Shown one piece after another: positions 1 through 64,000 of a stretch of 64,000 nucleotides of DNA. The notes beneath the pieces are model-generated. The model did not search any database. It saw only the letters and a list, made by a program, of their open reading frames with translations, and was not told where the DNA came from. How positions within the stretch are numbered: position 1 is the stretch's first letter; each line of letters starts with the position of its first letter. Origin of the DNA: Leptonema illini DSM 21528. GTDB taxonomy: Bacteria > Spirochaetota > Leptospiria > Leptospirales > Leptonemataceae. Both the position numbers and the translations under genes were made by a program. The stretch covers positions 258,365 through 322,364 of the forward strand of contig NZ_JH597773.1 of NCBI RefSeq assembly GCF_000243335.1, written 5' to 3'.

Positions 1-1
1 G

Positions 2-718
2 GCAAAGCCCGACGATCTCGATGCAGCCGATATACTGATTCTGCCAGGCTCGAAGAACACGATTGCCGACCTGCTCTATCTTCGCCGAAGCGGCATGGCG
101 TCCGCTCTGCTCGGGCGTCATGCCGAGGGGGCGTCGGTGTACGGCATCTGCGGCGGCTATCAGATGATGGGCCTGAGCGTGCATGACCCGCTTCATGTAG
201 AAGGAGATATAAGCTCGATCCCCGGGCTCGCGCTGCTTCCGGTAACGACGGAGCTCACGACCGAGAAGAGAACCGAACAGGTGCAGTTTCGCTTTCGCGA
301 AGGCGACGCTCTCTGCAAGGGCTACGAGATACACATGGGAGTCAGTGTTACGGAGCGTCCTTCGGCCTTATGCAGAATAGGCTATCCCGGGCAGGAAGGC
401 CGGGATGACGGCTACTTTATATCGAGCAGGCTCTGGGGCACGTATATTCACGGTATCTTTGATAACGAGCCCGTCATAGACTGGCTGCTAAAAGAGCACT
501 CGGCAAAACGCAGCGCTCCGGCAGACGATCCTGCTGCGTATCGCGAGAAGCAGTACGATCGCCTGGCCGATCACGTGCGCAAAAACACCGATATGGAGTT
601 GTTTTACGGAAACGTAGATTTCGTCGGTAAGCCACCGGAACTTGGGGTCGGACCTCGAGGCGGCGACTTTCGCACAGGTTCTTCCAGCGGTAATGTCGAC
701 GGAAGCACGATCGATTGA
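2..718 (+). CDS. cobQ: Cobyric acid synthase, C-terminal glutaminase part (5' end outside window)
   Basis: The reading frame is open from the first bases, so the start lies upstream. The visible part is the class I glutamine amidotransferase domain of cobyric acid synthase, which supplies ammonia for amidating the corrin side chains in cobalamin synthesis. The LPGSKNT stretch is at visible residues 14-20, and the nucleophile Cys is in GICGGYQ at about residue 50. The YIHGIFDN stretch near the end carries the catalytic-type His. Family members normally end soon after the helix that finishes here near LFYGN. This protein runs about 30 residues further in Gly/Ser-rich sequence, and that tail overlaps the convergent gene at 604-1071 by 115 nt. 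The domain call is firm; the exact C-terminus is less certain. Confidence 0.9.
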   Translation, partial: AKPDDLDAADILILPGSKNTIADLLYLRRSGMASALLGRHAEGASVYGICGGYQMMGLSVHDPLHVEGDISSIPGLALLPVTTELTTEKRTEQVQFRFREGDALCKGYEIHMGVSVTERPSALCRIGYPGQEGRDDGYFISSRLWGTYIHGIFDNEPVIDWLLKEHSAKRSAPADDPAAYREKQYDRLADHVRKNTDMELFYGNVDFVGKPPELGVGPRGGDFRTGSSSGNVDGSTID

Positions 719-1071
719 GCGATTTCTGCGCGGTTAACAACGGCCGACCTTCCGTCCGGCATGAGGATTCGCATCTCTGCACCCTGTTCTTTTACATTCG
801 CAAGAAAGAAGATTCGCCCATCCTTCATCCTGATGGATTGATACATCGTATAGAATCCCGCATCTGAAGCCTCTGCGTAGTCATGCACGAACTGCGCGGT
901 AACTTTTTGTACGGCTTCTTTCTCTCGCTGCGGATCAGAAATCGTTTTCATCATCGCTATGCATCCAGGATCGATGCCGTAGTAGTCGAAATGATAGGAA
1001 CGAATCAATCCCTTTCCATCAGTGAGCCTTATATAATACGTGACCGTCATCTCCTGTTCCGGCACCTTCAT
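604..1071 (-). CDS. Hypothetical protein, last gene of a three-gene overlapping operon
   Basis: A 155-residue protein of unknown family. It has no signal peptide or membrane segment, and is predicted mixed alpha/beta with a QSIRMKDGRIFFLANV stretch. Its start overlaps the stop of the upstream lipoprotein gene as ATGA (1068-1071), which implies translational coupling. Because the upstream lipoprotein has no signal-less partner of known type, the two could also be one ancestral gene split by a frameshift. The last 38 codons are Pro/Ser/Gly-rich and lie opposite the end of cobQ, so this tail may be non-native. No function can be assigned. Confidence 0.6.
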   Translation of the reverse strand: MKVPEQEMTVTYYIRLTDGKGLIRSYHFDYYGIDPGCIAMMKTISDPQREKEAVQKVTAQFVHDYAEASDAGFYTMYQSIRMKDGRIFFLANVKEQGAEMRILMPDGRSAVVNRAEIAQSIVLPSTLPLEEPVRKSPPRGPTPSSGGLPTKSTFP

Positions 1072-1310
1072 CGGTAGGATAAAAAGCGAAAGGCCAGAGA
1101 AAAACCGGCATCACGCATCGATCTGACGATTTCGACATCGACCTTATTAAAAGACGCGCTGCCCGACCTGGTAATCCTGTATGTCAGGTTCTCCGTTCTC
1201 CTTGAGGGTGCGGGAAGCTCTTCAAAAGCAGGATGGTAAAAGGTGGTATTACAGCTGACCTGAAAGACGAGAGCCTGGATAATGACGAGAGCCAGTACGG
1301 CGCGATTCAT
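1068..1310 (-). CDS. Small putative lipoprotein
   Basis: An 80-residue protein starting with a 19-residue hydrophobic leader that ends in FQVSC followed by N. This is a relaxed spirochete-type lipobox with Cys20 as the likely lipidated residue. The mature part is about 60 residues, with no recognised domain. It contains ENLTYRITRSGSAS and ends abruptly in FRFLSYR. It overlaps its upstream neighbour (stop/start ATGA at 1307-1310) and its downstream neighbour (1068-1071), so the three genes are almost certainly cotranscribed. The abrupt end, and the start of the next frame directly on top of it, leave open a frameshifted longer lipoprotein. Confidence 0.6.
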   Translation of the reverse strand: MNRAVLALVIIQALVFQVSCNTTFYHPAFEELPAPSRRTENLTYRITRSGSASFNKVDVEIVRSMRDAGFSLAFRFLSYR

Positions 1311-1873
1311 TTTTGAGCCCCCTGCACGTTAGAATTCGATAAAAAAACCAACCCGTTAAACTCCGGATAGCGATACATCAGACGCAGGCCGGCCTTTTCC
1401 ATATCAAAATAGATGTCAGCCATATGAATATAGTTGTAGTAATAACCTGGCGAGTAGTCAGTACTGGCACTTGCGATAAAAGAGCCTACATAGGTCACGC
1501 GGCCTGCCTGCACACGAATCGGTTGATTCAATTGGGGCATTCTACGTCTCAGCTCTAAAGAGAATGGAATCTCCTTTGGAGCCCCCCCTGCGCTCAAAAC
1601 GATCCCTTCGAGGCGATACTCGCCGGGTTCGACGGCCACGGGATAGACCGCCGCAGGCTCGTTTACAAATTTAAAAACGCAGCCTTCTGAGGAAAAACAC
1701 TCTCCTCCGGTGACTTTCAAGCCCGCATACATCCGGTTGCCCGAAAAACCCTGAACAATGAATTCCCCGAATATATATCCCATCTCAGGATCAACGTCAC
1801 GATTGCGTTCGTATGGAGGCATGAAATTCATGCATCCCGTCAATAAAAAGATCATCGCAGCGCATCTGTACAT
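1307..1873 (-). CDS. Putative lipoprotein, first gene of the operon
   Basis: A 188-residue protein with a short leader (MYRCAAMIFLLTGC). LTGC is a good lipobox with Cys14 lipidated. The mature part looks like a beta-rich domain: it contains YIFGEFIVQGFSG, a Cys pair in GGECFSSEGC, and a GEYRLEGI segment. These patterns resemble carboxypeptidase-regulatory-like or transthyretin-like beta sandwiches in secreted proteins, but this resemblance is only suggestive. It is first in a run of three genes joined by 4-nt ATGA overlaps. The 132 nt upstream, before the penicillin-binding protein stop, must hold the promoter; no convincing consensus was found there. Confidence 0.7.
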   Translation of the reverse strand: MYRCAAMIFLLTGCMNFMPPYERNRDVDPEMGYIFGEFIVQGFSGNRMYAGLKVTGGECFSSEGCVFKFVNEPAAVYPVAVEPGEYRLEGIVLSAGGAPKEIPFSLELRRRMPQLNQPIRVQAGRVTYVGSFIASASTDYSPGYYYNYIHMADIYFDMEKAGLRLMYRYPEFNGLVFLSNSNVQGAQK

Positions 1874-2005
1874 AAGATGACGGAACAGGACTCATACATG
1901 AAGTCAAGATATTTCCATAAGTCACGGCCCCAAAAAGCGTCTGAGTTTTCAATAACGAGTCGACGCCGCTTTGAACCAATGTTCTAACGACTTGCTGTCG
2001 GGGCT

Positions 2006-4282
2006 CTAATTCTCCGGTGTTGTCGGTTTAGGCGGAACGTCGGTGAAGTCCCCCGGACTGGCGGGTAACGTATTCTGACCGTTCTCACCGGTACCGGGAT
2101 TCTCCGTTGAATCTGTGTCCGGCTCACCGTTACCATCTTCATTCGGATTCTCGCGCGGCGGATCAATCACGGGAGCCTCTTCGATAGCGGTATCGGGTTC
2201 GCCGTAATAATCCTTGATATCGGGGAAGTGCCCGTCCACCTTTTGATGGGCCTTTGAAACATAGTCGGCCCAGAGCAACCCGGCATTGGCATCGACGGGC
2301 ACTCCGCGATCGTGACCGATCCAGGCGACCGTGACTTCGCCCGGAATCAGACCGGCGAACCAGCTATCGCGCACGCCTGGCATCTGGCGGTATTTCGCCC
2401 GCACCTCGTCAGGCGTCTGCGCCGTGCCCGATTTGCCGGCCACGTCATACGGCATATAAGATGCGTTCTTTTTTCGCAGGCGTCCGATCCAGCCCGCCGT
2501 TCCATCCTCTGAAGAATCGACGACGCCCTCTAAAAGCCACATCGTTCCGGCCGCCGCCTTCTCTGAGATGATGCGCGTCGACGAAGGGTTACCCGGCTCT
2601 TCCCATAGCGGCGTGCCGTCTTTATCTTCAACCCGCTTAACGAGATACGGTCGCACCGTGCTGCCTTTGTTTAAAATCAGGGCATAAAGGCGGGCGAGCT
2701 CAAGCGGCGTCAGATTGCCCGTTCCGAGCGCAAGGGACAGGCCGGCCTCGAACCGCTCATCGGCGTCATGAAGCGAGAGGTCGAGCGTGCGCGCAAGCTG
2801 GTTGCGAAAGTAATCCACTCCCATCTCATCAAGGGTTTTCACGGCCACCGTATTCACCGACCACGCCACGGCCCGACGCAGCGGCATCTTGCCGCGATAC
2901 TCGCGATACCAGTTGCGCGGCGAATACCCGCGAATGTTGATCTTTTCGTCGACGACTTCGTCGTAAGGGTCATAGATGCGCTCTTCAAGTGCCAGGGCAT
3001 ACAGATAACCTTTAATGGCCGATCCCGGCTGACGACGCATGTTGTAGATGCGATGGATCTGCGATCCGCCTTCGGTAACCTGCGTTCCGCCTACAAGCGC
3101 CCTGATCTCTCCCTCGGGCACAGTCATCGAAATAATAACGGAGTTCACGCCGCGTTCGAGATTCTCGCCGGCATCATGTTTCGCGGCCAGCTTTGCCGTC
3201 TTCTTGCGCACTTCGTCGACGCGAGCCCGTGCCGTCTCAAGGGCGACGGCCTGCTGACGCAGATCGATCGTCGTCGTTACCCGAAGGCCTCCTTTGCGAA
3301 TCAGCTCTTCGGGAAGGTTCTCGAACAGGAATTCCCGCACGGCTTCGTTAGCCGAAGGCGCTCTGTTAATACGAAAATCCCGACTTGCTCCGTAGGCGCC
3401 GACCAGACCCGGATCATCCTCTTCGACGCGATACTGTTTCTTGAAACGTGCGATCTCTGCGTCTATCTGCTCTTCTTTCAGATGTCCGTCGCGGACCATC
3501 GCCTGAAGGACGGCACGCTGCTTGAAAAGCGAGGCCTTGAGATTATTGAGCGGACTGTAGCGGGCCGGGCTTGGAAATAAGCCGACGATCATGGCGGATT
3601 CGGCGGCCGAGAGCTGGAACGGCGGCTTATTAAAATAAAACCACGACGCCTCTTCGGCGCCGATTCGACCCTCGCCCATATAGATGCGATTCAGATAAAG
3701 ACAGAGGATCTCGTCTTTATCAAGAGCGGCCTCAAGATCGTAGGCAAGAAAGGTTTCAAGCAACTTTCTATTCAGACTGAAAGATCGATCGGTGAACAGG
3801 TTTCGCGCGACCTGTTGCGTGATGCTTCCTCCGCCTTCGCGAGCCGAAAGAGAAAGCACGTTGTTGACGACGGCTCGCATCACCCCCTTCCAGGAAACGC
3901 CGCCGTGATCATAGAAATAGCGGTCTTCTCCGCTGACGGCCGCTCGCTTCAGCCACGGCATCTCAGCCTTGCAGCGCGCAATGGGGATGCGGGAACCGCG
4001 CTCGGGCAGGTATTCGCCGATCGTTTCTCCGTTGCGGTCGAGTATAATAATAGAAGGAGGAGCGGCCCGATGCCCCGAATTATGCAGCCAGAGTTTCCAT
4101 TCCTCGATCTTAGCCGCATATTCGTCTTTTTCGAGACGATAATCGATATAGGCATAGAAAAAGACGCCGCCCGCCCAGAGAAAACCCGCCACCATGAAAA
4201 AAAGGATTGAAAGAACGATCGGTTTGCGATGTCTTTTTAAAGCTTCCGTCAGATGATGGTAGAACCGTTTTATAAGATCCAT
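2006..4282 (-). CDS. Class A penicillin-binding protein (transglycosylase/transpeptidase, PBP1A type)
   Basis: A bifunctional peptidoglycan synthase of 758 residues, anchored by one membrane segment (about residues 21-45) with the catalytic domains in the periplasm. The GT51 transglycosylase domain shows the E119-D-R-Y-F-Y-D-H motif, GGSITQQ at 151-157 and a RKLLETFLAYDLE helix at about 172. The transpeptidase domain has all three penicillin-binding motifs: S421-A-I-K424, S475-V-N477 and K617-S-G619. The C-terminal 60 residues are a Pro/Glu/Asn/Gly-rich, low-complexity tail, common in spirochete PBPs. The ATG overlaps, on the opposite strand, the ATG of the giant signalling gene (CATG at 4280-4283), so the two promoters must lie inside the neighbouring coding regions. 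Confidence 0.95.
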   Translation of the reverse strand: MDLIKRFYHHLTEALKRHRKPIVLSILFFMVAGFLWAGGVFFYAYIDYRLEKDEYAAKIEEWKLWLHNSGHRAAPPSIIILDRNGETIGEYLPERGSRIPIARCKAEMPWLKRAAVSGEDRYFYDHGGVSWKGVMRAVVNNVLSLSAREGGGSITQQVARNLFTDRSFSLNRKLLETFLAYDLEAALDKDEILCLYLNRIYMGEGRIGAEEASWFYFNKPPFQLSAAESAMIVGLFPSPARYSPLNNLKASLFKQRAVLQAMVRDGHLKEEQIDAEIARFKKQYRVEEDDPGLVGAYGASRDFRINRAPSANEAVREFLFENLPEELIRKGGLRVTTTIDLRQQAVALETARARVDEVRKKTAKLAAKHDAGENLERGVNSVIISMTVPEGEIRALVGGTQVTEGGSQIHRIYNMRRQPGSAIKGYLYALALEERIYDPYDEVVDEKINIRGYSPRNWYREYRGKMPLRRAVAWSVNTVAVKTLDEMGVDYFRNQLARTLDLSLHDADERFEAGLSLALGTGNLTPLELARLYALILNKGSTVRPYLVKRVEDKDGTPLWEEPGNPSSTRIISEKAAAGTMWLLEGVVDSSEDGTAGWIGRLRKKNASYMPYDVAGKSGTAQTPDEVRAKYRQMPGVRDSWFAGLIPGEVTVAWIGHDRGVPVDANAGLLWADYVSKAHQKVDGHFPDIKDYYGEPDTAIEEAPVIDPPRENPNEDGNGEPDTDSTENPGTGENGQNTLPASPGDFTDVPPKPTTPEN

Positions 4283-7200
4283 GCCTTCCTTCTTTCAATA
4301 CAATATCACGGACACGATCACGTCCGGGCGATTGACCTTTCAACGCGCCCTTTCAGGCGAGAAGCGAGTCCTTCTCTGCTCGCATCCTCGCGAAGGAGAA
4401 AGAGATGCCGGACAGCGAAGAGCTGTCAAGGAATATCGTCTGCTGCAATCTCTGAACGAGCCCGCTCTGTTAAAGCCGATCGAGTTGATTGAGGCCGAAA
4501 CGACCGATGTGATCGTATTTGAAGATCCCGGCGGCCTGCCCGTCGAAAAACTCAAACTGCATCGATCGTTATCGCTTCTGGCCTGCATGCAGATCGCCGT
4601 GAAATTGGCCGAAATCGTTCAAAGGTTGCATGATCGAAAGATATTGCACCTGGGGCTTTCGCCATCCTGCATTTTCTATTCGGATCAGGACATCAGAATC
4701 GGCGATCTTTCCCGATCAAGTCGACTTGACCGGCTTGAATCCGAGCAGCAGGCGGTTTTGCCGGGCGACAGCTCCATCGTCTACCTGCCGCCCGAACAAA
4801 CCGGACTCGTTCACAGGCCTATTGATCTGCGAAGCGATCTGTATTCGCTCGGCGCCGTGCTGTATTTTCTGTTTACCGGACGCCCGCCCTTTACCGAACG
4901 AGATCCGTCCATTCTCGTTCATCGCATCATTGCCACGCCGCCCGATCCCATCGACTCCGTCGATGTCAGGCTTCCGGCGATGCTTTCAGCCGTTCTGATC
5001 AAAGCGCTTGCAAAAGATCCCGACGACCGCTACCGCAGTGTCCGCGGCCTTATTGCCGATCTTCAGCGTTGCGTTGACGCCATGCGCGCAGGAGAGCCCG
5101 TTACCGGCTTTCAGCCCGGACAGGCCGATAAGGCCGAAGAGTTCAGACTTCCCTCGACCATATATGGACGCGAAGAGCAGCTGGCCCTGCTGCACACGCT
5201 CTACCAGCAGACCACGCACGGCAATAAGAACGTTCTTATACTTGAAGGCCAGCAGGGCATGGGTCGCACCTCTCTCGTCCTTGAAATGCAGCGTGACCTT
5301 TCGCTTCGCGGAGCTTTTTTCGCCCGAGGTCGTCCCTCCGATCAGGGAGCGGCGTCCATGCTCAGGGCTGCGATAGAGCCCTTACTGCGAAAGATTCTTG
5401 CCTTACCCGAGAACGAGCTGAGTGTCTGGAAAGACCGAATCCGCTCCGCAATCAACGAGAATCATGCCGCCCTGCTTTCTCTCTTCCCTTCTCTTGAGTG
5501 GATCACCGGACGCGCTACGCTGCCCGTAGAACCGGCCGTTATCCGACAGCAATGGATAACCGGATGCCGCGAGCTTCTTAAAGTTCTCTCGACTCCTGAA
5601 GCGCCGATGCTTCTTTTTCTCGATGACTGTCATCTTGCAGATCAGACAGGCATGGAAATTTTAAGCGCACTCATAGAAGAACCCGAGCCGCAGAGCATCT
5701 TAATCGTACTGTCGTTTCGCGCCGAAAACATACCACCTCTCACGCGATCGCTGATCGACGGTCTCGAAAGGTCCTGTCAGTACGTGCGCAGGATGTCGCT
5801 GCCGCCGATTTCGCTCCAGGCGACGGAACGTATGCTTGCCGATCTCTTCTCTGATTCCGTCGATGAAGAGCGTTCGCTTGCCGCGCTGATACACAGAAAA
5901 ACCGGTGGGAATCCCTTCTATATCAGAGAGCTGCTTTTGCTCAGTCGCGAGCGCGGCTGGATCAGTTACGACCGGAGCAAGGCGACCTGGATCAGAGACC
6001 TCGAAAAGATCGAACAGAGCGACGTTTCGGCGAACGTCGTTAACCTGCTCTCACAACGCATCAGCGACCTCGATGAAGAAGAGAGGCAGCTATTACAATT
6101 CGCTTCGATAATCGGAGAGGTCTTCGATCTGTTCACCCTTTACTGGGTTTCAGGATGGACGCCCCGCCGCATTCTCTCCGTTCTACGGCACCTCTATGAT
6201 CTCGAATTCATACGCCCGGAATCGGCCTCTTTCTCGGCTTTCGAGGGTTTAAGCGAAGAAGAAGCCGATGAAACCCTTTTCAGCGAATCACGCCTGAGCT
6301 TTCGCTTCGCGCATGAGCGAATCAGAAAAGCGGCCTATCAGAGCATGGAAGCGCCGATTCAGAAACGGTTGCATGCCTACGCCGGCATCCATCTGCTTGA
6401 ATTCGGCTCTCGCGAACCGGGGTATTTCGAGCGTCATCTATTCAAACTCGTCGGGCATCTGAACTCCGGCCGCGAATACCTTGAAGAGCTTCATCGCAGC
6501 AGACTCGCCGCTCTTAATCTTCAGGCCGGCACTCAGGCCCTTGCAGGCGGCGATCCTGAAAGCGCTCTTTCTCTTTTTCGGGCCGGACTTCTGGACTCCC
6601 ATCTGTGCGATACGCAAACGGAATTCGATCTGAAACTGCAAACGGCTCGAGCCGAAGCTCTGAGCGGAAGCCCCGCCGCTTCAGAGTCTCTGTTTCGCGA
6701 TCTTTACGCAAGGACGAGCGACTCCGAACTGCGGCTCAGCGTCTATCGCACTCATATCCCGTTGCTGACGCTTTACAATCGATACGAGCAGGCCCTCGAA
6801 AGAGGAAGAAAAGCTCTGGAAGAATTCGGTCCGATCGAGGCTGCCGATGTCGCGTCGCTGCCTGAATCATTGATAGAAGGCGATATACTGCCGTTTCTGC
6901 GCTCGTGTACGGGTATCACTTCCATTATCGATTTTCGCAGGTATGCCTGTCTTCAGATTCTCGACCTCATGGCGTTTCCGGCCAGCGTCGCCGATGACGA
7001 CCTGTTCAACGGAATCACGGTACAATCGTTAACCATCATCAGAGAAACGGGATTAACGCCGGGCGCGCCTGCAGTGCTTGCCCGTCTCGTGCGAGTCCTT
7101 CTGCCTGATTACGATCTCGCACAGGAGCTGGCTACGATCGCCGCCCGATGGCTGACCGAACATGAGGCACTGCGCACAACGGAAAATCTTTACTGGTTTT

Positions 7201-9524
7201 CGATTTTTGCCGCGCCGCTGACGGGGTTCGAAGACTGTATTTCCATTCTTGAAGAAGCGGTGCGAAGCGGATACGAGAACGGAGAAATCGACGGAGCGGC
7301 GCGCTCCATCGTATCGCTCTGCATGCATCAGTTCTTTACGGGACAGCCGTTGCAGACCATGCAGACGAATATTGCAAGGCATATCTCTATTCTTAAAAGA
7401 CAGCGCCAGGAAGATCCTCTTCTTCAACTCAGTCTCTGGAACGAGGCCATAGCGACGATCATGGATCGCAGCTCCGATCCCGTTGCGTTAACAGGCGCCG
7501 ATTTCTCGGAATCTGAGATTATCCCCATGTGGTCCGCGATGCAGAACCATAACGCTCTGATGCAGTTCTACTTTCTTACGTCGCTCACGCGCTACTTGAA
7601 CGAAGAAATGGACGGCGCCACTTCGCACATCGATTCCGCCCTGAAACATCGGGCGGCCTGTCGTGGAACGATCCTTGAAGCGGCCTGCCTGTTCCTCGAT
7701 ACTCTTATACTGCACCGCAAAGGCGTCGGAGCGAATGAATTCCGTTTACGACGCAACGTCGCCGAGCTGCGTCTTTTCGCATACCATGCTCCGCGGTACT
7801 ACGGTATCTGGTATGGAGTCGTCGAAGCTCTTGCCGGATTGCATGAAGGGCGTCGCGCCGAAGCCGTTTATGGCCTTGAAGAATCGTTATCTCTTGCCAT
7901 CGAGCGAAACCGACTGCTTGATCGTGCCCTGATCGAAGATCTGCTATTTGATCTTTATCGCTTTGAGGGAAAGAAAAGCCAGGAGATCCTGTATTTCACC
8001 GACGCCCTCACAGCCTATCGACTGTGGGGAGGTCGCATTCGCCTCAAACGTCTCGTTGAAATTTCACGGGAAAACGCCAATATTCTGCTCACAAGGATCG
8101 AAGATCTACACGGTATTCTGCGCGATCCGGAATTCGAACCTTCCGTTTCGGCCGATTCGCGCACGCTGATCGAAGCGTCCGCCGCCATCGCATCAGAAAT
8201 CACTCTGGAAGGAGTTATACGCACGATACTCGGACTCATCGTGCGACTTTCCGGATCGGAGTCGGCGCTGTTTCTGTACCGACGTCACGGACAGCTTCGC
8301 GTCGTCGCGAGCGCCGATGCCAGCGGTCAGGTTCGCTATGACGCTGCGGGTACCGATCCTTTCGCACAGGCGACGCCGATTCCATCCGGTATGCTTCTCT
8401 TTGCACTGCGTACGGGAAAAACGGTCATAGAACACAATGCCTTCGAATCGGGCGATTACAGAAACGACCCTTACGTACAGTCGCAACGCTTGCGATCGGT
8501 CCTCTGCATGCCGCTACAGAGGCAGGGCGAAGCGATCGGTATGCTCTATCTCGAGAATCGACTCACAGGCCACGTCTTTCATCCGGGACGCACGGAGCTT
8601 CTGCGGCAGCTGAGCGGTCAGATGGCCGTCAGTCTGGTTAACGCCGATCATTATGAATCTCTTGAAGAGCAGATCAGGAATCGTACGCGAAGCCTCGAAG
8701 AGTCACTGTCGCAGGTCGAGCGTCTGAAACAGCAGCAGGACGTGGACTACTATCTGATCTCGATCCTCCTGCGTCCGCTCTTACAGAACGAAACGCAGGC
8801 CGAAAGATTTGATATCTCTTTTCTTATTCGACAGAAGAAGCGCTTTCGCTTCAAACGATGGATGGTGGAGATCGGCGGCGACCTCTGCTTTGGCGCCGAC
8901 CTCACGCTGCGCGGACGGCGCTATTCCATTCTTGTAAACGGCGACGGTATGGGAAAATCGCTCCAGGGTTCGGGCGGCGCCCTCGTTCTCGGATCGGTAC
9001 TCAAGGCCCTCGTCGAACGCACGCGACTCAATTCCGTTCTGCAAGATGTAACGCCGGCCGACTGGCTGCTTCAGGCGATCCGCGAGATCCATCAGGTTTT
9101 CGCGACGTTCAACGGTCTTATGTTCGTCACCGTCATCCTTTCATTGCTCGATGAAGAATCGGGAACGTTGCATTTCGTGAATGGCGGGCATCCGAAGCCC
9201 GTGCTCTATCGCCGCGGTAAGGCCTCTTATTTCGGGGAAAAGATCATCGTTCACAAGCCCGGCATGAAATTCTTCCAGGCAAGCCCTGAGAACGTGGAGT
9301 TTATACGATTTGACCCGGGCGACGTCGTCTTCTTCGGATCAGACGGCAGGGATGATCTGATCGTCGACTATGACGCAGGACATCCCGTTATCAACGAAGA
9401 CGAATCGGTATTTTTGCGCGTGGTCGAAGAGGCCGACGGAAAAACAAGCCGCATATACAAGAGGCTGCGCCGTATCGGAGAGTTATCCGACGATATTACG
9501 CTCATCCGCATCGCCGCACCCTGA
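4281..9524 (+). CDS. Giant signalling protein: pseudokinase - AAA ATPase - helical repeats - GAF - SpoIIE/RsbU-type PP2C phosphatase
   Basis: A cytoplasmic protein of 1747 residues. Residues 1-268 follow a Ser/Thr protein kinase fold (YSLGAVLYFLFTGRPPF around 188-204). However, the VAIK lysine position reads VLLC, the HRD aspartate is replaced (H123-L-G125) and the metal-binding Asn is absent, so this is a probable pseudokinase. Residues 297-640 are an AAA/AfsR-type ATPase. Its Walker A is GQQGMGRTS with Arg329 where Lys is expected, and its Walker B is LLFLDDCH (448-449). A helical, TPR-like stretch follows, then a GAF domain (about 1295-1460), a coiled coil, and a PP2C-type phosphatase with GGD, NGDGMGKS, NGGHPKP, SDGRDD and SDDITL motifs. 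The family is known in spirochetes and usually feeds partner-switching signalling. The start choice is discussed in the findings. Confidence 0.9.
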   Translation: MPSFFQYNITDTITSGRLTFQRALSGEKRVLLCSHPREGERDAGQRRAVKEYRLLQSLNEPALLKPIELIEAETTDVIVFEDPGGLPVEKLKLHRSLSLLACMQIAVKLAEIVQRLHDRKILHLGLSPSCIFYSDQDIRIGDLSRSSRLDRLESEQQAVLPGDSSIVYLPPEQTGLVHRPIDLRSDLYSLGAVLYFLFTGRPPFTERDPSILVHRIIATPPDPIDSVDVRLPAMLSAVLIKALAKDPDDRYRSVRGLIADLQRCVDAMRAGEPVTGFQPGQADKAEEFRLPSTIYGREEQLALLHTLYQQTTHGNKNVLILEGQQGMGRTSLVLEMQRDLSLRGAFFARGRPSDQGAASMLRAAIEPLLRKILALPENELSVWKDRIRSAINENHAALLSLFPSLEWITGRATLPVEPAVIRQQWITGCRELLKVLSTPEAPMLLFLDDCHLADQTGMEILSALIEEPEPQSILIVLSFRAENIPPLTRSLIDGLERSCQYVRRMSLPPISLQATERMLADLFSDSVDEERSLAALIHRKTGGNPFYIRELLLLSRERGWISYDRSKATWIRDLEKIEQSDVSANVVNLLSQRISDLDEEERQLLQFASIIGEVFDLFTLYWVSGWTPRRILSVLRHLYDLEFIRPESASFSAFEGLSEEEADETLFSESRLSFRFAHERIRKAAYQSMEAPIQKRLHAYAGIHLLEFGSREPGYFERHLFKLVGHLNSGREYLEELHRSRLAALNLQAGTQALAGGDPESALSLFRAGLLDSHLCDTQTEFDLKLQTARAEALSGSPAASESLFRDLYARTSDSELRLSVYRTHIPLLTLYNRYEQALERGRKALEEFGPIEAADVASLPESLIEGDILPFLRSCTGITSIIDFRRYACLQILDLMAFPASVADDDLFNGITVQSLTIIRETGLTPGAPAVLARLVRVLLPDYDLAQELATIAARWLTEHEALRTTENLYWFSIFAAPLTGFEDCISILEEAVRSGYENGEIDGAARSIVSLCMHQFFTGQPLQTMQTNIARHISILKRQRQEDPLLQLSLWNEAIATIMDRSSDPVALTGADFSESEIIPMWSAMQNHNALMQFYFLTSLTRYLNEEMDGATSHIDSALKHRAACRGTILEAACLFLDTLILHRKGVGANEFRLRRNVAELRLFAYHAPRYYGIWYGVVEALAGLHEGRRAEAVYGLEESLSLAIERNRLLDRALIEDLLFDLYRFEGKKSQEILYFTDALTAYRLWGGRIRLKRLVEISRENANILLTRIEDLHGILRDPEFEPSVSADSRTLIEASAAIASEITLEGVIRTILGLIVRLSGSESALFLYRRHGQLRVVASADASGQVRYDAAGTDPFAQATPIPSGMLLFALRTGKTVIEHNAFESGDYRNDPYVQSQRLRSVLCMPLQRQGEAIGMLYLENRLTGHVFHPGRTELLRQLSGQMAVSLVNADHYESLEEQIRNRTRSLEESLSQVERLKQQQDVDYYLISILLRPLLQNETQAERFDISFLIRQKKRFRFKRWMVEIGGDLCFGADLTLRGRRYSILVNGDGMGKSLQGSGGALVLGSVLKALVERTRLNSVLQDVTPADWLLQAIREIHQVFATFNGLMFVTVILSLLDEESGTLHFVNGGHPKPVLYRRGKASYFGEKIIVHKPGMKFFQASPENVEFIRFDPGDVVFFGSDGRDDLIVDYDAGHPVINEDESVFLRVVEEADGKTSRIYKRLRRIGELSDDITLIRIAAP

Positions 9525-9525
9525 T

Positions 9526-9834
9526 ATGTCGTGCTTCGTTTATATGATCGAGCTCGAAAACGGCTCTTATTACACGGGCTTCACGACCGACCTGCGCCGG
9601 CGCTTTCTCGCTCACGGCAACGGGAACGGCGCGAAAATCACGCGAAGCTTTCGCCCGGTACGCATGCTGGCCGCATGGAGCACGCCCGACCGATCCACGG
9701 CCCTCAGGCTCGAGGCGGCCATCAAGAAGTTAAGCCGGCAGGAGAAGACGGCGATACTCACCGATCGCGCCGTCGGACGACGCTTCGGACTGATCGGCGT
9801 ACGCCGGATTAAGGTGCCGGCTTCATTGATTTGA
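9526..9834 (+). CDS. GIY-YIG domain protein (UPF0213/YhbQ-like)
   Basis: A 102-residue protein that is essentially one GIY-YIG endonuclease-type domain. The two strands VYMIE and YYTGFTTDLRRR are at residues 5-27, followed by the His/Asn loop (AHGNGNGAK) and a Glu at the end of the RLEAAIKKLSR helix. This is the fold of small stand-alone YhbQ-type proteins, which act on or bind nucleic acids; the cellular role is not established. The start ATG at 9526 lies one base after the stop of the giant signalling gene. An in-frame upstream ATG at 9370 would add non-homologous residues, so 9526 was chosen. Confidence 0.85.
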   Translation: MSCFVYMIELENGSYYTGFTTDLRRRFLAHGNGNGAKITRSFRPVRMLAAWSTPDRSTALRLEAAIKKLSRQEKTAILTDRAVGRRFGLIGVRRIKVPASLI

Positions 9835-9864
9835 CGCAGCGCCGTTGAACCGTTTTCTGTCCCC

Positions 9865-11454
9865 GTGGATCTTTCGACCGAGATACAGAGGCGGCGTTCG
9901 TTCGCCATCATTGCCCACCCCGATGCCGGTAAGACGACGCTGACCGAGAAGCTGCTTCTCTACGGCGGCGCCATCCAGCTTGCCGGGCACGTACGTGCGA
10001 AGCGAGACCGCAAGAAAACTAAATCCGACTGGATGACGCTTGAACAGGAACGCGGCATCTCGATCTCGACGGCGGCGATGCAGTTCGAGGTGAACGGACA
10101 CATCCTCAATCTGCTCGATACTCCCGGCCACGAAGACTTCTCTGAAGACACGTATCGCACGCTCATGGCCGTCGACTGTGCCGTGATGCTTCTTGACGCC
10201 GGTAAAGGCGTCGAGCCGCAGACGATCAAGCTCTTTCAGATCTGCCGCAGCCGCAACATCCCCATCGTAACTTTTATCAACAAGATGGATATGCCCGCCC
10301 GCGATCCCTTCGAGCTTCTCGACGAGGTGGAGCGTATTCTCGGCATCGCGGCCGTACCGATGCTCTGGCCGATCGGATCAGGCCGCGACTTTAAAGGCGT
10401 CTATCATATCGCCGACGATAGCGTTTATCTCTTTGAGAGAACGACGGGCGGCGCCTACAGAGCGCCGGTCGATGTGAAGGGCCTTGATGATCCCGAATTG
10501 AAAGAGATGATCGGCGACGAGCTCTATGCAAGCTTTCGCGAAGGGATTGATCTGGCTACGGGAGCCCTGCCCTCGTTTGACAAAAAGGAATTTCACGAGG
10601 GCAAGATCACGCCCGTTTACTTCGGATCGGCTCTTACCAACTTCGGCATCGAGCTATTCCTGAAAGAGTTCCTGGCGATCAGTCCGGCGCCCGAGGCGAT
10701 CCGTCTGCGTGACGGCACGCAGCTGCCGACGTCCGAGCAGTTCACCGCCTTCGTTTTCAAGCTGCAGGCGAATATGAACCGGGCGCACCGTGACCGCGTC
10801 GCCTTTGTGCGCATCGCATCGGGCGTATTTGAGCGCGGAATGACGGTTTTTGTTAACGATAAAAAGAAGACGGCTAAACTCTCAAGCCCGGTTTCCTTTT
10901 TCGGACAGGATCGTTCAACGATCGACCAGGCATACCCCGGCGATATCATCGGCCTGATTAACCCCGGACTGTTTGCGATCGGCGACGTATTGTTTACGGG
11001 TAACGCTCCGGAGTTTCATCCGCTGCCGCGATTCGCTCCTGAGATGTTCGCCCGTCTGATTCCCGAAGATACGTCAAAGATGAAAGGCTTTAGAAAAGGC
11101 ATCGAGGAGCTGGCCGAAGAAGGCGTCGTTCAGGTCTTCACCCGCGAGCACGACGCCTCGCCCGTTATCGGCGCCGTCGGCACTCTGCAGTTCGAGGTCT
11201 TTCGCTTTCGCATCCAGGATGAATATGGCGCTCCGTGTCGCCTGGAGGCGCTCGGCTTTGAATGCTCGCGCTGGATTCGTCCCGAAGATAAGAGCAAGTT
11301 CAGCAGCTATGATCTCGTGCTGAACGATGATCGCGGTAATCCTGTCGTGCTTTTCAAGAGCGAGTTCCGGATGAAAAGCTTTCAGCGAGAGCATCCCGAT
11401 GTTCCCCTGTACGAAAGCCCGCATCTCGTAGAAGTGGCCGACGACAAAAAATAA
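9865..11454 (+). CDS. prfC: Peptide chain release factor 3
   Basis: A 529-residue translational GTPase that removes RF1/RF2 from the ribosome after peptide release. The GTPase motifs are complete: AHPDAGKT at 17-24, DTPGHED at 85-91 and NKMD at 139-142. The class-specific DAGKTTLTEKLLLYGGAI beginning and the RMKGFRKGIEELAEEGVVQ-like region (near KMKGFRKG) in the C-terminal half separate RF3 from EF-G. The length matches the family (about 527-530). The start is GTG at 9865, 30 nt after the GIY-YIG gene, consistent with the two being in one transcript. Nothing unusual is seen in the catalytic core. Confidence 0.95.
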   Translation: MDLSTEIQRRRSFAIIAHPDAGKTTLTEKLLLYGGAIQLAGHVRAKRDRKKTKSDWMTLEQERGISISTAAMQFEVNGHILNLLDTPGHEDFSEDTYRTLMAVDCAVMLLDAGKGVEPQTIKLFQICRSRNIPIVTFINKMDMPARDPFELLDEVERILGIAAVPMLWPIGSGRDFKGVYHIADDSVYLFERTTGGAYRAPVDVKGLDDPELKEMIGDELYASFREGIDLATGALPSFDKKEFHEGKITPVYFGSALTNFGIELFLKEFLAISPAPEAIRLRDGTQLPTSEQFTAFVFKLQANMNRAHRDRVAFVRIASGVFERGMTVFVNDKKKTAKLSSPVSFFGQDRSTIDQAYPGDIIGLINPGLFAIGDVLFTGNAPEFHPLPRFAPEMFARLIPEDTSKMKGFRKGIEELAEEGVVQVFTREHDASPVIGAVGTLQFEVFRFRIQDEYGAPCRLEALGFECSRWIRPEDKSKFSSYDLVLNDDRGNPVVLFKSEFRMKSFQREHPDVPLYESPHLVEVADDKK

Positions 11455-11500
11455 AATCTATTCGCATGCCGGTTCGTCCAATAAAGCGATCCGGCAAGAG

Positions 11501-11519
11501 GGCCTGCTACAGGTAGGCC
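11501..11519 (+). other. Small hairpin upstream of the YqgE/AlgH gene
   Basis: An inverted repeat GGCCT (11501-11505) and AGGCC (11515-11519) with a 9-nt loop lies between prfC and the next gene. No T-run follows, so it is not a classical terminator. It could be a leader hairpin or chance. Confidence 0.25.
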
Positions 11520-11549
11520 AGGACCCGATTTCGCAAAATGGAGGATGAG

Positions 11550-12152
11550 TTGAGCGAACCGACCAAACCCGAGAGCCTGAAGGGACGATTCCTGATCTCT
11601 GAGGCCAACATGGCCGATCCGAACTTTCGCCAGACCGTCGTGCTCATGATCGAGCATAACGAAGAAGGCGCCTTCGGACTCGTCGTCAATCGTCGCTCCT
11701 CCCTTACGCTGGCCGACATCTTGCCCGATTTTCAGACCGATCTCGGTCGCCGCACTCCGATCTATGTCGGAGGTCCGGTGCAGCAGGAGTTCCTTTTCGC
11801 CATGCACTCCACGCCGCATGATGCCGCTCCGTCGCAGACGGCGCTTTCGGTCGTTGACGACGTCTTCTTCGAGCCAGGCTTTCGCAACATCGATCGTTAT
11901 TTTAAAGAGGACTACGTGAGCGGGCTTGCTCCCGACGACATGCCGCGCCTGCATCTCTTTCTCGGTTATTCGGGCTGGGGCCCGGGACAGCTGGAACGTG
12001 AAATGAAAGATGGCAGCTGGATCATTCACCCGGCTTCGTCACAGATCGTCTTTCATCCCGATCCCGAAGACGGATGGTATGCCGCCCTGCGAGAGAAAGG
12101 TGGTATCTACAGAGTCTTTGCAAACACAAATCCGGACCCCTCGCTGAACTGA
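11550..12152 (+). CDS. YqgE/AlgH family protein (UPF0301)
   Basis: A single-domain DUF179/AlgH protein of about 200 residues. The signature pieces are LKGRFLISEANMADPNFRQ, an IEHNEEGAFGLVVNR turn, YVGGPVQ and LFLGYSGWGPGQLE. AlgH was first linked to alginate regulation in pseudomonads, but the biochemical role of the family is not settled. The start is a judgement. An ATG lies at 11538, but the GGAGG at 11540-11544 would sit inside that gene and is spaced correctly for the TTG at 11550, which is therefore preferred. It is preceded by prfC and followed by about 300 non-coding bases. Confidence 0.9.
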   Translation: MSEPTKPESLKGRFLISEANMADPNFRQTVVLMIEHNEEGAFGLVVNRRSSLTLADILPDFQTDLGRRTPIYVGGPVQQEFLFAMHSTPHDAAPSQTALSVVDDVFFEPGFRNIDRYFKEDYVSGLAPDDMPRLHLFLGYSGWGPGQLEREMKDGSWIIHPASSQIVFHPDPEDGWYAALREKGGIYRVFANTNPDPSLN

Positions 12153-12451
12153 GCGACACGACGCCTGTCCGTCATCCTGATGCTGCTTTTTCCACTTTCC
12201 GGATTCCCTGAATCACCGATTTCCCGATCGGCATTGGCCGCCTTTAATCCGCCCTTAATCCCAACAAAGCGCTTAACAGCTTTTTACAATTCATCTCAGT
12301 AAGGGCTCGGCCATCTGACACCGCTGCTTGCTCCCTCGATACGAAACGAGCCGTGGCTACTCCAAGCAGAAGTTTCTTTCAATATAAACTATTGAAAAAG
12401 CTTTTCCGCCTGGCCCACTCCAAAAATCTGGTCCTGAGTCGCGGGCTCTAC
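12153..12451. other. Intergenic region before lepA
   Basis: About 300 bases without a convincing gene. It contains a small palindrome (CCGAT...ATCGG near 12216-12231). An in-frame GTG at 12353 would extend LepA by 33 non-conserved residues. No clear promoter consensus, riboswitch or RNA gene was recognised. It must carry the lepA promoter. Confidence 0.4.
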
Positions 12452-14260
12452 ATGAAAGATCTATCACTGATTCGCAATTTCAGCATTATTGCACATATCG
12501 ACCACGGCAAGTCAACGCTTGCCGACAGGCTTCTCGAGATTGCTCGCGTCACCGACGCCCGCACAAAGAAGGACCAGATCCTCGATTCGATGGATATCGA
12601 ACGGGAACGCGGCATCACGATTAAATCGAACTCGGCTACCTTCCGTTATACGGCCGCCCATGACGGGCAGAGCTATATTCTGAATCTCATCGACACTCCG
12701 GGCCACGTCGACTTCACCTATGAGGTCTCGCGTTCGCTAACGGCCTGCGAGGGCGTGCTGCTTGTCGTCGATGCGACGCAGGGCGTCGAAGCACAGACCC
12801 TGGCTAACCTCTATCTGGCGATGGAGCAGAACCTTGAAATCATCCCCATCATCAACAAGATCGACCTGCCCGCCGCCGACATCGATCGCTGCATGCAGCT
12901 CATCGATAAAACGCTCGGCCTCGATATCGATCGAGCCGTCGCCGTTTCGGCAAAAACGGGCCTTAACGTCGATCAGGTGCTCGAGGCCATCACTAAGTTT
13001 ATTCCGGCGCCAAGCGGCGATCCAAATGCTCCTCTGCGAGCGCTGATCCACGACTCCTTCTATGATACGTATGCCGGCGCCATCATGAAGGTGCGCGTCT
13101 TTGACGGCGTCGTGCGCAAGCAGGATCGCATCCGTATGATGAGCACGGGAAAGGAGTTCGGCGTTACCGAGGTTGGGATTCAGACCATTCAGATGATTCC
13201 TACCGAAGATCTGCAGGCCGGCGAAGTCGGTTATATCATCGCCGGCGTGAAGTCGGTCGAAGATACGCGCGTCGGCGATACGGTTACCCTGGCAAACCGT
13301 CCGGCAACAGAGGCCCTTCCGGGATACCGCGACATCAAACCCATGGTTTTCTCGGGATTGTTCCCCATTCTCGGCGACGATTATGAGAACCTGAAAGACG
13401 CCATCGCCAAGCTGAAGCTGAACGATGCCGCCCTTTTCTTCGAGCCCGAAAGCTCGACGGCGCTCGGCTTCGGATTCCGTGTCGGCTACCTCGGCCTGTT
13501 GCACATGGAGATCGTGCAGGAGCGATTGGAACGCGAGTTCCATCTTGATCTGATCAACACCGCTCCCTCGGTAAAATACCGCGTAACGACGACCGATGGA
13601 GTCGTTCATGAGGTATCGAATCCTTCTTCCTGGCCTGATCCGACGCGTATCTTGAAGAAAGAAGAGCCTTATGTGCGCGTGAACATCATCACGCCGCAGG
13701 ACTATCTCGGTAACATCCTCACGCTCGTTCAGGAAAAACGCGGTGAACAACAGAACCTGATCTATCTCGACGACGGCAAGGTGCAGGTCGTCTATCTCAT
13801 TCCGCTCGCAGAACTTATCTTTGAATTCTATGATCGCCTTAAATCCATCTCAAGAGGCTATGCCTCGATGGATTATGAGCTTGTCGGCTATCAGGAATCC
13901 GATCTCGTAAAGATCGATATTCTCGTCAATGCCGAGCCCGTGGACGCCCTTGCCATGGTAACGCACCGCGCAACGGCAGACGCCCGCGGTCGCACGATGA
14001 TCGAGCGCTTAAAAGATCTGATTCCTCGTCAGCAATTCCTGATTCCGCTACAGGCCGCCGTCGGATCAAAGGTGATCGCCCGTGAGAATATTTCCGCCCT
14101 GCGCAAGAACGTGACGGCGAAATGCTACGGCGGCGATATCTCTCGAAAAAGAAAGCTTCTCGAAAAGCAGAAAGAAGGAAAGAAGCGGATGAAGCAGGTC
14201 GGCTCCGTGGAGATACCGCAGGATGCCTTCCTGGCGCTGCTGAAAAGCGATGGCAAATGA
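12452..14260 (+). CDS. lepA: Elongation factor 4 (LepA)
   Basis: A 602-residue ribosomal back-translocase GTPase, the same length as typical LepA. The G1 motif AHIDHGKST is at residues 14-22, the [13 protein letters not shown]-type switch I region (here [14 protein letters not shown]) at about 46-60, DTPGHVDF at 81-88 and NKIDLP at about 135. The LepA-specific C-terminal domain is present with [23 protein letters not shown]-type residues, split here only by normal variation. The ATG at 12452 was chosen because family homology begins there ([19 protein letters not shown]). The longer frame from GTG 12353 encodes an extension with no family counterpart. It is transcribed alone or with the preceding gene. 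Confidence 0.95.
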
Positions 14261-14289
14261 GGGAGTCTTTTTTACAGAACAAAATTTCT

Positions 14290-14318
14290 TTGACATTTTC
14301 TCAAAAGAGACGTATATA
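14290..14318 (+). promoter_or_regulatory. Strong sigma-70-type promoter
   Basis: TTGACA at 14290-14295 and TATATA at 14313-14318 are separated by exactly 17 nt, close to the vegetative consensus. It lies 56 nt upstream of the ATG at 14374 and drives the HhH-sigma-4 protein gene. It is the best promoter match noticed in the window. Confidence 0.8.
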
Positions 14319-14373
14319 GAGATATAAAGAAAGAGCGAAAGACGGGAGTGGAATTTCTCAAGTGAGGTCGGAC

Positions 14374-15486
14374 ATGAAAACAGTTTCGAAAAAAAGGCTT
14401 ACGATCGGCGAAGTATTCTCAGAGCGCCGCTTTCTGCTTCTGCGGGAGTTCGCCCACAAGAAAGGACTCGTCTATCTGGACGAGTTGAAGCGTGAGATGC
14501 AGACGCTTAAGAATATTCGCGGCATCGGCGAAAAAAAATATGAGACCATCCTTGAAAAGCTGAAGAATCCGGCAGCTCCCTCGCATTACGAGAGCTATGG
14601 ATCACGCCAGGGTCGCACAATCGATCCGAATATGGCAATCAGCCGCGCCTTCAAGGGGTCCTACAGAGTATTCATCGACTACGCTACGAAAAAAGGGTAT
14701 AAGACGATTGCCGATCTGAAAGGTATCAGCCTGGACGAGATCCGTTCCGTGAACTGGCCGGGCAATGCGATCTATAAATCCTTCCTGAGAAAGCTGGAGC
14801 GCTACGGCGTTCGCCCTGTCGACTATCGCGGTAAACTCGACATCGACAGGCACGGCATGGGCATTCTCACCGACGACGTTAAGTTGAACAAGGCCTATCA
14901 GAACGCTAAAGTAGCGAATCTGCGTGAGTTCCTTCAGCTTGGTGAAGAAGGTCGCCTTGCGATCAAGAACTACGGTGAGATCAGCGAGAACCTGCTTCGC
15001 GATCTGCTGCTCGATCATGAGATCGATCCCGAGCAGTTCGAGAACACCCGCGGAAGCCGCTTTCCCGAGCGTGATATGAAGCTGAAGCCCGATGATATTC
15101 TGGGCCGCATGAAAACGCTGCTTTCTCAGCGAGAGTATATGATCCTCGTGCATCGCGGCATCAAGAAGCAAACGCTCGAAAGCGTCGGCTCTGAATTGAA
15201 TCTGACTCGCGAACGTATTCGCCAGATCGAAAAAAAGGCCGTCCTGCGCACAAACATCTATCTGGGGCCGATCATCCAGCAGTTCGCCGATCGCATCCAT
15301 GAGAAGGTGGCGAAGGCCGGCGGTCGCGATACGATCAAGAGCCTGTGCCGTCAGCTCAACGCAAAAGAAGATAGCATCAGCCTGATCGCCTATCTTGCCG
15401 GCTACCGAGATCTGCGTATCGACGGTCAGTATATCTACATCGACATGACAAGGTCGCGTAACTGGCGTAACGGCCGGTCCGCCTGA
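14374..15486 (+). CDS. HhH-repeat protein with C-terminal sigma-70 region-4 helix-turn-helix
   Basis: A 370-residue cytoplasmic protein of no recognised named family. The N-terminal two thirds hold repeated helix-hairpin-helix units. A clear one is LKNIRGIGEKKYETILEKL (about residues 44-62). Two more (around ADLKGISLDEIRSVNWPG and REFLQLGEEGRLAIKNYGEIS) resemble the C-terminal domain of RNA polymerase alpha. Near residues 267-290 there is a sigma-70 region-4-like motif (TLESVGSELNLTRERIRQIE), the part that contacts the -35 element. Regions 2 and 3 are absent, so it cannot be a complete sigma factor. GTGAGGT at 14362-14368 is a good ribosome binding site for the ATG at 14374. The gene is monocistronic, with a strong promoter and a terminator. 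A transcription role is inferred. Confidence 0.75.
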   Translation: MKTVSKKRLTIGEVFSERRFLLLREFAHKKGLVYLDELKREMQTLKNIRGIGEKKYETILEKLKNPAAPSHYESYGSRQGRTIDPNMAISRAFKGSYRVFIDYATKKGYKTIADLKGISLDEIRSVNWPGNAIYKSFLRKLERYGVRPVDYRGKLDIDRHGMGILTDDVKLNKAYQNAKVANLREFLQLGEEGRLAIKNYGEISENLLRDLLLDHEIDPEQFENTRGSRFPERDMKLKPDDILGRMKTLLSQREYMILVHRGIKKQTLESVGSELNLTRERIRQIEKKAVLRTNIYLGPIIQQFADRIHEKVAKAGGRDTIKSLCRQLNAKEDSISLIAYLAGYRDLRIDGQYIYIDMTRSRNWRNGRSA

Positions 15487-15512
15487 TACTGCGCTTTCCG
15501 TAAAAGATGAAA

Positions 15513-15537
15513 GGCCCGCGAAAGCGGGTCTTTTTTT
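15513..15537 (+). terminator. Rho-independent terminator
   Basis: The stem GGCCCGC/GCGGGTC (one G-U pair) with a GAAA loop is followed by seven T residues. It lies 27 nt after the stop of the HhH-sigma-4 gene. Confidence 0.9.
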
Positions 15538-15572
15538 ATTGTCAGAGCGCAAGCAGCCGGCAGCCTCTGACC

Positions 15573-16361
15573 GTGCGCACCCTGATGCTCTCGCTCTTCT
15601 TGCTCCTTTTACTCCTGGCCGTGCGCTGTTCGGCCGAACAGGCCTTCTTTCTTCGCAGCGAGTCGATGACCGACGGCCGCGTGCTGGTTCATAGCTTCAA
15701 GACCGACAGTATGAGCGGCGCCTATCTGATGGGTCGGTTTGACCGTGATCTTCCCGGTCTTTTTCCCTTAGAGCTGCGCATTCAGGCGCATAGGGATATC
15801 GTCATCCGCCCCGAGGCCATTCGCCTGCAAAAGAGCGGCGTCGCTGTGCCCGCCCTTCGTCCGAAGGAGATCTGGGCGTCGTACCGCATGAACTCGCTCG
15901 ACGACTATCCTTTTGTATTCCGAATGATTCTCGACCGACCGGCCTTTGCGATCGCCCCCTCGCCTGCCTGGATTCACGAACAGAGCATGCTCGACACGGC
16001 CTCCCCGCAGCAGCGGCGCATCCGATACGAAAGCATGGCGACACGGGTGGATAACGCCTTCACGGCGACGCCCATCAAACGATTTGAGACGCGCGTGATC
16101 ACGCTTCTTTTCCCTCTGCCTGTGCCCGATCCAAAAACCCCTTATAGCATTGTCGATGAATCGAAACAACTGCCTTCGGTCACGTTTTATTATGAAAGGC
16201 ACGATACGGAGCCACTGTATGACGCGGCAAAAGCACAGGCCGTCGATACCTTCTTAAAAGAGCGACGCCGGCTTTACGAACGGGATCTGCGCGATCTATT
16301 CGACGAGCATGAGCAGCTGCACGATCACGAGACGCTGCGACCAAAAGAAAAGGGACGGTAA
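15573..16361 (+). CDS. Secreted protein of unknown function
   Basis: About 262 residues. It opens with a strongly hydrophobic Leu-rich leader (MLSLFLLLLLLAV) and then RCSAEQ, which fits export by signal peptidase I, or less well a lipoprotein with an odd Arg before the Cys. The mature part has an RIQAHRDIVIRPEAIRLQKSG segment and a charged C-terminal helix (KERRRLYERDLRDLFDEHEQ) that may form a coiled coil. No family was recognised. An in-frame ATG at 15507 lies inside the upstream terminator and is rejected; GTG 15573 or ATG 15585 are the plausible starts. The gene converges on the permease gene, with a shared terminator spanning its stop codon. Confidence 0.65.
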   Translation: MRTLMLSLFLLLLLLAVRCSAEQAFFLRSESMTDGRVLVHSFKTDSMSGAYLMGRFDRDLPGLFPLELRIQAHRDIVIRPEAIRLQKSGVAVPALRPKEIWASYRMNSLDDYPFVFRMILDRPAFAIAPSPAWIHEQSMLDTASPQQRRIRYESMATRVDNAFTATPIKRFETRVITLLFPLPVPDPKTPYSIVDESKQLPSVTFYYERHDTEPLYDAAKAQAVDTFLKERRRLYERDLRDLFDEHEQLHDHETLRPKEKGR

Positions 16362-16372
16362 TCCGCCCCTTT
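16349..16372. terminator. Bidirectional terminator between convergent genes
   Basis: AAAGGGACGG (16349-16358) and CCGCCCCTTT (16363-16372) pair with one mismatch around a TAAT loop. T-rich tracts follow on both strands. The stop codon of the plus-strand gene (16359-16361) lies in the loop. It probably ends both the secreted-protein gene and the permease gene. Confidence 0.7.
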
Positions 16373-16397
16373 CTGCATTTCGACCTTGCTCAGATCT

Positions 16398-17915
16398 TCA
16401 GTTCTGCGAGGCGTCCGTTCCGTTTGTGCCGTTCGTACCAAACGGCCGGTTCAGAAGAGAGGCATGAAAATCCTTCTTCGAAAGGCCGCGGTGCACGACG
16501 CGCATCCACAAAAAGTAGACCGGCACACCGAGCAGGATCACAAGCAGCGCTACGCCCGCCTCGATGGGGCGACCGATGACGCTGGTGATGATCGTGATGA
16601 CCGTAAAGAGGATGAAGATCACCGGAAAAAGCGGATACAGCGGCGTACGATACGGGCCTTTAATATCGGGACGTTTATGCCTGAGCAACATTAATCCGGC
16701 GATCGCCACAAGAGGAAAGATCGAAAGAGCGATACCCATGTAGGTCTGGATCTGCTCGTAGGTGCCCGAGGCGATATAGAGAATGGAAAGCATGCCCTGA
16801 ATGACGAACGACATGACAGGCGTGTGAAACTTCGGATGCACCTCGGCGGCGATCTTGAAGAACAGACGGTCGCGAGCCATCGCAAAATAAACTCGCGGCC
16901 CGATCATGATCGTCGCCGAAACGGTTGAAAGCAGCATGAAGAAGAAAGCGACATTAAAGAAGGTCGTGATCTTAGAGCCAAAAAGGTGTGAGGCCGAAAG
17001 ATGAGCGACGGCCTTCTCGCCGGCAAGCTCAGAAGCGGGAACGGCCAGGTAATACAGCACGTTCAATAGAATATAGAGCACCATCGTGATAATCGTTCCA
17101 CCGATCAGCGCTATGGGTAGGTTGCGCTCGGGATTGCGAATCTCTTCGGCAAGATAGGTCGCACCGTTCCAGCCGCTGTAGGCAAACATCACAAAGAGAA
17201 GGCCGAGGCCGACGCCGCCCCATTGAATGCCCTTGCCTTCGAAGTGACCGGGCATCGGCAGTTCCGGAGCCGAAACGGCAACGTAGAAACCGGCCGCCAT
17301 AAAGACAAGAACAAGGCCGACCTTTACCACGGTGAGGATGTTCTGCACCACTCCGCCTTTCTTCACATGCATGACGTGAATGGCGGTGAAAAGCACGATT
17401 AACAGGGAGGCTAAGACCTTGCGTCCTGTAGCCGAATCAAGCGTTGAAGCAAAGATCGTTCCAGGAAGCATGAGATCAACGGCAGGCTTCAGATAGTCGG
17501 CAGATAAGAGAGCGGCAGAGGCGGCCGGCGCGGAAAAGGCGACGGCGAAAGAAACCCATCCGGTCAGGAACGAAGGAAGAAGGCCGAAGATGTTTTTTAA
17601 ATACACATACTCGCCGCCGGCATGCGGCATAAGCGTCGAGAGCTCGGCATAGCAGAGAGCGCCCGAAAGAGCGACGATACCGCCAAGAGCCCACAGTGCG
17701 ATGACCATATACGGATCACCGACGGCCGACTGAATGATACCGGTGTTTCCAAAGATACCGGAACCGATCATGCTCGCCATCACGACGAACGTTGCCGTCC
17801 AGACGCCAAGCTGTCGTGTAAGCGTATGTTTTTCTTGCGAAGCGGATTCGCCGTGCCGGACTGTTTCCAAAGAAATGTTTTCCTGTGAGACGTTTTTCTG
17901 AGATGCTGAGCTCAT
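16398..17915 (-). CDS. APC-family amino acid permease
   Basis: A cytoplasmic-membrane amino acid or polyamine transporter of about 505 residues with 12 predicted membrane segments. The first helix carries the APC signature FVVMASMIGSGIFG with the unwound GSGIFG. Next come LCYAELSTLMPHAGGEYVYL (the second-helix region) and a PERNLPIALIGGT loop typical of the LAT/APC group. Substrate cannot be told from sequence. The ATG at 17915 gives a conventional short N-terminus; the frame is open to a TTG at 18062, which would add 49 poorly conserved residues. The C-terminal tail has a small GTNGTNGT repeat. It ends at the bidirectional terminator. Confidence 0.88.
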   Translation of the reverse strand: MSSASQKNVSQENISLETVRHGESASQEKHTLTRQLGVWTATFVVMASMIGSGIFGNTGIIQSAVGDPYMVIALWALGGIVALSGALCYAELSTLMPHAGGEYVYLKNIFGLLPSFLTGWVSFAVAFSAPAASAALLSADYLKPAVDLMLPGTIFASTLDSATGRKVLASLLIVLFTAIHVMHVKKGGVVQNILTVVKVGLVLVFMAAGFYVAVSAPELPMPGHFEGKGIQWGGVGLGLLFVMFAYSGWNGATYLAEEIRNPERNLPIALIGGTIITMVLYILLNVLYYLAVPASELAGEKAVAHLSASHLFGSKITTFFNVAFFFMLLSTVSATIMIGPRVYFAMARDRLFFKIAAEVHPKFHTPVMSFVIQGMLSILYIASGTYEQIQTYMGIALSIFPLVAIAGLMLLRHKRPDIKGPYRTPLYPLFPVIFILFTVITIITSVIGRPIEAGVALLVILLGVPVYFLWMRVVHRGLSKKDFHASLLNRPFGTNGTNGTDASQN

Positions 17916-18094
17916 AAGAGAGATAGAGGAACCTGTGAGATAGTATCGGCGCCATCGGTCGATGGCATTCGGCCAGAATCCCTCTGCTTCACGCACGAGC
18001 AATTTTTTATTGACCCCGGGGCTCTTTTTTTGATCCTCTTCCTGCCCCGGATCAGAGATCAAACCTACCAGCCGTCGGGCATAAAAGTAAAACC

Positions 18095-19312
18095 ATGATG
18101 AATCAAAGATTTCGTAACACTCTTATTCTTACGCTTTTCGCACTCCTTCTGAGTGTGTGCAGCGGCGAGACAACATCCTCTCCGAAAACGCCCGCCTCTC
18201 CTGCCGGGAAGCATTTCGTGAACACCACCGAGATCGCATCCGATCCCGATCTCGATGCCATGGCCCGCATTATGGCCGGACTGGAGCCCGCATCGTCCGC
18301 TCCTGAGGCCTGGAAGACGATCGCCGCATCGGCCGCTTTTGCCGCTCATAAACAACAGCTGGGCGCCTCTTTTTCACGAGCCGAGAAAAGCCGTCTTTCC
18401 ATCATGAAGCAGTGGAGCGCCGAAGAGCTGGCCGACGTATGCAAAGAGGCGAATGATCTTTTTTATCCGTTCAGCGGCCCCGATATCATGACGGCGCATG
18501 CGATCTTTCCCTGCGCTAAAGACTATATCATGATCGGCCTTGAGCCGGCCGGCATTCCGCCCGCTCTTGGCAATATGAACGAGGCCGTGCGTGCCCGTTA
18601 TTTTGCCGCCGTGCGCAATTCGCTGGGAAGCATCTTAAACTATTCTTTTTTCAGAACGAACGACATGCGCGATGACTTTCGCGGAGTACTCGACGGACTG
18701 ACTCCGATTCTTATGGTCTTCCTTGCTCGCGAAGGCAACGAGCTTGTTGCGGCCCGCGTTGCGACGATGCTACCCGATGGAACGATCAGCGAACGCGATC
18801 CGAAGAAGGCGCCTTCGGCCGAGGAACGCAAAGCCGAAGCGACGGGCGTTCCGGGCATCCGCTTCTACTTCAAAGATGTGAAAGACGGACGTCTGAAAAC
18901 CGTTACCTACTTCTCGGTCGATATCTCTGATACGGGCCTTGCAAACAGAGCCTTCTTTCTCGAAACGATCGGCCGCACGGGCACCTATACGACTTACCTG
19001 AAATCTGCTTCTTATCTCATGCATCGCGATTCCTTCTCGAAGATCCGCAGCTTCATCCTGGATAACAGCGATCATGTCATCCAGGACGATTCGGGCATGC
19101 CGCTTGCTTTTTTTCCCGAGGCAAAATGGAACCGCTCGTTCTATGGCATGTACACGCAGCCCATTCCGCTTTTTGCAAGCCGCTATCAGCCCGATCTGCG
19201 CGCCATCTACAAAGATCCGGTAAAAAACGGCGTGAAGAAGCTTCCGTTTGGAACGGGTTATAACTTCAAAGAAGGCGACTCGCATCTGCTTGTGGCCCGC
19301 AAGAAGAAGTAA
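18095..19312 (+). CDS. Putative lipoprotein of unknown function
   Basis: A 405-residue protein with a typical leader (residues 1-21). LLSVC is a spirochete-style lipobox with Cys22 lipidated, followed by a Ser/Thr/Pro-rich linker. The globular part is mixed alpha/beta with two cysteines (ADVCKEANDLFYPFSGPD and IFPCAKDY) and no recognised domain. It is a single-gene unit, divergent from the permease by about 180 nt and closed by a strong terminator. A surface or periplasmic location is inferred from the lipobox only. Confidence 0.75.
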   Translation: MMNQRFRNTLILTLFALLLSVCSGETTSSPKTPASPAGKHFVNTTEIASDPDLDAMARIMAGLEPASSAPEAWKTIAASAAFAAHKQQLGASFSRAEKSRLSIMKQWSAEELADVCKEANDLFYPFSGPDIMTAHAIFPCAKDYIMIGLEPAGIPPALGNMNEAVRARYFAAVRNSLGSILNYSFFRTNDMRDDFRGVLDGLTPILMVFLAREGNELVAARVATMLPDGTISERDPKKAPSAEERKAEATGVPGIRFYFKDVKDGRLKTVTYFSVDISDTGLANRAFFLETIGRTGTYTTYLKSASYLMHRDSFSKIRSFILDNSDHVIQDDSGMPLAFFPEAKWNRSFYGMYTQPIPLFASRYQPDLRAIYKDPVKNGVKKLPFGTGYNFKEGDSHLLVARKKK

Positions 19313-19333
19313 CCGCTTCCTGCGCTATGCGAA

Positions 19334-19361
19334 AAGGCCGGCCCGTTGCCGGCCTTTTTTT
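19334..19361 (+). terminator. Rho-independent terminator
   Basis: A perfect 9-bp stem AAGGCCGGC/GCCGGCCTT with a CCGTT loop is followed by a run of T (19355-19361). It lies 21 nt after the lipoprotein stop. Confidence 0.93.
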
Positions 19362-19510
19362 ATTTCAGGGAACCCGGCCGCCGACCCTACAACGAGTTCG
19401 GGCAGAGAAGTAAGGATAATGGCGTTAGCGTCAGAGCAGCCCCATTCCCCAAAAAATACTCCCTGACCGAAATTAATTGAAAATTTTGAACCAACTCCGG
19501 TCATAGTAAT

Positions 19511-20833
19511 ATGAAAGGCAGAGCCGCCCCTCTCCTGCTCTTTGCTCTTCTGCCGGCTGCCTGCCTGCGGGGCCCTCTTCACGCTCCCGATGACAGTATC
19601 TTTTCGCTCTTCAACCTGAATGCCTTTTTCTCCAGCGGATCAACGGGGCAGCTCGATACCAGCTTCGGCGGATCAGGGGCGGCGATTTTCGATAGCGGAT
19701 TCACAGACAACTGTCTGGACATCGCTCTTTTAAGCGATGACAGCGTCGTCACGACCGGCGTCTCTTTTAACGGAGCAGTGAACGAGCTGATCGCCTCTCG
19801 CTACAGCGCCGGCGGCCTGCCCGTTCTTTCGTTTGGAACATCAGGCACCTTTCACTATAACACCGGAAGCAATACAGGCGGAATCAAAATCCGTCGTATC
19901 GCCGCAGATCAGCTGATCCTTGCCGGCTACACGACAAATGCCGGTACCGATACGCTGCTCTTAAAAATCGACGCCTCGGGTAACCTTGATCCGGGCTTTG
20001 GAACGGCCGGTGTCTCCGTTTTCGATCTACTCACTCCCGACGACTCGACAAGCGACCTTGTCATCGACCATGCCGGTCGTCCGGTACTTTCGCTTTCTAC
20101 AGGCGATCAGTTCTTCATGGCCGCACGGTTCACGGCAAGCGGCGCCCTTGATACGGCCTTTAACGGAACCGGCATAGTACAAACGCCGCTGCCATCGGGA
20201 CAGGCCGACGCCTATGCCATTGCCGTCGACGCCTCTAACCGCGTCATTGCAGGCGGATACGATTACGGAGGAGCAGGCACGTATCCGTCTACGGTGATCC
20301 GTTATACATCGGTGGGCGCGCTTGATACGGCGTTCGCCGGAACGGGAATCGTCCAGACCGACCTGAGCGCAACGGTGGGCGATGCGTTCTATTCGGTGAT
20401 CGTTCAGCCTGACGGTAAGATCGTCGCCGCCGGTTACGCCAATGTCGCGGCAGGTAGCGACGCCCTCGCCGTTGTGCGTTATCTGAGCAACGGATCGCTT
20501 GATGCGAGCTTTGGAACGGGCGGGATCGTGCTTATTGATGTGACTGCAGGCCCCGACAGTCTACGATCCGTCATCCTGCAACCCGACGGCAAGAACGTCG
20601 CAGCGGGAACGGCCGATGCAGGAAGCGCCGGCTCCGATATGGTCGTCGTGCGTCTTCATCCGGGCGGCACCCTTGACACGACGTTCGGCGGAACGGGCGT
20701 CGTTCTTATCGATATCTACGGAGCCACGGACTATGGCTCCCGTGTTCTGCTGCAGAGCGACGGAGCGATTCTCGTGGCAGGTACTGCGAGTAACGGGGCG
20801 AATAACGACGCGGCTATCGTGAGGCTGAGGTAA
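19511..20833 (+). CDS. Delta-60-repeat lipoprotein (beta-propeller-like)
   Basis: A 440-residue exported protein. The leader ends in LLPAAC, a good lipobox (Cys18). The mature part consists of about seven repeats of roughly 55-60 residues with the LD(T/P/A)xFGxxG pattern: LDTSFGGSG, LDPGFGTAG, LDTAFNGTG, LDTAFAGTG, LDASFGTGG and LDTTFGGTG are easily seen, each followed by a QPDGKIVAAG-type strand. This is the 'delta-60' repeat found in large secreted bacterial proteins, with unknown ligand. It stands alone on the plus strand, 24 nt before the convergent lepB end. A surface-exposed role is inferred. Confidence 0.85.
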   Translation: MKGRAAPLLLFALLPAACLRGPLHAPDDSIFSLFNLNAFFSSGSTGQLDTSFGGSGAAIFDSGFTDNCLDIALLSDDSVVTTGVSFNGAVNELIASRYSAGGLPVLSFGTSGTFHYNTGSNTGGIKIRRIAADQLILAGYTTNAGTDTLLLKIDASGNLDPGFGTAGVSVFDLLTPDDSTSDLVIDHAGRPVLSLSTGDQFFMAARFTASGALDTAFNGTGIVQTPLPSGQADAYAIAVDASNRVIAGGYDYGGAGTYPSTVIRYTSVGALDTAFAGTGIVQTDLSATVGDAFYSVIVQPDGKIVAAGYANVAAGSDALAVVRYLSNGSLDASFGTGGIVLIDVTAGPDSLRSVILQPDGKNVAAGTADAGSAGSDMVVVRLHPGGTLDTTFGGTGVVLIDIYGATDYGSRVLLQSDGAILVAGTASNGANNDAAIVRLR

Positions 20834-20856
20834 CGGAGCGCTGCTCGCATCGCCCT

Positions 20857-21894
20857 TCAATCAACGACGATGCCGATACGATCCCACCGAATCTTCATGC
20901 GCTTCCACTTTGCCAGCCCGGTAGTTGTGGCCGATCCCTGTCCTTGAGAATCCTGGAGATGAGCGCTATCGATCTTTCGCTTATGGCGCAGATCGTCCTG
21001 CCAATCTATAGAGAAATAATGGAACATGTATTCATGGGTTATCCTGTCCGCCGATACCGGACCGAGATACCGAGAGTCCTTTGAATCATCACGGTTATCT
21101 CCCATCAAGAAATACTGATCGGGCCCGAGAACGAAGGTATTCGCTACAAACTGACCAGCATCTTCAGCGCCTTCTTGAATCCAGTATTTCTTTTCACCAG
21201 AACCCTCCTGATATAGAGTAAAAGGCTCATCCACTCGTCGCACGACAGCGTGCGACGTTTTCTCATCGAGGATGCTCTGTCCGTTTACGAATACGTTCAA
21301 GACCGATCCGTTCTCTGTGTTTTTCTCTCGTAACACCACGGTATCGCCCGGAATGCCAATGATACGCTTAAGCCATTTGCGCTCAGGACCGTTTTCTTCA
21401 ACATGTTGCCAGACGACGAGCTTTCCGCGCGCTTTCTGGTCCTCGTTCATTATTCGCCTGACGTAAATATAATCCCCCCCAAACAGAGTCGGTTCCATCG
21501 AAGAGCTGACAATATTATGGGCAGACGCTACATTCTTTTCGGTGAAGAGATCAAACGGATAACCTCCAGCAGCCTTTAGAATGAAGACAAGAGGAACGAC
21601 CCATAAGGCATGCGGCAGACGAAAGAATCGATTGTCTGACGCCGGCCGGCCTCCAACAATCATCGTATCAAGCATTATTAAGGCGTATAAAGCGAATACG
21701 GTCAGAAAAAAAGTGGCTGCAGCACCTATCCCGCCCAGAAGCAGGTGAGACAGCATCAGTCCCCCTCTCAACAGCGACACCAAGAACAGGCTGACGAGAG
21801 CCATCAGGAAAAAGCGACGTGGCTGCTTCAGGTAGTAATATCCAAACGGAAACAGCAGCAGGTTCAGGGCTACCGCTATGATCTTGCGCTTCAC
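20857..21894 (-). CDS. lepB: Signal peptidase I with extended multi-span membrane N-terminus
   Basis: An S26 leader peptidase of 345 residues that cleaves signal peptides at the outer face of the inner membrane. The catalytic Ser is S132 in SSSMEPTL and the general-base Lys is K176 in KRIIGIPGD. The GDNRDDSKDSRYLG box is near residue 275. The first 110 residues contain about four hydrophobic segments, more than the one or two of a standard enzyme. It is therefore an N-terminally expanded form. The start is GTG at 21894, which overlaps the TGA of ilvH (GTGA, 21891-21894), so translation is probably coupled. The frame upstream of 21894 is only the shadow of ilvH. Confidence 0.9.
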   Translation of the reverse strand: MKRKIIAVALNLLLFPFGYYYLKQPRRFFLMALVSLFLVSLLRGGLMLSHLLLGGIGAAATFFLTVFALYALIMLDTMIVGGRPASDNRFFRLPHALWVVPLVFILKAAGGYPFDLFTEKNVASAHNIVSSSMEPTLFGGDYIYVRRIMNEDQKARGKLVVWQHVEENGPERKWLKRIIGIPGDTVVLREKNTENGSVLNVFVNGQSILDEKTSHAVVRRVDEPFTLYQEGSGEKKYWIQEGAEDAGQFVANTFVLGPDQYFLMGDNRDDSKDSRYLGPVSADRITHEYMFHYFSIDWQDDLRHKRKIDSAHLQDSQGQGSATTTGLAKWKRMKIRWDRIGIVVD

Positions 21895-22370
21895 TCCGCC
21901 GCCAGCGGAAGGGCAATCTGACCTGTGCGGGCGACCTCGATGATGCCGTATTGTTCGAGAATGGTCATGAGGCCGTTGATCTGACGCGGGTTGCCCTGCA
22001 CGTCGATGAGAAGGCTGTCGGCCGTGATCTCCTGAACGCGACCGTGAAAGATCTCGACGATGCCGAAAAGCTCGGATCGGTTGCCGGCCGTGCATTTGAC
22101 GCGCACAAGCACGACCTCGCGCACGATGGACTGATTCCAGGCAAGCAGGCGCACGTCGATAACGTCGGCCAGTTTGAGCATCTGCCCCTGAAGCTGTTTC
22201 GCGGTCTTCTCGTCGCCTTTGACGACAAGCGTGATGACCGAGACGTCGGGGTCCTGCGTCACACCGACGGCGATAGAATCAATGTTGAATCCCCTTCTCG
22301 TAAAAAGGCCCGAGACGTGACTCATGACGCCGGGTCGGTTGCGAACGTTGATGGACAGGATATGCTTCAC
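21891..22370 (-). CDS. ilvH: Acetolactate synthase small (regulatory) subunit
   Basis: A 159-residue regulatory subunit of acetohydroxyacid synthase, which stabilises the catalytic subunit and mediates valine feedback in branched-chain amino acid synthesis. The N-terminal ACT domain shows the NRPGVMSHVSGLFTRRGFNIDSI motif (residues 11-33, split here by normal wording) and GVTQDPDVSVITLVV. A C-terminal second domain begins near VREVVLVRVKC. The length is standard. The catalytic subunit gene is not adjacent in the window; the gene is instead coupled to lepB downstream, an unusual partner. Confidence 0.95.
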   Translation of the reverse strand: MKHILSINVRNRPGVMSHVSGLFTRRGFNIDSIAVGVTQDPDVSVITLVVKGDEKTAKQLQGQMLKLADVIDVRLLAWNQSIVREVVLVRVKCTAGNRSELFGIVEIFHGRVQEITADSLLIDVQGNPRQINGLMTILEQYGIIEVARTGQIALPLAAE

Positions 22371-22462
22371 GGGTGTTTCCTCGAAACCAGGTGACTTCTC
22401 AGGGGCGACCGGTCAATGGAATTTCACTTTCCTCTTATCGCCGTCGTCAATTCTCTGCTCAC

Positions 22463-24442
22463 ATGCTCCGACTCTTCTTCGCCCTGCTCTTTCTTCCGCT
22501 GCGCCTCATCGTTTTCGCCTTCTACAGGCTCACGCTCTTGAAAAGGCGCTCGATCCTGCATCTGCACGTTCCGGATCGCTTCACGCTCTTCGAGTCGTCA
22601 GGCTGGATGAGCCGCTTCGTCGGACAGGAGAAACAGGGCATCACCTACTTCCCTTTCCTCTTTCTTTTACGCCGCATTCGTAAATCGAAGGATCTACAGC
22701 AGCTGATCCTTGAGATTCCGCCGGGCTTCGAGTCGGCCCTGAACTGGAGCCAGATCTTCGACATCGCCGCCGAGCTCGACCGTATTCGGCAGGCGGGCAT
22801 TCGTATCGTCGCCCACGCCTCAGGCGGAGGCCTGCAGACCCTGCTGCTTCTTTCGCGCGCCGATCTGCGCCTCATCGCGCCGGGCGTGATGTTTCTGACC
22901 GCCCTTCCGCATCGCGAGTCGTTCTATTATGCCGGCCTGCTCGATCAGATCGGATTGCAGATCGAGGTCTATCATGCGGGCAAGTTCAAGAGCGCCGGCG
23001 AATCCCTTTCGCGCACGGGCAGCTCGTCAGCGGCGCGGGAGAATATGACGACTCTGCTCGAACGTATGCGCGCTCTCATTCTCGAACGTTTTGAACAGAC
23101 GCCGGCGCTTGACCCGGCATCCTATACTCGGTTCAAGAGACTGCTTCTTTCACAATCCATCTGCAACGCTGAAGATCTTCTTAACTCGTCTTTCGTTAAT
23201 GCCGTAGTCGAAAGCCGACGCCTGCTCGCCTATATTGCGACGGGCCGAACGGAGCAGCCTCGTCTTGAGCATAGATTCATCGGCCCGGGAGATGAGAAGC
23301 CGGCGCCGTTAGTCGAAGACGATCATACCGCAGATCTGACGCTTTTTGAAAAACGCACGATGGATGCAGGATTGTTTCTGAAAAGAGAGCGTCGACGTCT
23401 CTATCGTCCCTTTCGCCTGAAAAGGCCGCCGTCTATCGCCATCACCACGCTGCACGGCACGATCGTGCAGGGACGCACGGGCGATTCCGCGCGGGCCGGC
23501 AGCGTCGTCGCACAGGCATGGAAAGAGCTCTTTCGCGAGCTTGAAGAAGGGCCGGATCGCGCCGTCATCCTCTACGTCGACAGTCCGGGCGGTCTGAGCG
23601 ACGCCAGCGAACAGCTCTATCAACAGATTCGCGATCTTTCGCGTGTGAAGCCCGTCTTCGCCTACTTCGGAGGCGTGGCCGCATCGGGCGGCTACTATCT
23701 GGCCTGTGCGGCCAATCGAATCCATGCCTCGCCCGTATCGTTAACAGGCTCGATCGGCGTTATCCGCTTTCGGCCGCAGGCCTCGGCTCTTTTGAAGAAG
23801 CTACAGATCCGCTCGGAGCGGCTCCTGTTCGACGATACGACCGATCTACTTTCGCCGACGGCAAAACCCGGCCGAAAGTCGCGCAAGCTGCTTGAGGCGT
23901 CGACGGCTTCGGCCTACATGGATTTTATGAAGCGCGTCGCCGAGGGTCGCGGCCTTTCCGCTGAGAAGGTTCTGGCCGCCGCCGGAGGTCGCGTTTACGT
24001 CGCCGACGAGCTGAAAGGATCGGGACTGATCGATTCTACGACCGATCTCATCTCTCTGATCGAGTCGTTTCGTAAAGAGAGCGGCATGAAAGAAGAGCAG
24101 CCTCTGGACGTTCGGTTGCTTCCCGAGCTTCAGATCGATCTGAGGGCGATGATTCGCTCAGGACTTCCGTTAACCGAATCCCACATCGCCGGGTTAAGCG
24201 GTCTCTTGAACCTGGTGCCCGGAGCCGGGACGTTGCTGAAACAGCTCATCGCTTCACCCGGCGAGATCGTGCATGCGATGGTTTCGGGTTTGCCGATGAT
24301 GCTGGCCCCCTCCGTTTCGACATGCATGCACGAAACGGACGCACCTCAGCTCACACAGCAGAGTGGTCCGCGACGTAGTAACCCGGTAGGCAGGGCCTTA
24401 CATCTTTTTGCGCGCCTCTTTGAGCGGCGTTATCCGTTTTGA
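22463..24442 (+). CDS. sppA: Signal peptide peptidase SppA, long (double-domain) form
   Basis: A 659-residue S49 peptidase that degrades released signal peptides in the inner membrane. It has an N-terminal membrane segment (about 5-25), an N-terminal S49-like half and a C-terminal catalytic half, as in the E. coli 67-kDa enzyme. The Ser/Lys dyad is conserved: K176 in GKFKSAGE and S408 in GVAASGGYYLA. YVDSPGG and TGSIGVI are also present. The ATG at 22463 is chosen because homology and the membrane segment begin there. A GTG at 22373 would add 30 residues over the divergent ilvH start. Its stop overlaps the next ATG (TGATG). Confidence 0.9.
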   Translation: MLRLFFALLFLPLRLIVFAFYRLTLLKRRSILHLHVPDRFTLFESSGWMSRFVGQEKQGITYFPFLFLLRRIRKSKDLQQLILEIPPGFESALNWSQIFDIAAELDRIRQAGIRIVAHASGGGLQTLLLLSRADLRLIAPGVMFLTALPHRESFYYAGLLDQIGLQIEVYHAGKFKSAGESLSRTGSSSAARENMTTLLERMRALILERFEQTPALDPASYTRFKRLLLSQSICNAEDLLNSSFVNAVVESRRLLAYIATGRTEQPRLEHRFIGPGDEKPAPLVEDDHTADLTLFEKRTMDAGLFLKRERRRLYRPFRLKRPPSIAITTLHGTIVQGRTGDSARAGSVVAQAWKELFRELEEGPDRAVILYVDSPGGLSDASEQLYQQIRDLSRVKPVFAYFGGVAASGGYYLACAANRIHASPVSLTGSIGVIRFRPQASALLKKLQIRSERLLFDDTTDLLSPTAKPGRKSRKLLEASTASAYMDFMKRVAEGRGLSAEKVLAAAGGRVYVADELKGSGLIDSTTDLISLIESFRKESGMKEEQPLDVRLLPELQIDLRAMIRSGLPLTESHIAGLSGLLNLVPGAGTLLKQLIASPGEIVHAMVSGLPMMLAPSVSTCMHETDAPQLTQQSGPRRSNPVGRALHLFARLFERRYPF

Positions 24443-25545
24443 TGCGCCGCCTTGCCTTATTACCTCTGCTGGCGGCCTGTATCGCCTGCCATAGCGCCCC
24501 CGACGCCGGGCCCGAAGCTACCGATCCTGCCCCGGTGCACGAATCTCCCGGCATTTCGCAGGGCCGCGCATGGGGCACATCATGGTTTCTCGTCATCGAC
24601 GATACGGTCGAGAAACAGAGAGAGGCCGAAGCGGCGGTAACGAGACGCATTGCACTGTTCACGCAGGTTTTCTCTACCTACGAGACAGAGAGCGAGATCC
24701 AGCGCCTGAACCGCCTGGCGATCGGTGAAGCGGCCTCTGTATCAGGGCCCATGCAGGATGCACTACACCTTTCGCGCGATCTCTGCGAGAAAAGCCACGG
24801 AGCCTTCTGGCCGTCTCTCGGCGATCTGATGATACGAGAAGGCTTTGAGCCCGATGCTCTGTCTACGACACGGCAAAAGACCGAACTCGATCGGCTTGAT
24901 AAACCCGGGCCGGCCTCCTCCGCTCACCTGACTCGTCGAGATTGCACGACGATCGACATAAGAGGCTCCACATTCCGGCGTCGCACCACAGGGCGACTGA
25001 ATCTGAATGCCGTCGCCGAAGGCCTTCTTCTTGATGCCGTGTACGCGGATCTACAGAAGGCCGGAATATCACGCTTCCTCTTTGAATTCGGAGGTGAGAT
25101 GATCGCCGGCGCAGGCCCGGTTTCCAGAACAAAGGTTAACCAGAAATGGAAGGCCGCCATCGAATTGCTGGAAAGCGAAGAAACGGACCGGACGGAGCAG
25201 GAAAACGGTATTGAATCAGGCGGCACAGGCGATTTGTATGTTTTCTATTTTGAAAAGGCCGCCCTCTCTTCGTCGGGCACCTATCGTAACCGAAGAAACG
25301 GAAGATCCCACCTCATCAATCGCAACAATCGGGGCATTCCCGAGCTCAAGGCGGCCTCGGTTCTATGCACGGGGGAGCGAGGCGGCGCCCTTGCCGACGG
25401 GCTGGCCACGACGGCCTCCCTGCTAACGCTTGCGGAGGCGAAGCAGATCCTCGCAGAGTATGCACAGTGCGCTCTCTATTATCAGGCCGAAACGACAGAG
25501 GGCATCATATCCTATCGCTCGCCGCACTGGCCCGAGCGCCATTAA
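24442..25545 (+). CDS. ApbE-like lipoprotein with altered substrate motifs
   Basis: A 367-residue protein related to FAD:protein FMN transferase, the periplasmic enzyme that attaches FMN to flavoproteins. The leader ends in LLAAC or CIAC, so it is probably lipidated. Family features are FSTYETESEIQRLNRL, SHGAFWPSLGDLM and the C-terminal GGALADGLATTAS (Asp retained). Two usually conserved places deviate. The LDLGAIAKG-type loop reads LNLNAVAEG (Lys replaced by Glu), and the HIIDPRTG metal/flavin loop reads HLINRNNRG (Asp-Pro lost). Activity is therefore doubtful. The start ATG overlaps the sppA stop, and its TAA interlocks with the convergent gene's stop (TTAA). Confidence 0.75.
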   Translation: MRRLALLPLLAACIACHSAPDAGPEATDPAPVHESPGISQGRAWGTSWFLVIDDTVEKQREAEAAVTRRIALFTQVFSTYETESEIQRLNRLAIGEAASVSGPMQDALHLSRDLCEKSHGAFWPSLGDLMIREGFEPDALSTTRQKTELDRLDKPGPASSAHLTRRDCTTIDIRGSTFRRRTTGRLNLNAVAEGLLLDAVYADLQKAGISRFLFEFGGEMIAGAGPVSRTKVNQKWKAAIELLESEETDRTEQENGIESGGTGDLYVFYFEKAALSSSGTYRNRRNGRSHLINRNNRGIPELKAASVLCTGERGGALADGLATTASLLTLAEAKQILAEYAQCALYYQAETTEGIISYRSPHWPERH

Positions 25546-28523
25546 AACTGTACGCCAACAGAGAAACGTCCCTGCCACTGTGAGAACGGCAACGTGCGAC
25601 GACCATCATAAGGAGAGGCCCATTCGATCTTCATAAGGGCGCCGGGCATGAGAAACCACAAAAAGTTCGCCCAGTGCAGACCGACGCCGACCGAGGCGCG
25701 CAGGTCGCGGGTACGTCCGTTCTGCCATCCCTGAAAGGTATCGGGATCATCGAAGGCGGCGCCGGCATCCATAAAGATCGAACTGCGAATGAGGCCCGGC
25801 GACCAGCGTGTGGGCACGCCGAAGACGAGCTGCTCGATAAAGGTAAAGCGATACTCCAGGTTAACGACGCCCGCATAACGTCCTTCGAATTCCTGAAAGT
25901 CATAGCCGCGCACCGTGTAATAACCGCCGATACGATACGGATAATCCTTTGCGTCGGCTCCGGTGGCGGCCACGGCAAGGGCGCGAAAGGCGAAGATGGA
26001 GTCGTTCTCGAATAGATGATACAGGCGATATTCAAGCAGATGCTGATAGAGCTCACGCTCCCTGCCCGACGTTCGCAGCGGCGCCTCGGTCATGATCATA
26101 AAGGCCTGGCCGTCCAGAGGGCCATACAGAGAATATACCGTCGAATCATAGAGATAACGCAGTCGCACGCTCTGTCGATTTTTATAGACGTCCTGTCGCT
26201 GGTCCTCTTCGGGATACACAGACCTGTAAGTAAACTCATCGCGGCCCGTCTCGACGCTGAGCTGCACCGATCCGAAAGAATGCAGACGCGCTTCAAGCCA
26301 TCCGATCATGCCCGTCGTCTGTAGCGTGCTCAGGCGATAAAACGGGTTATAGATGATGTTATTCAACGAGAAGTCCATCGGATTGAAGATGGCGAAGACG
26401 CCGCTGTAGCTGTAAACGCCGGCACCGGCCTCCACCCTGTAACGTCGGTAGTGATACCGCAGCTCTCCATTCATATACACGGGCTTTTCCTGATACGACA
26501 GGAAGGCCTCCAGTTCATGATCTCCCTTCAGATCCTGAAAGGCGGCATACCCGAGAAAGGCAACGGCCGAATTCCCCTCCCCGTCGCTTGCTCCCGTTAC
26601 GAAAATAAACGGATAGCCCGTCATCTTCAACCACGGCTGGTACGGGCGGTTGTAATCGACGATCGAATACGGTGTGGCAAACGGCGATACGGGTAACGGC
26701 GGTGAATCGAGCTCGGTTGATACGAGGCCCGCTGTGCTGACGGCAGGCAGTCGCTTCTCTTCGGGATCGGCTCCGCCATAGCGACGATAGAAGGCCGCAT
26801 CGACTGCCGGAGCGGCCATACGATAGATCTCGATCGCTCCTTCTTCGCGACGCGAAAAGACGACCGACTCGCCCCGCTGTGAAGAAACATCGATCTGTAA
26901 AAGGTCGATATTCGAAGCGGTTAACGCCTCAACGTTCTCGCTGCCCGTCTTACCGTCCCTCGTTGCCGTACCACGCAGTCTGTACAGATTGCGCACGCCC
27001 TGATGATCTGATATAAAAAGTACGCTGCCGTCGGTTCCGTGCGAGGGCATCTCCTGACGCCCAGGCATGGCAAGCAATCGTCGAATATTGCCCGATTGCA
27101 GATCGACGCGAAAAAGATCCATATCAGGCTCGATGGCATCTCCGTTACCGCATGAGGCGTAGTCGACGAACAGTCCATCGGGCGTGAAGGAGGGCGTGCT
27201 TTCGCGACACAGATCGTCTGTGAGCGAGCGTATCGAGCCGGAGTCTACGTCCATCACGAAAAGCTCGGTGCGTCCTCTGATCGAACCTACGAAAGCGATA
27301 CGGCTGCCGTCGGGCGAATAGACCGGATCTGAGATGACATCGACAGGCGGAGTGTATAACCGCTCCAGAGATCCGTCACTTATGTCGACGACGGCCAGGG
27401 CCTGACTGCCGCGGTTTCGCGTACCAAAAAGCAATCTTGTACCGTCGGGATGAAACGAGAGCCGCGTCGTAAACGGCTGCCATTCTTCGTAGTCGGCCGA
27501 CTTGAGAAAACGCAGCAGCAATCGTTTTTCGGATTGCTCATCCTCCGATATGCCCGGCCCCGGCAGCCTGCGAATCACGATGGCCGGGAAGATACTGCGA
27601 TAGGTAAGGAAGGCGACGGTGCGCCCGTCCGGAGAAAGAGCCGGCTTATAATGAAATCCGTTTCGATCAAGATAACGAAAGCTCACCTTCTGATAACGCA
27701 GGGATGCTTCGTCATAGGCCTTCGCTTTCGCATATGTGCGCTCCAGATGCAGGCGGTATTCGACGCCGAACTCAAAGAAGTTCATGCCGAACGTAGAACG
27801 AAAGGCCTTATCGAGATGACGCAGAGCGGCCATCTCGCGTAACAGCATACCGATGCGCTCCGGCCCCCATCGGATCGCGATGAAATGCATGATGGACTGC
27901 CCGCCCGGATAATTCATGTAGCCGCCACCTGCAAACTGCAGATCAAACAGATCGGGCATGCGCGAATAAACCATGAGATCCCTTACAACGGAGTCCATGC
28001 CCTGCGTGCCGTTGCTCAGATACTCGGCCATGCCTTCCATCAGCCACAATGGATACGCTCCGTAGTTGCCGCCCAGCATATCGAATTGATAGGCGTGAAC
28101 GATTTCGTGCGCAAGCACATGCCGCAGAGCTTCAAGATCTCCGTTGACGGGAAGAACGACACGTCTCTCAAAAAAATCCGTGAATCCGCCCGTGCCTTCG
28201 TCGATGGCATAAGGCAGTATGTTCGTTGCCTGGAAATCCTGAAATGACGGGTAAAGAAAAACGGGAACGCGACGGCTCAGGTTATGACGCAGAACGCCCT
28301 GCAGTCGATCGGCCGTCTTTTCAGAGATATCGGCGGCAATACGCGCAACATTTAAATAGCCTTCCGGATAATGGATGAAGAAACGATCGGTACGCAACGT
28401 CTTCCATTCGTAATGGCGGGATGGTACCTTGTGCTGAGCCAGAAGCGCGGCTGGAAAACAGAGAGGCAGGATCAGAATCAGCTTTCGCACGAATACGGCA
28501 AATGTGTTGACCTTGCAGGGCAT
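25542..28523 (-). CDS. Metallopeptidase-like / TolB-type propeller / Omp85-like barrel fusion protein
   Basis: A 993-residue exported protein with a signal peptide (about residues 1-28, ending PAALLAQ). First comes a gluzincin-like metallopeptidase domain with HEIVHAYQ and, about 25 residues later, WLMEGMAEYLS supplying a Glu. Next are four or more PD40/WD40-like repeats (SPDGRTVAF, HPDGTRLLF, SPDGSRIAF, TPDGLFVDY). The last 330 or so residues are rich in alternating aromatic strands and contain VRGYDFQEFEG, the VRGY/F motif of the Omp85/surface-antigen barrel, ending with a terminal Phe. The likely site is the outer membrane. The ATG at 28523 puts the signal peptide at the N-terminus. It is divergent, 22 nt apart, from an AsmA-like gene. 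Confidence 0.8.
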   Translation of the reverse strand: MPCKVNTFAVFVRKLILILPLCFPAALLAQHKVPSRHYEWKTLRTDRFFIHYPEGYLNVARIAADISEKTADRLQGVLRHNLSRRVPVFLYPSFQDFQATNILPYAIDEGTGGFTDFFERRVVLPVNGDLEALRHVLAHEIVHAYQFDMLGGNYGAYPLWLMEGMAEYLSNGTQGMDSVVRDLMVYSRMPDLFDLQFAGGGYMNYPGGQSIMHFIAIRWGPERIGMLLREMAALRHLDKAFRSTFGMNFFEFGVEYRLHLERTYAKAKAYDEASLRYQKVSFRYLDRNGFHYKPALSPDGRTVAFLTYRSIFPAIVIRRLPGPGISEDEQSEKRLLLRFLKSADYEEWQPFTTRLSFHPDGTRLLFGTRNRGSQALAVVDISDGSLERLYTPPVDVISDPVYSPDGSRIAFVGSIRGRTELFVMDVDSGSIRSLTDDLCRESTPSFTPDGLFVDYASCGNGDAIEPDMDLFRVDLQSGNIRRLLAMPGRQEMPSHGTDGSVLFISDHQGVRNLYRLRGTATRDGKTGSENVEALTASNIDLLQIDVSSQRGESVVFSRREEGAIEIYRMAAPAVDAAFYRRYGGADPEEKRLPAVSTAGLVSTELDSPPLPVSPFATPYSIVDYNRPYQPWLKMTGYPFIFVTGASDGEGNSAVAFLGYAAFQDLKGDHELEAFLSYQEKPVYMNGELRYHYRRYRVEAGAGVYSYSGVFAIFNPMDFSLNNIIYNPFYRLSTLQTTGMIGWLEARLHSFGSVQLSVETGRDEFTYRSVYPEEDQRQDVYKNRQSVRLRYLYDSTVYSLYGPLDGQAFMIMTEAPLRTSGRERELYQHLLEYRLYHLFENDSIFAFRALAVAATGADAKDYPYRIGGYYTVRGYDFQEFEGRYAGVVNLEYRFTFIEQLVFGVPTRWSPGLIRSSIFMDAGAAFDDPDTFQGWQNGRTRDLRASVGVGLHWANFLWFLMPGALMKIEWASPYDGRRTLPFSQWQGRFSVGVQF

Positions 28524-28545
28524 GAGAGGACTGTTTTCCCGAACA

Positions 28546-30702
28546 ATGAAAAAGAAATGGATTCCGGTCGTTCTCCTGTCAATCGCAGCAGCAAGTATCG
28601 CAGCATTTTTCGCGACGGCGAAGCTGATTGAAAACCGCATCGTCGATGCCGGAGTAATCAACACCGAGACCCGGCTGATAGAAGAGAAAGCCGGCCTCTC
28701 TTTGAAATACGGAAATGCCCATTACGATATCTTTCGCGGTCTCGTTCTTACAGGCGTTCATATCGCCGAACGCGCTGAAAAGGGAGAGAACGTCGTCTTC
28801 AGTTCAGGCCAGGCCATCTTTCAGTTCCCTCTGCTTGAGCTGCTTCGCGGCAACGTCACGCCCTCACGCCTGATTCTTATCGAAGGGCGTATGAATCTAT
28901 CGGGCAAATCCGACCCGCGCAATAGAATAGAAAAGCTCATCGCCTTCCTCAAACACACCTCGCTCGATCTGGAATGGCGAGATGTGCAGATCGACGGCTT
29001 GAAAGACAGCGCCGATTTCGCGGCAAAAGACGTGCGGCTTGCCGGCACACTCATCGTCCGAGACATGGAAACGCCCGCGCTGCGCCTTGCCGTCGAATTC
29101 CGCGACGACGATGTTTTCAAGATTCAAGGAAGCTGGAAGTCCGCTCCCATGGAACGACTTTTTGTAAGAGTGGAAAGCATGCCGGTGCGTCTGCCCCATC
29201 TATGGATGGCGAGCTTTCCCTATCTTCCCGCCGACGCCGATCTGCGCTGGAAAGAAGGCGTCATCAACGCCGAAGGCTCCATCGACCTGACCGAAGAAGG
29301 CTATGCCTTTCATCTGCGCGGAGCCTTCAAGCATCTGCAGTTCTCGATTCCCGATACGGGATTCGAGGCGAGAGATCTCGACGGAAGCTTTGATCAGATG
29401 ATCGTCGGTTCTTACGCCACAGGCATGCTCAATTCGCGACTCAACGTTCGCAATCCTCTGATCGAACATTCGGCCGAACTGGACAGAGATGCGAAAACGG
29501 GCGTCGACGAAGCTCGCTTTAAAGGCAAGCTCAATCTGCGCGAAAGCGAAAACCTCAAGCTTCCTCCGTTTGTGAAATCGGCCACGATCGAATACGCCGT
29601 CGGCCTACAGATCAGGCGACTTCGCGACCGAGAAGCGTTAGCCCCAGACGTGAAGATCACCATTCGCAATCTGAAAATGGATTTCGGCGATCAGTGGAAG
29701 TCGCTTGCTCCCATTCATGTGGATGAGGCGACGCTTGTCGGTTCGAGCCGCATCGCCGTAAATGTTCCTGGTCGTATCGGCACGGTGCCCTTTCAGTTCA
29801 CGGCATCGATTCAGCCCGATCTGTTTAAAACATCTTCGGATGGCATCATCTTCAAGCATCAATCCGAATTCCAGCTCGATATCGACGAGATGTCGATTGA
29901 AGATGCAATCCATCGTACAGGCGTATTCGTTGACGACCTGCGCCGTTACGTAAGCGGCCCCGACGCCGTGAAATCCGAAGACTTCGGGCCCGTTTGGGAG
30001 AATAAGTTTATCCAGAATCCGCGCTTTCGCAAATACTTCGAACAGGCGATCATCAACGGACAGATACGCGTTCTGAAAATCAGCGACGCATCGCCCGATA
30101 TGCCTTCCTCTCTACAGTTCCAATTCAGGCATCGCATCCCTTCGACCGAGCTCACGATGGTTCGTCCGGACGGCTTCAACATGAGCGCCCATTATCGCAT
30201 CTTCTACGATGCGGCGCTGCCGTCGCATGACGCTCGCTTTGAGGTGAACTACAGCGGAGCCGGCTATCGCAGTCGCCTATTCACCGATCCGGGACTTGAA
30301 GTCGATCCTCTTGAATCCCTCGAATTCAAATACACCTTCCAGGCCGAAGGGTTATACCTGGCCGACCTTTATTATAAGAGCCTGACGGGGCTTTTTATCA
30401 AGGCAAAGCATGTTCCCGTTCAAAAGGACTATCGCCTTGATCTGCTTCTGCGTTTGATGGAGCTTGATCCCGGACGGCTGCGATACGTGGACTTCGACAT
30501 CCAGCGTCACAGCTCGGGATCGCTTTTCAAACCGCTTATCGTTCGCATCGACGGCGATGAGGCGTCGCTGATCGGCAACGGCGAGTTCAACATCTACGAA
30601 GGCGGCCTGTTGCAATTCAACTACTTCATGAAATCAAACGGTCGACAGAATCGCTTCAGTATTCGCATTCGCCCCGACCAGGTATGGATACCCTCGTCAT
30701 GA
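28546..30702 (+). CDS. AsmA/TamB-like inner-membrane-anchored periplasmic protein
   Basis: A 718-residue protein with one N-terminal membrane anchor (about residues 5-25) and a long beta-rich remainder. The segment after the anchor has the AsmA/TamB-type order: a TGL-like KAGLSLKYGNA strand, then GLVLTGVHI, a FSSGQAIFQFPLLELLRGN stretch, then PSRLILIEGRMNL. In known members this N-terminal pattern begins a hydrophobic groove that carries lipids or supports barrel assembly. Assignment to the superfamily is from pattern, not a full alignment. The ATG at 28546 is chosen because the anchor begins there (MKKKW). The next gene starts inside its stop (ATGA). Confidence 0.65.
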   Translation: MKKKWIPVVLLSIAAASIAAFFATAKLIENRIVDAGVINTETRLIEEKAGLSLKYGNAHYDIFRGLVLTGVHIAERAEKGENVVFSSGQAIFQFPLLELLRGNVTPSRLILIEGRMNLSGKSDPRNRIEKLIAFLKHTSLDLEWRDVQIDGLKDSADFAAKDVRLAGTLIVRDMETPALRLAVEFRDDDVFKIQGSWKSAPMERLFVRVESMPVRLPHLWMASFPYLPADADLRWKEGVINAEGSIDLTEEGYAFHLRGAFKHLQFSIPDTGFEARDLDGSFDQMIVGSYATGMLNSRLNVRNPLIEHSAELDRDAKTGVDEARFKGKLNLRESENLKLPPFVKSATIEYAVGLQIRRLRDREALAPDVKITIRNLKMDFGDQWKSLAPIHVDEATLVGSSRIAVNVPGRIGTVPFQFTASIQPDLFKTSSDGIIFKHQSEFQLDIDEMSIEDAIHRTGVFVDDLRRYVSGPDAVKSEDFGPVWENKFIQNPRFRKYFEQAIINGQIRVLKISDASPDMPSSLQFQFRHRIPSTELTMVRPDGFNMSAHYRIFYDAALPSHDARFEVNYSGAGYRSRLFTDPGLEVDPLESLEFKYTFQAEGLYLADLYYKSLTGLFIKAKHVPVQKDYRLDLLLRLMELDPGRLRYVDFDIQRHSSGSLFKPLIVRIDGDEASLIGNGEFNIYEGGLLQFNYFMKSNGRQNRFSIRIRPDQVWIPSS

Positions 30703-31061
30703 AAAAGATCATTTTCTTAACTTTAACGCTCATCCTTGTTAACGCCTGCAGTCGCCCTTCTGACGTCGACGACCGCTCTGAAGAGTTCGCACCGGGCAAG
30801 GAGCTGGCAGGAACGTATGCGCTTCAGCCAGCTTACGTTAACGAGAGCATCGACATCACCGCCGAAGGTAAGGTGCGGTACCGCAAGGCCGACGCAGCGA
30901 CTCGCGAAGGTCTGGCTTATAGAAATCGATTTCGGTTGATTATTTTTCTTGATGACGAGACAGAACCCACCGGTATATTTATGCTGAATGACCGAAATCC
31001 CGAACGGTGGCCAGGCTTCTGGAAGGGAGAGGTGCGGTTCATTCAGTTGAAGGCGAACTGA
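30699..31061 (+). CDS. Small lipoprotein coupled to the AsmA-like gene
   Basis: A 120-residue protein with leader MKKIIFLTLTLILVNAC; VNAC is a clear lipobox (Cys17). The mature part is about 100 residues of probable beta structure (KELAGTYALQP, IDITAEGKVRYRK, WKGEVRFIQLK), resembling a small lipocalin-like or META-type fold. This resemblance is weak. Its ATG overlaps the stop of the AsmA-like gene (ATGA at 30699-30702), so it is translated with it and is a likely partner. No function is recognised. Confidence 0.75.
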   Translation: MKKIIFLTLTLILVNACSRPSDVDDRSEEFAPGKELAGTYALQPAYVNESIDITAEGKVRYRKADAATREGLAYRNRFRLIIFLDDETEPTGIFMLNDRNPERWPGFWKGEVRFIQLKAN

Positions 31062-31137
31062 TTGCAAAAAGTGCAGTTTTTTTTATAAAGGATGCATAGG
31101 ATTCAAATTCCGATGTTTTTTGTCTTCCGGGCCTATG

Positions 31138-31165
31138 TTGATAGGAATGCTCGGTTGCATAATAT
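31138..31165 (+). promoter_or_regulatory. Probable promoter of the XRE regulator gene
   Basis: TTGATA (31138-31143) and TAATAT (31160-31165) are separated by 16 nt. They lie 45 nt upstream of the ATG at 31210 in an AT-rich stretch. Confidence 0.55.
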
Positions 31166-31209
31166 GCAAGTTCGCTGCCTTTGAAGCCATTCGTCGACGG
31201 GAGACCGAT

Positions 31210-31647
31210 ATGGAAACAGGCTACGATACAACGCTCGGGCGCATTGGGGAGCGAATCCGCACGTTTCGAAAAAGTCGGGGACTTCGCATGAAGGATCTGG
31301 CCGCCGACCTGCTGGAGCGCCAGGGAGTGCAGATCGGCGAAAGCATGATCTCACGCATCGAAAACGGTCAGACGGAGCTGCGACTCGGGAACCTGCATGC
31401 GATCGCCGCCGCTCTGAACGTCGACGTCTCTGAGCTGCTGCGGCTGCCCGCTCCTGACCACCATCCGCTGGGAGTACTCGACGATCCACGGCTGCTTTAC
31501 AGGGTAAGACAGCTAAGGGCCCTGCTCACCGATGAGCAGATCCGCATCTCCCTCATTCAGTTCATCGATCTGCTTCTTTTAATGGAAGATGAGAGCACAA
31601 AGAAGAAGCCAAAGAAGGACTCGGACGACGAAGAAGACGAAGGCTGA
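31210..31647 (+). CDS. XRE-family helix-turn-helix regulator
   Basis: A 145-residue transcription regulator. Residues 8-70 form a Cro/CI-type HTH (IGERIRTFRKSRGLRMKDLA, then GESMISRIENGQTE and LHAIAAALNVDVSELL). A helical region follows, and the Lys/Asp/Glu-rich tail (KKKPKKDSDDEEDEG) is disordered. The ATG at 31210 is preceded by GGGAGA with good spacing. In-frame codons upstream to 31120 cross the promoter and are unlikely to be translated. The target is unknown; it is followed by a Nudix gene with its own promoter. Confidence 0.85.
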   Translation: METGYDTTLGRIGERIRTFRKSRGLRMKDLAADLLERQGVQIGESMISRIENGQTELRLGNLHAIAAALNVDVSELLRLPAPDHHPLGVLDDPRLLYRVRQLRALLTDEQIRISLIQFIDLLLLMEDESTKKKPKKDSDDEEDEG

Positions 31648-31676
31648 TTGCTTTTCGCCCGGAGTCATGCTATCTT
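31648..31676 (+). promoter_or_regulatory. Probable promoter of the Nudix gene
   Basis: TTGCTT (31648-31653) and TATCTT (31671-31676) with a 17-nt spacer start immediately after the XRE stop and lie 43 nt before the Nudix ATG. It is a moderate match to the sigma-70 consensus. Confidence 0.45.
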
Positions 31677-31718
31677 GTTTCTTATCAGAGCTCTTATAGA
31701 GCGCTTCTGATTTGAAAC

Positions 31719-32342
31719 ATGAACGCCATACGTAACAGCCTCACCGAACGCCTGAAAGAGCCTCTTCCGGGGCCCGAGATCTGGAAGCACTGGACGTCGC
31801 GCACAGATCCGCATTTCACACCTCCCACAAACGCGAAACAGGCCGGAGTGCTCATCTGTCTCTATCAACGAAAAGGCGACATCTTTCTACCGGTGATGAT
31901 GCGTCCGTCACGCAGCGGCCCGCATTCCGGTCAGATCAGCCTGCCCGGCGGCGCCTTCGAAGGGGATCGCGATACCAGCCTCATCGACACCGCCCTGCGC
32001 GAGGCCGAAGAAGAGATGGGGATTCGTGACGTCGCCATCATCGGAACGCTCAGCTCTCTATATATACCTGTGAGCGACTTTCTCGTGCAGCCTGTGATCG
32101 GAACGGTCGATGCCGCTCCGGAGTTCCGACCGGACCCGACCGAGGTTGAACGCATTATCGAGGTTCCCGTCGATGAGCTGCTCGATCGCCGCAATCACAG
32201 CACGCATACGTTTCAGTATAAAGAACGGACGATCCATGCTCCTGCCTTTCGTGTCGCAGGCGAGAATATCTGGGGAGCGACGGCGATGATACTTGCCGAG
32301 TTCCTTCACGTCTACGAGCAGAGCAACCTATCAAGAAACTGA
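31719..32342 (+). CDS. Nudix hydrolase, CoA-pyrophosphatase (NudL/UPF0035) type
   Basis: A 207-residue Nudix enzyme. The UPF0035 pattern SGQISLPGGAFE...D.S..DTALREAEEEMGI (residues about 69-97) contains both the NudL-specific SGQISLPGG and the Nudix box REAEEEMG with its metal-binding glutamates. Members hydrolyse CoA and acyl-CoA to 4'-phosphopantetheine and 3',5'-ADP. Length and C-terminal ENIWGATAMIL (a G.T..I signature) fit the subfamily. No operon partner is evident. Confidence 0.88.
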   Translation: MNAIRNSLTERLKEPLPGPEIWKHWTSRTDPHFTPPTNAKQAGVLICLYQRKGDIFLPVMMRPSRSGPHSGQISLPGGAFEGDRDTSLIDTALREAEEEMGIRDVAIIGTLSSLYIPVSDFLVQPVIGTVDAAPEFRPDPTEVERIIEVPVDELLDRRNHSTHTFQYKERTIHAPAFRVAGENIWGATAMILAEFLHVYEQSNLSRN

Positions 32343-32355
32343 AAAATTAATTTCG

Positions 32356-32859
32356 ATGTTCTGTTTTATGATCAACATGAACACGGCAGAACTCGTAAAG
32401 ATTTTTCGAACGGCCTATGATACGGCGTTGCCCAAACCTCTACATGACTTTATTGCCGACGAACAATTCAAAGGCATGGACGGAAAGTATATCACCATTG
32501 AGGGAAAGAAATACAGATTGAGATTTCTCAGTGATATGCTGGATCGAATGGGAGGCCTCGTCGACCAGGCAATCCGAGTCGCCATCAGCGACAGCACAGG
32601 CGGCGAACCGATCGGCTTCTTTGAGGCGATAGCAGGCGACGACGACTACTTCCATGAGATTGCCGTTGTTCCACGGCACAGCGAGAATCGACTCGATAAA
32701 AACGATCCACTTCCGGTTTACCTCATCTCTTTTAGAGGTTATCCTGTTGAGTTTGACGAAGACGAAGATGAAGATCTGGAAGAGGAAGAAGATACCTTTG
32801 AGTTTCATATTCGCAAAATCAGTGCAAGCTTTGAGCAGTTTCTAAAGCTCGTTCCATGA
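32356..32859 (+). CDS. Small acidic protein, possibly SMI1/KNR4 (SUKH)-like
   Basis: About 160-167 residues; starts at 32356, 32368 or 32377 are all possible. It opens with FRTAYDTALPKPLHDFI and ends with a very acidic stretch (FDEDEDEDLEEEEDTFEF), then RKISASFEQFLKLV. A final 'SFEQFL' helix after an acidic stretch is common in SUKH immunity and cell-wall regulatory proteins, but the diagnostic N-terminal motif is not clear. Base composition is more AT-rich than the neighbours. No secretion signal is seen. The function is unknown; the SUKH link is weak. Confidence 0.6.
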   Translation: MFCFMINMNTAELVKIFRTAYDTALPKPLHDFIADEQFKGMDGKYITIEGKKYRLRFLSDMLDRMGGLVDQAIRVAISDSTGGEPIGFFEAIAGDDDYFHEIAVVPRHSENRLDKNDPLPVYLISFRGYPVEFDEDEDEDLEEEEDTFEFHIRKISASFEQFLKLVP

Positions 32860-32918
32860 CTCCTCAGCGGATGGGAGCTCTATAAAAAGCCATAAAGCTT
32901 GCCTTTCTGAGGCGATGA

Positions 32919-33887
32919 ATGAGGCTGTTCTCTATGAGCAGAGCCCTTGCCATTTTCTTCACGCTATTAATTCTGAATTGCGCATCCGGAGCTTCGCTAC
33001 AGGCTCATCCTCAAGCTATGAACGACGAACCACTGCGCATCTCGGACGGAAACGGCAATCTCTATGAGATCGGTCCGACGCTTCTGTTCTATAAACCTGT
33101 TACAGCGAAGCAGAGCTCGTCGGGCCTGTATTCCGGAGGCGAGCCTGCCGCGCTTGCACTGACAGGGGAGATGCACAGCGCACTGAGAGGGACGATTCAT
33201 AAGGCCCTCGCCCATAAGTCGGATCACATCTCGAACCGCGAAAAAGGCTCCTATCAGATCGCCATAAGCAAGGAACGGATTATACTGAGGCATGGCAGTC
33301 CGTCGGCGGAGGCGCTGCGCACCACCCTTGAACGAATCAGAAAAAGCGCGATTCCTGTGCCGCTTCTTTATAACGTAGAGCGAGGCGAGAACCCATGGAG
33401 CGGCATGACTGACACGGCCGAACAGGAAGAACGCAACCGCACGATTTACGCACGTTCGAGCGATGTGCTCAAGGGCTATGAGCCGATCGATGCGCCTTAT
33501 CTGAAGACGAAAGGCCGTCCCCTGCTCTTTCGTTCGATGCAGAAGAAAGAGGTCGTTGTTAGCGAGGCGGATTTCTCTATGCTCACCCGGCCCGATGTGA
33601 CGCGCATCACATCGGGCGATGAGGTCGTTATCGGAAGGGCCTTAAAGGGCGAGTTACTTGCTCCTTCCTTTTTACTTCCGTTTTTACTGAAAGGCCAGAT
33701 CCTTATCAGCTACTGGCATACGGACGCCGAGATCCGGTTAACGGGTGAATCGGCATCGAACGGACGCATCTGCTATGAATTCAAGGGCGAGCATCATTAT
33801 TACACGAACGAGAAGAACACGGACCCGCTGAGCTTTGCCGTATGCGTTGAGGTGAAGAGCGGGCAGATCTCGGTTGTGGGGAGATAG
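32919..33887 (+). CDS. Putative lipoprotein of unknown function
   Basis: A 322-residue exported protein. The leader MRLFSMSRALAIFFTLLILNC ends in a usable lipobox (ILNC, Cys21). GAGG at 32909-32912 is well placed for the ATG at 32919. The mature protein has no recognised domain. It contains a DGNGNLYEIG strand, a central charged helical region and a C-terminal WHTDAEIRLTGESASNGRICYEF segment with two cysteines that could pair. It stands at the border of the accessory island that follows. Confidence 0.75.
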   Translation: MRLFSMSRALAIFFTLLILNCASGASLQAHPQAMNDEPLRISDGNGNLYEIGPTLLFYKPVTAKQSSSGLYSGGEPAALALTGEMHSALRGTIHKALAHKSDHISNREKGSYQIAISKERIILRHGSPSAEALRTTLERIRKSAIPVPLLYNVERGENPWSGMTDTAEQEERNRTIYARSSDVLKGYEPIDAPYLKTKGRPLLFRSMQKKEVVVSEADFSMLTRPDVTRITSGDEVVIGRALKGELLAPSFLLPFLLKGQILISYWHTDAEIRLTGESASNGRICYEFKGEHHYYTNEKNTDPLSFAVCVEVKSGQISVVGR

Positions 33888-33916
33888 ACAGGCTAACCGT
33901 AGAGAGCGTGGGGCGC

Positions 33917-34160
33917 GAAGAAGAGTAAACCGCAGAGGGCGCTGAGGACACGGAGGGGGAAGGAGAGAGTTGTTGGGGGCGTTATACGTTCACTATTCTT
34001 CCAGTTGAGTTCCAGTCACCGCTACGGGAGTTTGTGGCTCGATCAAAGAGTTGTTGTCCACGAAAGACGCGAAACTCGAATACAGGGTTTTGCCGCTCCT
34101 TATAAAGCCCTGTATCGTGAACAAAAATACAATATCAGGGTAGCTTCTCGTTAGCCGGGG
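33917..34160. repeat. Repeat copy R1: 3' flank of the Doc gene
   Basis: This stretch is about 85% identical to 34912-35167 by eye over its main 160-nt block. It shares a CGCAGAGGGCGCTGAGGACA core, the GCGTTATAC site (GTTATAC at 33981-33987) and a second 18-nt block at 34143-34160 that contains the doc stop codon. It fills the 263-nt gap between the lipoprotein gene and doc. It looks like a mobile or cassette-associated 3' element rather than coding DNA. Confidence 0.85.
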
Positions 34161-34549
34161 TTTTCTCTCGCATGTTCAGTAAGCCAGTTCGTCAGTTCTG
34201 ATTCGTTGAGTTTTCCGGCCGCCAGTTGCAGCATCCTGGCTACGACATCCTCTTCTGTGGCGTCAAAATCGTATCCATTCAAACCGAGAAATACATACAT
34301 CGCCATGAAAGCAATGCGCTTGTTGCCATCTACGAATGGATGGTTTCGGGCTATTCCATAGCCGTAAGCCGCAGCGAGCTGAAGCAAGTGGACTCTGTCG
34401 TCGTAATTGAGGAGATTCTGCGGACGGAAAAGAGCTGACTCCAGCAATCCTTGATCTCGTATGCCATGGATGCCGCCCGACTGATTGATTTGATCCTTGT
34501 GGATCGCAAGGATCATCCTTTCGGTCAGCCATCTGATCGATCGCTTCAT
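34151..34549 (-). CDS. doc: Fic/Doc-family toxin (death-on-curing type)
   Basis: A 132-residue Doc-type toxin. The Fic motif HPFVDGNKRIAF (about residues 69-80) is complete. GGIHGIRDQGLLESAL near residues 24-39 is typical of Doc proteins, which phosphorylate elongation factor Tu in known cases and so stop translation. The start overlaps the antitoxin stop (ATGA, 34546-34549), as usual for toxin-antitoxin pairs. Its last residues and stop codon lie in repeat R1, which has a counterpart at the end of the unrelated gene at 35158. This suggests the 3' end was acquired with the cassette. Confidence 0.9.
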   Translation of the reverse strand: MKRSIRWLTERMILAIHKDQINQSGGIHGIRDQGLLESALFRPQNLLNYDDRVHLLQLAAAYGYGIARNHPFVDGNKRIAFMAMYVFLGLNGYDFDATEEDVVARMLQLAAGKLNESELTNWLTEHARENPG

Positions 34550-34776
34550 TTCGCAAGTTCTTTAAGAGCGTTACGATATTTTCGCGCTCCTTTTTCGTAC
34601 ACCTGCATCGCCTGGTCGAAATCCGGATCATACGGAGAGAGCAGGATTCCCGAATCCGTCTCGATCAGGTGCACCCGATCTCCAGGCTGAAGGTGCAGGC
34701 GTTCGAGCATGGATTTCGGGATGGTCGCTCCTTGCGAGTTACCGATATTTCGGATTACCGTTTCTTTCACTGCCAT
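34546..34776 (-). CDS. AbrB/MazE-type antitoxin partner of Doc
   Basis: A 76-residue protein with a swapped-hairpin AbrB DNA-binding domain: VIRNIGNSQGATIPKSMLERLHLQPGDRV-type residues (about 6-33). A C-terminal helix (FDQAMQVYEKGARKYRNALKEL) follows and would wrap and neutralise the toxin. The ATG at 34776 is chosen because the domain begins there; the frame extends to 34851 without homology. TATAAC lies directly before the ATG on the minus strand, so transcription may start very close to the start codon. Such antitoxins usually repress their own operon. Confidence 0.85.
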   Translation of the reverse strand: MAVKETVIRNIGNSQGATIPKSMLERLHLQPGDRVHLIETDSGILLSPYDPDFDQAMQVYEKGARKYRNALKELAK

Positions 34777-34873
34777 GTTATAACAATCGTAATACTGCGA
34801 CACTCGTCCATCATTTTTTGCGGCGACGGAGGCACTGTGGTCGCCGGACATCCCCTGTTGGATTCCCTCGCTG

Positions 34874-34894
34874 CCAGTTGAGTTCCAGTCACCG
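34874..34894. repeat. Repeat fragment R3
   Basis: A 21-nt stretch identical to 34001-34021 within R1. It sits upstream of the antitoxin and next to the full copy R2. It indicates a third, truncated copy of the same element. Confidence 0.75.
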
Positions 34895-34911
34895 TTATGG
34901 GAGTGGCGGCA

Positions 34912-35167
34912 GGAAGAGGTGAACCGCAGAGGGCGCTGAGGACACGGAGGGAGGAAGGAGAGAGTTGTTGGGGGGCGTTATACGGCGTCAGTATTCTGCC
35001 AGTTGAGTGGACGTCGCTGCTACGGGAGTTTGCGGCTCCATCGAAGAGTTGTTGTCCACGAAAAGCATGAAAGACGCGAAACTCAAAAGCAGAGTCATTC
35101 GGTTTTCCAGAGCCTCATCCTGTGAATGTAGACCCAAAGAATCTGGATGGCTTCTCGTTAGCCGGGG
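34912..35167. repeat. Repeat copy R2: 3' flank of the gene at 35158-36024
   Basis: A direct repeat of R1 in the same orientation, with the same purine-rich core, a GTTATAC site at 34977-34983 and the 18-nt block at 35150-35167 covering the stop codon of the minus-strand gene. Two unrelated genes thus share the same 3' element. Together with R1 it brackets the doc/antitoxin pair. Confidence 0.85.
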
Positions 35168-36024
35168 GAATTCTTTCGTGCTCTTCGCGGAGCTGTTTCT
35201 GCATCGACATCCCCGCTTTTGCCCAAGGAGTTCCGATATGTCTTCCATTCTTCCAGGGTGAAGGAGCAATTTCCAGATTGAATCTGTATCATCGCCGGCG
35301 CAAAGGCCTCCACGCTCTCCATGGCTGCATGCCAGATTCGGTCCGTAAGACCTCTCCTCTCAAGGGAAACAGAGAACCCGGCCGTCGTCGCTCGACATAC
35401 GTCAAACAGCAGACCCGGCTTCTTATCGCTCAGGTCGCCAGGATCTTGTAGAAACCAACCCTCGTAATTGACGGAGGGAACACTTGCCACGTCAACCGGT
35501 TGCCCACCCAGGACATGCCATGCGAGGTGAATTCCTCTTCGAGCGAACTCACCAACCCAGTGAGCCGGAGCTGGCAGTGGCCTCCGGCTCACAACCACAG
35601 TAAACTTCGCTTCGTTTGGCTCTGGCTTCACAAGTTCGACGAATTGGGGAAGCTCCACAACGTGCACGACGCTACATTTAAGCCTGACACTGGGAGGAAT
35701 GTCTATCAGGAAGTCAATCCCTTCTGCCGCTAGCATCGTATCTAATCCGTTAATGCATCCATCAAAAGAGAACTCTTGCCACTCCGAGTCGAAGTAATAT
35801 TCCGTGACTCCTTGCGCCAACAACCTGAATGCACGGTACACCATCTCGGAATTCGCCTCGTAAGTGCCCTTGATGGGATAGCCCAGCTCCACAGTTACCG
35901 CCGTCGGTACGGCATCTGACTCCAGCCCAGGTATCGGTGTCATGCTTATCACGCGGCCGTCCTGAAAATACGAATGCTCCTGGGCCCATCTTTCCAATTG
36001 GTCGTAATGCTCTATCTGCATCAT
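35158..36024 (-). CDS. Hypothetical protein in cassette-like island
   Basis: A 288-residue soluble protein with no recognised family. It contains VTVELGYPIKGTYEANSEMVYRAF and VVSRRPLPAPAHWVGEFARRGIHLAWHVL segments, rich in Trp and aromatic residues. The end (RRARKNSPG) lies in repeat R2, so its original C-terminus may have been shorter or different. GGAGG upstream of the ATG at 36024 is a strong ribosome binding site, and an attC-like core sits only about 20 nt further upstream. This arrangement resembles a promoterless gene cassette. No function can be given. Confidence 0.65.
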   Translation of the reverse strand: MMQIEHYDQLERWAQEHSYFQDGRVISMTPIPGLESDAVPTAVTVELGYPIKGTYEANSEMVYRAFRLLAQGVTEYYFDSEWQEFSFDGCINGLDTMLAAEGIDFLIDIPPSVRLKCSVVHVVELPQFVELVKPEPNEAKFTVVVSRRPLPAPAHWVGEFARRGIHLAWHVLGGQPVDVASVPSVNYEGWFLQDPGDLSDKKPGLLFDVCRATTAGFSVSLERRGLTDRIWHAAMESVEAFAPAMIQIQSGNCSFTLEEWKTYRNSLGKSGDVDAETAPRRARKNSPG

Positions 36025-36044
36025 ACTTTCGCCTCCGACATCGC

Positions 36045-36120
36045 GCCTAACGTCATTGAGCCTACGAAGCAGGGAGCGCCCACGGGATTCAAGCGAAGCG
36101 GGCTGTCTTCGAGTTGTTTG
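36045..36120 (-). other. attC-like recombination site candidate
   Basis: On the minus strand this ends in GTTAGGC (36051-36045), matching the GTTRRRY core. It begins near an AAC core about 75 nt earlier (36113-36118 region, degenerate). Between them are AGCC/GGCT L-box-like pairs (36059-36062 and 36101-36104) flanking a CGCTTCGC-containing centre. Order and length fit an attC site of an integron cassette, but the left core is poor. It lies exactly between two cassette-like genes. Confidence 0.45.
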
Positions 36121-36144
36121 CTGCTCACACCCAGCTCAGACAAA

Positions 36145-36489
36145 TCAGTTTCCGCCTTCGTAGTAATCTACGTTTAGATTGTCTGCAATTTCGTATGCCC
36201 ACTCTCGATTTTCCGAGTCCACGTCAAAGAAACAGAATTCCACGAACTGCGATCCTATGGTAACATAGAACGCCCCATCGTCGCCATTGTCCCATGCCAG
36301 GCTTCCATCATCAAGTTCTACGACACCTGGGTATGCAGAGCGAATTTCACTAACGAAGGTATCTGTCGGGAATTGCATCAGGTGTGGGGAGCTGGCACCG
36401 TTCAATACAGTCCTGCGGATCCTCTCAAGGGAACTATCATTCAGTTCTTTCCCCGGAACGAGATTCCAGAAAACAACTCGGAACGCCAT
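36145..36489 (-). CDS. Small hypothetical protein in cassette-like island
   Basis: A 114-residue protein, acidic and soluble, of unknown family. It opens with MAFRVVFWNLVPGKEL and contains a GVVELDDGSLAWDNGDDGAFYVTIGS beta region followed by a C-terminal helix-strand. Small domains like this are common among integron cassette and polymorphic-toxin immunity proteins, but no specific family is recognised. GAGGAGG lies just before the ATG, a strong independent ribosome binding site. It is flanked by core-like sites at 36045 and 36566. Confidence 0.65.
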   Translation of the reverse strand: MAFRVVFWNLVPGKELNDSSLERIRRTVLNGASSPHLMQFPTDTFVSEIRSAYPGVVELDDGSLAWDNGDDGAFYVTIGSQFVEFCFFDVDSENREWAYEIADNLNVDYYEGGN

Positions 36490-36609
36490 GGCTTTTCCTC
36501 CTCAAAAAAAGCATACGGCAACACGATGCTGCCCGGAACATAGAGAGCACAGCCTCTAATCTGCTGTTAGACGCGCTAAGCCGATTCTTTACAATCTTGC
36601 ATTGAACGC
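36490..36609 (-). other. Intergenic spacer with attC-like core
   Basis: It contains GTCTAAC on the minus strand (36572-36566), a match to the RYYYAAC core, 38 nt after the end of the upstream gene. A partial palindrome (CGGCAACACGATGCTGCCCG) lies close to the next ribosome binding site. The right-hand core is not recognisable. It is possibly a degenerate attC. Confidence 0.35.
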
Positions 36610-37347
36610 TCAAAGAGTACCGCCATCTGGCCAGTTTTTCCAATGCGTATTCGGCGGCAGTGAAGGCTTATAAACTTTTAAGTCTCCACTGACAAGGACT
36701 TCAGCAAGCTGCTGGAACGTTTCAGACACACCTGGCCGGTGACTATCATCCGCCACATCCGGATGATTCCATTCTTCAAGCTGCATGACATGTTCAAGAT
36801 TCAGCGGTATATTGTAGCGACGCTCATCAGGCGTTGCCATAACAAGCTCTCTATAGTTGGCAGCGAGTAACCGGCACAGTTCAAACGTATAGATCTGATT
36901 GGGATCCGTCAAAGATACGTCGGCAACTGCGTAATCTGGACGCGAAGGTACTGGAATTCTATGGCCCCGTATCAAGATATCTCCACCATGATTATTGACA
37001 ACCTCCCAGTCATCTGGTTGCATCCAGTGACCCTCTTCAATCGGAAAAACGAATCGAGTCTCATTGTTCGGATTGGCTTCAATATAATCTCTAAAAGCCG
37101 AATGGCTCACAAATTCGGATTCGCGTTGCCGATTGAACAAATTGCTGCCAAAGGTGGCAATCTGAGTATGAGGGATTCCAGAACGCGGTGAAAAACCAAA
37201 TACTTCTACGACAATTGCCCAATCGCTTGCAGAACGATACAGCGAGAGCCGACTGGCAGCAAGATATACGTATCCATTGTCAAGCATGGGGAATGTGAAA
37301 TTGTCACAGCAGCGATCCAGGACATTCAGAATTTCCTTGCTATTCAT
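36610..37347 (-). CDS. Hypothetical protein, DUF7003-like
   Basis: A 245-residue soluble protein. The start MNSKEILNVLDRCC followed by FPMLDNGYVYLAASRLSLYRS and WAIVVEVFGFSPRSGIPHTQI resembles the DUF7003 family as remembered, a group of unknown function frequent in accessory regions. FVFPIEEGHWM and NLEHVMQLEEWNHPD also look family-like. The ATG at 37347 is preferred over 37380 because the recognisable sequence begins there. The gene is bracketed by core-like sites at 36566 and 37397. It was probably acquired horizontally with its neighbours. Confidence 0.7.
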   Translation of the reverse strand: MNSKEILNVLDRCCDNFTFPMLDNGYVYLAASRLSLYRSASDWAIVVEVFGFSPRSGIPHTQIATFGSNLFNRQRESEFVSHSAFRDYIEANPNNETRFVFPIEEGHWMQPDDWEVVNNHGGDILIRGHRIPVPSRPDYAVADVSLTDPNQIYTFELCRLLAANYRELVMATPDERRYNIPLNLEHVMQLEEWNHPDVADDSHRPGVSETFQQLAEVLVSGDLKVYKPSLPPNTHWKNWPDGGTL

Positions 37348-37381
37348 TGCTGTTGACCTTTGAAACCGCTGTCCTGGCAAT

Positions 37382-37435
37382 CTATGGGCATACTGCGCCT
37401 AACTCCCATAGTATGCCCTCACTCAGCACACTGAG
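37382..37435. other. Nested palindromes with attC-like core
   Basis: GGGCATACT (37386-37394) pairs with AGTATGCCC (37410-37418), and CTATGGG (37382-37388) pairs alternatively with CCCATAG (37405-37411). The loop holds GCCTAAC (37397-37403), GTTAGGC on the coding strand. A further CTCAG/CTGAG hairpin follows at 37422-37435. The two pairings exclude each other, as in a fold switch or a recombination site. Confidence 0.6.
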
Positions 37436-37642
37436 CAGCAGTCATACGCGCAATCCTCCCTTGTTCCAGAAATTCCGTCCATCATTTTTTGCCGCGTCAC
37501 AGGCACTGTAGTTCGATCGCGGGAATGATTCGATTAAAATCAAGGGATACTTGATGCCAGAAGCTCTGCAGGCTTGCCCGGGCCTGCACTGCAAGCGAAG
37601 CCGAGGAGCGGAGCCTTTAGCCGTAAGTTATGCGCCGTTCTG
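37436..37642. other. Non-coding spacer with island repeat and GTTATGC site
   Basis: It contains TCCATCATTTTTTGC followed by CAGGCACTGTAGTTCG, matching in part the sequence upstream of the antitoxin near 34807-34840. It also has a CGAAGCC/GGAGCGGAGCC-rich segment leading to GTTATGC at 37627-37633. No gene is seen. It resembles the 3' part of a cassette after the SH3 lipoprotein gene. Confidence 0.45.
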
Positions 37643-38764
37643 TTACGGGCATGCTTCAGCAACAAAGCCCTCTCCATACAGTCCGCCGATTCTGAGTTTT
37701 TCGTCTGTAAAAGAATACGTGTACGGCTCGTTCATCTCTCGAAGGTAAATCTCATGGTATCGCTCACCATTCATGTTGATTTGTTCAGGGAAGACAAACA
37801 TGGAATTGCCCGTTGTCGGCCTGGCATCCAGCCTGGAGGGCTGAAAGAGAAATGGAAGCTTGCATAGATTGAGAGTACCATCAGGACCGCGCCAGATGTG
37901 CCGGAGATGATCAGGAATACCTGTAACCGGGGCCTGTTTCTGGAATTCCCCTGTATCATCGCCGATCGACAGTTTGATTCGATCGAGACCCGAAGGTCGA
38001 ATTTTGATTCTAATCGGAGGTCCTTCGTAGCACATGAATAACAACCCGTCCATTTCGTATTCACCGTTTTCAAATGAAACGTTTTCGAAGCCCTTAATTT
38101 CGGAGCGGGACAATTGAAAAGACCATTGATCGGAATAGCAAAGAAGCAGTAAGCGCCCTTCGGATAACCAAGCCCCTGAGAGTTGATTCAGAGCGCCGCA
38201 TTCGTGATTTCCTGAAAAGCGCGGAAGAGTGCCGGAAATCAGCTGATCGTAGTATTCCTGTGTCCCGGCAGAGAAGGAGTAAATCCACCCTTCTGGGAAG
38301 CCCGGTGAACGAATACGAAGCCAATTGCCCTTTTTGTCCAATTCCTCGATCCTGATTCCCGCTGGAAGATCCACGAGGGCTGCCTTTGACTTCCACTCAG
38401 GTTGCGCGTACAGGGGAACTCTATCAAGCGTAATCCAGGATGGACGGGCTTTTTGAAAGTAGTCATCTACGGATTTCGCATAGCCGCCAAAAATCCAGCC
38501 CGATTGACGACGGGAATTCTGAATTTGATACCATTTCGCAGATATCCCGTCGATAGTATCCGCCGGACCGATCTGCTGAATGAGAACCTTTTCCCCTTTG
38601 CCGGCCAGTCCGACAACCGCACCAGTCAGACTCGGACGTTCCCGCATGCGGAGCATGGATGCTGTGACGATGAAGGGATTACCGACGGTGTCGTCTTGAA
38701 CAGGCCGCGGACAATCACAAAAAGTCAACGAGAATAGGACCAATAGAGCAACTCTGGCGTACAT
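37643..38764 (-). CDS. Lipoprotein with two SH3-like domains
   Basis: A 373-residue exported protein. The leader MYARVALLVLFSLTFC, or the following DC, gives a relaxed lipobox. Residues about 30-95 form a bacterial SH3 domain (MLRMRERPSLTGAVVGLAGKGEKV, then WYQIQNSRRQSGWIFGGYAK). A second copy follows at about 110-165 (VPLYAQPEWKSKAALVDLPAG, then NWLRIRSPGFPEGWIYSF). The C-terminal half is beta-rich with several Cys and no recognised family. Such SH3 domains usually bind peptidoglycan or peptides, so a periplasmic or surface envelope role is inferred. It is the first gene of the minus-strand island. Confidence 0.8.
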   Translation of the reverse strand: MYARVALLVLFSLTFCDCPRPVQDDTVGNPFIVTASMLRMRERPSLTGAVVGLAGKGEKVLIQQIGPADTIDGISAKWYQIQNSRRQSGWIFGGYAKSVDDYFQKARPSWITLDRVPLYAQPEWKSKAALVDLPAGIRIEELDKKGNWLRIRSPGFPEGWIYSFSAGTQEYYDQLISGTLPRFSGNHECGALNQLSGAWLSEGRLLLLCYSDQWSFQLSRSEIKGFENVSFENGEYEMDGLLFMCYEGPPIRIKIRPSGLDRIKLSIGDDTGEFQKQAPVTGIPDHLRHIWRGPDGTLNLCKLPFLFQPSRLDARPTTGNSMFVFPEQINMNGERYHEIYLREMNEPYTYSFTDEKLRIGGLYGEGFVAEACP

Positions 38765-38808
38765 TGTTTTCCCCGTAACAGAATGGTGTACAACGATAGA
38801 GTTTCCAC

Positions 38809-38833
38809 GATAGCCAGCTTCGCTGGCACTATC
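38809..38833. other. Hairpin upstream of the SH3 lipoprotein gene
   Basis: GATAG-CCAGC (38809-38818) pairs with GCTGG-CTATC (38822-38826 and 38829-38833) around a TTC loop with a 2-nt bulge. There is no T-run. It marks the border between the island and the DUF1015 gene and may be the last structure of the cassette-like series. Confidence 0.5.
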
Positions 38834-38857
38834 CGAAGTTGACCAACTCGCCCCCCC

Positions 38858-40093
38858 TCACTCCAGTGAATTCACAAAGAACCCCGTGCGCAGCTTCGGC
38901 TCGAACCAGGTCGACTTCGGAGGCATAACCTCTCCGGCATCGGCGACAAGAAAGAGGGCATCGATGGGCGTGGCATGCATCGAGAAGGCGACGGCCCACT
39001 CGCCCGAGTCTACCTTGCGCGTTAACTCCGCCTCGCCGCGAATGCCGCCGACAAAGGCAATGCGCGACGATGTGCGCGGATCATCGATGCCAAGGATGGG
39101 CGCCAATACCTGATCCTGCAACACGGCAACATCAAGGCCTTTCAGCACATCGGCGGGTACCTGATTCGGCCGGAACTCATACCACTTCTTATCGATATAT
39201 ACGTCGATGCGATGAAGGTCAGACTTCGTAGCTGTGCGCTCCGTCAGCGAACCGAGCTTGCGCAGAGCAGCGAGAAAATCCGAAGGGGCCAGGCCGTTCA
39301 GGTCTTTGACGATGCGGTTATACGGCATGATATGCAGCTGCGCCGACGGAAAGGTAACGCTTAAAAAATACTGGAAGGGCGACAGCTCGGTGACGGGCTG
39401 CCCGGCAGACGCAGCCTGTTCGCGGCGCTGCAATCCGACGCGGACGGTCGATGCCGTGCGATGATGACCGTCGGCTATATAAACGGCGTCGAGCTTGCGA
39501 TAGAGATCAAGCAGCTCGGTTTGAACGGCGCCCGGAGCGATGCGAAAGATCTCATGCCGCACGCCGTCATCGGTCGTGACGTCATAGTCGGCCGGACGCT
39601 TCGTCTGTTCGGTTAAAATCTCTTCGATGCGCGGAGCGGCCTCGGAGCGATAGGCGAAGAAGACGGGCTCTGTGTTGCAGCCCGTGCGGTCGATGTGACG
39701 CAGGCGATCCTCTTCTTTGTCGGGCCTCGTGAATTCATGGCGCTTGATCCGGCCTTCGACGTAGTCGTCGATATGCGAACGTCCGGCGATGCCCGTCTGA
39801 CTGCGACCGAAGGCCGTTAACCGATAGAGATAGAGCGACTCGGCGTTATCACGAAAGAGCAGTCCGGCATCGATCCACTTCTTGAGATTTTCGGCGGCAC
39901 GGTCGTAGATGACGTCGGCATGCGCATCCTGCTCGGGCGGGAACTCAATCTCTGATCTGATGATATGAAGGAACGAATCCGGCCCTGCCATCGCCCGGGC
40001 CTCTTCCGTATCCATGACGTCATACGGAGGACAGACGATGGCCGAAGCCTTCTCCTTATTCGGAAGATACGCTGCAAAGGGCTGGAATCGCAT
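38858..40093 (-). CDS. DUF1015 family protein
   Basis: A 411-residue cytoplasmic protein covering a complete DUF1015. The features are CPPYDVMD at about 21-28, HRDxxR-like HIDRTGC, the ADGHHRTAS motif near residue 213 (a possible catalytic centre), and the C-terminal MPPKSTWFEPKLRTGFF. The family is widespread and often sits near serine biosynthesis genes; its activity is not established. It lies 12 nt downstream of the VOC protein gene on the same strand, so the two probably share a transcript. It is core-type sequence, in contrast to the island beyond it. Confidence 0.9.
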   Translation of the reverse strand: MRFQPFAAYLPNKEKASAIVCPPYDVMDTEEARAMAGPDSFLHIIRSEIEFPPEQDAHADVIYDRAAENLKKWIDAGLLFRDNAESLYLYRLTAFGRSQTGIAGRSHIDDYVEGRIKRHEFTRPDKEEDRLRHIDRTGCNTEPVFFAYRSEAAPRIEEILTEQTKRPADYDVTTDDGVRHEIFRIAPGAVQTELLDLYRKLDAVYIADGHHRTASTVRVGLQRREQAASAGQPVTELSPFQYFLSVTFPSAQLHIMPYNRIVKDLNGLAPSDFLAALRKLGSLTERTATKSDLHRIDVYIDKKWYEFRPNQVPADVLKGLDVAVLQDQVLAPILGIDDPRTSSRIAFVGGIRGEAELTRKVDSGEWAVAFSMHATPIDALFLVADAGEVMPPKSTWFEPKLRTGFFVNSLE

Positions 40094-40105
40094 GCTATAC
40101 CTCGT

Positions 40106-40570
40106 TTAACCCAGATCGCGGATGACGTCGGCCGGAGCCTGTACGAGCTCGATCAAGACGCCTTCGCCTGAGAGCGGGAACTGTTCGTTGCCCTTCGGAT
40201 GCATGAAGGCTACCTTGTGGCCGGCTGCTCCGACGCGGATGCCGCCCGGCGCGAAACGCACGCCCTGCTGCTCAAGCCACGATACGGCCTTCTCGATGTC
40301 GTCCACCCACAGACCGATGTGATTGAGCGGCGGAATATGCACCTTCGGACTTTTCTCGGGATCAAGTGGTTGCATGATGTCGATCTCGACGGCATGAGAG
40401 CCTTTGCCGATACGCAGGATGTCTTCGTCGACGTTCTCTTTCTCGCTTTTGAAATCGCCGGTCTTTTCGAGACCGAAAAGCTCGACCCAGAGCTTAGAGA
40501 GACGGCCTTTATCGGGTCCGCCGATGGCGATCTGCTGAACGCCCAGTACACGAAAGGGTTTGGTTTGCAT
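40106..40570 (-). CDS. VOC (glyoxalase/bleomycin resistance-like) family protein
   Basis: A 154-residue protein of the vicinal oxygen chelate fold with two beta-alpha-beta-beta-beta modules. [28 protein letters not shown] begins the first. The second begins at [26 protein letters not shown]. Metal ligands are plausible at the start of the second module (His in LNHIGLWV) and in the Glu of GVLIELVQ. The order resembles methylmalonyl-CoA epimerase or lactoylglutathione lyase, but the substrate is not decidable. It is divergent from speE across about 100 nt. Confidence 0.85.
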
Positions 40571-40674
40571 GACACCATGGTTTCCGTTTTGACCTCTGCT
40601 GTCGTTTATTTTTCGTGGTGATCCGCTTCCCTCAAGGGTGATGCGCCATTCCAGCTTCTAACGAGGAGAATGTC

Positions 40675-41532
40675 ATGAGTCTCTGGTTTATCGAGAATCT
40701 CGAAATTGCCGACGATCTGAAGGCACAGGTTCAGATCAAAAATCGTCTTCATACGGAGCAGAGTCCGTTTCAGAAGATCGAGATCTTCGAAACGACCGGG
40801 CTCGGACGTATGCTCACGCTCGACGACGTCATCATGTGCACCGAGTACGACGAGATGGCGTATCATGAGATGATCGTTCACGTGCCCATGTTCGCCCATA
40901 AGAATCCCGAGAAGGTTCTTGTCATCGGCGGAGGCGACGGCGGCACGGTGCGCGAGGTGCTCAAGCATCCCGGTTTAAAGCACGTGGACATGTGCGAGAT
41001 CGACGAGCGCGTCGTTCGCGTCAGCGAACAGTATCTGCCGTCGTTCGCATCGGAGCTCGGGCATCCGAAGGCCGCTCTGCATTTCAAAGACGGCATTCAG
41101 TGGGTGAAGGATCGCAAGAACGAATACGACGTTATCCTCGTCGACTCAAGCGACCCTGTCGGTCCGGCCGCCGTTCTTTTCACCGAAGAGTTCTTCGGCT
41201 ACTGCCGCGACTCGCTGAAAGAAGACGGCATCCTCGTCAACCAGGCCGAGAACTTCTACATGCACCGTCCGATCATCAAGCGCATGCTCGGCTTCGGGGC
41301 CAATCTCTTCCCTATCAGCAGCTACTACTTCACCGTCATCCCGACGTATCCGGGCGGTCAGATCGGCTTCACCTTCTTCTCGAAGAAGTACACGCCGTTT
41401 GAAAATCTGGAGGCGCGCACATCGGGCGATCTCAGCGGCTTTAAGTTCCGCTACTGGACGCCTGAGATCCATCGCTCGGCCTTCCAGCTCCCTCGCTTTG
41501 TGCGCGATGACTTCGGGTTGAAGCAGTATTGA
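40675..41532 (+). CDS. speE: Spermidine synthase (polyamine aminopropyltransferase)
   Basis: A 285-residue enzyme that transfers the aminopropyl group of decarboxylated S-adenosylmethionine to putrescine. The motifs are MLTLDDVIMCTEYDE-type (split between residues 43-57), VLVIGGGDGGTVREVLKH (nucleotide-binding, about 83-100), the acidic CEIDE, and VDSSDPVGPA around 158-167 with the catalytic Asp. A GAGGAG ribosome binding site precedes the ATG at 40675. It is transcribed alone. Length and motifs are standard. Confidence 0.95.
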   Translation: MSLWFIENLEIADDLKAQVQIKNRLHTEQSPFQKIEIFETTGLGRMLTLDDVIMCTEYDEMAYHEMIVHVPMFAHKNPEKVLVIGGGDGGTVREVLKHPGLKHVDMCEIDERVVRVSEQYLPSFASELGHPKAALHFKDGIQWVKDRKNEYDVILVDSSDPVGPAAVLFTEEFFGYCRDSLKEDGILVNQAENFYMHRPIIKRMLGFGANLFPISSYYFTVIPTYPGGQIGFTFFSKKYTPFENLEARTSGDLSGFKFRYWTPEIHRSAFQLPRFVRDDFGLKQY

Positions 41533-41587
41533 TTCTGTTCTAGCGGGCGTTCGGTGAGACGGGCGCCCGGTGAAGCCGAAGAAAGGG

Positions 41588-41697
41588 GTTAACCGCGGAG
41601 GGCTCTGAGAGCTCGGAGGAGATCCGGATAGGGGTTGGCGGGAGTACGAAAATTGACTCGCTATAGTTTAAAGCCGGTTGACCACGGAGGGGGGATG
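41588..41697 (+). repeat. Purine-rich CGGAGG-type repeat motifs
   Basis: Two short relatives of the purine-rich core found in R1 and R2 lie here: AACCGCGGAGGGCTCTGAG at about 41589 and GTTGACCACGGAGGGG at about 41678. The second directly provides the ribosome binding site of the next gene. An inverted relative lies near 43116-43135. They mark the start of the second accessory patch. Confidence 0.55.
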
Positions 41698-42225
41698 AAG
41701 CGCATCTCATATATAGCGATCGCTGCTTTCATTTCGCCGCTGGCCGCTACTTTGCTGGCCGTATTGGATTTATCTCTACAAGAGTTTGTAAATCAATTCT
41801 GGTTCGATATTGACATCCTTGACAAAATAGCATGCGGCCTGCCCTGGTATCTGCCGTTCTATCTTTTCTTGATCAGCCCTGTCGTTTTCGTTGCAACAGT
41901 GCTTGCCCTGAACATCAGCCACCGCAGCAGCCATACGCATCGCATTCTGGCAGGAACGCTGTTTATTGCTCTCCTGATCGTCAGTCTCTTATTTGTATTC
42001 CAGGGACCGTGTACTCTCCTGTACAGGCTTGCTTCTGCGATCTTACTGTTTTCTGGAGTCTATCTATTGCGCCCGTTTCGATTCCTGTTTGGTGAAGAAG
42101 CCGGTTTCCCGAGTCGGCCGTTTTCAATACTCTTCATAATTCTGATTATAGTGGTTATATTACTCTTCTTAATTGCTCCCAATATCGAGCACTGTATTAA
42201 GGGAAAGTGCTTCGGTGCATTGTAG
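41695..42225 (+). CDS. Small multi-span membrane protein
   Basis: A 176-residue integral membrane protein with about five hydrophobic segments (starting near residues 4, 57, 78, 108 and 145) and a short C-terminal tail with two cysteines (HCIKGKCFG). No family was recognised. The ATG at 41695 follows GGAGGGG directly. An in-frame GTG at 41635 would add a soluble, non-membrane leader and is less likely. Base composition is more AT-rich than the flanking core genes, consistent with acquisition. Confidence 0.65.
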   Translation: MKRISYIAIAAFISPLAATLLAVLDLSLQEFVNQFWFDIDILDKIACGLPWYLPFYLFLISPVVFVATVLALNISHRSSHTHRILAGTLFIALLIVSLLFVFQGPCTLLYRLASAILLFSGVYLLRPFRFLFGEEAGFPSRPFSILFIILIIVVILLFLIAPNIEHCIKGKCFGAL

Positions 42226-42285
42226 GCGCCCCTTACAAGAACACGTTTCCCAACACCCATCCTATGGAGGTCGAGGTCTGAGATC

Positions 42286-42987
42286 ATGTCACACTGGAAA
42301 ATCGTAGACGACTATTTCCGGAACAACAACGTGTCCGGTGCCATCTCATACCTTAATGGATTCCTTTCCGCAAACAATGCTCAGCAGTTTGGCAGTATTG
42401 TCGGCGCGTCGTTTACAAATCCGCCTTCCTCGGTTCTCGCAGAAATAAACCGTTTTATTGAGGCTAACGAAAAGCAATTTGACGTAAAAGCTGTTTATCT
42501 CGAAATAAACGGCTTCGATATCAACCATGAGCGCTGGTATTTCGATCTTTTTGCATACTCCAGCTACTCTGAAAACGTCGACGACACCGAGTGGCTTTGC
42601 AACTGGCAGTCAGATCAATGGCCTGAAATAGATCTGACAGGCATGACCTCCGCTCAGGAGGCTTTTGCATGGTATCACAACGAGCGCATCTGGAAATCAC
42701 AGCCGGAACTCAAATCTGTCTATGAGGCATCCATGCTTCTGATCACGGCAAAGTTTGCTCAACTCATTGGCACAGCTTTAGAGGCCGGCCATCTTTTCAA
42801 GGCCATTCCTGTCCTTGCAACAGCCCATGGCTTTGAGTCGCTTGTTCGGTACGAGCCATGGCACATCACTGTTGTGAGCCCATGGCTTATTGGGCAAATT
42901 TCAAGTGTGCTGACCACTCCGATATCTTTTCATGTCCGGACAGCACCATCTTTTTTCAACCGGAGTCCAGACGATACGGACTTATAG
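42286..42987 (+). CDS. Hypothetical cassette-type protein, C-terminus overlapping next gene
   Basis: A 233-residue soluble protein of unknown function. Residues 48-80 (IEANEKQFDVKAVYLEINGFDINHERWYFDLF region) and EWLCNWQSDQWPEIDLTGMTSAQEAFAWY are strongly patterned, and I recall similar proteins from accessory regions without an assigned role. Homology-like sequence ends near AHGFESLVRYE. The last 43 codons overlap the following gene in another frame and look random, so an original stop was probably lost. GGAGG lies upstream of the ATG. It is soluble and possibly immunity-like; uncertain. Confidence 0.65.
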   Translation: MSHWKIVDDYFRNNNVSGAISYLNGFLSANNAQQFGSIVGASFTNPPSSVLAEINRFIEANEKQFDVKAVYLEINGFDINHERWYFDLFAYSSYSENVDDTEWLCNWQSDQWPEIDLTGMTSAQEAFAWYHNERIWKSQPELKSVYEASMLLITAKFAQLIGTALEAGHLFKAIPVLATAHGFESLVRYEPWHITVVSPWLIGQISSVLTTPISFHVRTAPSFFNRSPDDTDL

Positions 42988-43070
42988 TACACGATGGCGG
43001 CTCTTCTTTTATTGAAATTCAATTCTGTCCCTGGTGCGGTTCATCACTGCAACAGGTCCGTCAGGAATGA
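42858..43070 (+). CDS. Small Cys/His-rich protein of DUF6980 type
   Basis: A 70-residue protein: start MAHHCCEPMAYWANFKC, then DHSDIFSCPD and the C-terminal IVHDGGSSFIEIQFCPWCGSSL. The order of CC, C, C and CPWCG matches the small DUF6980 proteins as remembered, with a probable zinc site. Because the motif set is complete, this is a real gene although it begins inside the upstream gene in another frame (130-nt overlap). No membrane or signal segment is present. The function of the family is unknown. Confidence 0.75.
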   Translation: MAHHCCEPMAYWANFKCADHSDIFSCPDSTIFFQPESRRYGLIVHDGGSSFIEIQFCPWCGSSLQQVRQE

Positions 43071-43238
43071 ATCCTTGGAACCCGTGACCCAGACGTTTTT
43101 CTTAACCCTGCCTTCCCTCCGTGGTCACCCCTCCTCTCTCTATCAAAACGTCATTGACTGAACGGCTGCGTACCTCACCATCGTATCGCTGCCCTATACA
43201 CGCCGCTTTCGGCGCGCGCCAAGTACCAGAGAAACGAT
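43071..43238. other. Spacer with hairpin and island-like sequence
   Basis: It contains CGCCG/CGGCG (43201-43214) with a CTTT loop and AACGTCATTGA (43147-43157), an 11-nt match to the attC-like site at 36049-36059. An inverted purine-rich motif lies at about 43116-43135. No coding sequence is seen. Confidence 0.4.
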
Positions 43239-43898
43239 ATGAACTACCAAATAGACTGTCTTTCTTTTAATACGAAGCAGATCCTTGATCGCATCAAGAG
43301 GACAGATCTTGTTCCCAGCTTAGAGCCCATAAAAGAAAAAGCCGATGAGATCCTCACCAAATTCAAAGAAGCCGGGCTCACTAACCTGGAAGAAATCAGA
43401 AAGTCGCTTTCTTCGAAGAAGAAGTTAACAGACATCGCCCTGAGGCTTCAAATAGATGAGAATTTGCTGGTACTGTTCAAAAGGGAAATCGAGGGTTGGA
43501 TTGCTAAAGACAGATCTATTGACGAATTCGATTGGATTCCGATAAAAAACAGGAAGCTCTTAAAGGAATCTGGAATCTCCTCCTCAAAAGAAGCCTTCGA
43601 AAAACTGAACAGCGCCACAGCACGCGAAGAAATCAGCAAGAGCCTGAAGATCGATGAAGAGACACTACGCGAGATTTACGGCATCTCCAACCTGATGCGA
43701 ATACGATGGCTGAGTCCGACGTTCACGCGGATCTTCTATGACCTACACTACACAGTGGAAAAACTGCATCAAGCAAGAGCGGATCTGCTTGCAAAAGAAG
43801 TAGATGATTATAACAGGAAGGTTCACTACTACAAAGGCAAGATAGGCGAAAGAGATATGAACAGGATCATTCTCGAATCTCAGTATGTCGACCGGTAG
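43239..43898 (+). CDS. Helical HhH-like (DUF4332-type) protein
   Basis: A 219-residue, Lys/Glu-rich, almost entirely helical protein with visibly lower GC than its neighbours. Two internal repeats, EAGLTNLEEIRKSLSSKKKLTDIALRL-like (about 45-70) and SGISSSKEAFEKLNSATAREEISKSL-like (about 110-135), each followed by KIDEETL/QIDENLL and an HhH-like turn, resemble DUF4332 helix-hairpin-helix units. A C-terminal helix carries many charged residues. DNA or protein binding is possible; no specific role can be given. It is likely horizontally acquired. Confidence 0.6.
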   Translation: MNYQIDCLSFNTKQILDRIKRTDLVPSLEPIKEKADEILTKFKEAGLTNLEEIRKSLSSKKKLTDIALRLQIDENLLVLFKREIEGWIAKDRSIDEFDWIPIKNRKLLKESGISSSKEAFEKLNSATAREEISKSLKIDEETLREIYGISNLMRIRWLSPTFTRIFYDLHYTVEKLHQARADLLAKEVDDYNRKVHYYKGKIGERDMNRIILESQYVDR

Positions 43899-43967
43899 AA
43901 GCGCCACAAATAGCTGACAGCGGAACTGCACCCTGCGAAAATGACGTTCCGGTAAGAGTCACACCCC

Positions 43968-44828
43968 ATGGAAAAGCCCGTATTCAACAGGAAGCTGACG
44001 CCCGCACTCAAACCCTATCAGCGGCGTCTTTTTGAGATTGTCTTTGAGGCAGAGACCCCCGCGGGCAGGCGCTTCGATGAGGTGTTGCTGCTGCTGATCG
44101 TCACCAGTCTGCTGGTGATCATGCTTGAGACGGTGCAGGGCTTTGCTGCGCTGGTCTATCAGATCTTCTATGGAATCGAGATCATGATGACTCTGATCTT
44201 TACGGCAGAGTATATCGTGCGCATTCTGATTGTAAGAGAGAAAAGAAAGTATATCTTCAGCGTGCTCGGGATAATCGATCTGATTTCCATTCTGCCGACC
44301 TACCTTGAGCTGCTCTTCCCCGGTATGCACTACCTGATGGTTTTTCGCACACTGCGGATGCTGCGCATTTTCAGAGTGCTGAAACTGACAAAGTTTACGA
44401 GCGAGGCAGAGGTGTTGCTTCGTGGTCTGAAGTCGAGTCGATACAAGATTACCGTGTTTATTGCTTCAATCTTCGTTTATGTTGTGATATTCGGAACCGT
44501 GCTCTATGTGGTGGAAGGCCCGGAACACGGGTTTACCAGTATTCCCTTGAGCATTTACTGGGCGATCGTAACGATGACTACGGTCGGCTATGGAGATATC
44601 GTGCCGGTGACGGCGGCAGGAAAATTCATCTCTGCCATCGTCATGATTCTCGGTTACTCCATTATAGCCGTACCGACCGGCATTATCTCGGTGGAGATTG
44701 CACGTGCTGTTCGCGAAGGAGCATCCGAATTAAACACCCGCAGCTGCCCGAGTTGCACGAAAGAAGGACACGATCCTGATGCCAGCTATTGCAAATTCTG
44801 CGGTAACCAGCTCACGGTGTCAGAGTAG
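43968..44828 (+). CDS. Voltage-gated potassium channel with C-terminal zinc ribbon
   Basis: A 286-residue six-transmembrane Kv-type channel subunit. The S4 voltage-sensor pattern is FRTLRMLRIFRVLKL (about 125-139), with Arg every third residue. The pore helix and selectivity filter TMTTVGYGDIVPVT are near residues 201-214. The C-terminus, after a short linker, is a zinc ribbon: CPSC then CKFCG (about residues 260-279), so four Cys could bind one zinc. This replaces the usual RCK/TrkA-N domain. It lies alone at the end of the accessory patch. Confidence 0.93.
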   Translation: MEKPVFNRKLTPALKPYQRRLFEIVFEAETPAGRRFDEVLLLLIVTSLLVIMLETVQGFAALVYQIFYGIEIMMTLIFTAEYIVRILIVREKRKYIFSVLGIIDLISILPTYLELLFPGMHYLMVFRTLRMLRIFRVLKLTKFTSEAEVLLRGLKSSRYKITVFIASIFVYVVIFGTVLYVVEGPEHGFTSIPLSIYWAIVTMTTVGYGDIVPVTAAGKFISAIVMILGYSIIAVPTGIISVEIARAVREGASELNTRSCPSCTKEGHDPDASYCKFCGNQLTVSE

Positions 44829-45065
44829 CCGGTCGGGCAGATCTATATGAGAGTGAAAAGGCACTTGCACCAATGCTGACAGTCGTTTCTGTCTGGGCGC
44901 TACTTGGAATTTATACGGTGGTGGCTACAGACGAAGTATCAGATTATTCTAAAGAAAGCGAATATGGCTTCGATACGGCGCATGATAGAGTTCATCTGGC
45001 AGCCCTACATCGTTAACCACCCGCATCACTCCGATACCACCCCTTCTCTCCCTCCCCTTTTTTCC

Positions 45066-45094
45066 TTGACCTATCACGCATCCTCTACTATACT
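45066..45094 (+). promoter_or_regulatory. Sigma-70-type promoter of the trehalose/GH15 operon
   Basis: TTGACC (45066-45071), a 17-nt spacer and TATACT (45089-45094) form a near-consensus promoter. It lies 84 nt upstream of the GH15 start. The rest of the 350-nt gap after the channel gene holds no recognised gene. Confidence 0.75.
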
Positions 45095-45106
45095 GTAATG
45101 CGTTCC

Positions 45107-45131
45107 GGCACGGGCCTGTAGCCTCCGTGCC
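45107..45131 (+). promoter_or_regulatory. Leader hairpin in the GH15-otsAB transcript
   Basis: GGCACGG (45107-45113) pairs with CCGTGCC (45125-45131) around an 11-nt loop, about 12 nt after the -10 element and near the expected transcript 5' end. There is no T-run, so it is a leader structure rather than a terminator. It could affect stability or regulation. Confidence 0.5.
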
Positions 45132-45177
45132 GCTCCACGCAAGGGCCTGATGCCACAGACCTTTACGCGGAGGAATC

Positions 45178-47004
45178 ATGCTACCCCATCATTTTGAATT
45201 CGATCCAGAAGACCCGCCAGAGTATCTGCCTCTGCGCGCCTGTTCGTTGATCGGCGATAATCGCACGGCGGCTCTTGTCGGCGCCGATGGCAATATCGTC
45301 TGGGCATGCTTTCCGAATTTTGACAGCCCATCAGTTTTTGCCGCCCTGCTTGATCCGGCGGCAGGTACGTTTCGTATTCGTCCGGCACGGCGCTACCTGG
45401 CCCATCAGCGTTATGAGGCCGAGACGAACATTCTCGTCACCGAGATGTCGACGTCGGCGGGCGTTATCCGAATCCGTGATTTCATGTCGGTCGCTCCGGG
45501 GCGTAAGCTACCGACCGCCGAGCTGCATCGCGTCGTCGAAGGCGTGACGGGAGAGGTGGAGATGGAGCTCTGCTTCGCGCCTGCCTTTGATTATGGCCAG
45601 TCCAAAAGCGAGTTTCGGATCACGCAGAACGGTGTGCTTGCACGCTTCGACGGCAAGCGTGCTTCGCTTTCGACTCGCGTTCCTCTTTCTGTCGAGAACG
45701 AGCAGGTCATCGCTCGCTTCCTTCTCTGTGCCGGGCAGGACGAGGTCTTTGTCTTCGACTGGAATGCGCCCGGCGTGCTGCCTGTTGAGGGGTATCGCTC
45801 GGTGCGTCGTCTGCACGAGGCGCGACATTACTGGATTCGCTGGGTGGAACGCTTTCAGTATTCCGGACGCTATCGCGAATCGGCCGTGCGTTCTCTGCTT
45901 GCATTAAAGCTGCTCTGCTACGAGCCTACAGGAGCCATCGTCGCCGCTCCGACGGCGTCGTTACCCGAATGGATCGGAGGCTCGCGTAACTGGGACTATC
46001 GTTATTCATGGGTGCGCGATTCGTCGTTTATCCTCTGCGCCCTCTTTCGCTCGGGCTTCGTCGAAGAGGGCTCGGCCTACATCGACTGGCTGCTTTCGCA
46101 GATCCTCGATTCAGGTACCGGCCACCTGCGCATCCTCTACGGCATTCGCGGCGAAGATCCGCCTGAAACGGAGCTGCCGCTTCGCGGATACCGCGATTCA
46201 CGCCCCGTTCGCGTCGGCAACGGAGCGGCCGATCAGTTCCAGCTTGATATCTACGGTTCGCTGATCGACGCCGCCTATCAGTATGATCTTTACGGCGGAA
46301 GTTTAACCGCCGCCGAATGGGCCATGCTGCGCGAGATTATCGAGACGGTGCGCGATCGCTGGCGATTACCCGATCAGGGCATCTGGGAGGCGCGCAACGA
46401 GCCGAAGCATTATACGTATTCGAAACTCTGGGCCTGGACGGCGCTCGATCGCGGAGTACGTCTTGCGCGCCGTCTTCGCGTGCCCGCTCCGATCGAACGC
46501 TGGCAGGAAGAGGCGATCAGCATCAGAGCCGAGGTGCTCGAACGTTCGTGGAATGCCGAGCTGGGCGCCTTTACGGCGACCTATGATTCGGCAGATCTCG
46601 ATGCTGCCGTTCTTGTGATGCCGGTGATCGGATTCCTGCCGCCCGATGATCCGCGCTTCGAGTCGACGACGGCGGCCGTTCTGCATCATCTGAAAGCGGG
46701 CCCCTATCCGCTTGTATACCGATATCTGGCCGAAGATGGCATCAACGAGAAGGAGGGGGCCTTTCTTCTGCCTTCGTTCTGGATCGCGCAGAACCATGCC
46801 CTGGCCGGCAATATACCGAAGGCGCGAGAAACGCTCGAAGCGCTGATGCGCATCGCAAGCCCGACGGGGTTATTCGGCGAAGAGCACGACGCCGAGACGG
46901 GCGATATTCTCGGGAATTATCCGCAGGGCTTCAGTCACCTCGGACTCTTACAGGCCGCTCTCGAAATCGAGAAGGCGACTTTGAAACAGCAGGAGGAACT
47001 ATGA
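45178..47004 (+). CDS. Glycoside hydrolase family 15 protein (glucoamylase/trehalase type)
   Basis: A 608-residue cytoplasmic enzyme (no signal peptide) with the two-part GH15 architecture: an N-terminal beta-sandwich domain (PLRACSLIGDNRTAALVGADGNIVW from about residue 17) and an alpha/alpha barrel. GSRNWDYRYSWVRDSSF (about 266-282) is the family hallmark, and an LWAWTALDRG helix follows. In actinobacteria, enzymes of this form include trehalases; in others, glucan 1,4-alpha-glucosidases. Because it is coupled by a 4-nt overlap to the trehalose-6-phosphate synthase/phosphatase gene, a role in trehalose or alpha-glucan turnover is inferred. It has its own promoter and leader hairpin. Confidence 0.92.
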   Translation: MLPHHFEFDPEDPPEYLPLRACSLIGDNRTAALVGADGNIVWACFPNFDSPSVFAALLDPAAGTFRIRPARRYLAHQRYEAETNILVTEMSTSAGVIRIRDFMSVAPGRKLPTAELHRVVEGVTGEVEMELCFAPAFDYGQSKSEFRITQNGVLARFDGKRASLSTRVPLSVENEQVIARFLLCAGQDEVFVFDWNAPGVLPVEGYRSVRRLHEARHYWIRWVERFQYSGRYRESAVRSLLALKLLCYEPTGAIVAAPTASLPEWIGGSRNWDYRYSWVRDSSFILCALFRSGFVEEGSAYIDWLLSQILDSGTGHLRILYGIRGEDPPETELPLRGYRDSRPVRVGNGAADQFQLDIYGSLIDAAYQYDLYGGSLTAAEWAMLREIIETVRDRWRLPDQGIWEARNEPKHYTYSKLWAWTALDRGVRLARRLRVPAPIERWQEEAISIRAEVLERSWNAELGAFTATYDSADLDAAVLVMPVIGFLPPDDPRFESTTAAVLHHLKAGPYPLVYRYLAEDGINEKEGAFLLPSFWIAQNHALAGNIPKARETLEALMRIASPTGLFGEEHDAETGDILGNYPQGFSHLGLLQAALEIEKATLKQQEEL

Positions 47005-49190
47005 AACGCTGGCTAATGATAAGCAACCGATTACCCGTATCTAAGGATGCATCGACGGGAGAGATCAAACTGAGCTCCGGAGGCCTTGTCTCGGCGCTGG
47101 GCGGAATACGCAACGGTATACCGAAGCTGTGGATCGGGCTTGAGCCGCGCGAGGCGGGCGATCCATCGCCTGCGCTTACCGGTAAAGAAGGCGAGATCGA
47201 ATACCGCGGAGTTCCCGTAGATGTAGGGTTATACGACCGCTATTATAACGGCATCTCAAACGACGTACTCTGGCCGCTCTTTCACTACGAAGGCGGGCTC
47301 GTGCATTTTAACGGCGAAGACTGGGATGCCTATGTGCGCGTGAACGAGCTGCTCGCCGATGCGATCGCCGCAGAGGCCCGCGACGATGAATCGGTCTGGA
47401 TCCATGACTTTCATCTGTTTCTTCTGCCGGCGATGCTTCGCAAGCGCAAGCCCTCGCTGCATATCGGATTCTTCTTGCACATCCCATTCCCCAGCTCCGA
47501 GATCTTTCGCCAGCTTCCCGTGCGCGAAGAGATCTTGCAGGGTATCATGGGCGCCGATCTGATCGGATTTCACGACTACTCGTATCTGCGCCACTTCTGT
47601 AACGCCCTGCACGCGGTACTCGGCGTCGGATCAGACATGCTATCGGCCGAATACGAAGGTCGTCGCATCACGCTTGGCGCCTTTCCCGTCTCGATCGATA
47701 CGAAGTCGTTTCATAACCGATCACGCGAACCCGCCGTCGAAAAGATTCTACGTCGTTACCGACAGTCCTTTCGCGGTCTCAAGCTCATCCTTGGCATCGA
47801 CCGCCTCGACTACATTAAAGGGCTCAGGCTCAAACTGCAGTCTTTTCGCGAGCTGCTTGCGCGTAACCCGGAGCTTGTCGGCGAGGTGCAGCTTCTTCAG
47901 ATCGCCGTGCCTACGCGGCAGGATGTTCCCGTCTATATTCAATTGAAAGAAGAGGTCGAGCGGCTGGTCGGCGAGATCAACGGCCGTTTCGGACGAGCCG
48001 ACTACGCTCCCGTCCTTTACATCTACAACTCCATCCCCTTCGAAGAGCTGCTTGCTCTGTATAGACTGGCAGACTGCCTTCTTGTTTCGAGTCGCCGCGA
48101 TGGCATGAATCTTGTCGCTCTTGAGTTCATAGCGGCGCAGAGTCCGACAAAGCCGGGCGTCGTCGTTCTCAGCGAATTCACGGGTGCGTCGGCGACGCTC
48201 AGCCATGCGCTTACGATCAACCCCTGGGATGTGGAAAAGACGTCTGAAGTTTTGAAAAAGGCGCTGTCCCTCTCCGATGCGGAGCGACGTGAGATGCATC
48301 AACCCATGCTGAAATATCTGATGCAGTATGATGCCACAGACTGGGCGGCGTCGTTTATGAAATCTCTCGAAAAAACGCGAACTGTGCCCATTCCTGAACG
48401 ACTGATGCGCCTTAAACCCTCACAACACGACGACTCGATCAGAGCGGCCGTTAAGCCTGTGAAACTTCTCGTCTGCGACTATGACGGCACCCTCGTGCCC
48501 ATTCAGCCACGCCCCGAAGACGCCTATCTGCGCGACGACGAACGCCGGTTTTTGCAGAAGATTCTTGATTCCGGTTACGAAATACTTGTTATCAGCGGAC
48601 GATCGGCTAACTTTCTCGAAGAACAGTTCGGGAATATGCCGGTCACGCTTGCCGCCGAACACGGGGCGACGATGCGACCGAAACATTCCACAAAATGGAA
48701 GCAGCTTGTAACGACGCAGATTCAGAGGTGGTATCCGGTCGCCGAAACTTTAATGAAGGACTATTCGCGTCGCGTACCGGGCAGCGTCGTCGAGAAAAAG
48801 AAATATGCCATCGTCTGGCATTATCGACAATCTCCTGCTTCTTTCGCTTCGTACATGGCTCTGAAGCTCGGCGAAGAACTCGCCTACGGCCTGGCAAACC
48901 AGCCTGTGGAAATCCTGCCCGGCAACAAGATCGTCGAGGCTCGCGCCGTAGAGGCGAATAAGGGAACGTTCCTGCGCCGCTTCTTAAAAGAGAATCCTCA
49001 GTTTCGTGAGCAGCTGCTTGTGGCCGGCGACGATCGCACCGATGAAGACCTCTTTCGCGCCGTCGACCAAGAACAGGCCGTAACGATCAAGGTCGGGCCA
49101 GGGGCTTCTTCGGCCCGTTACCGTGTCGACAGTCCCGCCGATCTGCGCGCGATCCTGACAGAGCTGCTTCTGCAAGAGCAGGTCGGATAA
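47001..49190 (+). CDS. otsAB: Bifunctional trehalose-6-phosphate synthase/phosphatase (OtsA-OtsB fusion)
   Basis: A 729-residue cytoplasmic protein making trehalose from UDP- or other NDP-glucose and glucose-6-phosphate. Residues 1-470 are a GT20 synthase (SNRLPVS at the start, GLEPREAG, WIHDFHLFLLPAMLR, IDRLDYIKG, and DGMNLVALEF near 370). Residues about 485-725 are a HAD-type phosphatase with CDYDGTLVP (catalytic Asp near 492), ISGRS, and AGDDRTDEDLF. The fusion order is that of eukaryotic and some bacterial TPS-TPP proteins. Its ATG overlaps the GH15 stop (ATGA). Trehalose acts as an osmo- and desiccation protectant. Confidence 0.95.
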   Translation: MKRWLMISNRLPVSKDASTGEIKLSSGGLVSALGGIRNGIPKLWIGLEPREAGDPSPALTGKEGEIEYRGVPVDVGLYDRYYNGISNDVLWPLFHYEGGLVHFNGEDWDAYVRVNELLADAIAAEARDDESVWIHDFHLFLLPAMLRKRKPSLHIGFFLHIPFPSSEIFRQLPVREEILQGIMGADLIGFHDYSYLRHFCNALHAVLGVGSDMLSAEYEGRRITLGAFPVSIDTKSFHNRSREPAVEKILRRYRQSFRGLKLILGIDRLDYIKGLRLKLQSFRELLARNPELVGEVQLLQIAVPTRQDVPVYIQLKEEVERLVGEINGRFGRADYAPVLYIYNSIPFEELLALYRLADCLLVSSRRDGMNLVALEFIAAQSPTKPGVVVLSEFTGASATLSHALTINPWDVEKTSEVLKKALSLSDAERREMHQPMLKYLMQYDATDWAASFMKSLEKTRTVPIPERLMRLKPSQHDDSIRAAVKPVKLLVCDYDGTLVPIQPRPEDAYLRDDERRFLQKILDSGYEILVISGRSANFLEEQFGNMPVTLAAEHGATMRPKHSTKWKQLVTTQIQRWYPVAETLMKDYSRRVPGSVVEKKKYAIVWHYRQSPASFASYMALKLGEELAYGLANQPVEILPGNKIVEARAVEANKGTFLRRFLKENPQFREQLLVAGDDRTDEDLFRAVDQEQAVTIKVGPGASSARYRVDSPADLRAILTELLLQEQVG

Positions 49191-49249
49191 CAAGGAATGC
49201 CTGCGAGGCCGACGAGGCTGCATCGTGTAGCCTGTAGAAGCCATTGCCT

Positions 49250-50725
49250 CTACTTCAGTCGATCTTCAAGCGCCTTTGCTACGGCCTTCATCACCGAGAT
49301 GCGAGCGAAGTTCTTATCGTTAGCCGGAATCGGTATCCAGGGTAAGGCATCGCTGCCGGTCTTCTCGATCATCTCACAGGCGGCGGCCTCATAGGCGTTC
49401 CATTTATCGCGGTTACGCCAGTCTTCTTCGGTGATCTTGTACTGTTTATAAGGCGTCGTCTGACGATCACGAAAGCGCTCGATCTGCTCTTCAGGGGTCG
49501 TCTGTAGCCAGAACTTGAGAACGATGATACCCGACTCCGCAAGCTGCTCTTCAAAGGCGTTGATCTCACCGTAGGCCCGCTGCCAGTCCTCCGGAGAACA
49601 GAAGCCTTCGATACGCTCGACCAGCACGCGACCATACCACGATCGATCAAAGATCGTGATCTTGCCGCGGCGGGGCAGATGTCGCCAGAAGCGCCATAAA
49701 TACGGATGCGCCTTCTCCTCATCGGTGGGCGCCGCTACCGAGACGACGCGATACTGCCGCGCATCAAGGGCGGATAACACCCGTCGGATCGCTCCGCCTT
49801 TACCTGCTGCATCCGGTCCTTCGAATACAAGGGCCATCGAAAGTCCTTTTTCTCTCAGCTTTCGCGCAAGAAAGCCGATGCGCGAGCGGTATTTCGTCAG
49901 CTGCGCTTCGTATTCTTCTTCGGTGAGCGTCTGCGTCTGATCGAGGTTTTCAAGGACGTTAAACTTCTTCGGCTTCGGCATATCGGGGCGCCGCTCTTCA
50001 GCCGGCCTGTTTTTCAAGGCCTCAAGCGCCGATTGCATGGCATTGCGTATGGTGCGTGTGACGACGATCGTGCGGTACTGCACGTCTTCGGCCTCGACCA
50101 GATGCCAGGGCGCAAAGGCCGTATTCGTGCGCCGTATGGCCCGTTCCGATATACGATGGAATTTCTTGTATTTCTTCACGAACTTCCAGTCGGATTTACT
50201 GACGCGCCAGGATTCATCGGGATGTTTTTCAAGCTTCTTCAGTCGCTTGATCTGCGAATCCTGCGAAAGATGCAGCCAGAACTTCAACACGAGTACATTT
50301 TCATCGGCAAGCATCCGCTCGAATTCGACGATACGGTCAAGCGCACGGTCCAGGTCGGCGTCATCGCTTCGGTTAAATACGCGATCGATAATCGGAGCCG
50401 TGTACCATGAGCCGAAAAAGATTCCCAGTCTGCCCGTCGGCGGTAGCACACGCCAGAAGCGCCACATAAACGGACGTTCGCGCTCTTCATCGGTTTCATC
50501 CCAGAAGGCCTGGACATCGATACCGCGAGCGTCCATCCAGGAGAGTAGCAGGTTGACGAGCTCGCCCTTTCCCGCTCCTTCGGCGCCGCCGACGATGACG
50601 ATGACGGAAAGCGGGCTGACGGCCAGTTCTTTCTGCACCTCAAGTAAATCATGCCGCATGTGCGGCTCGATGCGTTTGAACGCAGCCTTGCTAAGACGAT
50701 TCCCGACCTCTACCGATTCAAACAT
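49250..50725 (-). CDS. Two-domain PPK2 (polyphosphate:AMP phosphotransferase type)
   Basis: A 491-residue protein made of two tandem PPK2 domains, which use polyphosphate to phosphorylate nucleotides. Domain 1 has a Walker A GGAEGAGKGE but a degraded second motif (FFGSWYTAPI in place of FDRSWYGR). Domain 2 has GPDAAGKGGA, the intact FDRSWYGRVLVERIEGF and a lid region. This arrangement (first domain regulatory, second catalytic) is typical of the class II AMP-phosphorylating enzymes. The ATG at 50725 follows GGAG with good spacing; the upstream in-frame ATG at 50761 lacks one. It converges on the trehalose operon and follows the lipoprotein gene. Confidence 0.92.
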   Translation of the reverse strand: MFESVEVGNRLSKAAFKRIEPHMRHDLLEVQKELAVSPLSVIVIVGGAEGAGKGELVNLLLSWMDARGIDVQAFWDETDEERERPFMWRFWRVLPPTGRLGIFFGSWYTAPIIDRVFNRSDDADLDRALDRIVEFERMLADENVLVLKFWLHLSQDSQIKRLKKLEKHPDESWRVSKSDWKFVKKYKKFHRISERAIRRTNTAFAPWHLVEAEDVQYRTIVVTRTIRNAMQSALEALKNRPAEERRPDMPKPKKFNVLENLDQTQTLTEEEYEAQLTKYRSRIGFLARKLREKGLSMALVFEGPDAAGKGGAIRRVLSALDARQYRVVSVAAPTDEEKAHPYLWRFWRHLPRRGKITIFDRSWYGRVLVERIEGFCSPEDWQRAYGEINAFEEQLAESGIIVLKFWLQTTPEEQIERFRDRQTTPYKQYKITEEDWRNRDKWNAYEAAACEMIEKTGSDALPWIPIPANDKNFARISVMKAVAKALEDRLK

Positions 50726-50793
50726 AAGGCTCTCCGTATTGTGATACGAAGAGCCTGTCATGGTTCAGGTTTGATGTCGATCCTTTTTCTGGA

Positions 50794-51291
50794 TCAATCC
50801 TTTACACAGCGCACGCGAAACGATACGGTTGTCGTCGCCGGATTCGGAGTCGATCCATGAGCGCCATCCAGAGGACAGTTCAGAACTTCCAGATCATAGA
50901 TACCATCGTTCTGATGCAGTATGGCCGTGCAATTCAGCGAGGGACCGTAAACGCCGGTTGGAACGTCGATATCGAGCACCCATCCGTTAGGTCCGAGAAG
51001 AATGCCCGAGGATTTCGTAAAATCGATATTGTGGATGTTCAGGGTCGGTGTATTCTGAGCACCGCTTCGATCCATGATGATGCCCTGCGCACCATCCGTA
51101 CAGTTATAGACCTGATCTATCGTGTAGGTCGTCCCACCAAGAATCATCGTCGCCGTATTATCGGCCGGCTGTTCTATAGAACCGATCAAGCTCTGATTGC
51201 CTGCAAGCAAAAGCAGAGCTGCGGAATTGCCGTCGTCGCCCGTATCACAGGGGCCTAACACAAGCAAGAGAGTTATCAGGTATCTATTCAT
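50794..51291 (-). CDS. Putative lipoprotein of unknown function
   Basis: A 165-residue exported protein. The leader MNRYLITLLLVLGPC ends in a relaxed lipobox (Cys15). A strong AAGGAGA ribosome binding site precedes the ATG. The mature part is beta-rich with conserved-looking Cys at YNCTDGAQ, LNCTAIL, LNCPLDG and RVRC, which suggests two disulfides. No family is recognised. It lies 68 nt upstream of the PPK2 start on the same strand and may share its promoter, though a functional link is not evident. Confidence 0.75.
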   Translation of the reverse strand: MNRYLITLLLVLGPCDTGDDGNSAALLLLAGNQSLIGSIEQPADNTATMILGGTTYTIDQVYNCTDGAQGIIMDRSGAQNTPTLNIHNIDFTKSSGILLGPNGWVLDIDVPTGVYGPSLNCTAILHQNDGIYDLEVLNCPLDGAHGSTPNPATTTVSFRVRCVKD

Positions 51292-51486
51292 CGTATCTCC
51301 TTTCAGTGATTCACCTGAAACTGCAAACGCCTGAAGAGGCAGAAACTTGCATAATTTTCAACAAATACCCGATAAATTTCCTGCATTGAAAATATGCGAC
51401 TAACCAGGAGTCGTTTTCAGACAAAAACGCATGAGTGGCGAATTTTTTCTTCTGGCAATCTGACTGATTGCTGACCATGAAGGACT

Positions 51487-51735
51487 ATGAGAACAATCCA
51501 CTTACTGATAATGATGATGAGTCTTTTTGCCGGTGCCTGTACAACCGCCAGTCGCCACAGGACGACCGATGAAAAACAGACTGTGCAATGCCCAGGCTCA
51601 ACCATCGATTCCGAATGCCTGAAGATGGCCAGGAGCAAATGCCCTAACCTGGGCATCATCTCGTTCGACGGAGATCCGAGGCAACCGTCAACGGACAGTT
51701 CCGGCCGGGCCTATGTTATGGTGCAGTGCATGTGA
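51487..51735 (+). CDS. Small Cys-rich lipoprotein
   Basis: An 82-residue exported peptide. The leader is MRTIHLLIMMMSLFAGAC, with FAGAC a standard lipobox (Cys18). The mature part has four more Cys (QCPGS, SECLK, SKCPN, VQCM), probably two disulfides. A GAAGGA ribosome binding site lies just before the ATG. It is divergent from the lipoprotein gene at 51291. No family is known. Confidence 0.7.
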   Translation: MRTIHLLIMMMSLFAGACTTASRHRTTDEKQTVQCPGSTIDSECLKMARSKCPNLGIISFDGDPRQPSTDSSGRAYVMVQCM

Positions 51736-51774
51736 CGGCGGTAAAAAACCAGGAAAGTACTCGACATCCTGCGA

Positions 51775-52284
51775 ATGATTTTAATTCTCAGGAGTATGGA
51801 ATCCTTCCCGCTCTCTGCGCTGCTGCGCATGGTTCATATCGCCGCCATCGTCCACTGGATTGGCGGCGTCGCCTTTGTAACGACGGTGCTTCTGCCCGCC
51901 GTTGCTAAGCGCGTCTCTGCTGAAGACAGGGTGCATTTTTTTGAAGAAGTCGAATCGCGCTTCGCCACGCAGGCACGCCTCAGCACGGCCCTGGCCGGCA
52001 TCAGCGGCTTTGCACTGCTCTGGCAGATGAACGCCTGGAGCCGACTGCTGTCCCCCCACTACTGGTGGCTGCACGGCATGATTGCCGTCTGGCTGCTCTT
52101 CACGTTGATGCTTTTCGTATTAGAGCCTCTCTTTCTACATCGCTGGTTCCTTGAACGGGCGCGACGCGATCCGGCGGGGACGTTTCGGCTGGTGCAGCGT
52201 ATGCACTGGATACTGCTCGGCATAAGCACCGTCGTCACCCTCGGTGCGGCTGCCGGAGCTCACGGCTGGCTCTGGTTTCGTTAG
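51775..52284 (+). CDS. Four-span membrane protein, CopD/DUF4149-like
   Basis: A 169-residue integral membrane protein with four hydrophobic helices (about residues 17-40, 70-85, 98-120, 143-165). The first helix LLRMVHIAAIVHWIGGVAFV carries His residues two turns apart, the pattern of CopD-like or cytochrome b561-like small membrane proteins that bind copper or haem. A later HGMIAVW and RMHWILLG provide more His. The start at 51775 or 51796 is uncertain; AGGAG sits too close to the second. The gene ends one base before the stop of the convergent outer-membrane protein gene. Confidence 0.72.
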   Translation: MILILRSMESFPLSALLRMVHIAAIVHWIGGVAFVTTVLLPAVAKRVSAEDRVHFFEEVESRFATQARLSTALAGISGFALLWQMNAWSRLLSPHYWWLHGMIAVWLLFTLMLFVLEPLFLHRWFLERARRDPAGTFRLVQRMHWILLGISTVVTLGAAAGAHGWLWFR

Positions 52285-53262
52285 TCAACGATCACCCAAT
52301 CCAATACGATAGCTGAATCCGAAGTTTATGAACTGTAACGATTCTTTATAGCTCCTCTGCCTTATGTGAGACAGGGTATACTCGTTCAGTAACATCTCCT
52401 CTGTAGCCGTGCTATCCAAACGGTATGTATTGACGTCGCGCATGCGGATCTTCGAAGACTCCCACTGCCCCTGTAGCGTGAGTATCCAGCTCTCCCCGAT
52501 ATCATAATTGATACCAAAGACCACTGAACTGCCGGCCCCGGTGGACGATGCGCTCTCAGATAGAAAATTATAATACCCGTTCGTTGTGAAAAGCCGCTGC
52601 CCCTGGGTCCAGGTACCACGAAGTCGGTAGATCATTCCGCGCAGCTGCCATTCAAGATTACGAGAGGTTCTCAGACGATAGTCTAACCCTGCAATACCGC
52701 CTTGCAGATATAGTTCCTGCCTGCCGTAGGGAGAAAAGCCGTCATAGGCCTCGCCGTTCCCTGATCGGATTCCATAGATATGATTGTAGTCGACACGATA
52801 ATAGAAATTCTTGATGCCGACAAGAGCAGAGATCTGCGATGGGGATCTTGAGTCGGTCAGGCGATAGCCACCTGTAATGATTCCACCGGACCTTCCGATG
52901 TCACGTGCATGCAGATAATGCAGCTCGGACTGCTCTGATGCGGTATTGCGCATCCGACTGGCAGTCATCTGTCTATCTTCGTGCCCCGTTCCGCCAAGCT
53001 CGAGCTCGGCCCGCCATCGATCGAAGTCGAACTGAAGACCGAAGGCGACACCGCTCGCGTCTTTTTTCCAGCCTGTGGACGTTGCCCCACCGTCTCGACC
53101 GGTCGCACGAAGTATCTCGCTTTGATGATTGAGATAAGGAAAGAATCTTGTGTAGGTTCCGAAGCCGACCATCATACGCAGGCGGAACTCCCTGTCCGAC
53201 GGATCCGCGGCGATTCCCGTAACCCAGAAGAAAAGAATACATGAAGCCAGAACTCGAATCAT
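52285..53262 (-). CDS. Putative outer-membrane beta-barrel protein
   Basis: A 325-residue exported protein with a signal peptide (MIRVLASCILFFWVTGIAA, cut before DPSD). The mature part is made of alternating hydrophobic/polar strands rich in Tyr, Arg and Gly (FRLRMMVGFGTYTRF, VAFGLQFDFDRW, GGYRLTDS, YLQGGIAGLDYRLR, FGFSYRIGLG). This is typical of an outer-membrane barrel of about 12-14 strands. No family assignment was possible. Its stop abuts the stop of the CopD-like gene with no gap, so termination must occur inside neighbouring coding sequence. Confidence 0.75.
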   Translation of the reverse strand: MIRVLASCILFFWVTGIAADPSDREFRLRMMVGFGTYTRFFPYLNHQSEILRATGRDGGATSTGWKKDASGVAFGLQFDFDRWRAELELGGTGHEDRQMTASRMRNTASEQSELHYLHARDIGRSGGIITGGYRLTDSRSPSQISALVGIKNFYYRVDYNHIYGIRSGNGEAYDGFSPYGRQELYLQGGIAGLDYRLRTSRNLEWQLRGMIYRLRGTWTQGQRLFTTNGYYNFLSESASSTGAGSSVVFGINYDIGESWILTLQGQWESSKIRMRDVNTYRLDSTATEEMLLNEYTLSHIRQRSYKESLQFINFGFSYRIGLGDR

Positions 53263-53393
53263 AGATCAGACATGGCCTTCTGGTGTGAAGAGTCAAGAAT
53301 TTCCCCTGTTCGCTCCCCCGTGATCCGTGCCCGGCGAAACCAGCGTCGATTCAGGTTTCATCAGACATGGAGCGAGCTTGGGGCACGAACCGA

Positions 53394-55280
53394 TCACTCC
53401 CACTCAATCGTGCCGGGCGGCTTGCTCGTCAGATCGTAATACACCGAATCAAAAAGATCCGTGGCCAGCAGCCTTGCGGTTAACTCAGAAAGCAGGGCTG
53501 CGTTCATTTCATAAGCTGAAGCCGTCATGGCGTCCGTCGAACAGATCGGTCGCAAAACCACGCCTTCACGCCCGCTTTCGCTATCGGAGCTCAGAGGCAC
53601 AAGCACGACGGGCATCTGCCATATCTCAGAATAGATCTTCTTCTCATGCAGGAATTCGTCGACGATGGCGTCGGCTCTCTGCAGTTTTGCAATTCGCTCC
53701 TCTGTTAAGAAACGGCCTGCAAGCAGATGATTGACGTTACCAGCCTGTGCATGACGCCCCGTACGCAGCAGAACGCGATTCACATGAGCGAACTTACCGG
53801 GAATGCGAGCGGCAAGTTCAAGCAGATCGGCCCATGCCCCGGGCCTTGCAAGTAGATCGCTCAGCGCCGCCGTATCAAAAAGCGCCGGATGCGCATAGCT
53901 GCGTTGATCGCCCTGCACGCCCACCGATCGCAGCGGCAACACAGAAACGGCAAGTTGCATCGCCTGAACTCGCGAAAAGAGCTCCGTCTCGCCGGCCAGT
54001 TCGCTAAAATCGGTCGATACGCCCGATTCATCGGCAGCCGTGCACAGACAACGCACGGCTAACCCCGGTCCTGGAAACGGATGTCGGTCGACGAGCACAT
54101 CGGGAAGGCCGATGATGCGACCGAGCGATCGCACCTCATCTTTATAAAGATCACGCAAAGGCTCGATGACAAGGCCGCGGGCGATCAGCTCCTGAATGCG
54201 ATTCACACGGTTATGATGCGTTTTGATCGTATGCGAGGACTTTGTCGCCCCCGATTCGATCGTATCAGGATAGATCGTTCCCTGACCGAGAAGCCACTCT
54301 TCTTCGTTCAGGCCCATCTCGCGGCTGACCTGCTGTTGGACGTCGACGAAAAGCTCGCCTATGATCCTGCGTTTTTTCTCGGGCTCCGATACGCCGGCAA
54401 GGGCCTTATAGAAATCCGCTTTCGCGTCGCGAACGCGCAGATCGACGCCGATGGCCGAGAGTGAGGCTCTGACTTTTTCGGCTTCGTTCTCGCGAAGAAA
54501 TCCCGTATCGACAAGCATGCCGACAAGGTGCGATCGATCCATCTCTTTTCCGAGCAAAGCGAAGGCGACCGTCGAATCGACTCCGCCCGAGACCAGAAAA
54601 AAGACCTTCTTGTCTTTGAGAGACCGGCGAATCTTGCGTCGCTCGAACTCGACGTAATCCTCGATCTTCCAGGTATCCGTTAAGCCGCAAACGGCGATGA
54701 AGTTACGCAGCATCTGCTCGCCATACGTCGAATGGGTAACCTCCGGATGAAACTGAATGCCGTAAATATTGCGATCAGCATCAAAGACGGCGGTATTCTC
54801 GCACGAATCGGTGCTTCCGATGCGCGTGAATCCGACGGGAAGGCGGATAACCTCATCGCCGTGGCTCATCCATACCATCGACTGATCGGGAACGGCTTGA
54901 AAGATCGCCCCGCCCGATAGAAGATGCAATCGTGCCGGTCCGTACTCGCGAACCTGCCCGCGGGCAACCTCGCCGCCCAGCTGCTGCATGATCAGCTGGT
55001 GGCCGTAGCAGATGCCAAGTACGGGAAGGCCCAGAGCAAGCAGGGCCTTGGAAGCAGTAGGAGCGCCTGCATCGTAAACGGAGGATGGGCCGCCGGAATA
55101 GATGATACCTTTGAAAAAAGGGTCGAGACTGTCGCCGATCTCGTCGGGTTGTAGAATCTCGCTGTAAGCGCCCAGCCGGCGCAGTCGCGAAGCGATCAGA
55201 TGAGCATACTGCCCGCCAAAATCAAGGACGGCGATGCCTCCTTCTTTTACAAGGGAATGGATCTCTTCGTGGCCGTGCAT
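53394..55280 (-). CDS. guaA: GMP synthase (glutamine-hydrolysing), long form
   Basis: A 628-residue enzyme converting XMP to GMP. The glutaminase domain has C91 in GICYGHQL and H178-x-E180 in FHPE. The ATP-pyrophosphatase domain has the P-loop SGGVDST at 231-237, then GQGTIYPDTIESG. It is about 100 residues longer than the 525-residue enzyme of enterobacteria. The extra sequence lies in the C-terminal dimerisation region after RHPFPGPGLAVRCL, as in the human type with two dimerisation modules. It ends in the family's PPGTIEWE. The gene is monocistronic or follows the kinase gene by only 47 nt on the same strand. Confidence 0.95.
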   Translation of the reverse strand: MHGHEEIHSLVKEGGIAVLDFGGQYAHLIASRLRRLGAYSEILQPDEIGDSLDPFFKGIIYSGGPSSVYDAGAPTASKALLALGLPVLGICYGHQLIMQQLGGEVARGQVREYGPARLHLLSGGAIFQAVPDQSMVWMSHGDEVIRLPVGFTRIGSTDSCENTAVFDADRNIYGIQFHPEVTHSTYGEQMLRNFIAVCGLTDTWKIEDYVEFERRKIRRSLKDKKVFFLVSGGVDSTVAFALLGKEMDRSHLVGMLVDTGFLRENEAEKVRASLSAIGVDLRVRDAKADFYKALAGVSEPEKKRRIIGELFVDVQQQVSREMGLNEEEWLLGQGTIYPDTIESGATKSSHTIKTHHNRVNRIQELIARGLVIEPLRDLYKDEVRSLGRIIGLPDVLVDRHPFPGPGLAVRCLCTAADESGVSTDFSELAGETELFSRVQAMQLAVSVLPLRSVGVQGDQRSYAHPALFDTAALSDLLARPGAWADLLELAARIPGKFAHVNRVLLRTGRHAQAGNVNHLLAGRFLTEERIAKLQRADAIVDEFLHEKKIYSEIWQMPVVLVPLSSDSESGREGVVLRPICSTDAMTASAYEMNAALLSELTARLLATDLFDSVYYDLTSKPPGTIEWE

Positions 55281-55327
55281 GGGGTTCTCCTGCGTGCAGT
55301 TTTTTCAGCCGACACAGGCGAGCAAGT

Positions 55328-57028
55328 TCATCTCCAGTCATAGCGCCCCGGTCCAGGCGCATTGCGCGCGACCTGAGTGCGATTTTTTCCCTCAAGCGGA
55401 AGCTCGACGACGAACTCCGTTCCGCTACCGTCGGTAGTGAAGCGGATCGTGCCTCCATGTTCTTCGACGATGCGCCGGACGATAGAAAGGCCGAGCCCCG
55501 TTCCCTCGCCCTGCTCTTTCGTCGTGAAAAAAGGATCCCAGACCTTTTCGCGAATGCCCTCGGGAATTCCGGGTCCGTTGTCGCGTATCCGCACGCACAC
55601 ACGATCGCCGACCGCTTCGGTTGAAAGCACGATAGTCGGATCGCTCCGACCGCGCACAGCATGATAGGCGTTCACCAACAGGTTACTCCAGACCTGGTTT
55701 AACCGGTCGGGATCGCATTCAATCGACGGTATGCTCGCGTAATGACGATCAAGATGCACCTGATTCTTCCAGATACTGCCCATGATTTCAAGCGTCGTAT
55801 CGAGCAGCTCCTCAAGATTGGCCTTCACGAAGTCGCCGGCGCCGGAGCGCGAATAGATGCGCAGGGCCTTCACAAGACGGGCGATGCTTGCGGCCGATGC
55901 CGTGATGTTTTTCACATTACGGTAAATGCCTGCAATATCCCGCAGATACCCGATAAAACGACTGCGCGCGCTTTCGCCGATCTCTCCGTAAAGGATAACG
56001 ATCTGCGCGAAAAGGCTTTCTGTCTTGATTCGCTCGCTTACCTGCTCGACTCCCGCCGCTTCAATATCTGTCATAAAGCCGTGGTCGATAAAAAATGAGG
56101 CCAGTTCATCCCCTCCCTGTATAGAAAGCTCTTCGAAGGTTAGCTTCAGACGGCGGCGTAGCTGAAAGGCCGACGACGGCAGCGACGGATTGCCCGTCAG
56201 CATATGGTAATTGAAGAAACGGATGATTTCAATGAAACGGTCGATGCGATCCGTATCGGGAAGCCATTCATGGATAGCCATACGATCAAGAAAGGAATCG
56301 AGCGTTTCAAAGAGGTTTTCGGATGCATTGAGGATAACGCCCGACGGTGTGTTGAGTTCATGGGCGACACCGGCCACCATAACTCCAAGAGTCGCCATCT
56401 TCTCGGACTGAATCATCTGATTCGTCGCCTCTTCGAGCTGCTGCGTGCGCTCGCGCACCTTATCTTCGAGAGAGACGAGAAGCGATTCCACACGCGTATA
56501 GATGATCGAGTTCGACAGAGCAAGTACGGCATACGTACGAAAATCTTCGATTAAGGCAATGTCGGGAGCCGGACATGATCCGACAAAAAGGACGGCGAGC
56601 ACGGTTTCATTGAGAATCAGCGGCAGAATGAGCGAGGCCTGCGTCTCTTTACAGAAGCGCAGCAACACCTCGCGGTCATGTGCATCTCTTAAAAAGGCCA
56701 GCTCTTTCAGCGTGATGACTCGATCGTACTCCGTGATCGTCACAAAAAAGGGATCATAAACGTTCCAGGCCGAGCGAAGGCCAGGCACCATACAGCGGCT
56801 GACAAACTGCCCGCGATCTTCGTCCCAGATCAAGATGCCGACATGCGAGGTTTGAAAGAGCTCTGACGAAAACGACAGAATCTCGGTCAGGCCGTCATCG
56901 ACGTTACGAAGCCGCATAATCGAGCGGCGGAACTCCTCCAGCCGGTGCTCCCTGCGCTGCTCCTGCTGCGGCGGCAGACTGTGAACGAATGCAATGAGCG
57001 TATCCAGCACCGGCAGGAGCCATTTCAT
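55328..57028 (-). CDS. GAF-domain sensor histidine kinase
   Basis: A 566-residue soluble kinase. The order is: a short hydrophobic start, a GAF domain (about 35-190), a coiled coil (about 190-215), then the dimerisation helix with GVAHELNTP (phosphorylated His near residue 225). A long spacer of about 150 residues follows, then the HATPase domain with N box NLLVNAYHAV, G1 DNGPGIPEG, F box DPFFTTK and G2 GTGLGLS. The unusually long stretch between H and N boxes is an insertion relative to the common DHp. The ATG at 57028 is where sensible sequence begins; the frame further upstream overlaps the rsgA promoter. No response regulator is adjacent. Confidence 0.9.
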   Translation of the reverse strand: MKWLLPVLDTLIAFVHSLPPQQEQRREHRLEEFRRSIMRLRNVDDGLTEILSFSSELFQTSHVGILIWDEDRGQFVSRCMVPGLRSAWNVYDPFFVTITEYDRVITLKELAFLRDAHDREVLLRFCKETQASLILPLILNETVLAVLFVGSCPAPDIALIEDFRTYAVLALSNSIIYTRVESLLVSLEDKVRERTQQLEEATNQMIQSEKMATLGVMVAGVAHELNTPSGVILNASENLFETLDSFLDRMAIHEWLPDTDRIDRFIEIIRFFNYHMLTGNPSLPSSAFQLRRRLKLTFEELSIQGGDELASFFIDHGFMTDIEAAGVEQVSERIKTESLFAQIVILYGEIGESARSRFIGYLRDIAGIYRNVKNITASAASIARLVKALRIYSRSGAGDFVKANLEELLDTTLEIMGSIWKNQVHLDRHYASIPSIECDPDRLNQVWSNLLVNAYHAVRGRSDPTIVLSTEAVGDRVCVRIRDNGPGIPEGIREKVWDPFFTTKEQGEGTGLGLSIVRRIVEEHGGTIRFTTDGSGTEFVVELPLEGKNRTQVARNAPGPGRYDWR

Positions 57029-57069
57029 GGTTGCACACTGAGGCGGCAGCACAGTATGGAAACCAAAAA

Positions 57070-58080
57070 ATGAAATGGATCGTACGAGAAATCCACGGGG
57101 CCTTCTATTCGCTCCTGTCCGAGGATCTGCAGAGGGAGCGACTGGGCGTTCTACGCGGAAAACACCGCATCGACCGCGAAACCCACCCTTCCGGTATCCC
57201 TTTTCGCAATCCCATCTGCGTCGGTGACAGGGTGCAGGCAAGCGAAGACGATCCGGCCGCCATCGAATCGGTGGAGCCTCGTCGCAACGTCATCTTTCGC
57301 TCCTCCCCACATGAAATTCACAAGCTGGGTTCAAACGTCGATCGCGCCCTGCTGGTCATCAGCCTGAAGACGCCTCCGCTGCGCACCGGCTTCATTGATC
57401 GCTTTTTGCTGAGTGCTCGCGCCGGCGATGTTCCCGTCTGGATTATTTTTACAAAGCCCGACCTGCTGCAGCTGAACGAAGAAGAGGACCGGCAGATCGT
57501 CGAATACGTGCACCTCTATGAATCGCTCGGCATCCGTTGCTTTTGCGATAATCTCACCGAGCCGGGAAGCCGGCCGGCAGAGATCACGCTTCCGGGGCTT
57601 GCCGATCTGCTTCAGAGTCTCGACGGCACGACCTTGCTCTGCGGGCCTTCCGGCGCGGGCAAATCGACGCTGACCAACCTGATCCTGATGCGTTCGGTGC
57701 AGAAGACGTCGCACACCAGCGGTTCGACGGGAAAGGGCCGCCACACGACGACATCGTCGCAGCTTTTTCCGCTTGAAGGTGGAGGCTTCCTTATCGATAC
57801 TCCAGGTATCAAGGAATGGGGCGTCGCTCATCTGAGCCGCAAGGACATCCTTGAGCTGACGCAGGAGCTTGCACCCGGTGTAGAGAACTGCCAGTTTCGA
57901 AACTGCGAGCACATGCCCGGAACGGATGGCTGTGGCGTGATTGAATTGCTGGAAAAAGGAGTACTTGCTCCATCGCGCAGAAAGAGCCTTGATCTGATTC
58001 TTGAAGAGCGGCATCTGCGCATACGACCGGGGGACTATAAAAAGGCAACGGGCCGCTTGCGCCCGAAGGGTGTTTCATGA
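57070..58080 (+). CDS. rsgA: Ribosome small-subunit-dependent GTPase A
   Basis: A 336-residue circularly permuted GTPase that checks the maturing 30S subunit. The OB-fold N-terminus has VGDRVQASEDD (52-61). Then the motifs come in the permuted order: TKPD (G4, 128-131), GPSGAGKST (G1, 192-200), the conserved RHTT loop (224-227), and DTPG (G3, 243-246). The C-terminal zinc site is C274, C279, H281 and C288. The ATG at 57070 starts at the homology. It is the first gene of a three-gene unit, its stop overlapping the next start (ATGA, 58077-58080). Confidence 0.95.
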   Translation: MKWIVREIHGAFYSLLSEDLQRERLGVLRGKHRIDRETHPSGIPFRNPICVGDRVQASEDDPAAIESVEPRRNVIFRSSPHEIHKLGSNVDRALLVISLKTPPLRTGFIDRFLLSARAGDVPVWIIFTKPDLLQLNEEEDRQIVEYVHLYESLGIRCFCDNLTEPGSRPAEITLPGLADLLQSLDGTTLLCGPSGAGKSTLTNLILMRSVQKTSHTSGSTGKGRHTTTSSQLFPLEGGGFLIDTPGIKEWGVAHLSRKDILELTQELAPGVENCQFRNCEHMPGTDGCGVIELLEKGVLAPSRRKSLDLILEERHLRIRPGDYKKATGRLRPKGVS

Positions 58081-59933
58081 CGGCTTTACGACTGGGACTC
58101 ATCGTTTTATTTTTCGCCTGGGCGCCTTCGCTTCAGGCCGGTCAGTGTCGCTTTACGTTGAATAACCAATCCACTCTCAAGATGGAAGGCGCCTTTCTCT
58201 ACGCGCGCGGACAGGTTGCCAGCGCACGCGACCCGGCCTTTGCCGACGAGTCGTGGGCGACGATGAAGGTTCCGTTTCGCTGGCAGGATACGATGGGCGC
58301 CTATCGCGGCGAGATCTGGTTGCGCTGTCATATCACGCTTTTCGGCCAGCGCCCCGAGGCCGCCGGATTGCGACTGCGCGACCTCTCTGACGCCGACGAG
58401 GTCTATTTTAACGGCATTCGCATCGGCCAGACGGGTTCGTTCGCTCCGCTCAAGCCGGTTTTCTCTGAAGAGCGGCTGTATATGATTCCGGCGACGGCCT
58501 GGCAGGAGGATAATGTCATCGCCATCCGACTGTATGGGTCATCGGCGTTATCCGGAATCAAATCCGCTCCGGTTCTGATACGGGACGCTACGGCGACGGG
58601 AGGGCGTTTTCAGTTTGAGGGTATGGCTCTCGCCTTCTCGACGCTCTATATTTTTTTCGCGCTTTTCTTCGCCGTCCGCGGAGTCGTGACGCTTCGTCCG
58701 CGCGAGAATCTGATATTTGCAGCCTTCTGCGGAATGCTCGGCCTGTATCAGATGATCCGTAACGGCTATCGCTACGATTTCTTCGAAGAGTTCACGACAT
58801 CGTTTGCCGCCGAGCTTCTGCTTTTGATTCCGCTTCCTTTTGTCTTTTATGAATTCCTGATCGCCTGGACCGAACACAATCGACCGCGCTATGTACTCTA
58901 TCTTGAAGGTGTCGCCGGATTGCTCTGGATTTGCACGGCGCTCATGCCTTTCTTGCCGGCACAGAGAGTCACCACCCTTTTACAGGCTTCCATGTACATC
59001 AATCTGCTCATCCTTGCAGGCGGAGCAGTGGCAGGCGTTCTCCTTATTAGAAGGATCTATCGTGAGCAGAAGCAACGCCTCCAGTACCCGGCCATCGGTT
59101 TTCTGATTATTCTGCCTTTTGTGATTCACGACATGCTTGTGTCGGCCGGGCTTTTGAAAACACCCGCTCTTTTCGTATTCGCCTTTCCCGTCTTTCTTGC
59201 CACCTTCGCCGTGCAGCTTGCGCGAAACGAACTCGATCTCGAACAGATGTCGCGTCACCGCAGCACTGAAAAGAAGCAGGCCGAACGCAGAAAGACCGAG
59301 GCCATCTACAACGTATCGCGAGAATTCCAGCATCATTTTGACGGAGTGCGCTCCGCTCTGAACAAGCCGAAGCAGAGCGAGAAGCAATTGAAGCAACATG
59401 CGACAGCACTTCGACAGCTGCTTGGCGACGCAAAGCTGCTCTCCGCTCTTGAAGAAGGAAGCTATGAACTGCGACAGGCGCGCTTCAGCATTCGCGAGCA
59501 GGTGCGCCTTCTCGTTAACGAGGTGCAGATCGCAACCGGCGAAAAGCCCTCGCGCTTTCAGCTCGAGCTGCCGCCCGATCAGGAACGCTTCTGGTCCGAT
59601 CTCGGCTTATTCCATGCCTGCCTGTATCATCTCGTTGAGAACGCCGTGCTGCATTCGACGGGCAAGATTCAGATTCGCGCCGGAGTCGTCGACGGTACTC
59701 TTCGTCTGAGCGTGCGCGACGAAGGGCCCGGGATCGGCGTCGATGCGCAGGATCGCATCTTTGATAAGTTCTATCGCGGAAGCGGACTGAAAGCTCCGGG
59801 AAGCGGCATCGGGTTAACCATCGTCGACCTTGCCGTGCAGCTTCTGAACGGTCGACTGCATCTTGAATCAGGACCGGGCTTCTTTACGGTCTTTGATATC
59901 GAGCTTCCTGAGATGCAGGAGGTGAATATATGA
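58077..59933 (+). CDS. 7TM-DISM receptor histidine kinase
   Basis: A 618-residue membrane receptor. A signal peptide (1-22) leads to a periplasmic jelly-roll, GH2-type sugar-binding-like domain (about 25-165; DADEVYFNGIRIGQTGSF). Seven membrane helices (about 180-385) follow, then a coiled coil and a C-terminal HATPase with N box HLVENAVLHS (near 518), G1 DEGPGIG and G2 GSGIGLT. The DHp motif is not a standard HELRTP box: EFQHHFDGVR has the only candidate His residues. The ligand is unknown. It is translated with rsgA upstream and with a degenerate paralogue downstream (both 4-nt overlaps). Confidence 0.85.
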   Translation: MTALRLGLIVLFFAWAPSLQAGQCRFTLNNQSTLKMEGAFLYARGQVASARDPAFADESWATMKVPFRWQDTMGAYRGEIWLRCHITLFGQRPEAAGLRLRDLSDADEVYFNGIRIGQTGSFAPLKPVFSEERLYMIPATAWQEDNVIAIRLYGSSALSGIKSAPVLIRDATATGGRFQFEGMALAFSTLYIFFALFFAVRGVVTLRPRENLIFAAFCGMLGLYQMIRNGYRYDFFEEFTTSFAAELLLLIPLPFVFYEFLIAWTEHNRPRYVLYLEGVAGLLWICTALMPFLPAQRVTTLLQASMYINLLILAGGAVAGVLLIRRIYREQKQRLQYPAIGFLIILPFVIHDMLVSAGLLKTPALFVFAFPVFLATFAVQLARNELDLEQMSRHRSTEKKQAERRKTEAIYNVSREFQHHFDGVRSALNKPKQSEKQLKQHATALRQLLGDAKLLSALEEGSYELRQARFSIREQVRLLVNEVQIATGEKPSRFQLELPPDQERFWSDLGLFHACLYHLVENAVLHSTGKIQIRAGVVDGTLRLSVRDEGPGIGVDAQDRIFDKFYRGSGLKAPGSGIGLTIVDLAVQLLNGRLHLESGPGFFTVFDIELPEMQEVNI

Positions 59934-61861
59934 ACCGCATATTATTCGCGCTTTTTGCATTCTCGATCATACTGGCGCCGACACTGCTTCAGGCCGAGAT
60001 CCTCTCTGAAGATCTCGCCTCGTCGTGGCGCATTACGCTTGTCGATTCACCGGCTGCAGCGCAGCCCGATACCGACGACGGCCGCTGGAGTCAGGTCGAT
60101 TTTCCCGATGATGTCGGCGCTCAGGTAAACACAAAAGGCGAGTGGATCTGGGTGCGTCGTTCGATCAGCGTCGATCCGCAGGCCGGGGTTTATTCGGTTC
60201 GCTTTGAAAGGCTGTTCGGCAAGGCCGAGGTCTTTCTCGACGGCCGTCCGGCACGATTGCTGCGCAGAACTCCTGACGCCGGCGCCCTCTATCTTCTGCC
60301 TTCCGTCGATACTGCCGGTCAGCATACGCTTGCCCTGCGGCTTGCGGTGCGACGCGGCATGCCCGTCGGCGCCGACGGTGCGATCATGCTTGCCGACGTG
60401 CGCAAAGGTTATACAGACTATTATTACGAAGAGATCGTCACGACGTCGCTGGCGCTCTTTTATGCAGGGGCCGGCATCTTTCTTCTGGCGCTCTCCCGTC
60501 AGTTGAAGAAGTCCGTGTATGCAAGAGCCTCGTATTTTTATCTGTTGCTCGGCCTGATCGGGATCGGTAAAAGCCCCTTTGTTCTCGGCTGGCTGCCCGA
60601 GGCGGCGAGCAATCTGACTCTTTACATGCTTCAGAGTCTTACCATACTGCTTCCTGTTCCGCTGCTGTTCTTTGCGCGAGACAGCATCGAAAGGGTTGAA
60701 GATCGCATCCAGCGAACGGTGTTGCGCCTTGCGTTACCGATCTGCGCACTGCTCGTCGCCGTTCACTTTTTACTGCATGCCGTCCAGCTGAATGCGGCGG
60801 CGCTCTGGCTGCATCATGCATGGTTTCTTGCTCTTCTTCCGCTGTGGATCGGGCTGGCGCTGCTTGTGCTGCGCGAAACGGCTCGCGACATGAACGTATC
60901 GGGCTTCATGATGCTGGCCGGACTTGTGTATTTCCTGTATGCCGGAATCACATCGTTAATCGCCGGCTCGTTCTTTCGGCAGTATTTCGCGGCGACGACG
61001 CTTTTCTATGCTCCGGCTGCATTGATGCCTTTTGCGATGCTGCTCACTTCAATGCTGCTCGCCGAACGACGCATCCAGCGACAGAATCGGCAGCTTGCCT
61101 TCTTGAACTCCGAGATGAGTCAATCACGCCTGTTCGGCTATATCGCAGACGCCCTTGATGCTCCGATGCGAGCGACGATCGATCTGCTGTCTCCATCCAT
61201 TACAAACGAACAGAAGAAGGGCGTGCTCGGCCAGCTTGAGCGTTATGAAAGCCGCCTTGATGATCTGCTCGAACTCGGCCGTCTCGAACTGCTTGAAGAG
61301 GCCGAGGCTACGGTTACGATTCCGGCCGCCGATTTTCTACAGACGATCCTGCCCGGCACCGGCATATCGCATACGGTGCATGTCGAGCCCGACCTTCTCA
61401 TCGACACGTCGCTCGAACTGGTGAACTCCGCCCTGATCCGGTTGATCCGCTTCCCGGGATTCGCCACCTTCGACCATATCGATTTAATCGTCACCGAAGA
61501 CCTGAACGAACGCCTGCATTTTCGCTTCCTCATGCATCACCGCGACCGCAAGCAGCTGCGACATATCCAGGATATCATCAGCGAACGCCTGCCCGATGCC
61601 GAAGGCCTCTGGATCGAATGGAATATTATTCGAGAGACGATTCGGCTTCTGCACGGACGGCTTTCGGCAAGAACGCTTTCGGGCAAGTACCTCAGCCTTG
61701 ATCTCAGTCTGCCGGCCGTGCATCAGAAGAAGGAGAAGGCGGCCGGACCGGCTCCGCTCACGCTTACTTTTCTTCATAGCGACGATACGGCGCCCGCTCC
61801 GCAAAAACGCACGAATTGGAAGGAACGAATCCGCAAACTGCTGCAAAAAGAGATTGCTTGA
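59930..61861 (+). CDS. 7TM-DISM receptor with degenerate kinase-like C-terminus (pseudokinase)
   Basis: A 643-residue paralogue of the preceding receptor. It has a signal peptide, a jelly-roll domain (WIWVRRSI, GKAEVFLDGRPARL) and seven membrane helices (about 160-375). Its C-terminal 260 residues align in position with DHp and HATPase domains, but no H box, no N box Asn, no DxGxG and no GxG lid are visible. The corresponding region reads MSQSRLFGYIADALDAPMRATID and later RLIRFPGFATFDHIDLIV. It therefore probably cannot bind ATP and may regulate its partner by heterodimerisation. It starts inside the stop of the active receptor gene (ATGA). Confidence 0.75.
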   Translation: MNRILFALFAFSIILAPTLLQAEILSEDLASSWRITLVDSPAAAQPDTDDGRWSQVDFPDDVGAQVNTKGEWIWVRRSISVDPQAGVYSVRFERLFGKAEVFLDGRPARLLRRTPDAGALYLLPSVDTAGQHTLALRLAVRRGMPVGADGAIMLADVRKGYTDYYYEEIVTTSLALFYAGAGIFLLALSRQLKKSVYARASYFYLLLGLIGIGKSPFVLGWLPEAASNLTLYMLQSLTILLPVPLLFFARDSIERVEDRIQRTVLRLALPICALLVAVHFLLHAVQLNAAALWLHHAWFLALLPLWIGLALLVLRETARDMNVSGFMMLAGLVYFLYAGITSLIAGSFFRQYFAATTLFYAPAALMPFAMLLTSMLLAERRIQRQNRQLAFLNSEMSQSRLFGYIADALDAPMRATIDLLSPSITNEQKKGVLGQLERYESRLDDLLELGRLELLEEAEATVTIPAADFLQTILPGTGISHTVHVEPDLLIDTSLELVNSALIRLIRFPGFATFDHIDLIVTEDLNERLHFRFLMHHRDRKQLRHIQDIISERLPDAEGLWIEWNIIRETIRLLHGRLSARTLSGKYLSLDLSLPAVHQKKEKAAGPAPLTLTFLHSDDTAPAPQKRTNWKERIRKLLQKEIA

Positions 61862-61888
61862 AAAAATTTAATAAAAAACAACGTCTGT

Positions 61889-63181
61889 ATGTCGGAATTC
61901 ATCCCCTACAACTACAACGGTCGCGATCTCTCTCTGCCACTTATTGAATCGACGGACGGCTCGAAAGCCGTCTCTGTTCAGCATCTTACCGAAGATACCG
62001 GGCTTTATACGTTTGATCCGGCCCTGAACAACACGGCCATCGCAAAAAGCGCCATCTCGTACATCGACGCGAAGCATGACCGCCTGTTCTATCGCGGTTA
62101 TAATATCGAAGAGCTTGTCGAACGATCGACCTTCGTCGAGACTGCCTTTCTTCTCATATACGGTAAACTGCCGAGCGCCGAAGAGCTGGCCCAATTCTCA
62201 AACGGATTGAGCAAGCATTCGATGATCCATGAATCGATGCGCAACTTCTTCGATTCCTTTCCTGGCAAAAGCGTCCATCCGCTTGCCATTCTTGCCACGA
62301 TGGTGACGGGGCTTTCGGGCTATTACCCCGATTCATTCGAGGAGCATATCAGCAAAGGCGTCGATATTCGCATCCGCCTGCTTGCGAAGGTTCGCACGCT
62401 CGCCGCCTGGTCCTACAAGAAATCGGTCGGCCAGCCCATCGTATATCCGCGCGACGAACTTCCCTATTGTACGAACTTCCTGAACATGATGTTCGCCATT
62501 CCTGCCGAGGCTCATGTAGTAACGCCGGCCGACGATCGTATTCTCAATCAGATGCTCATTCTATACGCCGATCATGAGATGAACGCCACGACAACGACGG
62601 TTCGCGTCGTCGCCTCGGCCCGAGCCAATCTTTTCGCCTGCATCAACGCCGGCATCTGCTCGCTCTGGGGATCGCGCGAATCCGACGCAACGATGCCGCC
62701 GGCGCTCATGCTTCTTCGCATGATCGATAACAATCTGACTCCCGATCAATACTTCGAGAAATTCTTACAGGGCCGCGAACAGCTCAAGCTGAACGGCTTC
62801 GGTCATGCCGCTTATGAAGGCGAAGATCCGCGAGCGAAGATCAGCCGCCGCATCTTCCACGACTATCTGAAATCGCATCCCGAAGCGAAGTATGATCCGC
62901 TCATTCAAAAAGGCCTCGACGTCGAGCACTTCGCCATGAACCATACGGTCTTCAAGCAACTGAAGATGTACCCGAATGTGGAGTTCTACTCAGCGCTGAT
63001 CTTCAAGATGCTCGGTATTCCGCCCGAGATGAATAACGTGATCCGCACCATCGGTAAACTTGCCGGCTGGCTGGGCCACTGGTCCGAAGCTCGGCAGGAT
63101 ACCGAACGCCGCGTCTACAGACCGAGACAGATGTATTCAGGCGATCTCAACCGATCCTACGTTCCCATCGAGCAGAGATAA
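61889..63181 (+). CDS. Citrate synthase homologue lacking catalytic residues
   Basis: A 430-residue type II citrate synthase-like protein alignable from end to end with the E. coli enzyme. In E. coli the key residues are H264, H305 and D362. Here the GPAHGGAN motif reads GSRESDAT, placing E264 where the enolising His should be. The second His is kept in GFGHAAYE (H306), and the catalytic Asp is Glu365 in NVEFYSAL. H226 is also replaced (Y226), while H229 and the C-terminal RPRQMYSG Arg are kept. The fold should be intact but citrate formation is unlikely. The leader is AT-rich with no clear ribosome binding site. It follows the receptor operon by 27 nt. Confidence 0.85.
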   Translation: MSEFIPYNYNGRDLSLPLIESTDGSKAVSVQHLTEDTGLYTFDPALNNTAIAKSAISYIDAKHDRLFYRGYNIEELVERSTFVETAFLLIYGKLPSAEELAQFSNGLSKHSMIHESMRNFFDSFPGKSVHPLAILATMVTGLSGYYPDSFEEHISKGVDIRIRLLAKVRTLAAWSYKKSVGQPIVYPRDELPYCTNFLNMMFAIPAEAHVVTPADDRILNQMLILYADHEMNATTTTVRVVASARANLFACINAGICSLWGSRESDATMPPALMLLRMIDNNLTPDQYFEKFLQGREQLKLNGFGHAAYEGEDPRAKISRRIFHDYLKSHPEAKYDPLIQKGLDVEHFAMNHTVFKQLKMYPNVEFYSALIFKMLGIPPEMNNVIRTIGKLAGWLGHWSEARQDTERRVYRPRQMYSGDLNRSYVPIEQR

Positions 63182-63183
63182 GG

Positions 63184-63210
63184 CCCGATGCCGCTCTCAC
63201 TCTCATCGGG
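63184..63210 (+). terminator. Possible weak terminator hairpin
   Basis: CCCGATG (63184-63190) pairs with CATCGGG (63204-63210), with a 13-nt loop, directly after the citrate synthase-like gene. Only a short T-run follows, so termination is uncertain. Confidence 0.35.
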
Positions 63211-63252
63211 GGCACGCTTTTCGGTGAGGGTGGAGGCGCTGCGGGATTTCGA

Positions 63253-63558
63253 TCAGTCTTTCTTTTGTTTTTTGCGCCCCAGCATGCGGGATAGAAACGG
63301 GATGCGAATACCCAGGCGTTCGAGGGCGTAGGTGAGCAGCAGCACAGCGGTGCCTTCGTCAAGCCATCCTACGATGGGGAATGCATCGGTGGGTTCGGGA
63401 ATCACAACATAAACCGCTGAGAGAACGGCGACGGCGATCCAGAACCATTTCAGCCATCCGGTCGGCTTAACAGGGCCTTCTTCGGCGGCGACCGGGACGG
63501 CATCTTTTACGGGAGCCTCGGTATTTGACGGTGCTTCGTTCATGCGATCCTGATTCAT
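63253..63558 (-). CDS. DUF1232-like small membrane protein
   Basis: A 101-residue protein with a Pro/Glu-rich N-terminus, two hydrophobic segments (about 37-55 and 65-82) and a basic tail (GRKKQKKD). The sequence AVYVVIPEPTDAFPIVGWLDEGTAVLLL is the DUF1232/YkvA pattern (a DxxP...GxxDD-like loop between helices). The role of the family is unknown. Its start overlaps the recX stop (63555-63558), so it is probably cotranscribed with recX. Confidence 0.8.
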   Translation of the reverse strand: MNQDRMNEAPSNTEAPVKDAVPVAAEEGPVKPTGWLKWFWIAVAVLSAVYVVIPEPTDAFPIVGWLDEGTAVLLLTYALERLGIRIPFLSRMLGRKKQKKD

Positions 63559-64000
63559 ACGTTCTCCTGCCTCTGCTTGAGAAATGACTGAATACGCGAC
63601 GACGAGAATCCCCGTCTCGCAAGGGCCTGTTTTAACGCCGGCCCTTCTTTGCTGCGAATGCTCGACGATTGCATGGCAATGTCAAGCGCCTCGTGCCATT
63701 CGTCTTCTGAGACGGCCTGCAATGCCTGCGAGATGACGGCGTCATCAAAGCCGGCCGCCTTCAGCTCCATCTGCAGACGCTGCTCGCCCTGTCCCTTTTT
63801 CAGGCGACGCCCCACCTCACGCGTGGCCACCCACAGCGTATCATAGGAGTCGCTGCGCACAATATGACGAAAGATTCGCTCGGCTTTCTCACCGGAAAAT
63901 CCAAGAGAGGCGATCTTTGTCTTGAGGCGACCGGGCGTCCACGTTCCTGAGAGCGAAGATTCAAGACGTCGGATGGCCGTTTGTTCTTCAAGGCTGAAAT
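63555..64000 (-). CDS. recX: RecX-family regulatory protein (5' end outside window)
   Basis: The frame is open to the window edge (64000), and about 148 C-terminal residues are visible. The helical three-repeat RecX pattern is seen: SLEEQTAIRRLESSLSGTWTPGRLKTKIASLGFS-like start, then LWVATREVGRRLKKGQGEQRLQMELKAAGF (split by normal wording), then a last repeat LKQALARRGFSSSRIQSFL. RecX binds RecA filaments and modulates recombination and SOS. recA is commonly next to it and may lie just outside. The start is not in the window. Confidence 0.8.
   Translation of the reverse strand, partial: FSLEEQTAIRRLESSLSGTWTPGRLKTKIASLGFSGEKAERIFRHIVRSDSYDTLWVATREVGRRLKKGQGEQRLQMELKAAGFDDAVISQALQAVSEDEWHEALDIAMQSSSIRSKEGPALKQALARRGFSSSRIQSFLKQRQENV

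Follow-up and report, generated by a model that had tools for sequence, protein, structure and literature searches.

A POTRA-less Omp85 barrel protein with metallopeptidase and propeller domains, encoded back to back with an AsmA-like protein: a candidate envelope-building module in Leptonema illini

The stretch of Leptonema illini DNA analysed here (64,000 nt, hereafter the window) contains a pair of divergent genes, one for an Omp85-type outer-membrane protein and the other for a putative periplasm-spanning bridge protein, the latter followed by the genes of a small lipoprotein and a regulator. The features of the locus are as follows:

25542..28523, minus strand: barrel gene, outer-membrane protein of 993 aa (signal peptide, metallopeptidase, propeller, Omp85 barrel; WD40-Omp85 subfamily)
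25545..26609, minus strand: 16-strand Omp85 barrel, residues 639-993, with C-terminal Phe (PF01103, 3.7e-8; strand count; BamA match)
25902..25913, minus strand: VRGY loop motif, residues 871-874 (R872, G873 and Y874 invariant in 16 members)
26814..27656, minus strand: TolB-like PD40 beta-propeller, residues 290-570 (PD40, 3.6e-14; TolB by sequence and fold)
27654..28406, minus strand: Peptidase MA/gluzincin-like domain, residues 40-290 (Peptidase_MA_2, 1.6e-5)
28035-28037, minus strand: third zinc ligand, E163 (invariant in 16 family members)
28095..28109, minus strand: HEIVH zinc motif, H139-E140-H143 (invariant in 16 family members)
28524..28545, no strand: gap of 22 nt between the divergent start codons, both ATG
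28546..30702, plus strand: AsmA-superfamily-like bridge protein with an N-terminal membrane helix and an amphipathic groove of ~34 strands (AF2, fold search, amphipathicity)
28558..28647, plus strand: membrane-anchor helix, model residues 13-42 numbered from the alternative ATG at 28522 (AF2 model)
30684..31061, plus strand: small lipoprotein, its translation coupled to that of the bridge protein (19-nt overlap; lipobox Cys)
31120..31647, plus strand: XRE-type regulator (HTH_3, 3e-10; homologues adjoin the bridge-lipoprotein genes in seven relatives)

The barrel gene was assigned to start at ATG 28523, from which the product has a good signal peptide; the ORF list begins it at GTG 28664, a start rejected as overlong. 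Both the propeller repeats and the Omp85 domain of its product score above the Pfam gathering thresholds, and TolB chains match the propeller by sequence (best 1.4e-23) as well as by fold (Foldseek). The AF2 model (mean pLDDT 76) has sixteen barrel strands at residues 639-992, for which the BamA barrel is a Foldseek match (TM 0.62), and the terminal Phe is invariant too in the 16-member alignment. No POTRA family match was obtained for this protein, residues 40-570 of the model being made up of the peptidase and the propeller. The barrel protein is a POTRA-less Omp85 of the WD40-Omp85 subfamily, in which a protease and a propeller take the position of POTRA domains.

The peptidase domain adopts a helical fold in the model and matches Peptidase_MA_2 below the gathering threshold here; orthologues that belong to other families of the class exceed it (1.2e-10 and 2.3e-12). 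The HExxH motif with a downstream Glu ligand, a feature of Peptidase MA/gluzincin enzymes, is present: H139, E140, H143 and E163 are invariant in 16 of 16 aligned family members. E163 is also found in 79 of 80 more distant relatives and lies outside the two patterns by which this distant set was retrieved, one of which was HExxH, so that the conservation of HExxH itself in the set is inflated. As judged from these residues, the protein carries an intact catalytic site of a gluzincin-type HEIVH...E metallopeptidase and is predicted to be proteolytic; no member is known to us to have been assayed for activity. The same genome encodes a second protein with the motif HEYVH (L229:6321-9329; C1 about 1405320), of 1002 aa and with no Pfam domain, which weakly matches the barrel family profile in its N-terminal part. 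Its gene directly follows an apparent methionyl-tRNA synthetase gene, and similar proteins occur in several relatives (e.g. L076-L078, L080, L233).

The AF2 model of the bridge protein (mean pLDDT 82) consists of an N-terminal membrane helix and ~34 strands forming a long sheet, whose best PDB fold match is LPD-3/BLTP1 (9cap_A; 3e-10, probability 1.00). Averaged over the family, its strands alternate between hydrophobic and polar residues far beyond shuffled sequences (z 8.2), as expected of a greasy groove; by the same measure the membrane barrel scores z 2.9 and the propeller shows no alternation. The characteristic trait of AsmA/bridge-like proteins, a membrane-anchored long amphipathic beta groove, is present according to model, fold search and alternation alike. 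Sequence comparison contributed a Pfam match to DUF748 (3e-4, below cut-off), a match to YhdP in one relative (0.048) and an hhalign match to E. coli AsmA 30-109, between the N-terminal domains (E 4.6e-4, probability only 33%); hhalign against TamB, YdbH, YhdP and YicH returned nothing reliable. By its modelled fold, on which the assignment rests, the neighbour of the minus-strand barrel is AsmA-superfamily-like and of the bridge-like lipid-transfer type. Two closer identifications were rejected by sequence. As a TamB, the protein would be without PF04357, without a barrel-like C-terminus and without a TamB profile match; its C-terminus is of a conserved G-x-W-x-P type with a polar end, E. coli TamB ending in QFEF, and no outer-membrane-type C-terminal strand was found in the 17-sequence alignment. 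As a YdbH, it gave an hhalign E of 0.24 (probability 0.3%) and no YdbH-type Pfam match.

Most of what the initial annotation had read from this locus was borne out. The union of a metallopeptidase-like HEIVH domain, a PD40 propeller and a VRGY barrel in one protein is seen by Pfam, alignment, AF2 and Foldseek; the C-terminal domain, whose fold had been singled out for checking, is modelled as a 16-strand Omp85 barrel; the bridge gene does lie 22 nt away on the other strand; and the fold match and the 19-nt overlap agree with a membrane-anchored, beta-rich AsmA-like protein coupled to a small lipoprotein. The confident hits anticipated for Omp85 and AsmA/TamB were obtained for Omp85, while the AsmA-like half came by fold (LPD-3/BLTP1) and a TamB match did not appear.

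The bridge gene shares its last 19 nt with the lipoprotein gene, which lies directly 3' of it in most relatives, a coupling that counts in favour of a functional module; the lipobox Cys22 is invariant in 15 of 15 aligned sequences. An XRE-type regulator, at times two, is likewise kept beside the bridge-lipoprotein genes in several relatives and is a possible regulator of the cluster. At the other end, the latest possible divergent starts in relatives are separated by no more than 55 nt, and several relatives have coding regions that must overlap. With the starts of the barrel and bridge genes nearly back to back (28504-28560, and in relatives), their expression must be coupled, the promoters lying inside the opposite gene or the transcripts being leaderless or overlapping.

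The two genes are divergent and adjacent in 17 of the 17 family genomes that hold both (8 genera), even though the bridge proteins share only about 18-22% identity (17 sequences aligned) and the other neighbours of the pair vary; we count this persistence in favour of the module. Several of the compared genomes are fragmented assemblies: one gene of the pair is cut by a contig end in G006 and G019, and in G002 and G007 fragments of the bridge gene occur at contig ends. Both genes are missing from G003 and G010. Against a module stands G008 (genome 89% complete), which has the bridge gene with no barrel detected. The G008 bridge gene (L071:5069-8768) is located between genes of phosphodiesterase/sulfatase type and UvrD-helicase type.

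Adjacency had been expected across Leptospirales, and this expectation held within the family and failed for the order: no barrel was found in Leptospiraceae, so that the pair is not general in Leptospirales. One Leptospiraceae genome (L228:1-3451) has a bridge fragment and the lipoprotein without the barrel, and no bridge gene stood beside the barrel at the loci inspected in four other families of the class; both observations argue against the module. The L228 fragment and lipoprotein adjoin lpxB and lpxI, genes of lipid A synthesis. Very long TolB-like PD40-repeat proteins (~2,500-2,750 aa) are encoded at L082 (G024) and other Leptospiraceae loci; they were rejected as barrel orthologues, as they match in the PD40 repeats only. 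A CDP-alcohol phosphatidyltransferase is part of the bridge cluster in ten relatives from 5 genera, which favours the module and points, if only indirectly, to phospholipid transport, whereas the absence of pgsA from the bridge cluster in the window counts against it. The best equivalog match of the phosphatidyltransferase is pgsA, below that model's own cut-off, and recA follows the pgsA-type gene in most of the ten.

The BamA of the L. illini genome, with five POTRA domains, is encoded at another site, next to ABC-transporter and lpxK genes, and no TamB gene adjoins it. No PF04357 TamB was found by profile in this genome, nor above cut-off in any of the good-quality genomes of the order, unlike in Borrelia. 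With BamA elsewhere and no such TamB in the genome, the AsmA-like protein may be a main bridge. A third Omp85-like barrel (L075:6303-7706; ~467 aa, Omp85 match just below cut-off), with no recognisable N-terminal domains, is encoded upstream of a gene of CsgG/LpoB type that includes a DUF4384 domain.

Beyond the class, the barrel family is widespread (Spirochaetes, Calditrichota, Eisenbacteria, Gemmatimonadota, Acidobacteria, Bacteroidota and more). AsmA-superfamily neighbours of WD40-Omp85 loci were sought at the best 80 loci of one scan and in two classes. When 114 neighbours of the barrel in other phyla were scanned broadly with Pfam, no partner common to them emerged, these immediate neighbours being mostly unrelated (which counts against the module); TamB was found in two. 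Traced on to Eisenbacteria, the occurrence of TamB proved to be a pattern of that group. The barrel is present in 46 of 47 genomes of the Eisenbacteria class, and in 20 of these 46 it lies directly 3' of a canonical tamB in the same orientation, with 98-271 nt separating the profile matches, again in favour of the module. In G048 the order is M50 protease, POTRA Omp85 (POTRA domains confirmed), TamB and protease-propeller barrel, the genes of the last two overlapping by 13 nt; by position, G050 has the same order of Omp85, TamB and barrel. The tamB pairing indicates that the association of the barrel with AsmA-superfamily bridges extends beyond a single lineage. The presence of another Omp85 in the tamB clusters of G048 and G050, the two genomes inspected, indicates that the barrel is there added to a TamA-type protein and does not replace it. 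A simple replacement of TamA was rejected on this ground; the barrel is a partner of bridge proteins and not a straightforward TamA substitute.

These observations tilt us, by a little, towards reading the locus as one envelope-building module, composed of a lipid bridge, a lipoprotein cap and a specialised outer-membrane barrel partner. The barrel and the bridge probably build the outer membrane together; physical contact between them, lipid as the cargo and what the protease cuts are parts of the scheme that we infer. In this scheme, the AsmA-like protein, anchored in the inner membrane, would carry phospholipid through the periplasm in its hydrophobic groove, and the small lipoprotein would cap the outer-membrane end of the bridge, in the way that YnbE caps YdbH. 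The Omp85 barrel protein would be the outer-membrane partner, its barrel thinning or opening the membrane to receive lipid, or else helping proteins to fold, and the TolB-like propeller would offer a periplasmic docking surface in place of POTRA domains. The metallopeptidase may remove or regulate stalled components, a role that BepA has towards other assembly machines.

Divergent genes can share merely a promoter, which counts against the module, and adjacency is not contact. Along these lines, the barrel protein could be a free-standing outer-membrane quality-control protease or assembly helper next to an independent AsmA-like lipid bridge, the adjacency reflecting no more than a shared bidirectional start region and common regulation. 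We regard this as a serious alternative with a clearly smaller likelihood. The coupled expression expected from near back-to-back starts would fit it, as do four families of the class in which the barrel lacks an AsmA neighbour, the AsmA-like protein without a barrel in G008 and the unrelated neighbours of the barrel in most other phyla. On the other hand, the co-directional placement of the barrel beside tamB in 20 genomes of a distant class cannot be explained by a shared divergent promoter.

The initial annotation had suggested a spirochete analogue of TamA/TamB, and its main inference is partly supported, with more in its favour (the tamB pairing in Eisenbacteria among it) than could be read from the letters. 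The replacement of POTRA by a protease-propeller and the AsmA-like groove neighbour stand; the identity with TamB and the role of a TamA substitute do not. A true TAM equivalent, in which the barrel and the AsmA-like protein insert outer-membrane proteins through a hybrid barrel as TamA/TamB do, would agree with the adjacency of genes for an Omp85 barrel and an inner-membrane-anchored groove protein in a genome lacking TamB, and a TamAB hybrid barrel is known (PMC12800296). It seems improbable to us in view of the lack of POTRA domains in the barrel protein, the G-x-W-x-P type of C-terminus in place of an outer-membrane-type strand in the AsmA-like protein, the lack of a TamB profile match and the additional Omp85 in the inspected clusters with a real TamB. 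Less likely still, and by our estimate very improbable, is that the barrel exports the protease and propeller of the same protein to the cell surface, in the manner proposed for the patatin-like PlpD. The protein is indeed a non-POTRA Omp85 with an enzymatic N-terminal part, for which surface delivery has been discussed (PMC4104836), but this part is periplasmic in Omp85 proteins of known structure, the TolB-like propeller is a periplasmic fold, and self-secretion would leave the pairing with periplasm-spanning bridges unexplained.

If the module is taken one step further, POTRA-less Omp85 proteins with a metallopeptidase and a TolB-like propeller might form a further class of outer-membrane terminus for AsmA-type bridges, recruited to two unrelated ones (AsmA-like/lipoprotein in L. 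illini and TamB in Eisenbacteria). Their protease would then control how the bridge is assembled or clear clients that have stalled; we put this forward tentatively, as a generalisation that may well not hold. It bears on the route of phospholipid to and into the outer membrane and on the nature of the outer-membrane end of AsmA-type bridges, and the pairing hints at a way in which the outer membrane could be supplied in spirochetes that lack TamB.

Among known systems, YdbH-YnbE of E. coli, described as a phospholipid intermembrane bridge (Kumar et al. 2024, as cited in PMC11784454 and PMC12977461), is alike in having an AsmA-type bridge in the inner membrane and, for a small outer-membrane lipoprotein, a gene that overlaps the bridge gene (by 4 nt, versus 19 nt here). 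It differs in that the bridge protein here has no sequence match to YdbH, the lipoprotein is about twice as long as YnbE and a barrel-protease gene lies opposite. The closest solved fold, LPD-3/BLTP1 (PDB 9cap), belongs to a eukaryotic, much longer protein with no detectable sequence relation to the bridge protein. TamB pairs with BamA, TamA or TamL (PMC4494059). TamA-TamB (TAM) and TamL-TamB resemble the present pair in that an Omp85 barrel gene stands beside that of an inner-membrane-anchored groove protein, whereas here the pair is devoid of POTRA and of a TamB domain, is divergent and not co-directional, and has a protease and a propeller added. The BamA-TamB hybrid known in Borrelia (PMC13382580) likewise joins a spirochete Omp85 with an AsmA-superfamily protein; its Omp85 is the POTRA-bearing BamA itself, which in L. 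illini is encoded apart from the pair. Finally, the architecture of the barrel protein is already catalogued: a study of 2014 gave Omp85 proteins that lack POTRA and bear a propeller the name WD40-Omp85, with no function tested, and compared them to BamA fused with BamB (PMC4104836). They share the TolB-like propeller that replaces POTRA before the Omp85 barrel; the main text of that study does not mention a peptidase domain and describes no AsmA/TamB partner, and the literature searched, with few subscription papers covered, gave no account of the peptidase domain or of a pairing of WD40-Omp85 with AsmA or TamB. The occurrence of this barrel family with two different bridges gives WD40-Omp85 proteins a testable role.

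Follow-up and report, generated by a model that had tools for sequence, protein, structure and literature searches.

The 64,000-nt stretch of Leptonema illini DSM 21528 analysed here (the window, C1:258365-322364, C1 being contig NZ_JH597773.1; coordinates without prefix are window positions) contains a doc toxin-antitoxin pair located between two direct repeats, R1 and R2, and two unrelated genes, doc and the gene of a 288-aa protein, end within these repeats. This raises the question of how unrelated genes come to share their 3' ends, and whether the shared element is a module which moves with, or recombines behind, different genes, as the original prediction had proposed.

R1 and R2 are sister copies of one repeat unit

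Both genes terminate in a repeat as anticipated, the TAA of doc lying at 34153-34151 within R1 and that of the 288-aa gene at 35160-35158 within R2, and the repeat does encode the last residues of both proteins, i.e. six of Doc and nine of the 288-aa protein (Table 1). With the unit reaching approximately 34171 and 35189, respectively, the repeat-coded C-termini are ARENPG for Doc and RRARKNSPG for the 288-aa protein, each followed by the stop codon. Doc matches the full DOC profile TIGR01550 and is accompanied by the cognate TIGR02609 antitoxin. It is not truncated, as profile positions 4-121 of 122 are matched by residue 124 of 132, and a relative in another genome is of about equal length and differs in its last residues. 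By these alignments, Doc is complete without its repeat-coded residues. The two proteins share C-terminal residues incidentally, through the overlap of their genes with one end of a repeat that is intergenic; since this repeat sits beside stop codons the gene-end overlap is a by-product.

Table 1. Positions of the repeat units, their boxes and the neighbouring genes in the window, and of group II intron starts elsewhere in the genome.
Feature	Coordinates	Strand	Remarks
R1, one dispersed-repeat unit (A - middle - C - spacer - C' remnant)	33926..34171	+	model positions 2-265 of 286
Box A of R1, three 9-nt repeats	33930..33955	+	exact to pattern
Box C of R1, degenerate	34058..34082	+	3 mismatches; one 9-nt repeat missing
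Inverted box C' of R1, start; overlaps last doc codons	34161..34171	-	comparison with other copies
doc toxin gene, Fic/DOC, TIGR01550	34151..34549	-	last 6 codons and stop inside R1
doc-partner antitoxin gene, MazE/AbrB fold	34546..34779	-	TIGR02609 doc_partner
Third fragment, piece of the unit's middle	34871..34904	+	91% to R1 over 34 nt
R2, second unit, sister copy to R1	34920..35189	+	model positions 2-272 of 286
Box A of R2	34924..34949	+	exact to pattern
Box C of R2	35056..35080	+	1 mismatch
Partial inverted box C' of R2; overlaps last codons of 288-aa gene	35170..35189	-	comparison with other copies
Gene of 288-aa protein, family not assigned	35158..36024	-	last 9 codons and stop inside R2
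Lone box A, elsewhere in window	41593..41618	+	1 mismatch
Group II intron start	L036:7128	-	
Group II intron start	L034:9450	-	
Group II intron start	L206:5348	-	
Group II intron start	L225:2634	-	
Group II intron start	L227:5131	-	
Group II intron start	L030:11538	+	

R1 and R2 show the expected identity of 85% when aligned letters alone are counted (ungapped). With gaps included, the whole unit is 77% identical (E 9e-47), and blocks in register are 82-97% identical. The third fragment, originally placed at 34874-34894, is real and slightly longer. R1 and R2 hold as units; their 3' borders at 34160 and 35167 do not, because other family copies continue as CTTTCGCGCTTTTCGTG.., i.e. past these borders an inverted box C' begins before gene sequence takes over, at differing points in R1 and R2.

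In a tree of units R1 and R2 are each other's closest copies (support 94/96), so that a local duplication explains the pair around doc; from its sequence, the pair probably represents one such event. As local duplication suffices, the idea of a module moving with, or recombining behind, different genes is unsupported. One could go further and regard R1 and R2 as a decayed intergenic repeat that merely underwent a local segmental duplication, with the doc pair enclosed by chance or by unequal recombination and a family that is immobile today. Besides the sister relation and the 85% identity, two further pairs of local sister copies, c3/c5 and d1/d2 (each with 100/100 support), indicate that copies multiply locally, and the 34-nt fragment between R1 and R2 fits a local rearrangement. 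We nevertheless consider this extended reading rather unlikely, since it leaves unexplained the dispersal of the repeat across the genome, the boxes in other phyla, their A..A' order and the bracketing of GxxExxY genes described below, and a local duplication can hold for R1 and R2 while the family stays mobile.

A second repeat at the locus, 37 nt long and 86% identical between its copies, precedes both the doc antitoxin gene (34805-34841) and a DUF7003 gene (37476-37512); among 235 loci, matches to its exact 17-mer core were limited to those covering this region. Three adjacent same-strand genes (35158-37380; 288 aa, 114 aa and DUF7003, 256 aa) have a low coding score for the genome and were possibly acquired together, and no homologue of the 288-aa protein was found on plasmids.

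A dispersed, modular repeat family in L. illini

BLAST searches of the L. illini genome detected 19 places with R1 and 26 with R2 as query, and a sequence-only unit model (286 positions), built from nine units, yielded 72 matches. The search for further copies genome-wide was thus successful, and the alternative that only these two copies exist fails. In the best group, at C1:1309362-1311324, five units follow each other nearly in tandem. Each unit is built of modules: box A is followed by a middle part, then by box C and, after a spacer that varies, by an inverted C'. Box A is composed of three 9-nt repeats (ACCGCAGAG GGCGCTGAG GACACGGAG), and so is box C (GTCCACGAA AATCACGAA AGACGCGAA). In the R1/R2 unit only C..C' is inverted and A..A' is not; elsewhere in the genome other box orders occur, i.e. 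A C' C A' as well as A'-A at a recurring step of approximately 72 nt.

The L. illini genome contains 52 exact A boxes compared to none of the reversed pattern. In 463 kb of match-bearing stretches, which give no box density because they were chosen for holding matches, we counted 110 A and 82 C boxes with at most two mismatches, overlapping matches within 9-nt runs being counted more than once, while the reversed control pattern gave none at this level and three at 3 mismatches. According to gene calls made in this analysis, 176 of these 192 boxes are intergenic. We regard it as secure that R1 and R2 are members of a modular repeat family which is built of boxes and dispersed over the genome. 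Nine units folded jointly gave a weak consensus at -7.7 kcal/mol, in which a single pair shows a double change, and we therefore claim no RNA structure for the unit. The 23S-rRNA IVP profile (PF05635), considered as a partner, had no match, and none in the controls either, which makes this negative uninformative.

At C1:569793-569935 (L206), 14 overlapping A-box matches at 9-nt steps form a tandem array of an expanded 9-nt unit. Group II introns, with six copies that fall into two kinds (Rfam RF02005/RF00029; Table 1), begin directly after box-like sequence, four after ..CTCCGTG(C/TC)CTCCG (A') and two after ..GAGGGCTCGG or GAGGCAAGG (A); from these junctions, the boxes look like landing sites of the introns.

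Repeats at the 3' ends of small accessory genes, toxin-antitoxin pairs included, are a feature of integron attC cassettes, and the locus shares it. In a chromosomal integron the shared 3' element would be the attC site behind each cassette gene, in line with all genes from 34151 to 38764 lying on one strand, with a toxin-antitoxin pair and orphan genes as typical cargo and with GGCTAAC at the stop codon resembling the R'' box of attC sites. However, no tyrosine recombinase of the genome exceeds the integron-integrase cut-off, the best one (C1:23442) scoring 99 and 93 bits in two partial alignments at a cut-off of 265, the model also matches in all 14 control genomes, and the unit is repeated elsewhere without cassette genes. 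We rejected the integron array for the absence of an integrase over the cut-off and regard it as very improbable. The best sub-threshold integron-integrase match (L028:8041-9252) is a 403-aa tyrosine recombinase with an extra N-terminal part, encoded near transposase-like genes.

In L. illini, boxes tend to lie behind genes

Within 50 bp of box edges in L. illini we found 25 gene 3' ends versus five 5' ends (p 0.003 in a binomial test that takes the proportion of 3' ends in those spacers as expectation). Spacers with boxes are more often convergent than those without (16/61 versus 22/157, p 0.046) and less often divergent (9/61 versus 41/157, p 0.105). Among 119 listed loci from other phyla, divergent spacers are avoided (12/92 versus 81/264, p 0.0009) and the 3'-end bias is weak (49 versus 29 within 50 bp, p 0.14). 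The L. illini boxes thus have a real tendency to follow genes, but no rule ties the element to particular genes.

Among 65 box clusters in L. illini, 22 neighbouring pairs are less than 4 kb apart. Besides ordinary genes they enclose accessory ones, namely one gene each for a Fic protein, an RHH protein and a transposase as well as group II intron reverse transcriptases, and a HepT-like gene starts just outside one pair. At C1:4190397-4192202 (L235), a small RHH-protein gene lies between two C..C' pairs 1.5 kb apart, resembling the doc pair. The coding score of genes beside boxes gave no clear sign of foreignness (p 0.08).

Box A occurs in many phyla and at a variable site in Bacteroides

An exact scan of GTDB contigs revealed box A in at least 119 contig stretches from many phyla, the matches listed including Acidobacteria, Planctomycetes, cyanobacteria, Chloroflexi, Gemmatimonadetes, Proteobacteria, Bacteroides, Streptomyces and others. 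In these 119 listed loci, 47 of 67 adjacent box pairs are arranged A..A', i.e. pointing inward, versus five A'..A (p 1e-9 among inverted pairs), with A..A' gaps mostly below 170 bp. Box C is almost lacking there (one match at 2 mismatches, equal to the control). Four A..A' gaps below 700 bp contain an ORF of more than 110 aa, and three of these four encode a GxxExxY protein; by tblastn, GxxExxY is found in 3/119 listed loci, all three organised as A-gene-A'.

In some Bacteroides species an A-GxxExxY-A' element of approximately 450 bp abuts the stop codon of a gene which we take to be radA from its translated flank. A survey of this site matched 55/60 genomes, of which 30 loci are listed. In seven of them (L296, L298, L302, L305, L317, L323, L324) a box end lies at most about 5 nt from the radA stop codon, six of the seven having 473-515 bp to the next gene. 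Five listed loci (L299, L301, L303, L304, L322) have an empty spacer of 24-50 bp, and three (L300, L318, L320) a spacer of 68-98 bp with an apparent box-end remnant; the remaining ones show other spacers or other neighbours. The site has undergone gain or loss, with spacers too divergent to say which or how cleanly, and filled and empty sites differ too much for a target-site duplication to be read.

The preference for 3' ends, the avoidance of divergent spacers and the potential of inverted pairs behind stop codons to serve as terminators could also mean that the boxes are host sites, e.g. operators, nucleoid sites or terminator-like sites for GxxExxY or another protein, which are selected behind genes, with the bracketing reflecting self-regulation of the nuclease. 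The patchy distribution makes this unlikely: the exact box occurs in 6/296 Spirochaetota, the 52 copies in L. illini compare to 0-2 in 21 relatives, and the radA site is empty in some Bacteroides. Moreover, Rfam gave no match at gathering score in the window, and the matches near the repeats are at chance level.

Boxes flank genes of GxxExxY, a predicted nuclease family

L. illini encodes two GxxExxY proteins (TIGR04256/PF13366, PDDEXK_3; 130.8 and 136.4 bits at a cut-off of 35). One gene (L046) has A on one side and an imperfect A' on the other (score 13.5), with more A and C boxes adjoining; the other (L045) has no flanking pair (score 9.0) and C boxes on one side only. GxxExxY genes were present in 45/50 genomes chosen for box A compared to none over the cut-off in 14 control genomes. 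Among 296 Spirochaetota, unselected for box A, six have the exact box and 62 a GxxExxY gene over the cut-off, with four having both (p 0.019); this overlap implies that most GxxExxY genomes are without exact box A and that two box genomes are without GxxExxY over the cut-off.

For the 60 GxxExxY loci listed, which are mostly best matches, strict inward brackets by A or C occur in 20 (17 A, 3 C), i.e. in 14/30 loci from box-A genomes and 6/30 from Spirochaetota. The other 40 are not strictly bracketed by A or C, which counts against the model given below. Of the boxes flanking GxxExxY loci, 51/59 point inward. Flanks were compared for 50 loci, comprising 48 of the 60 (12 with a flank clipped by a contig end being omitted) and the two L. 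illini loci: in 40/50 the inverted repeats, mostly 9-nt periodic, exceed the 99% level of shuffled flanks, and only 25/50 pass the null of mispaired flanks (99% level 20.5). Many flank repeats are 9-nt periodic dialects (CACAGAG, CACGAAG, CACAAAG, CACAGAT), while those of three loci (L263, L256, L264) are of another kind or direction. Box A forming the ends of GxxExxY elements is well supported, and for box C this is supported by three loci.

In all 63 GxxExxY proteins compared, E40, D80, E90-x-K92, Q104 and Y108 are invariant (E-D-ExK-QxxxY), a pattern which we take to be that of RecB-like PD-(D/E)XK nucleases. GxxExxY is probably a DNA-cutting enzyme, i.e. a predicted PD-(D/E)XK nuclease. 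A sequence search found no relative among solved structures, and the PADLOC defence-system models gave weak matches only for GxxExxY and the window genes. In the literature, searches by name returned passing mentions of GxxExxY only; for six literal box sequences, and for PDDEXK_3 in connection with repeats, these searches found nothing.

A proposed model for the spread of the boxes and comparison with known systems

We favour, with moderate confidence, a model according to which R1 and R2 are copies of a non-autonomous box repeat and GxxExxY elements spread by the nuclease acting on their box ends. Gene-less short box pairs and mosaics such as R1 and R2 would be copied in trans, as proposed for REPINs and their RAYT. 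Insertions that survive would be those in spacers, mostly just behind stop codons, where the repeat may sometimes supply the last codons and the stop of its neighbour, as for doc and the 288-aa gene; at this locus, the model would account for the identical terminal residues of unrelated genes. The data show the dispersal, the arrangement of the boxes, their occurrence across phyla, the bracketing of GxxExxY and presence or absence at one orthologous Bacteroides site; what we infer is movement of the boxes, GxxExxY as their mover and descent of R1 and R2 from a GxxExxY element, the role of the nuclease as mover being suggested by analogy to REPINs and RAYTs. Several observations count against the model. 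R1 and R2 are linked to GxxExxY via shared boxes with no intact R1-type element, and neither a transposition event nor an excision product or target-site duplication was seen. To these are added the small overlap of exact box A and GxxExxY in Spirochaetota, the GxxExxY loci lacking strict brackets or failing the mispaired-flank null, the L. illini gene L045 with no flanking pair and the weak 3'-end bias outside L. illini. More tentatively, there might exist pan-bacterial mobile elements of approximately 450 bp, with ends made of three 9-nt repeats and a RecB-like PD-(D/E)XK nuclease of the GxxExxY family as sole gene, accompanied by a large cloud of gene-less box repeats. These would insert behind stop codons, in some cases enclose accessory genes, toxin-antitoxin pairs among them, and provide group II introns with landing sites. 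If GxxExxY is the mover, a protein family so far named after a motif would gain a function and a repeat vocabulary spread over many phyla would be explained. Both L. illini proteins and the bracketed genes are members of this family, the name of which is silent on box ends or mobility.

Enterobacterial RU-1, RU-2 and RU-3, as described in the relevant passages of PMC2759123, are MITE-like mobile repeats which, like R1 and R2, provide unrelated genes with a stop codon and their proteins with the C-terminal residues. They differ in their hosts and in the repeat itself, and these passages do not mention a nuclease gene of the element. The boxes are composed of three 9-nt direct repeats, whereas REPIN repeats are GTAG-type palindromes. 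In the parts of PMC3116915 and PMC2817692 that bear on this comparison, REPINs and BIMEs are described as short intergenic repeats forming inverted doublets and mosaics in many copies and also flanking a protein gene. The family described here shares the many intergenic copies and the inverted doublets with a short spacer, R1 and R2 having C..C' only. The gene flanked here encodes the PD-(D/E)XK protein GxxExxY and is often multicopy per genome in box-A genomes, whereas theirs encodes the Y1/HUH transposase RAYT, which the same parts describe as single copy. In our reading, R1 and R2 derive from GxxExxY elements as non-autonomous mosaics and can be compared to REPINs and BIMEs, with a nuclease replacing the RAYT; if GxxExxY is the mover, tiny repeats would spread by a nuclease-driven route beside the transposase-driven one of REPINs.
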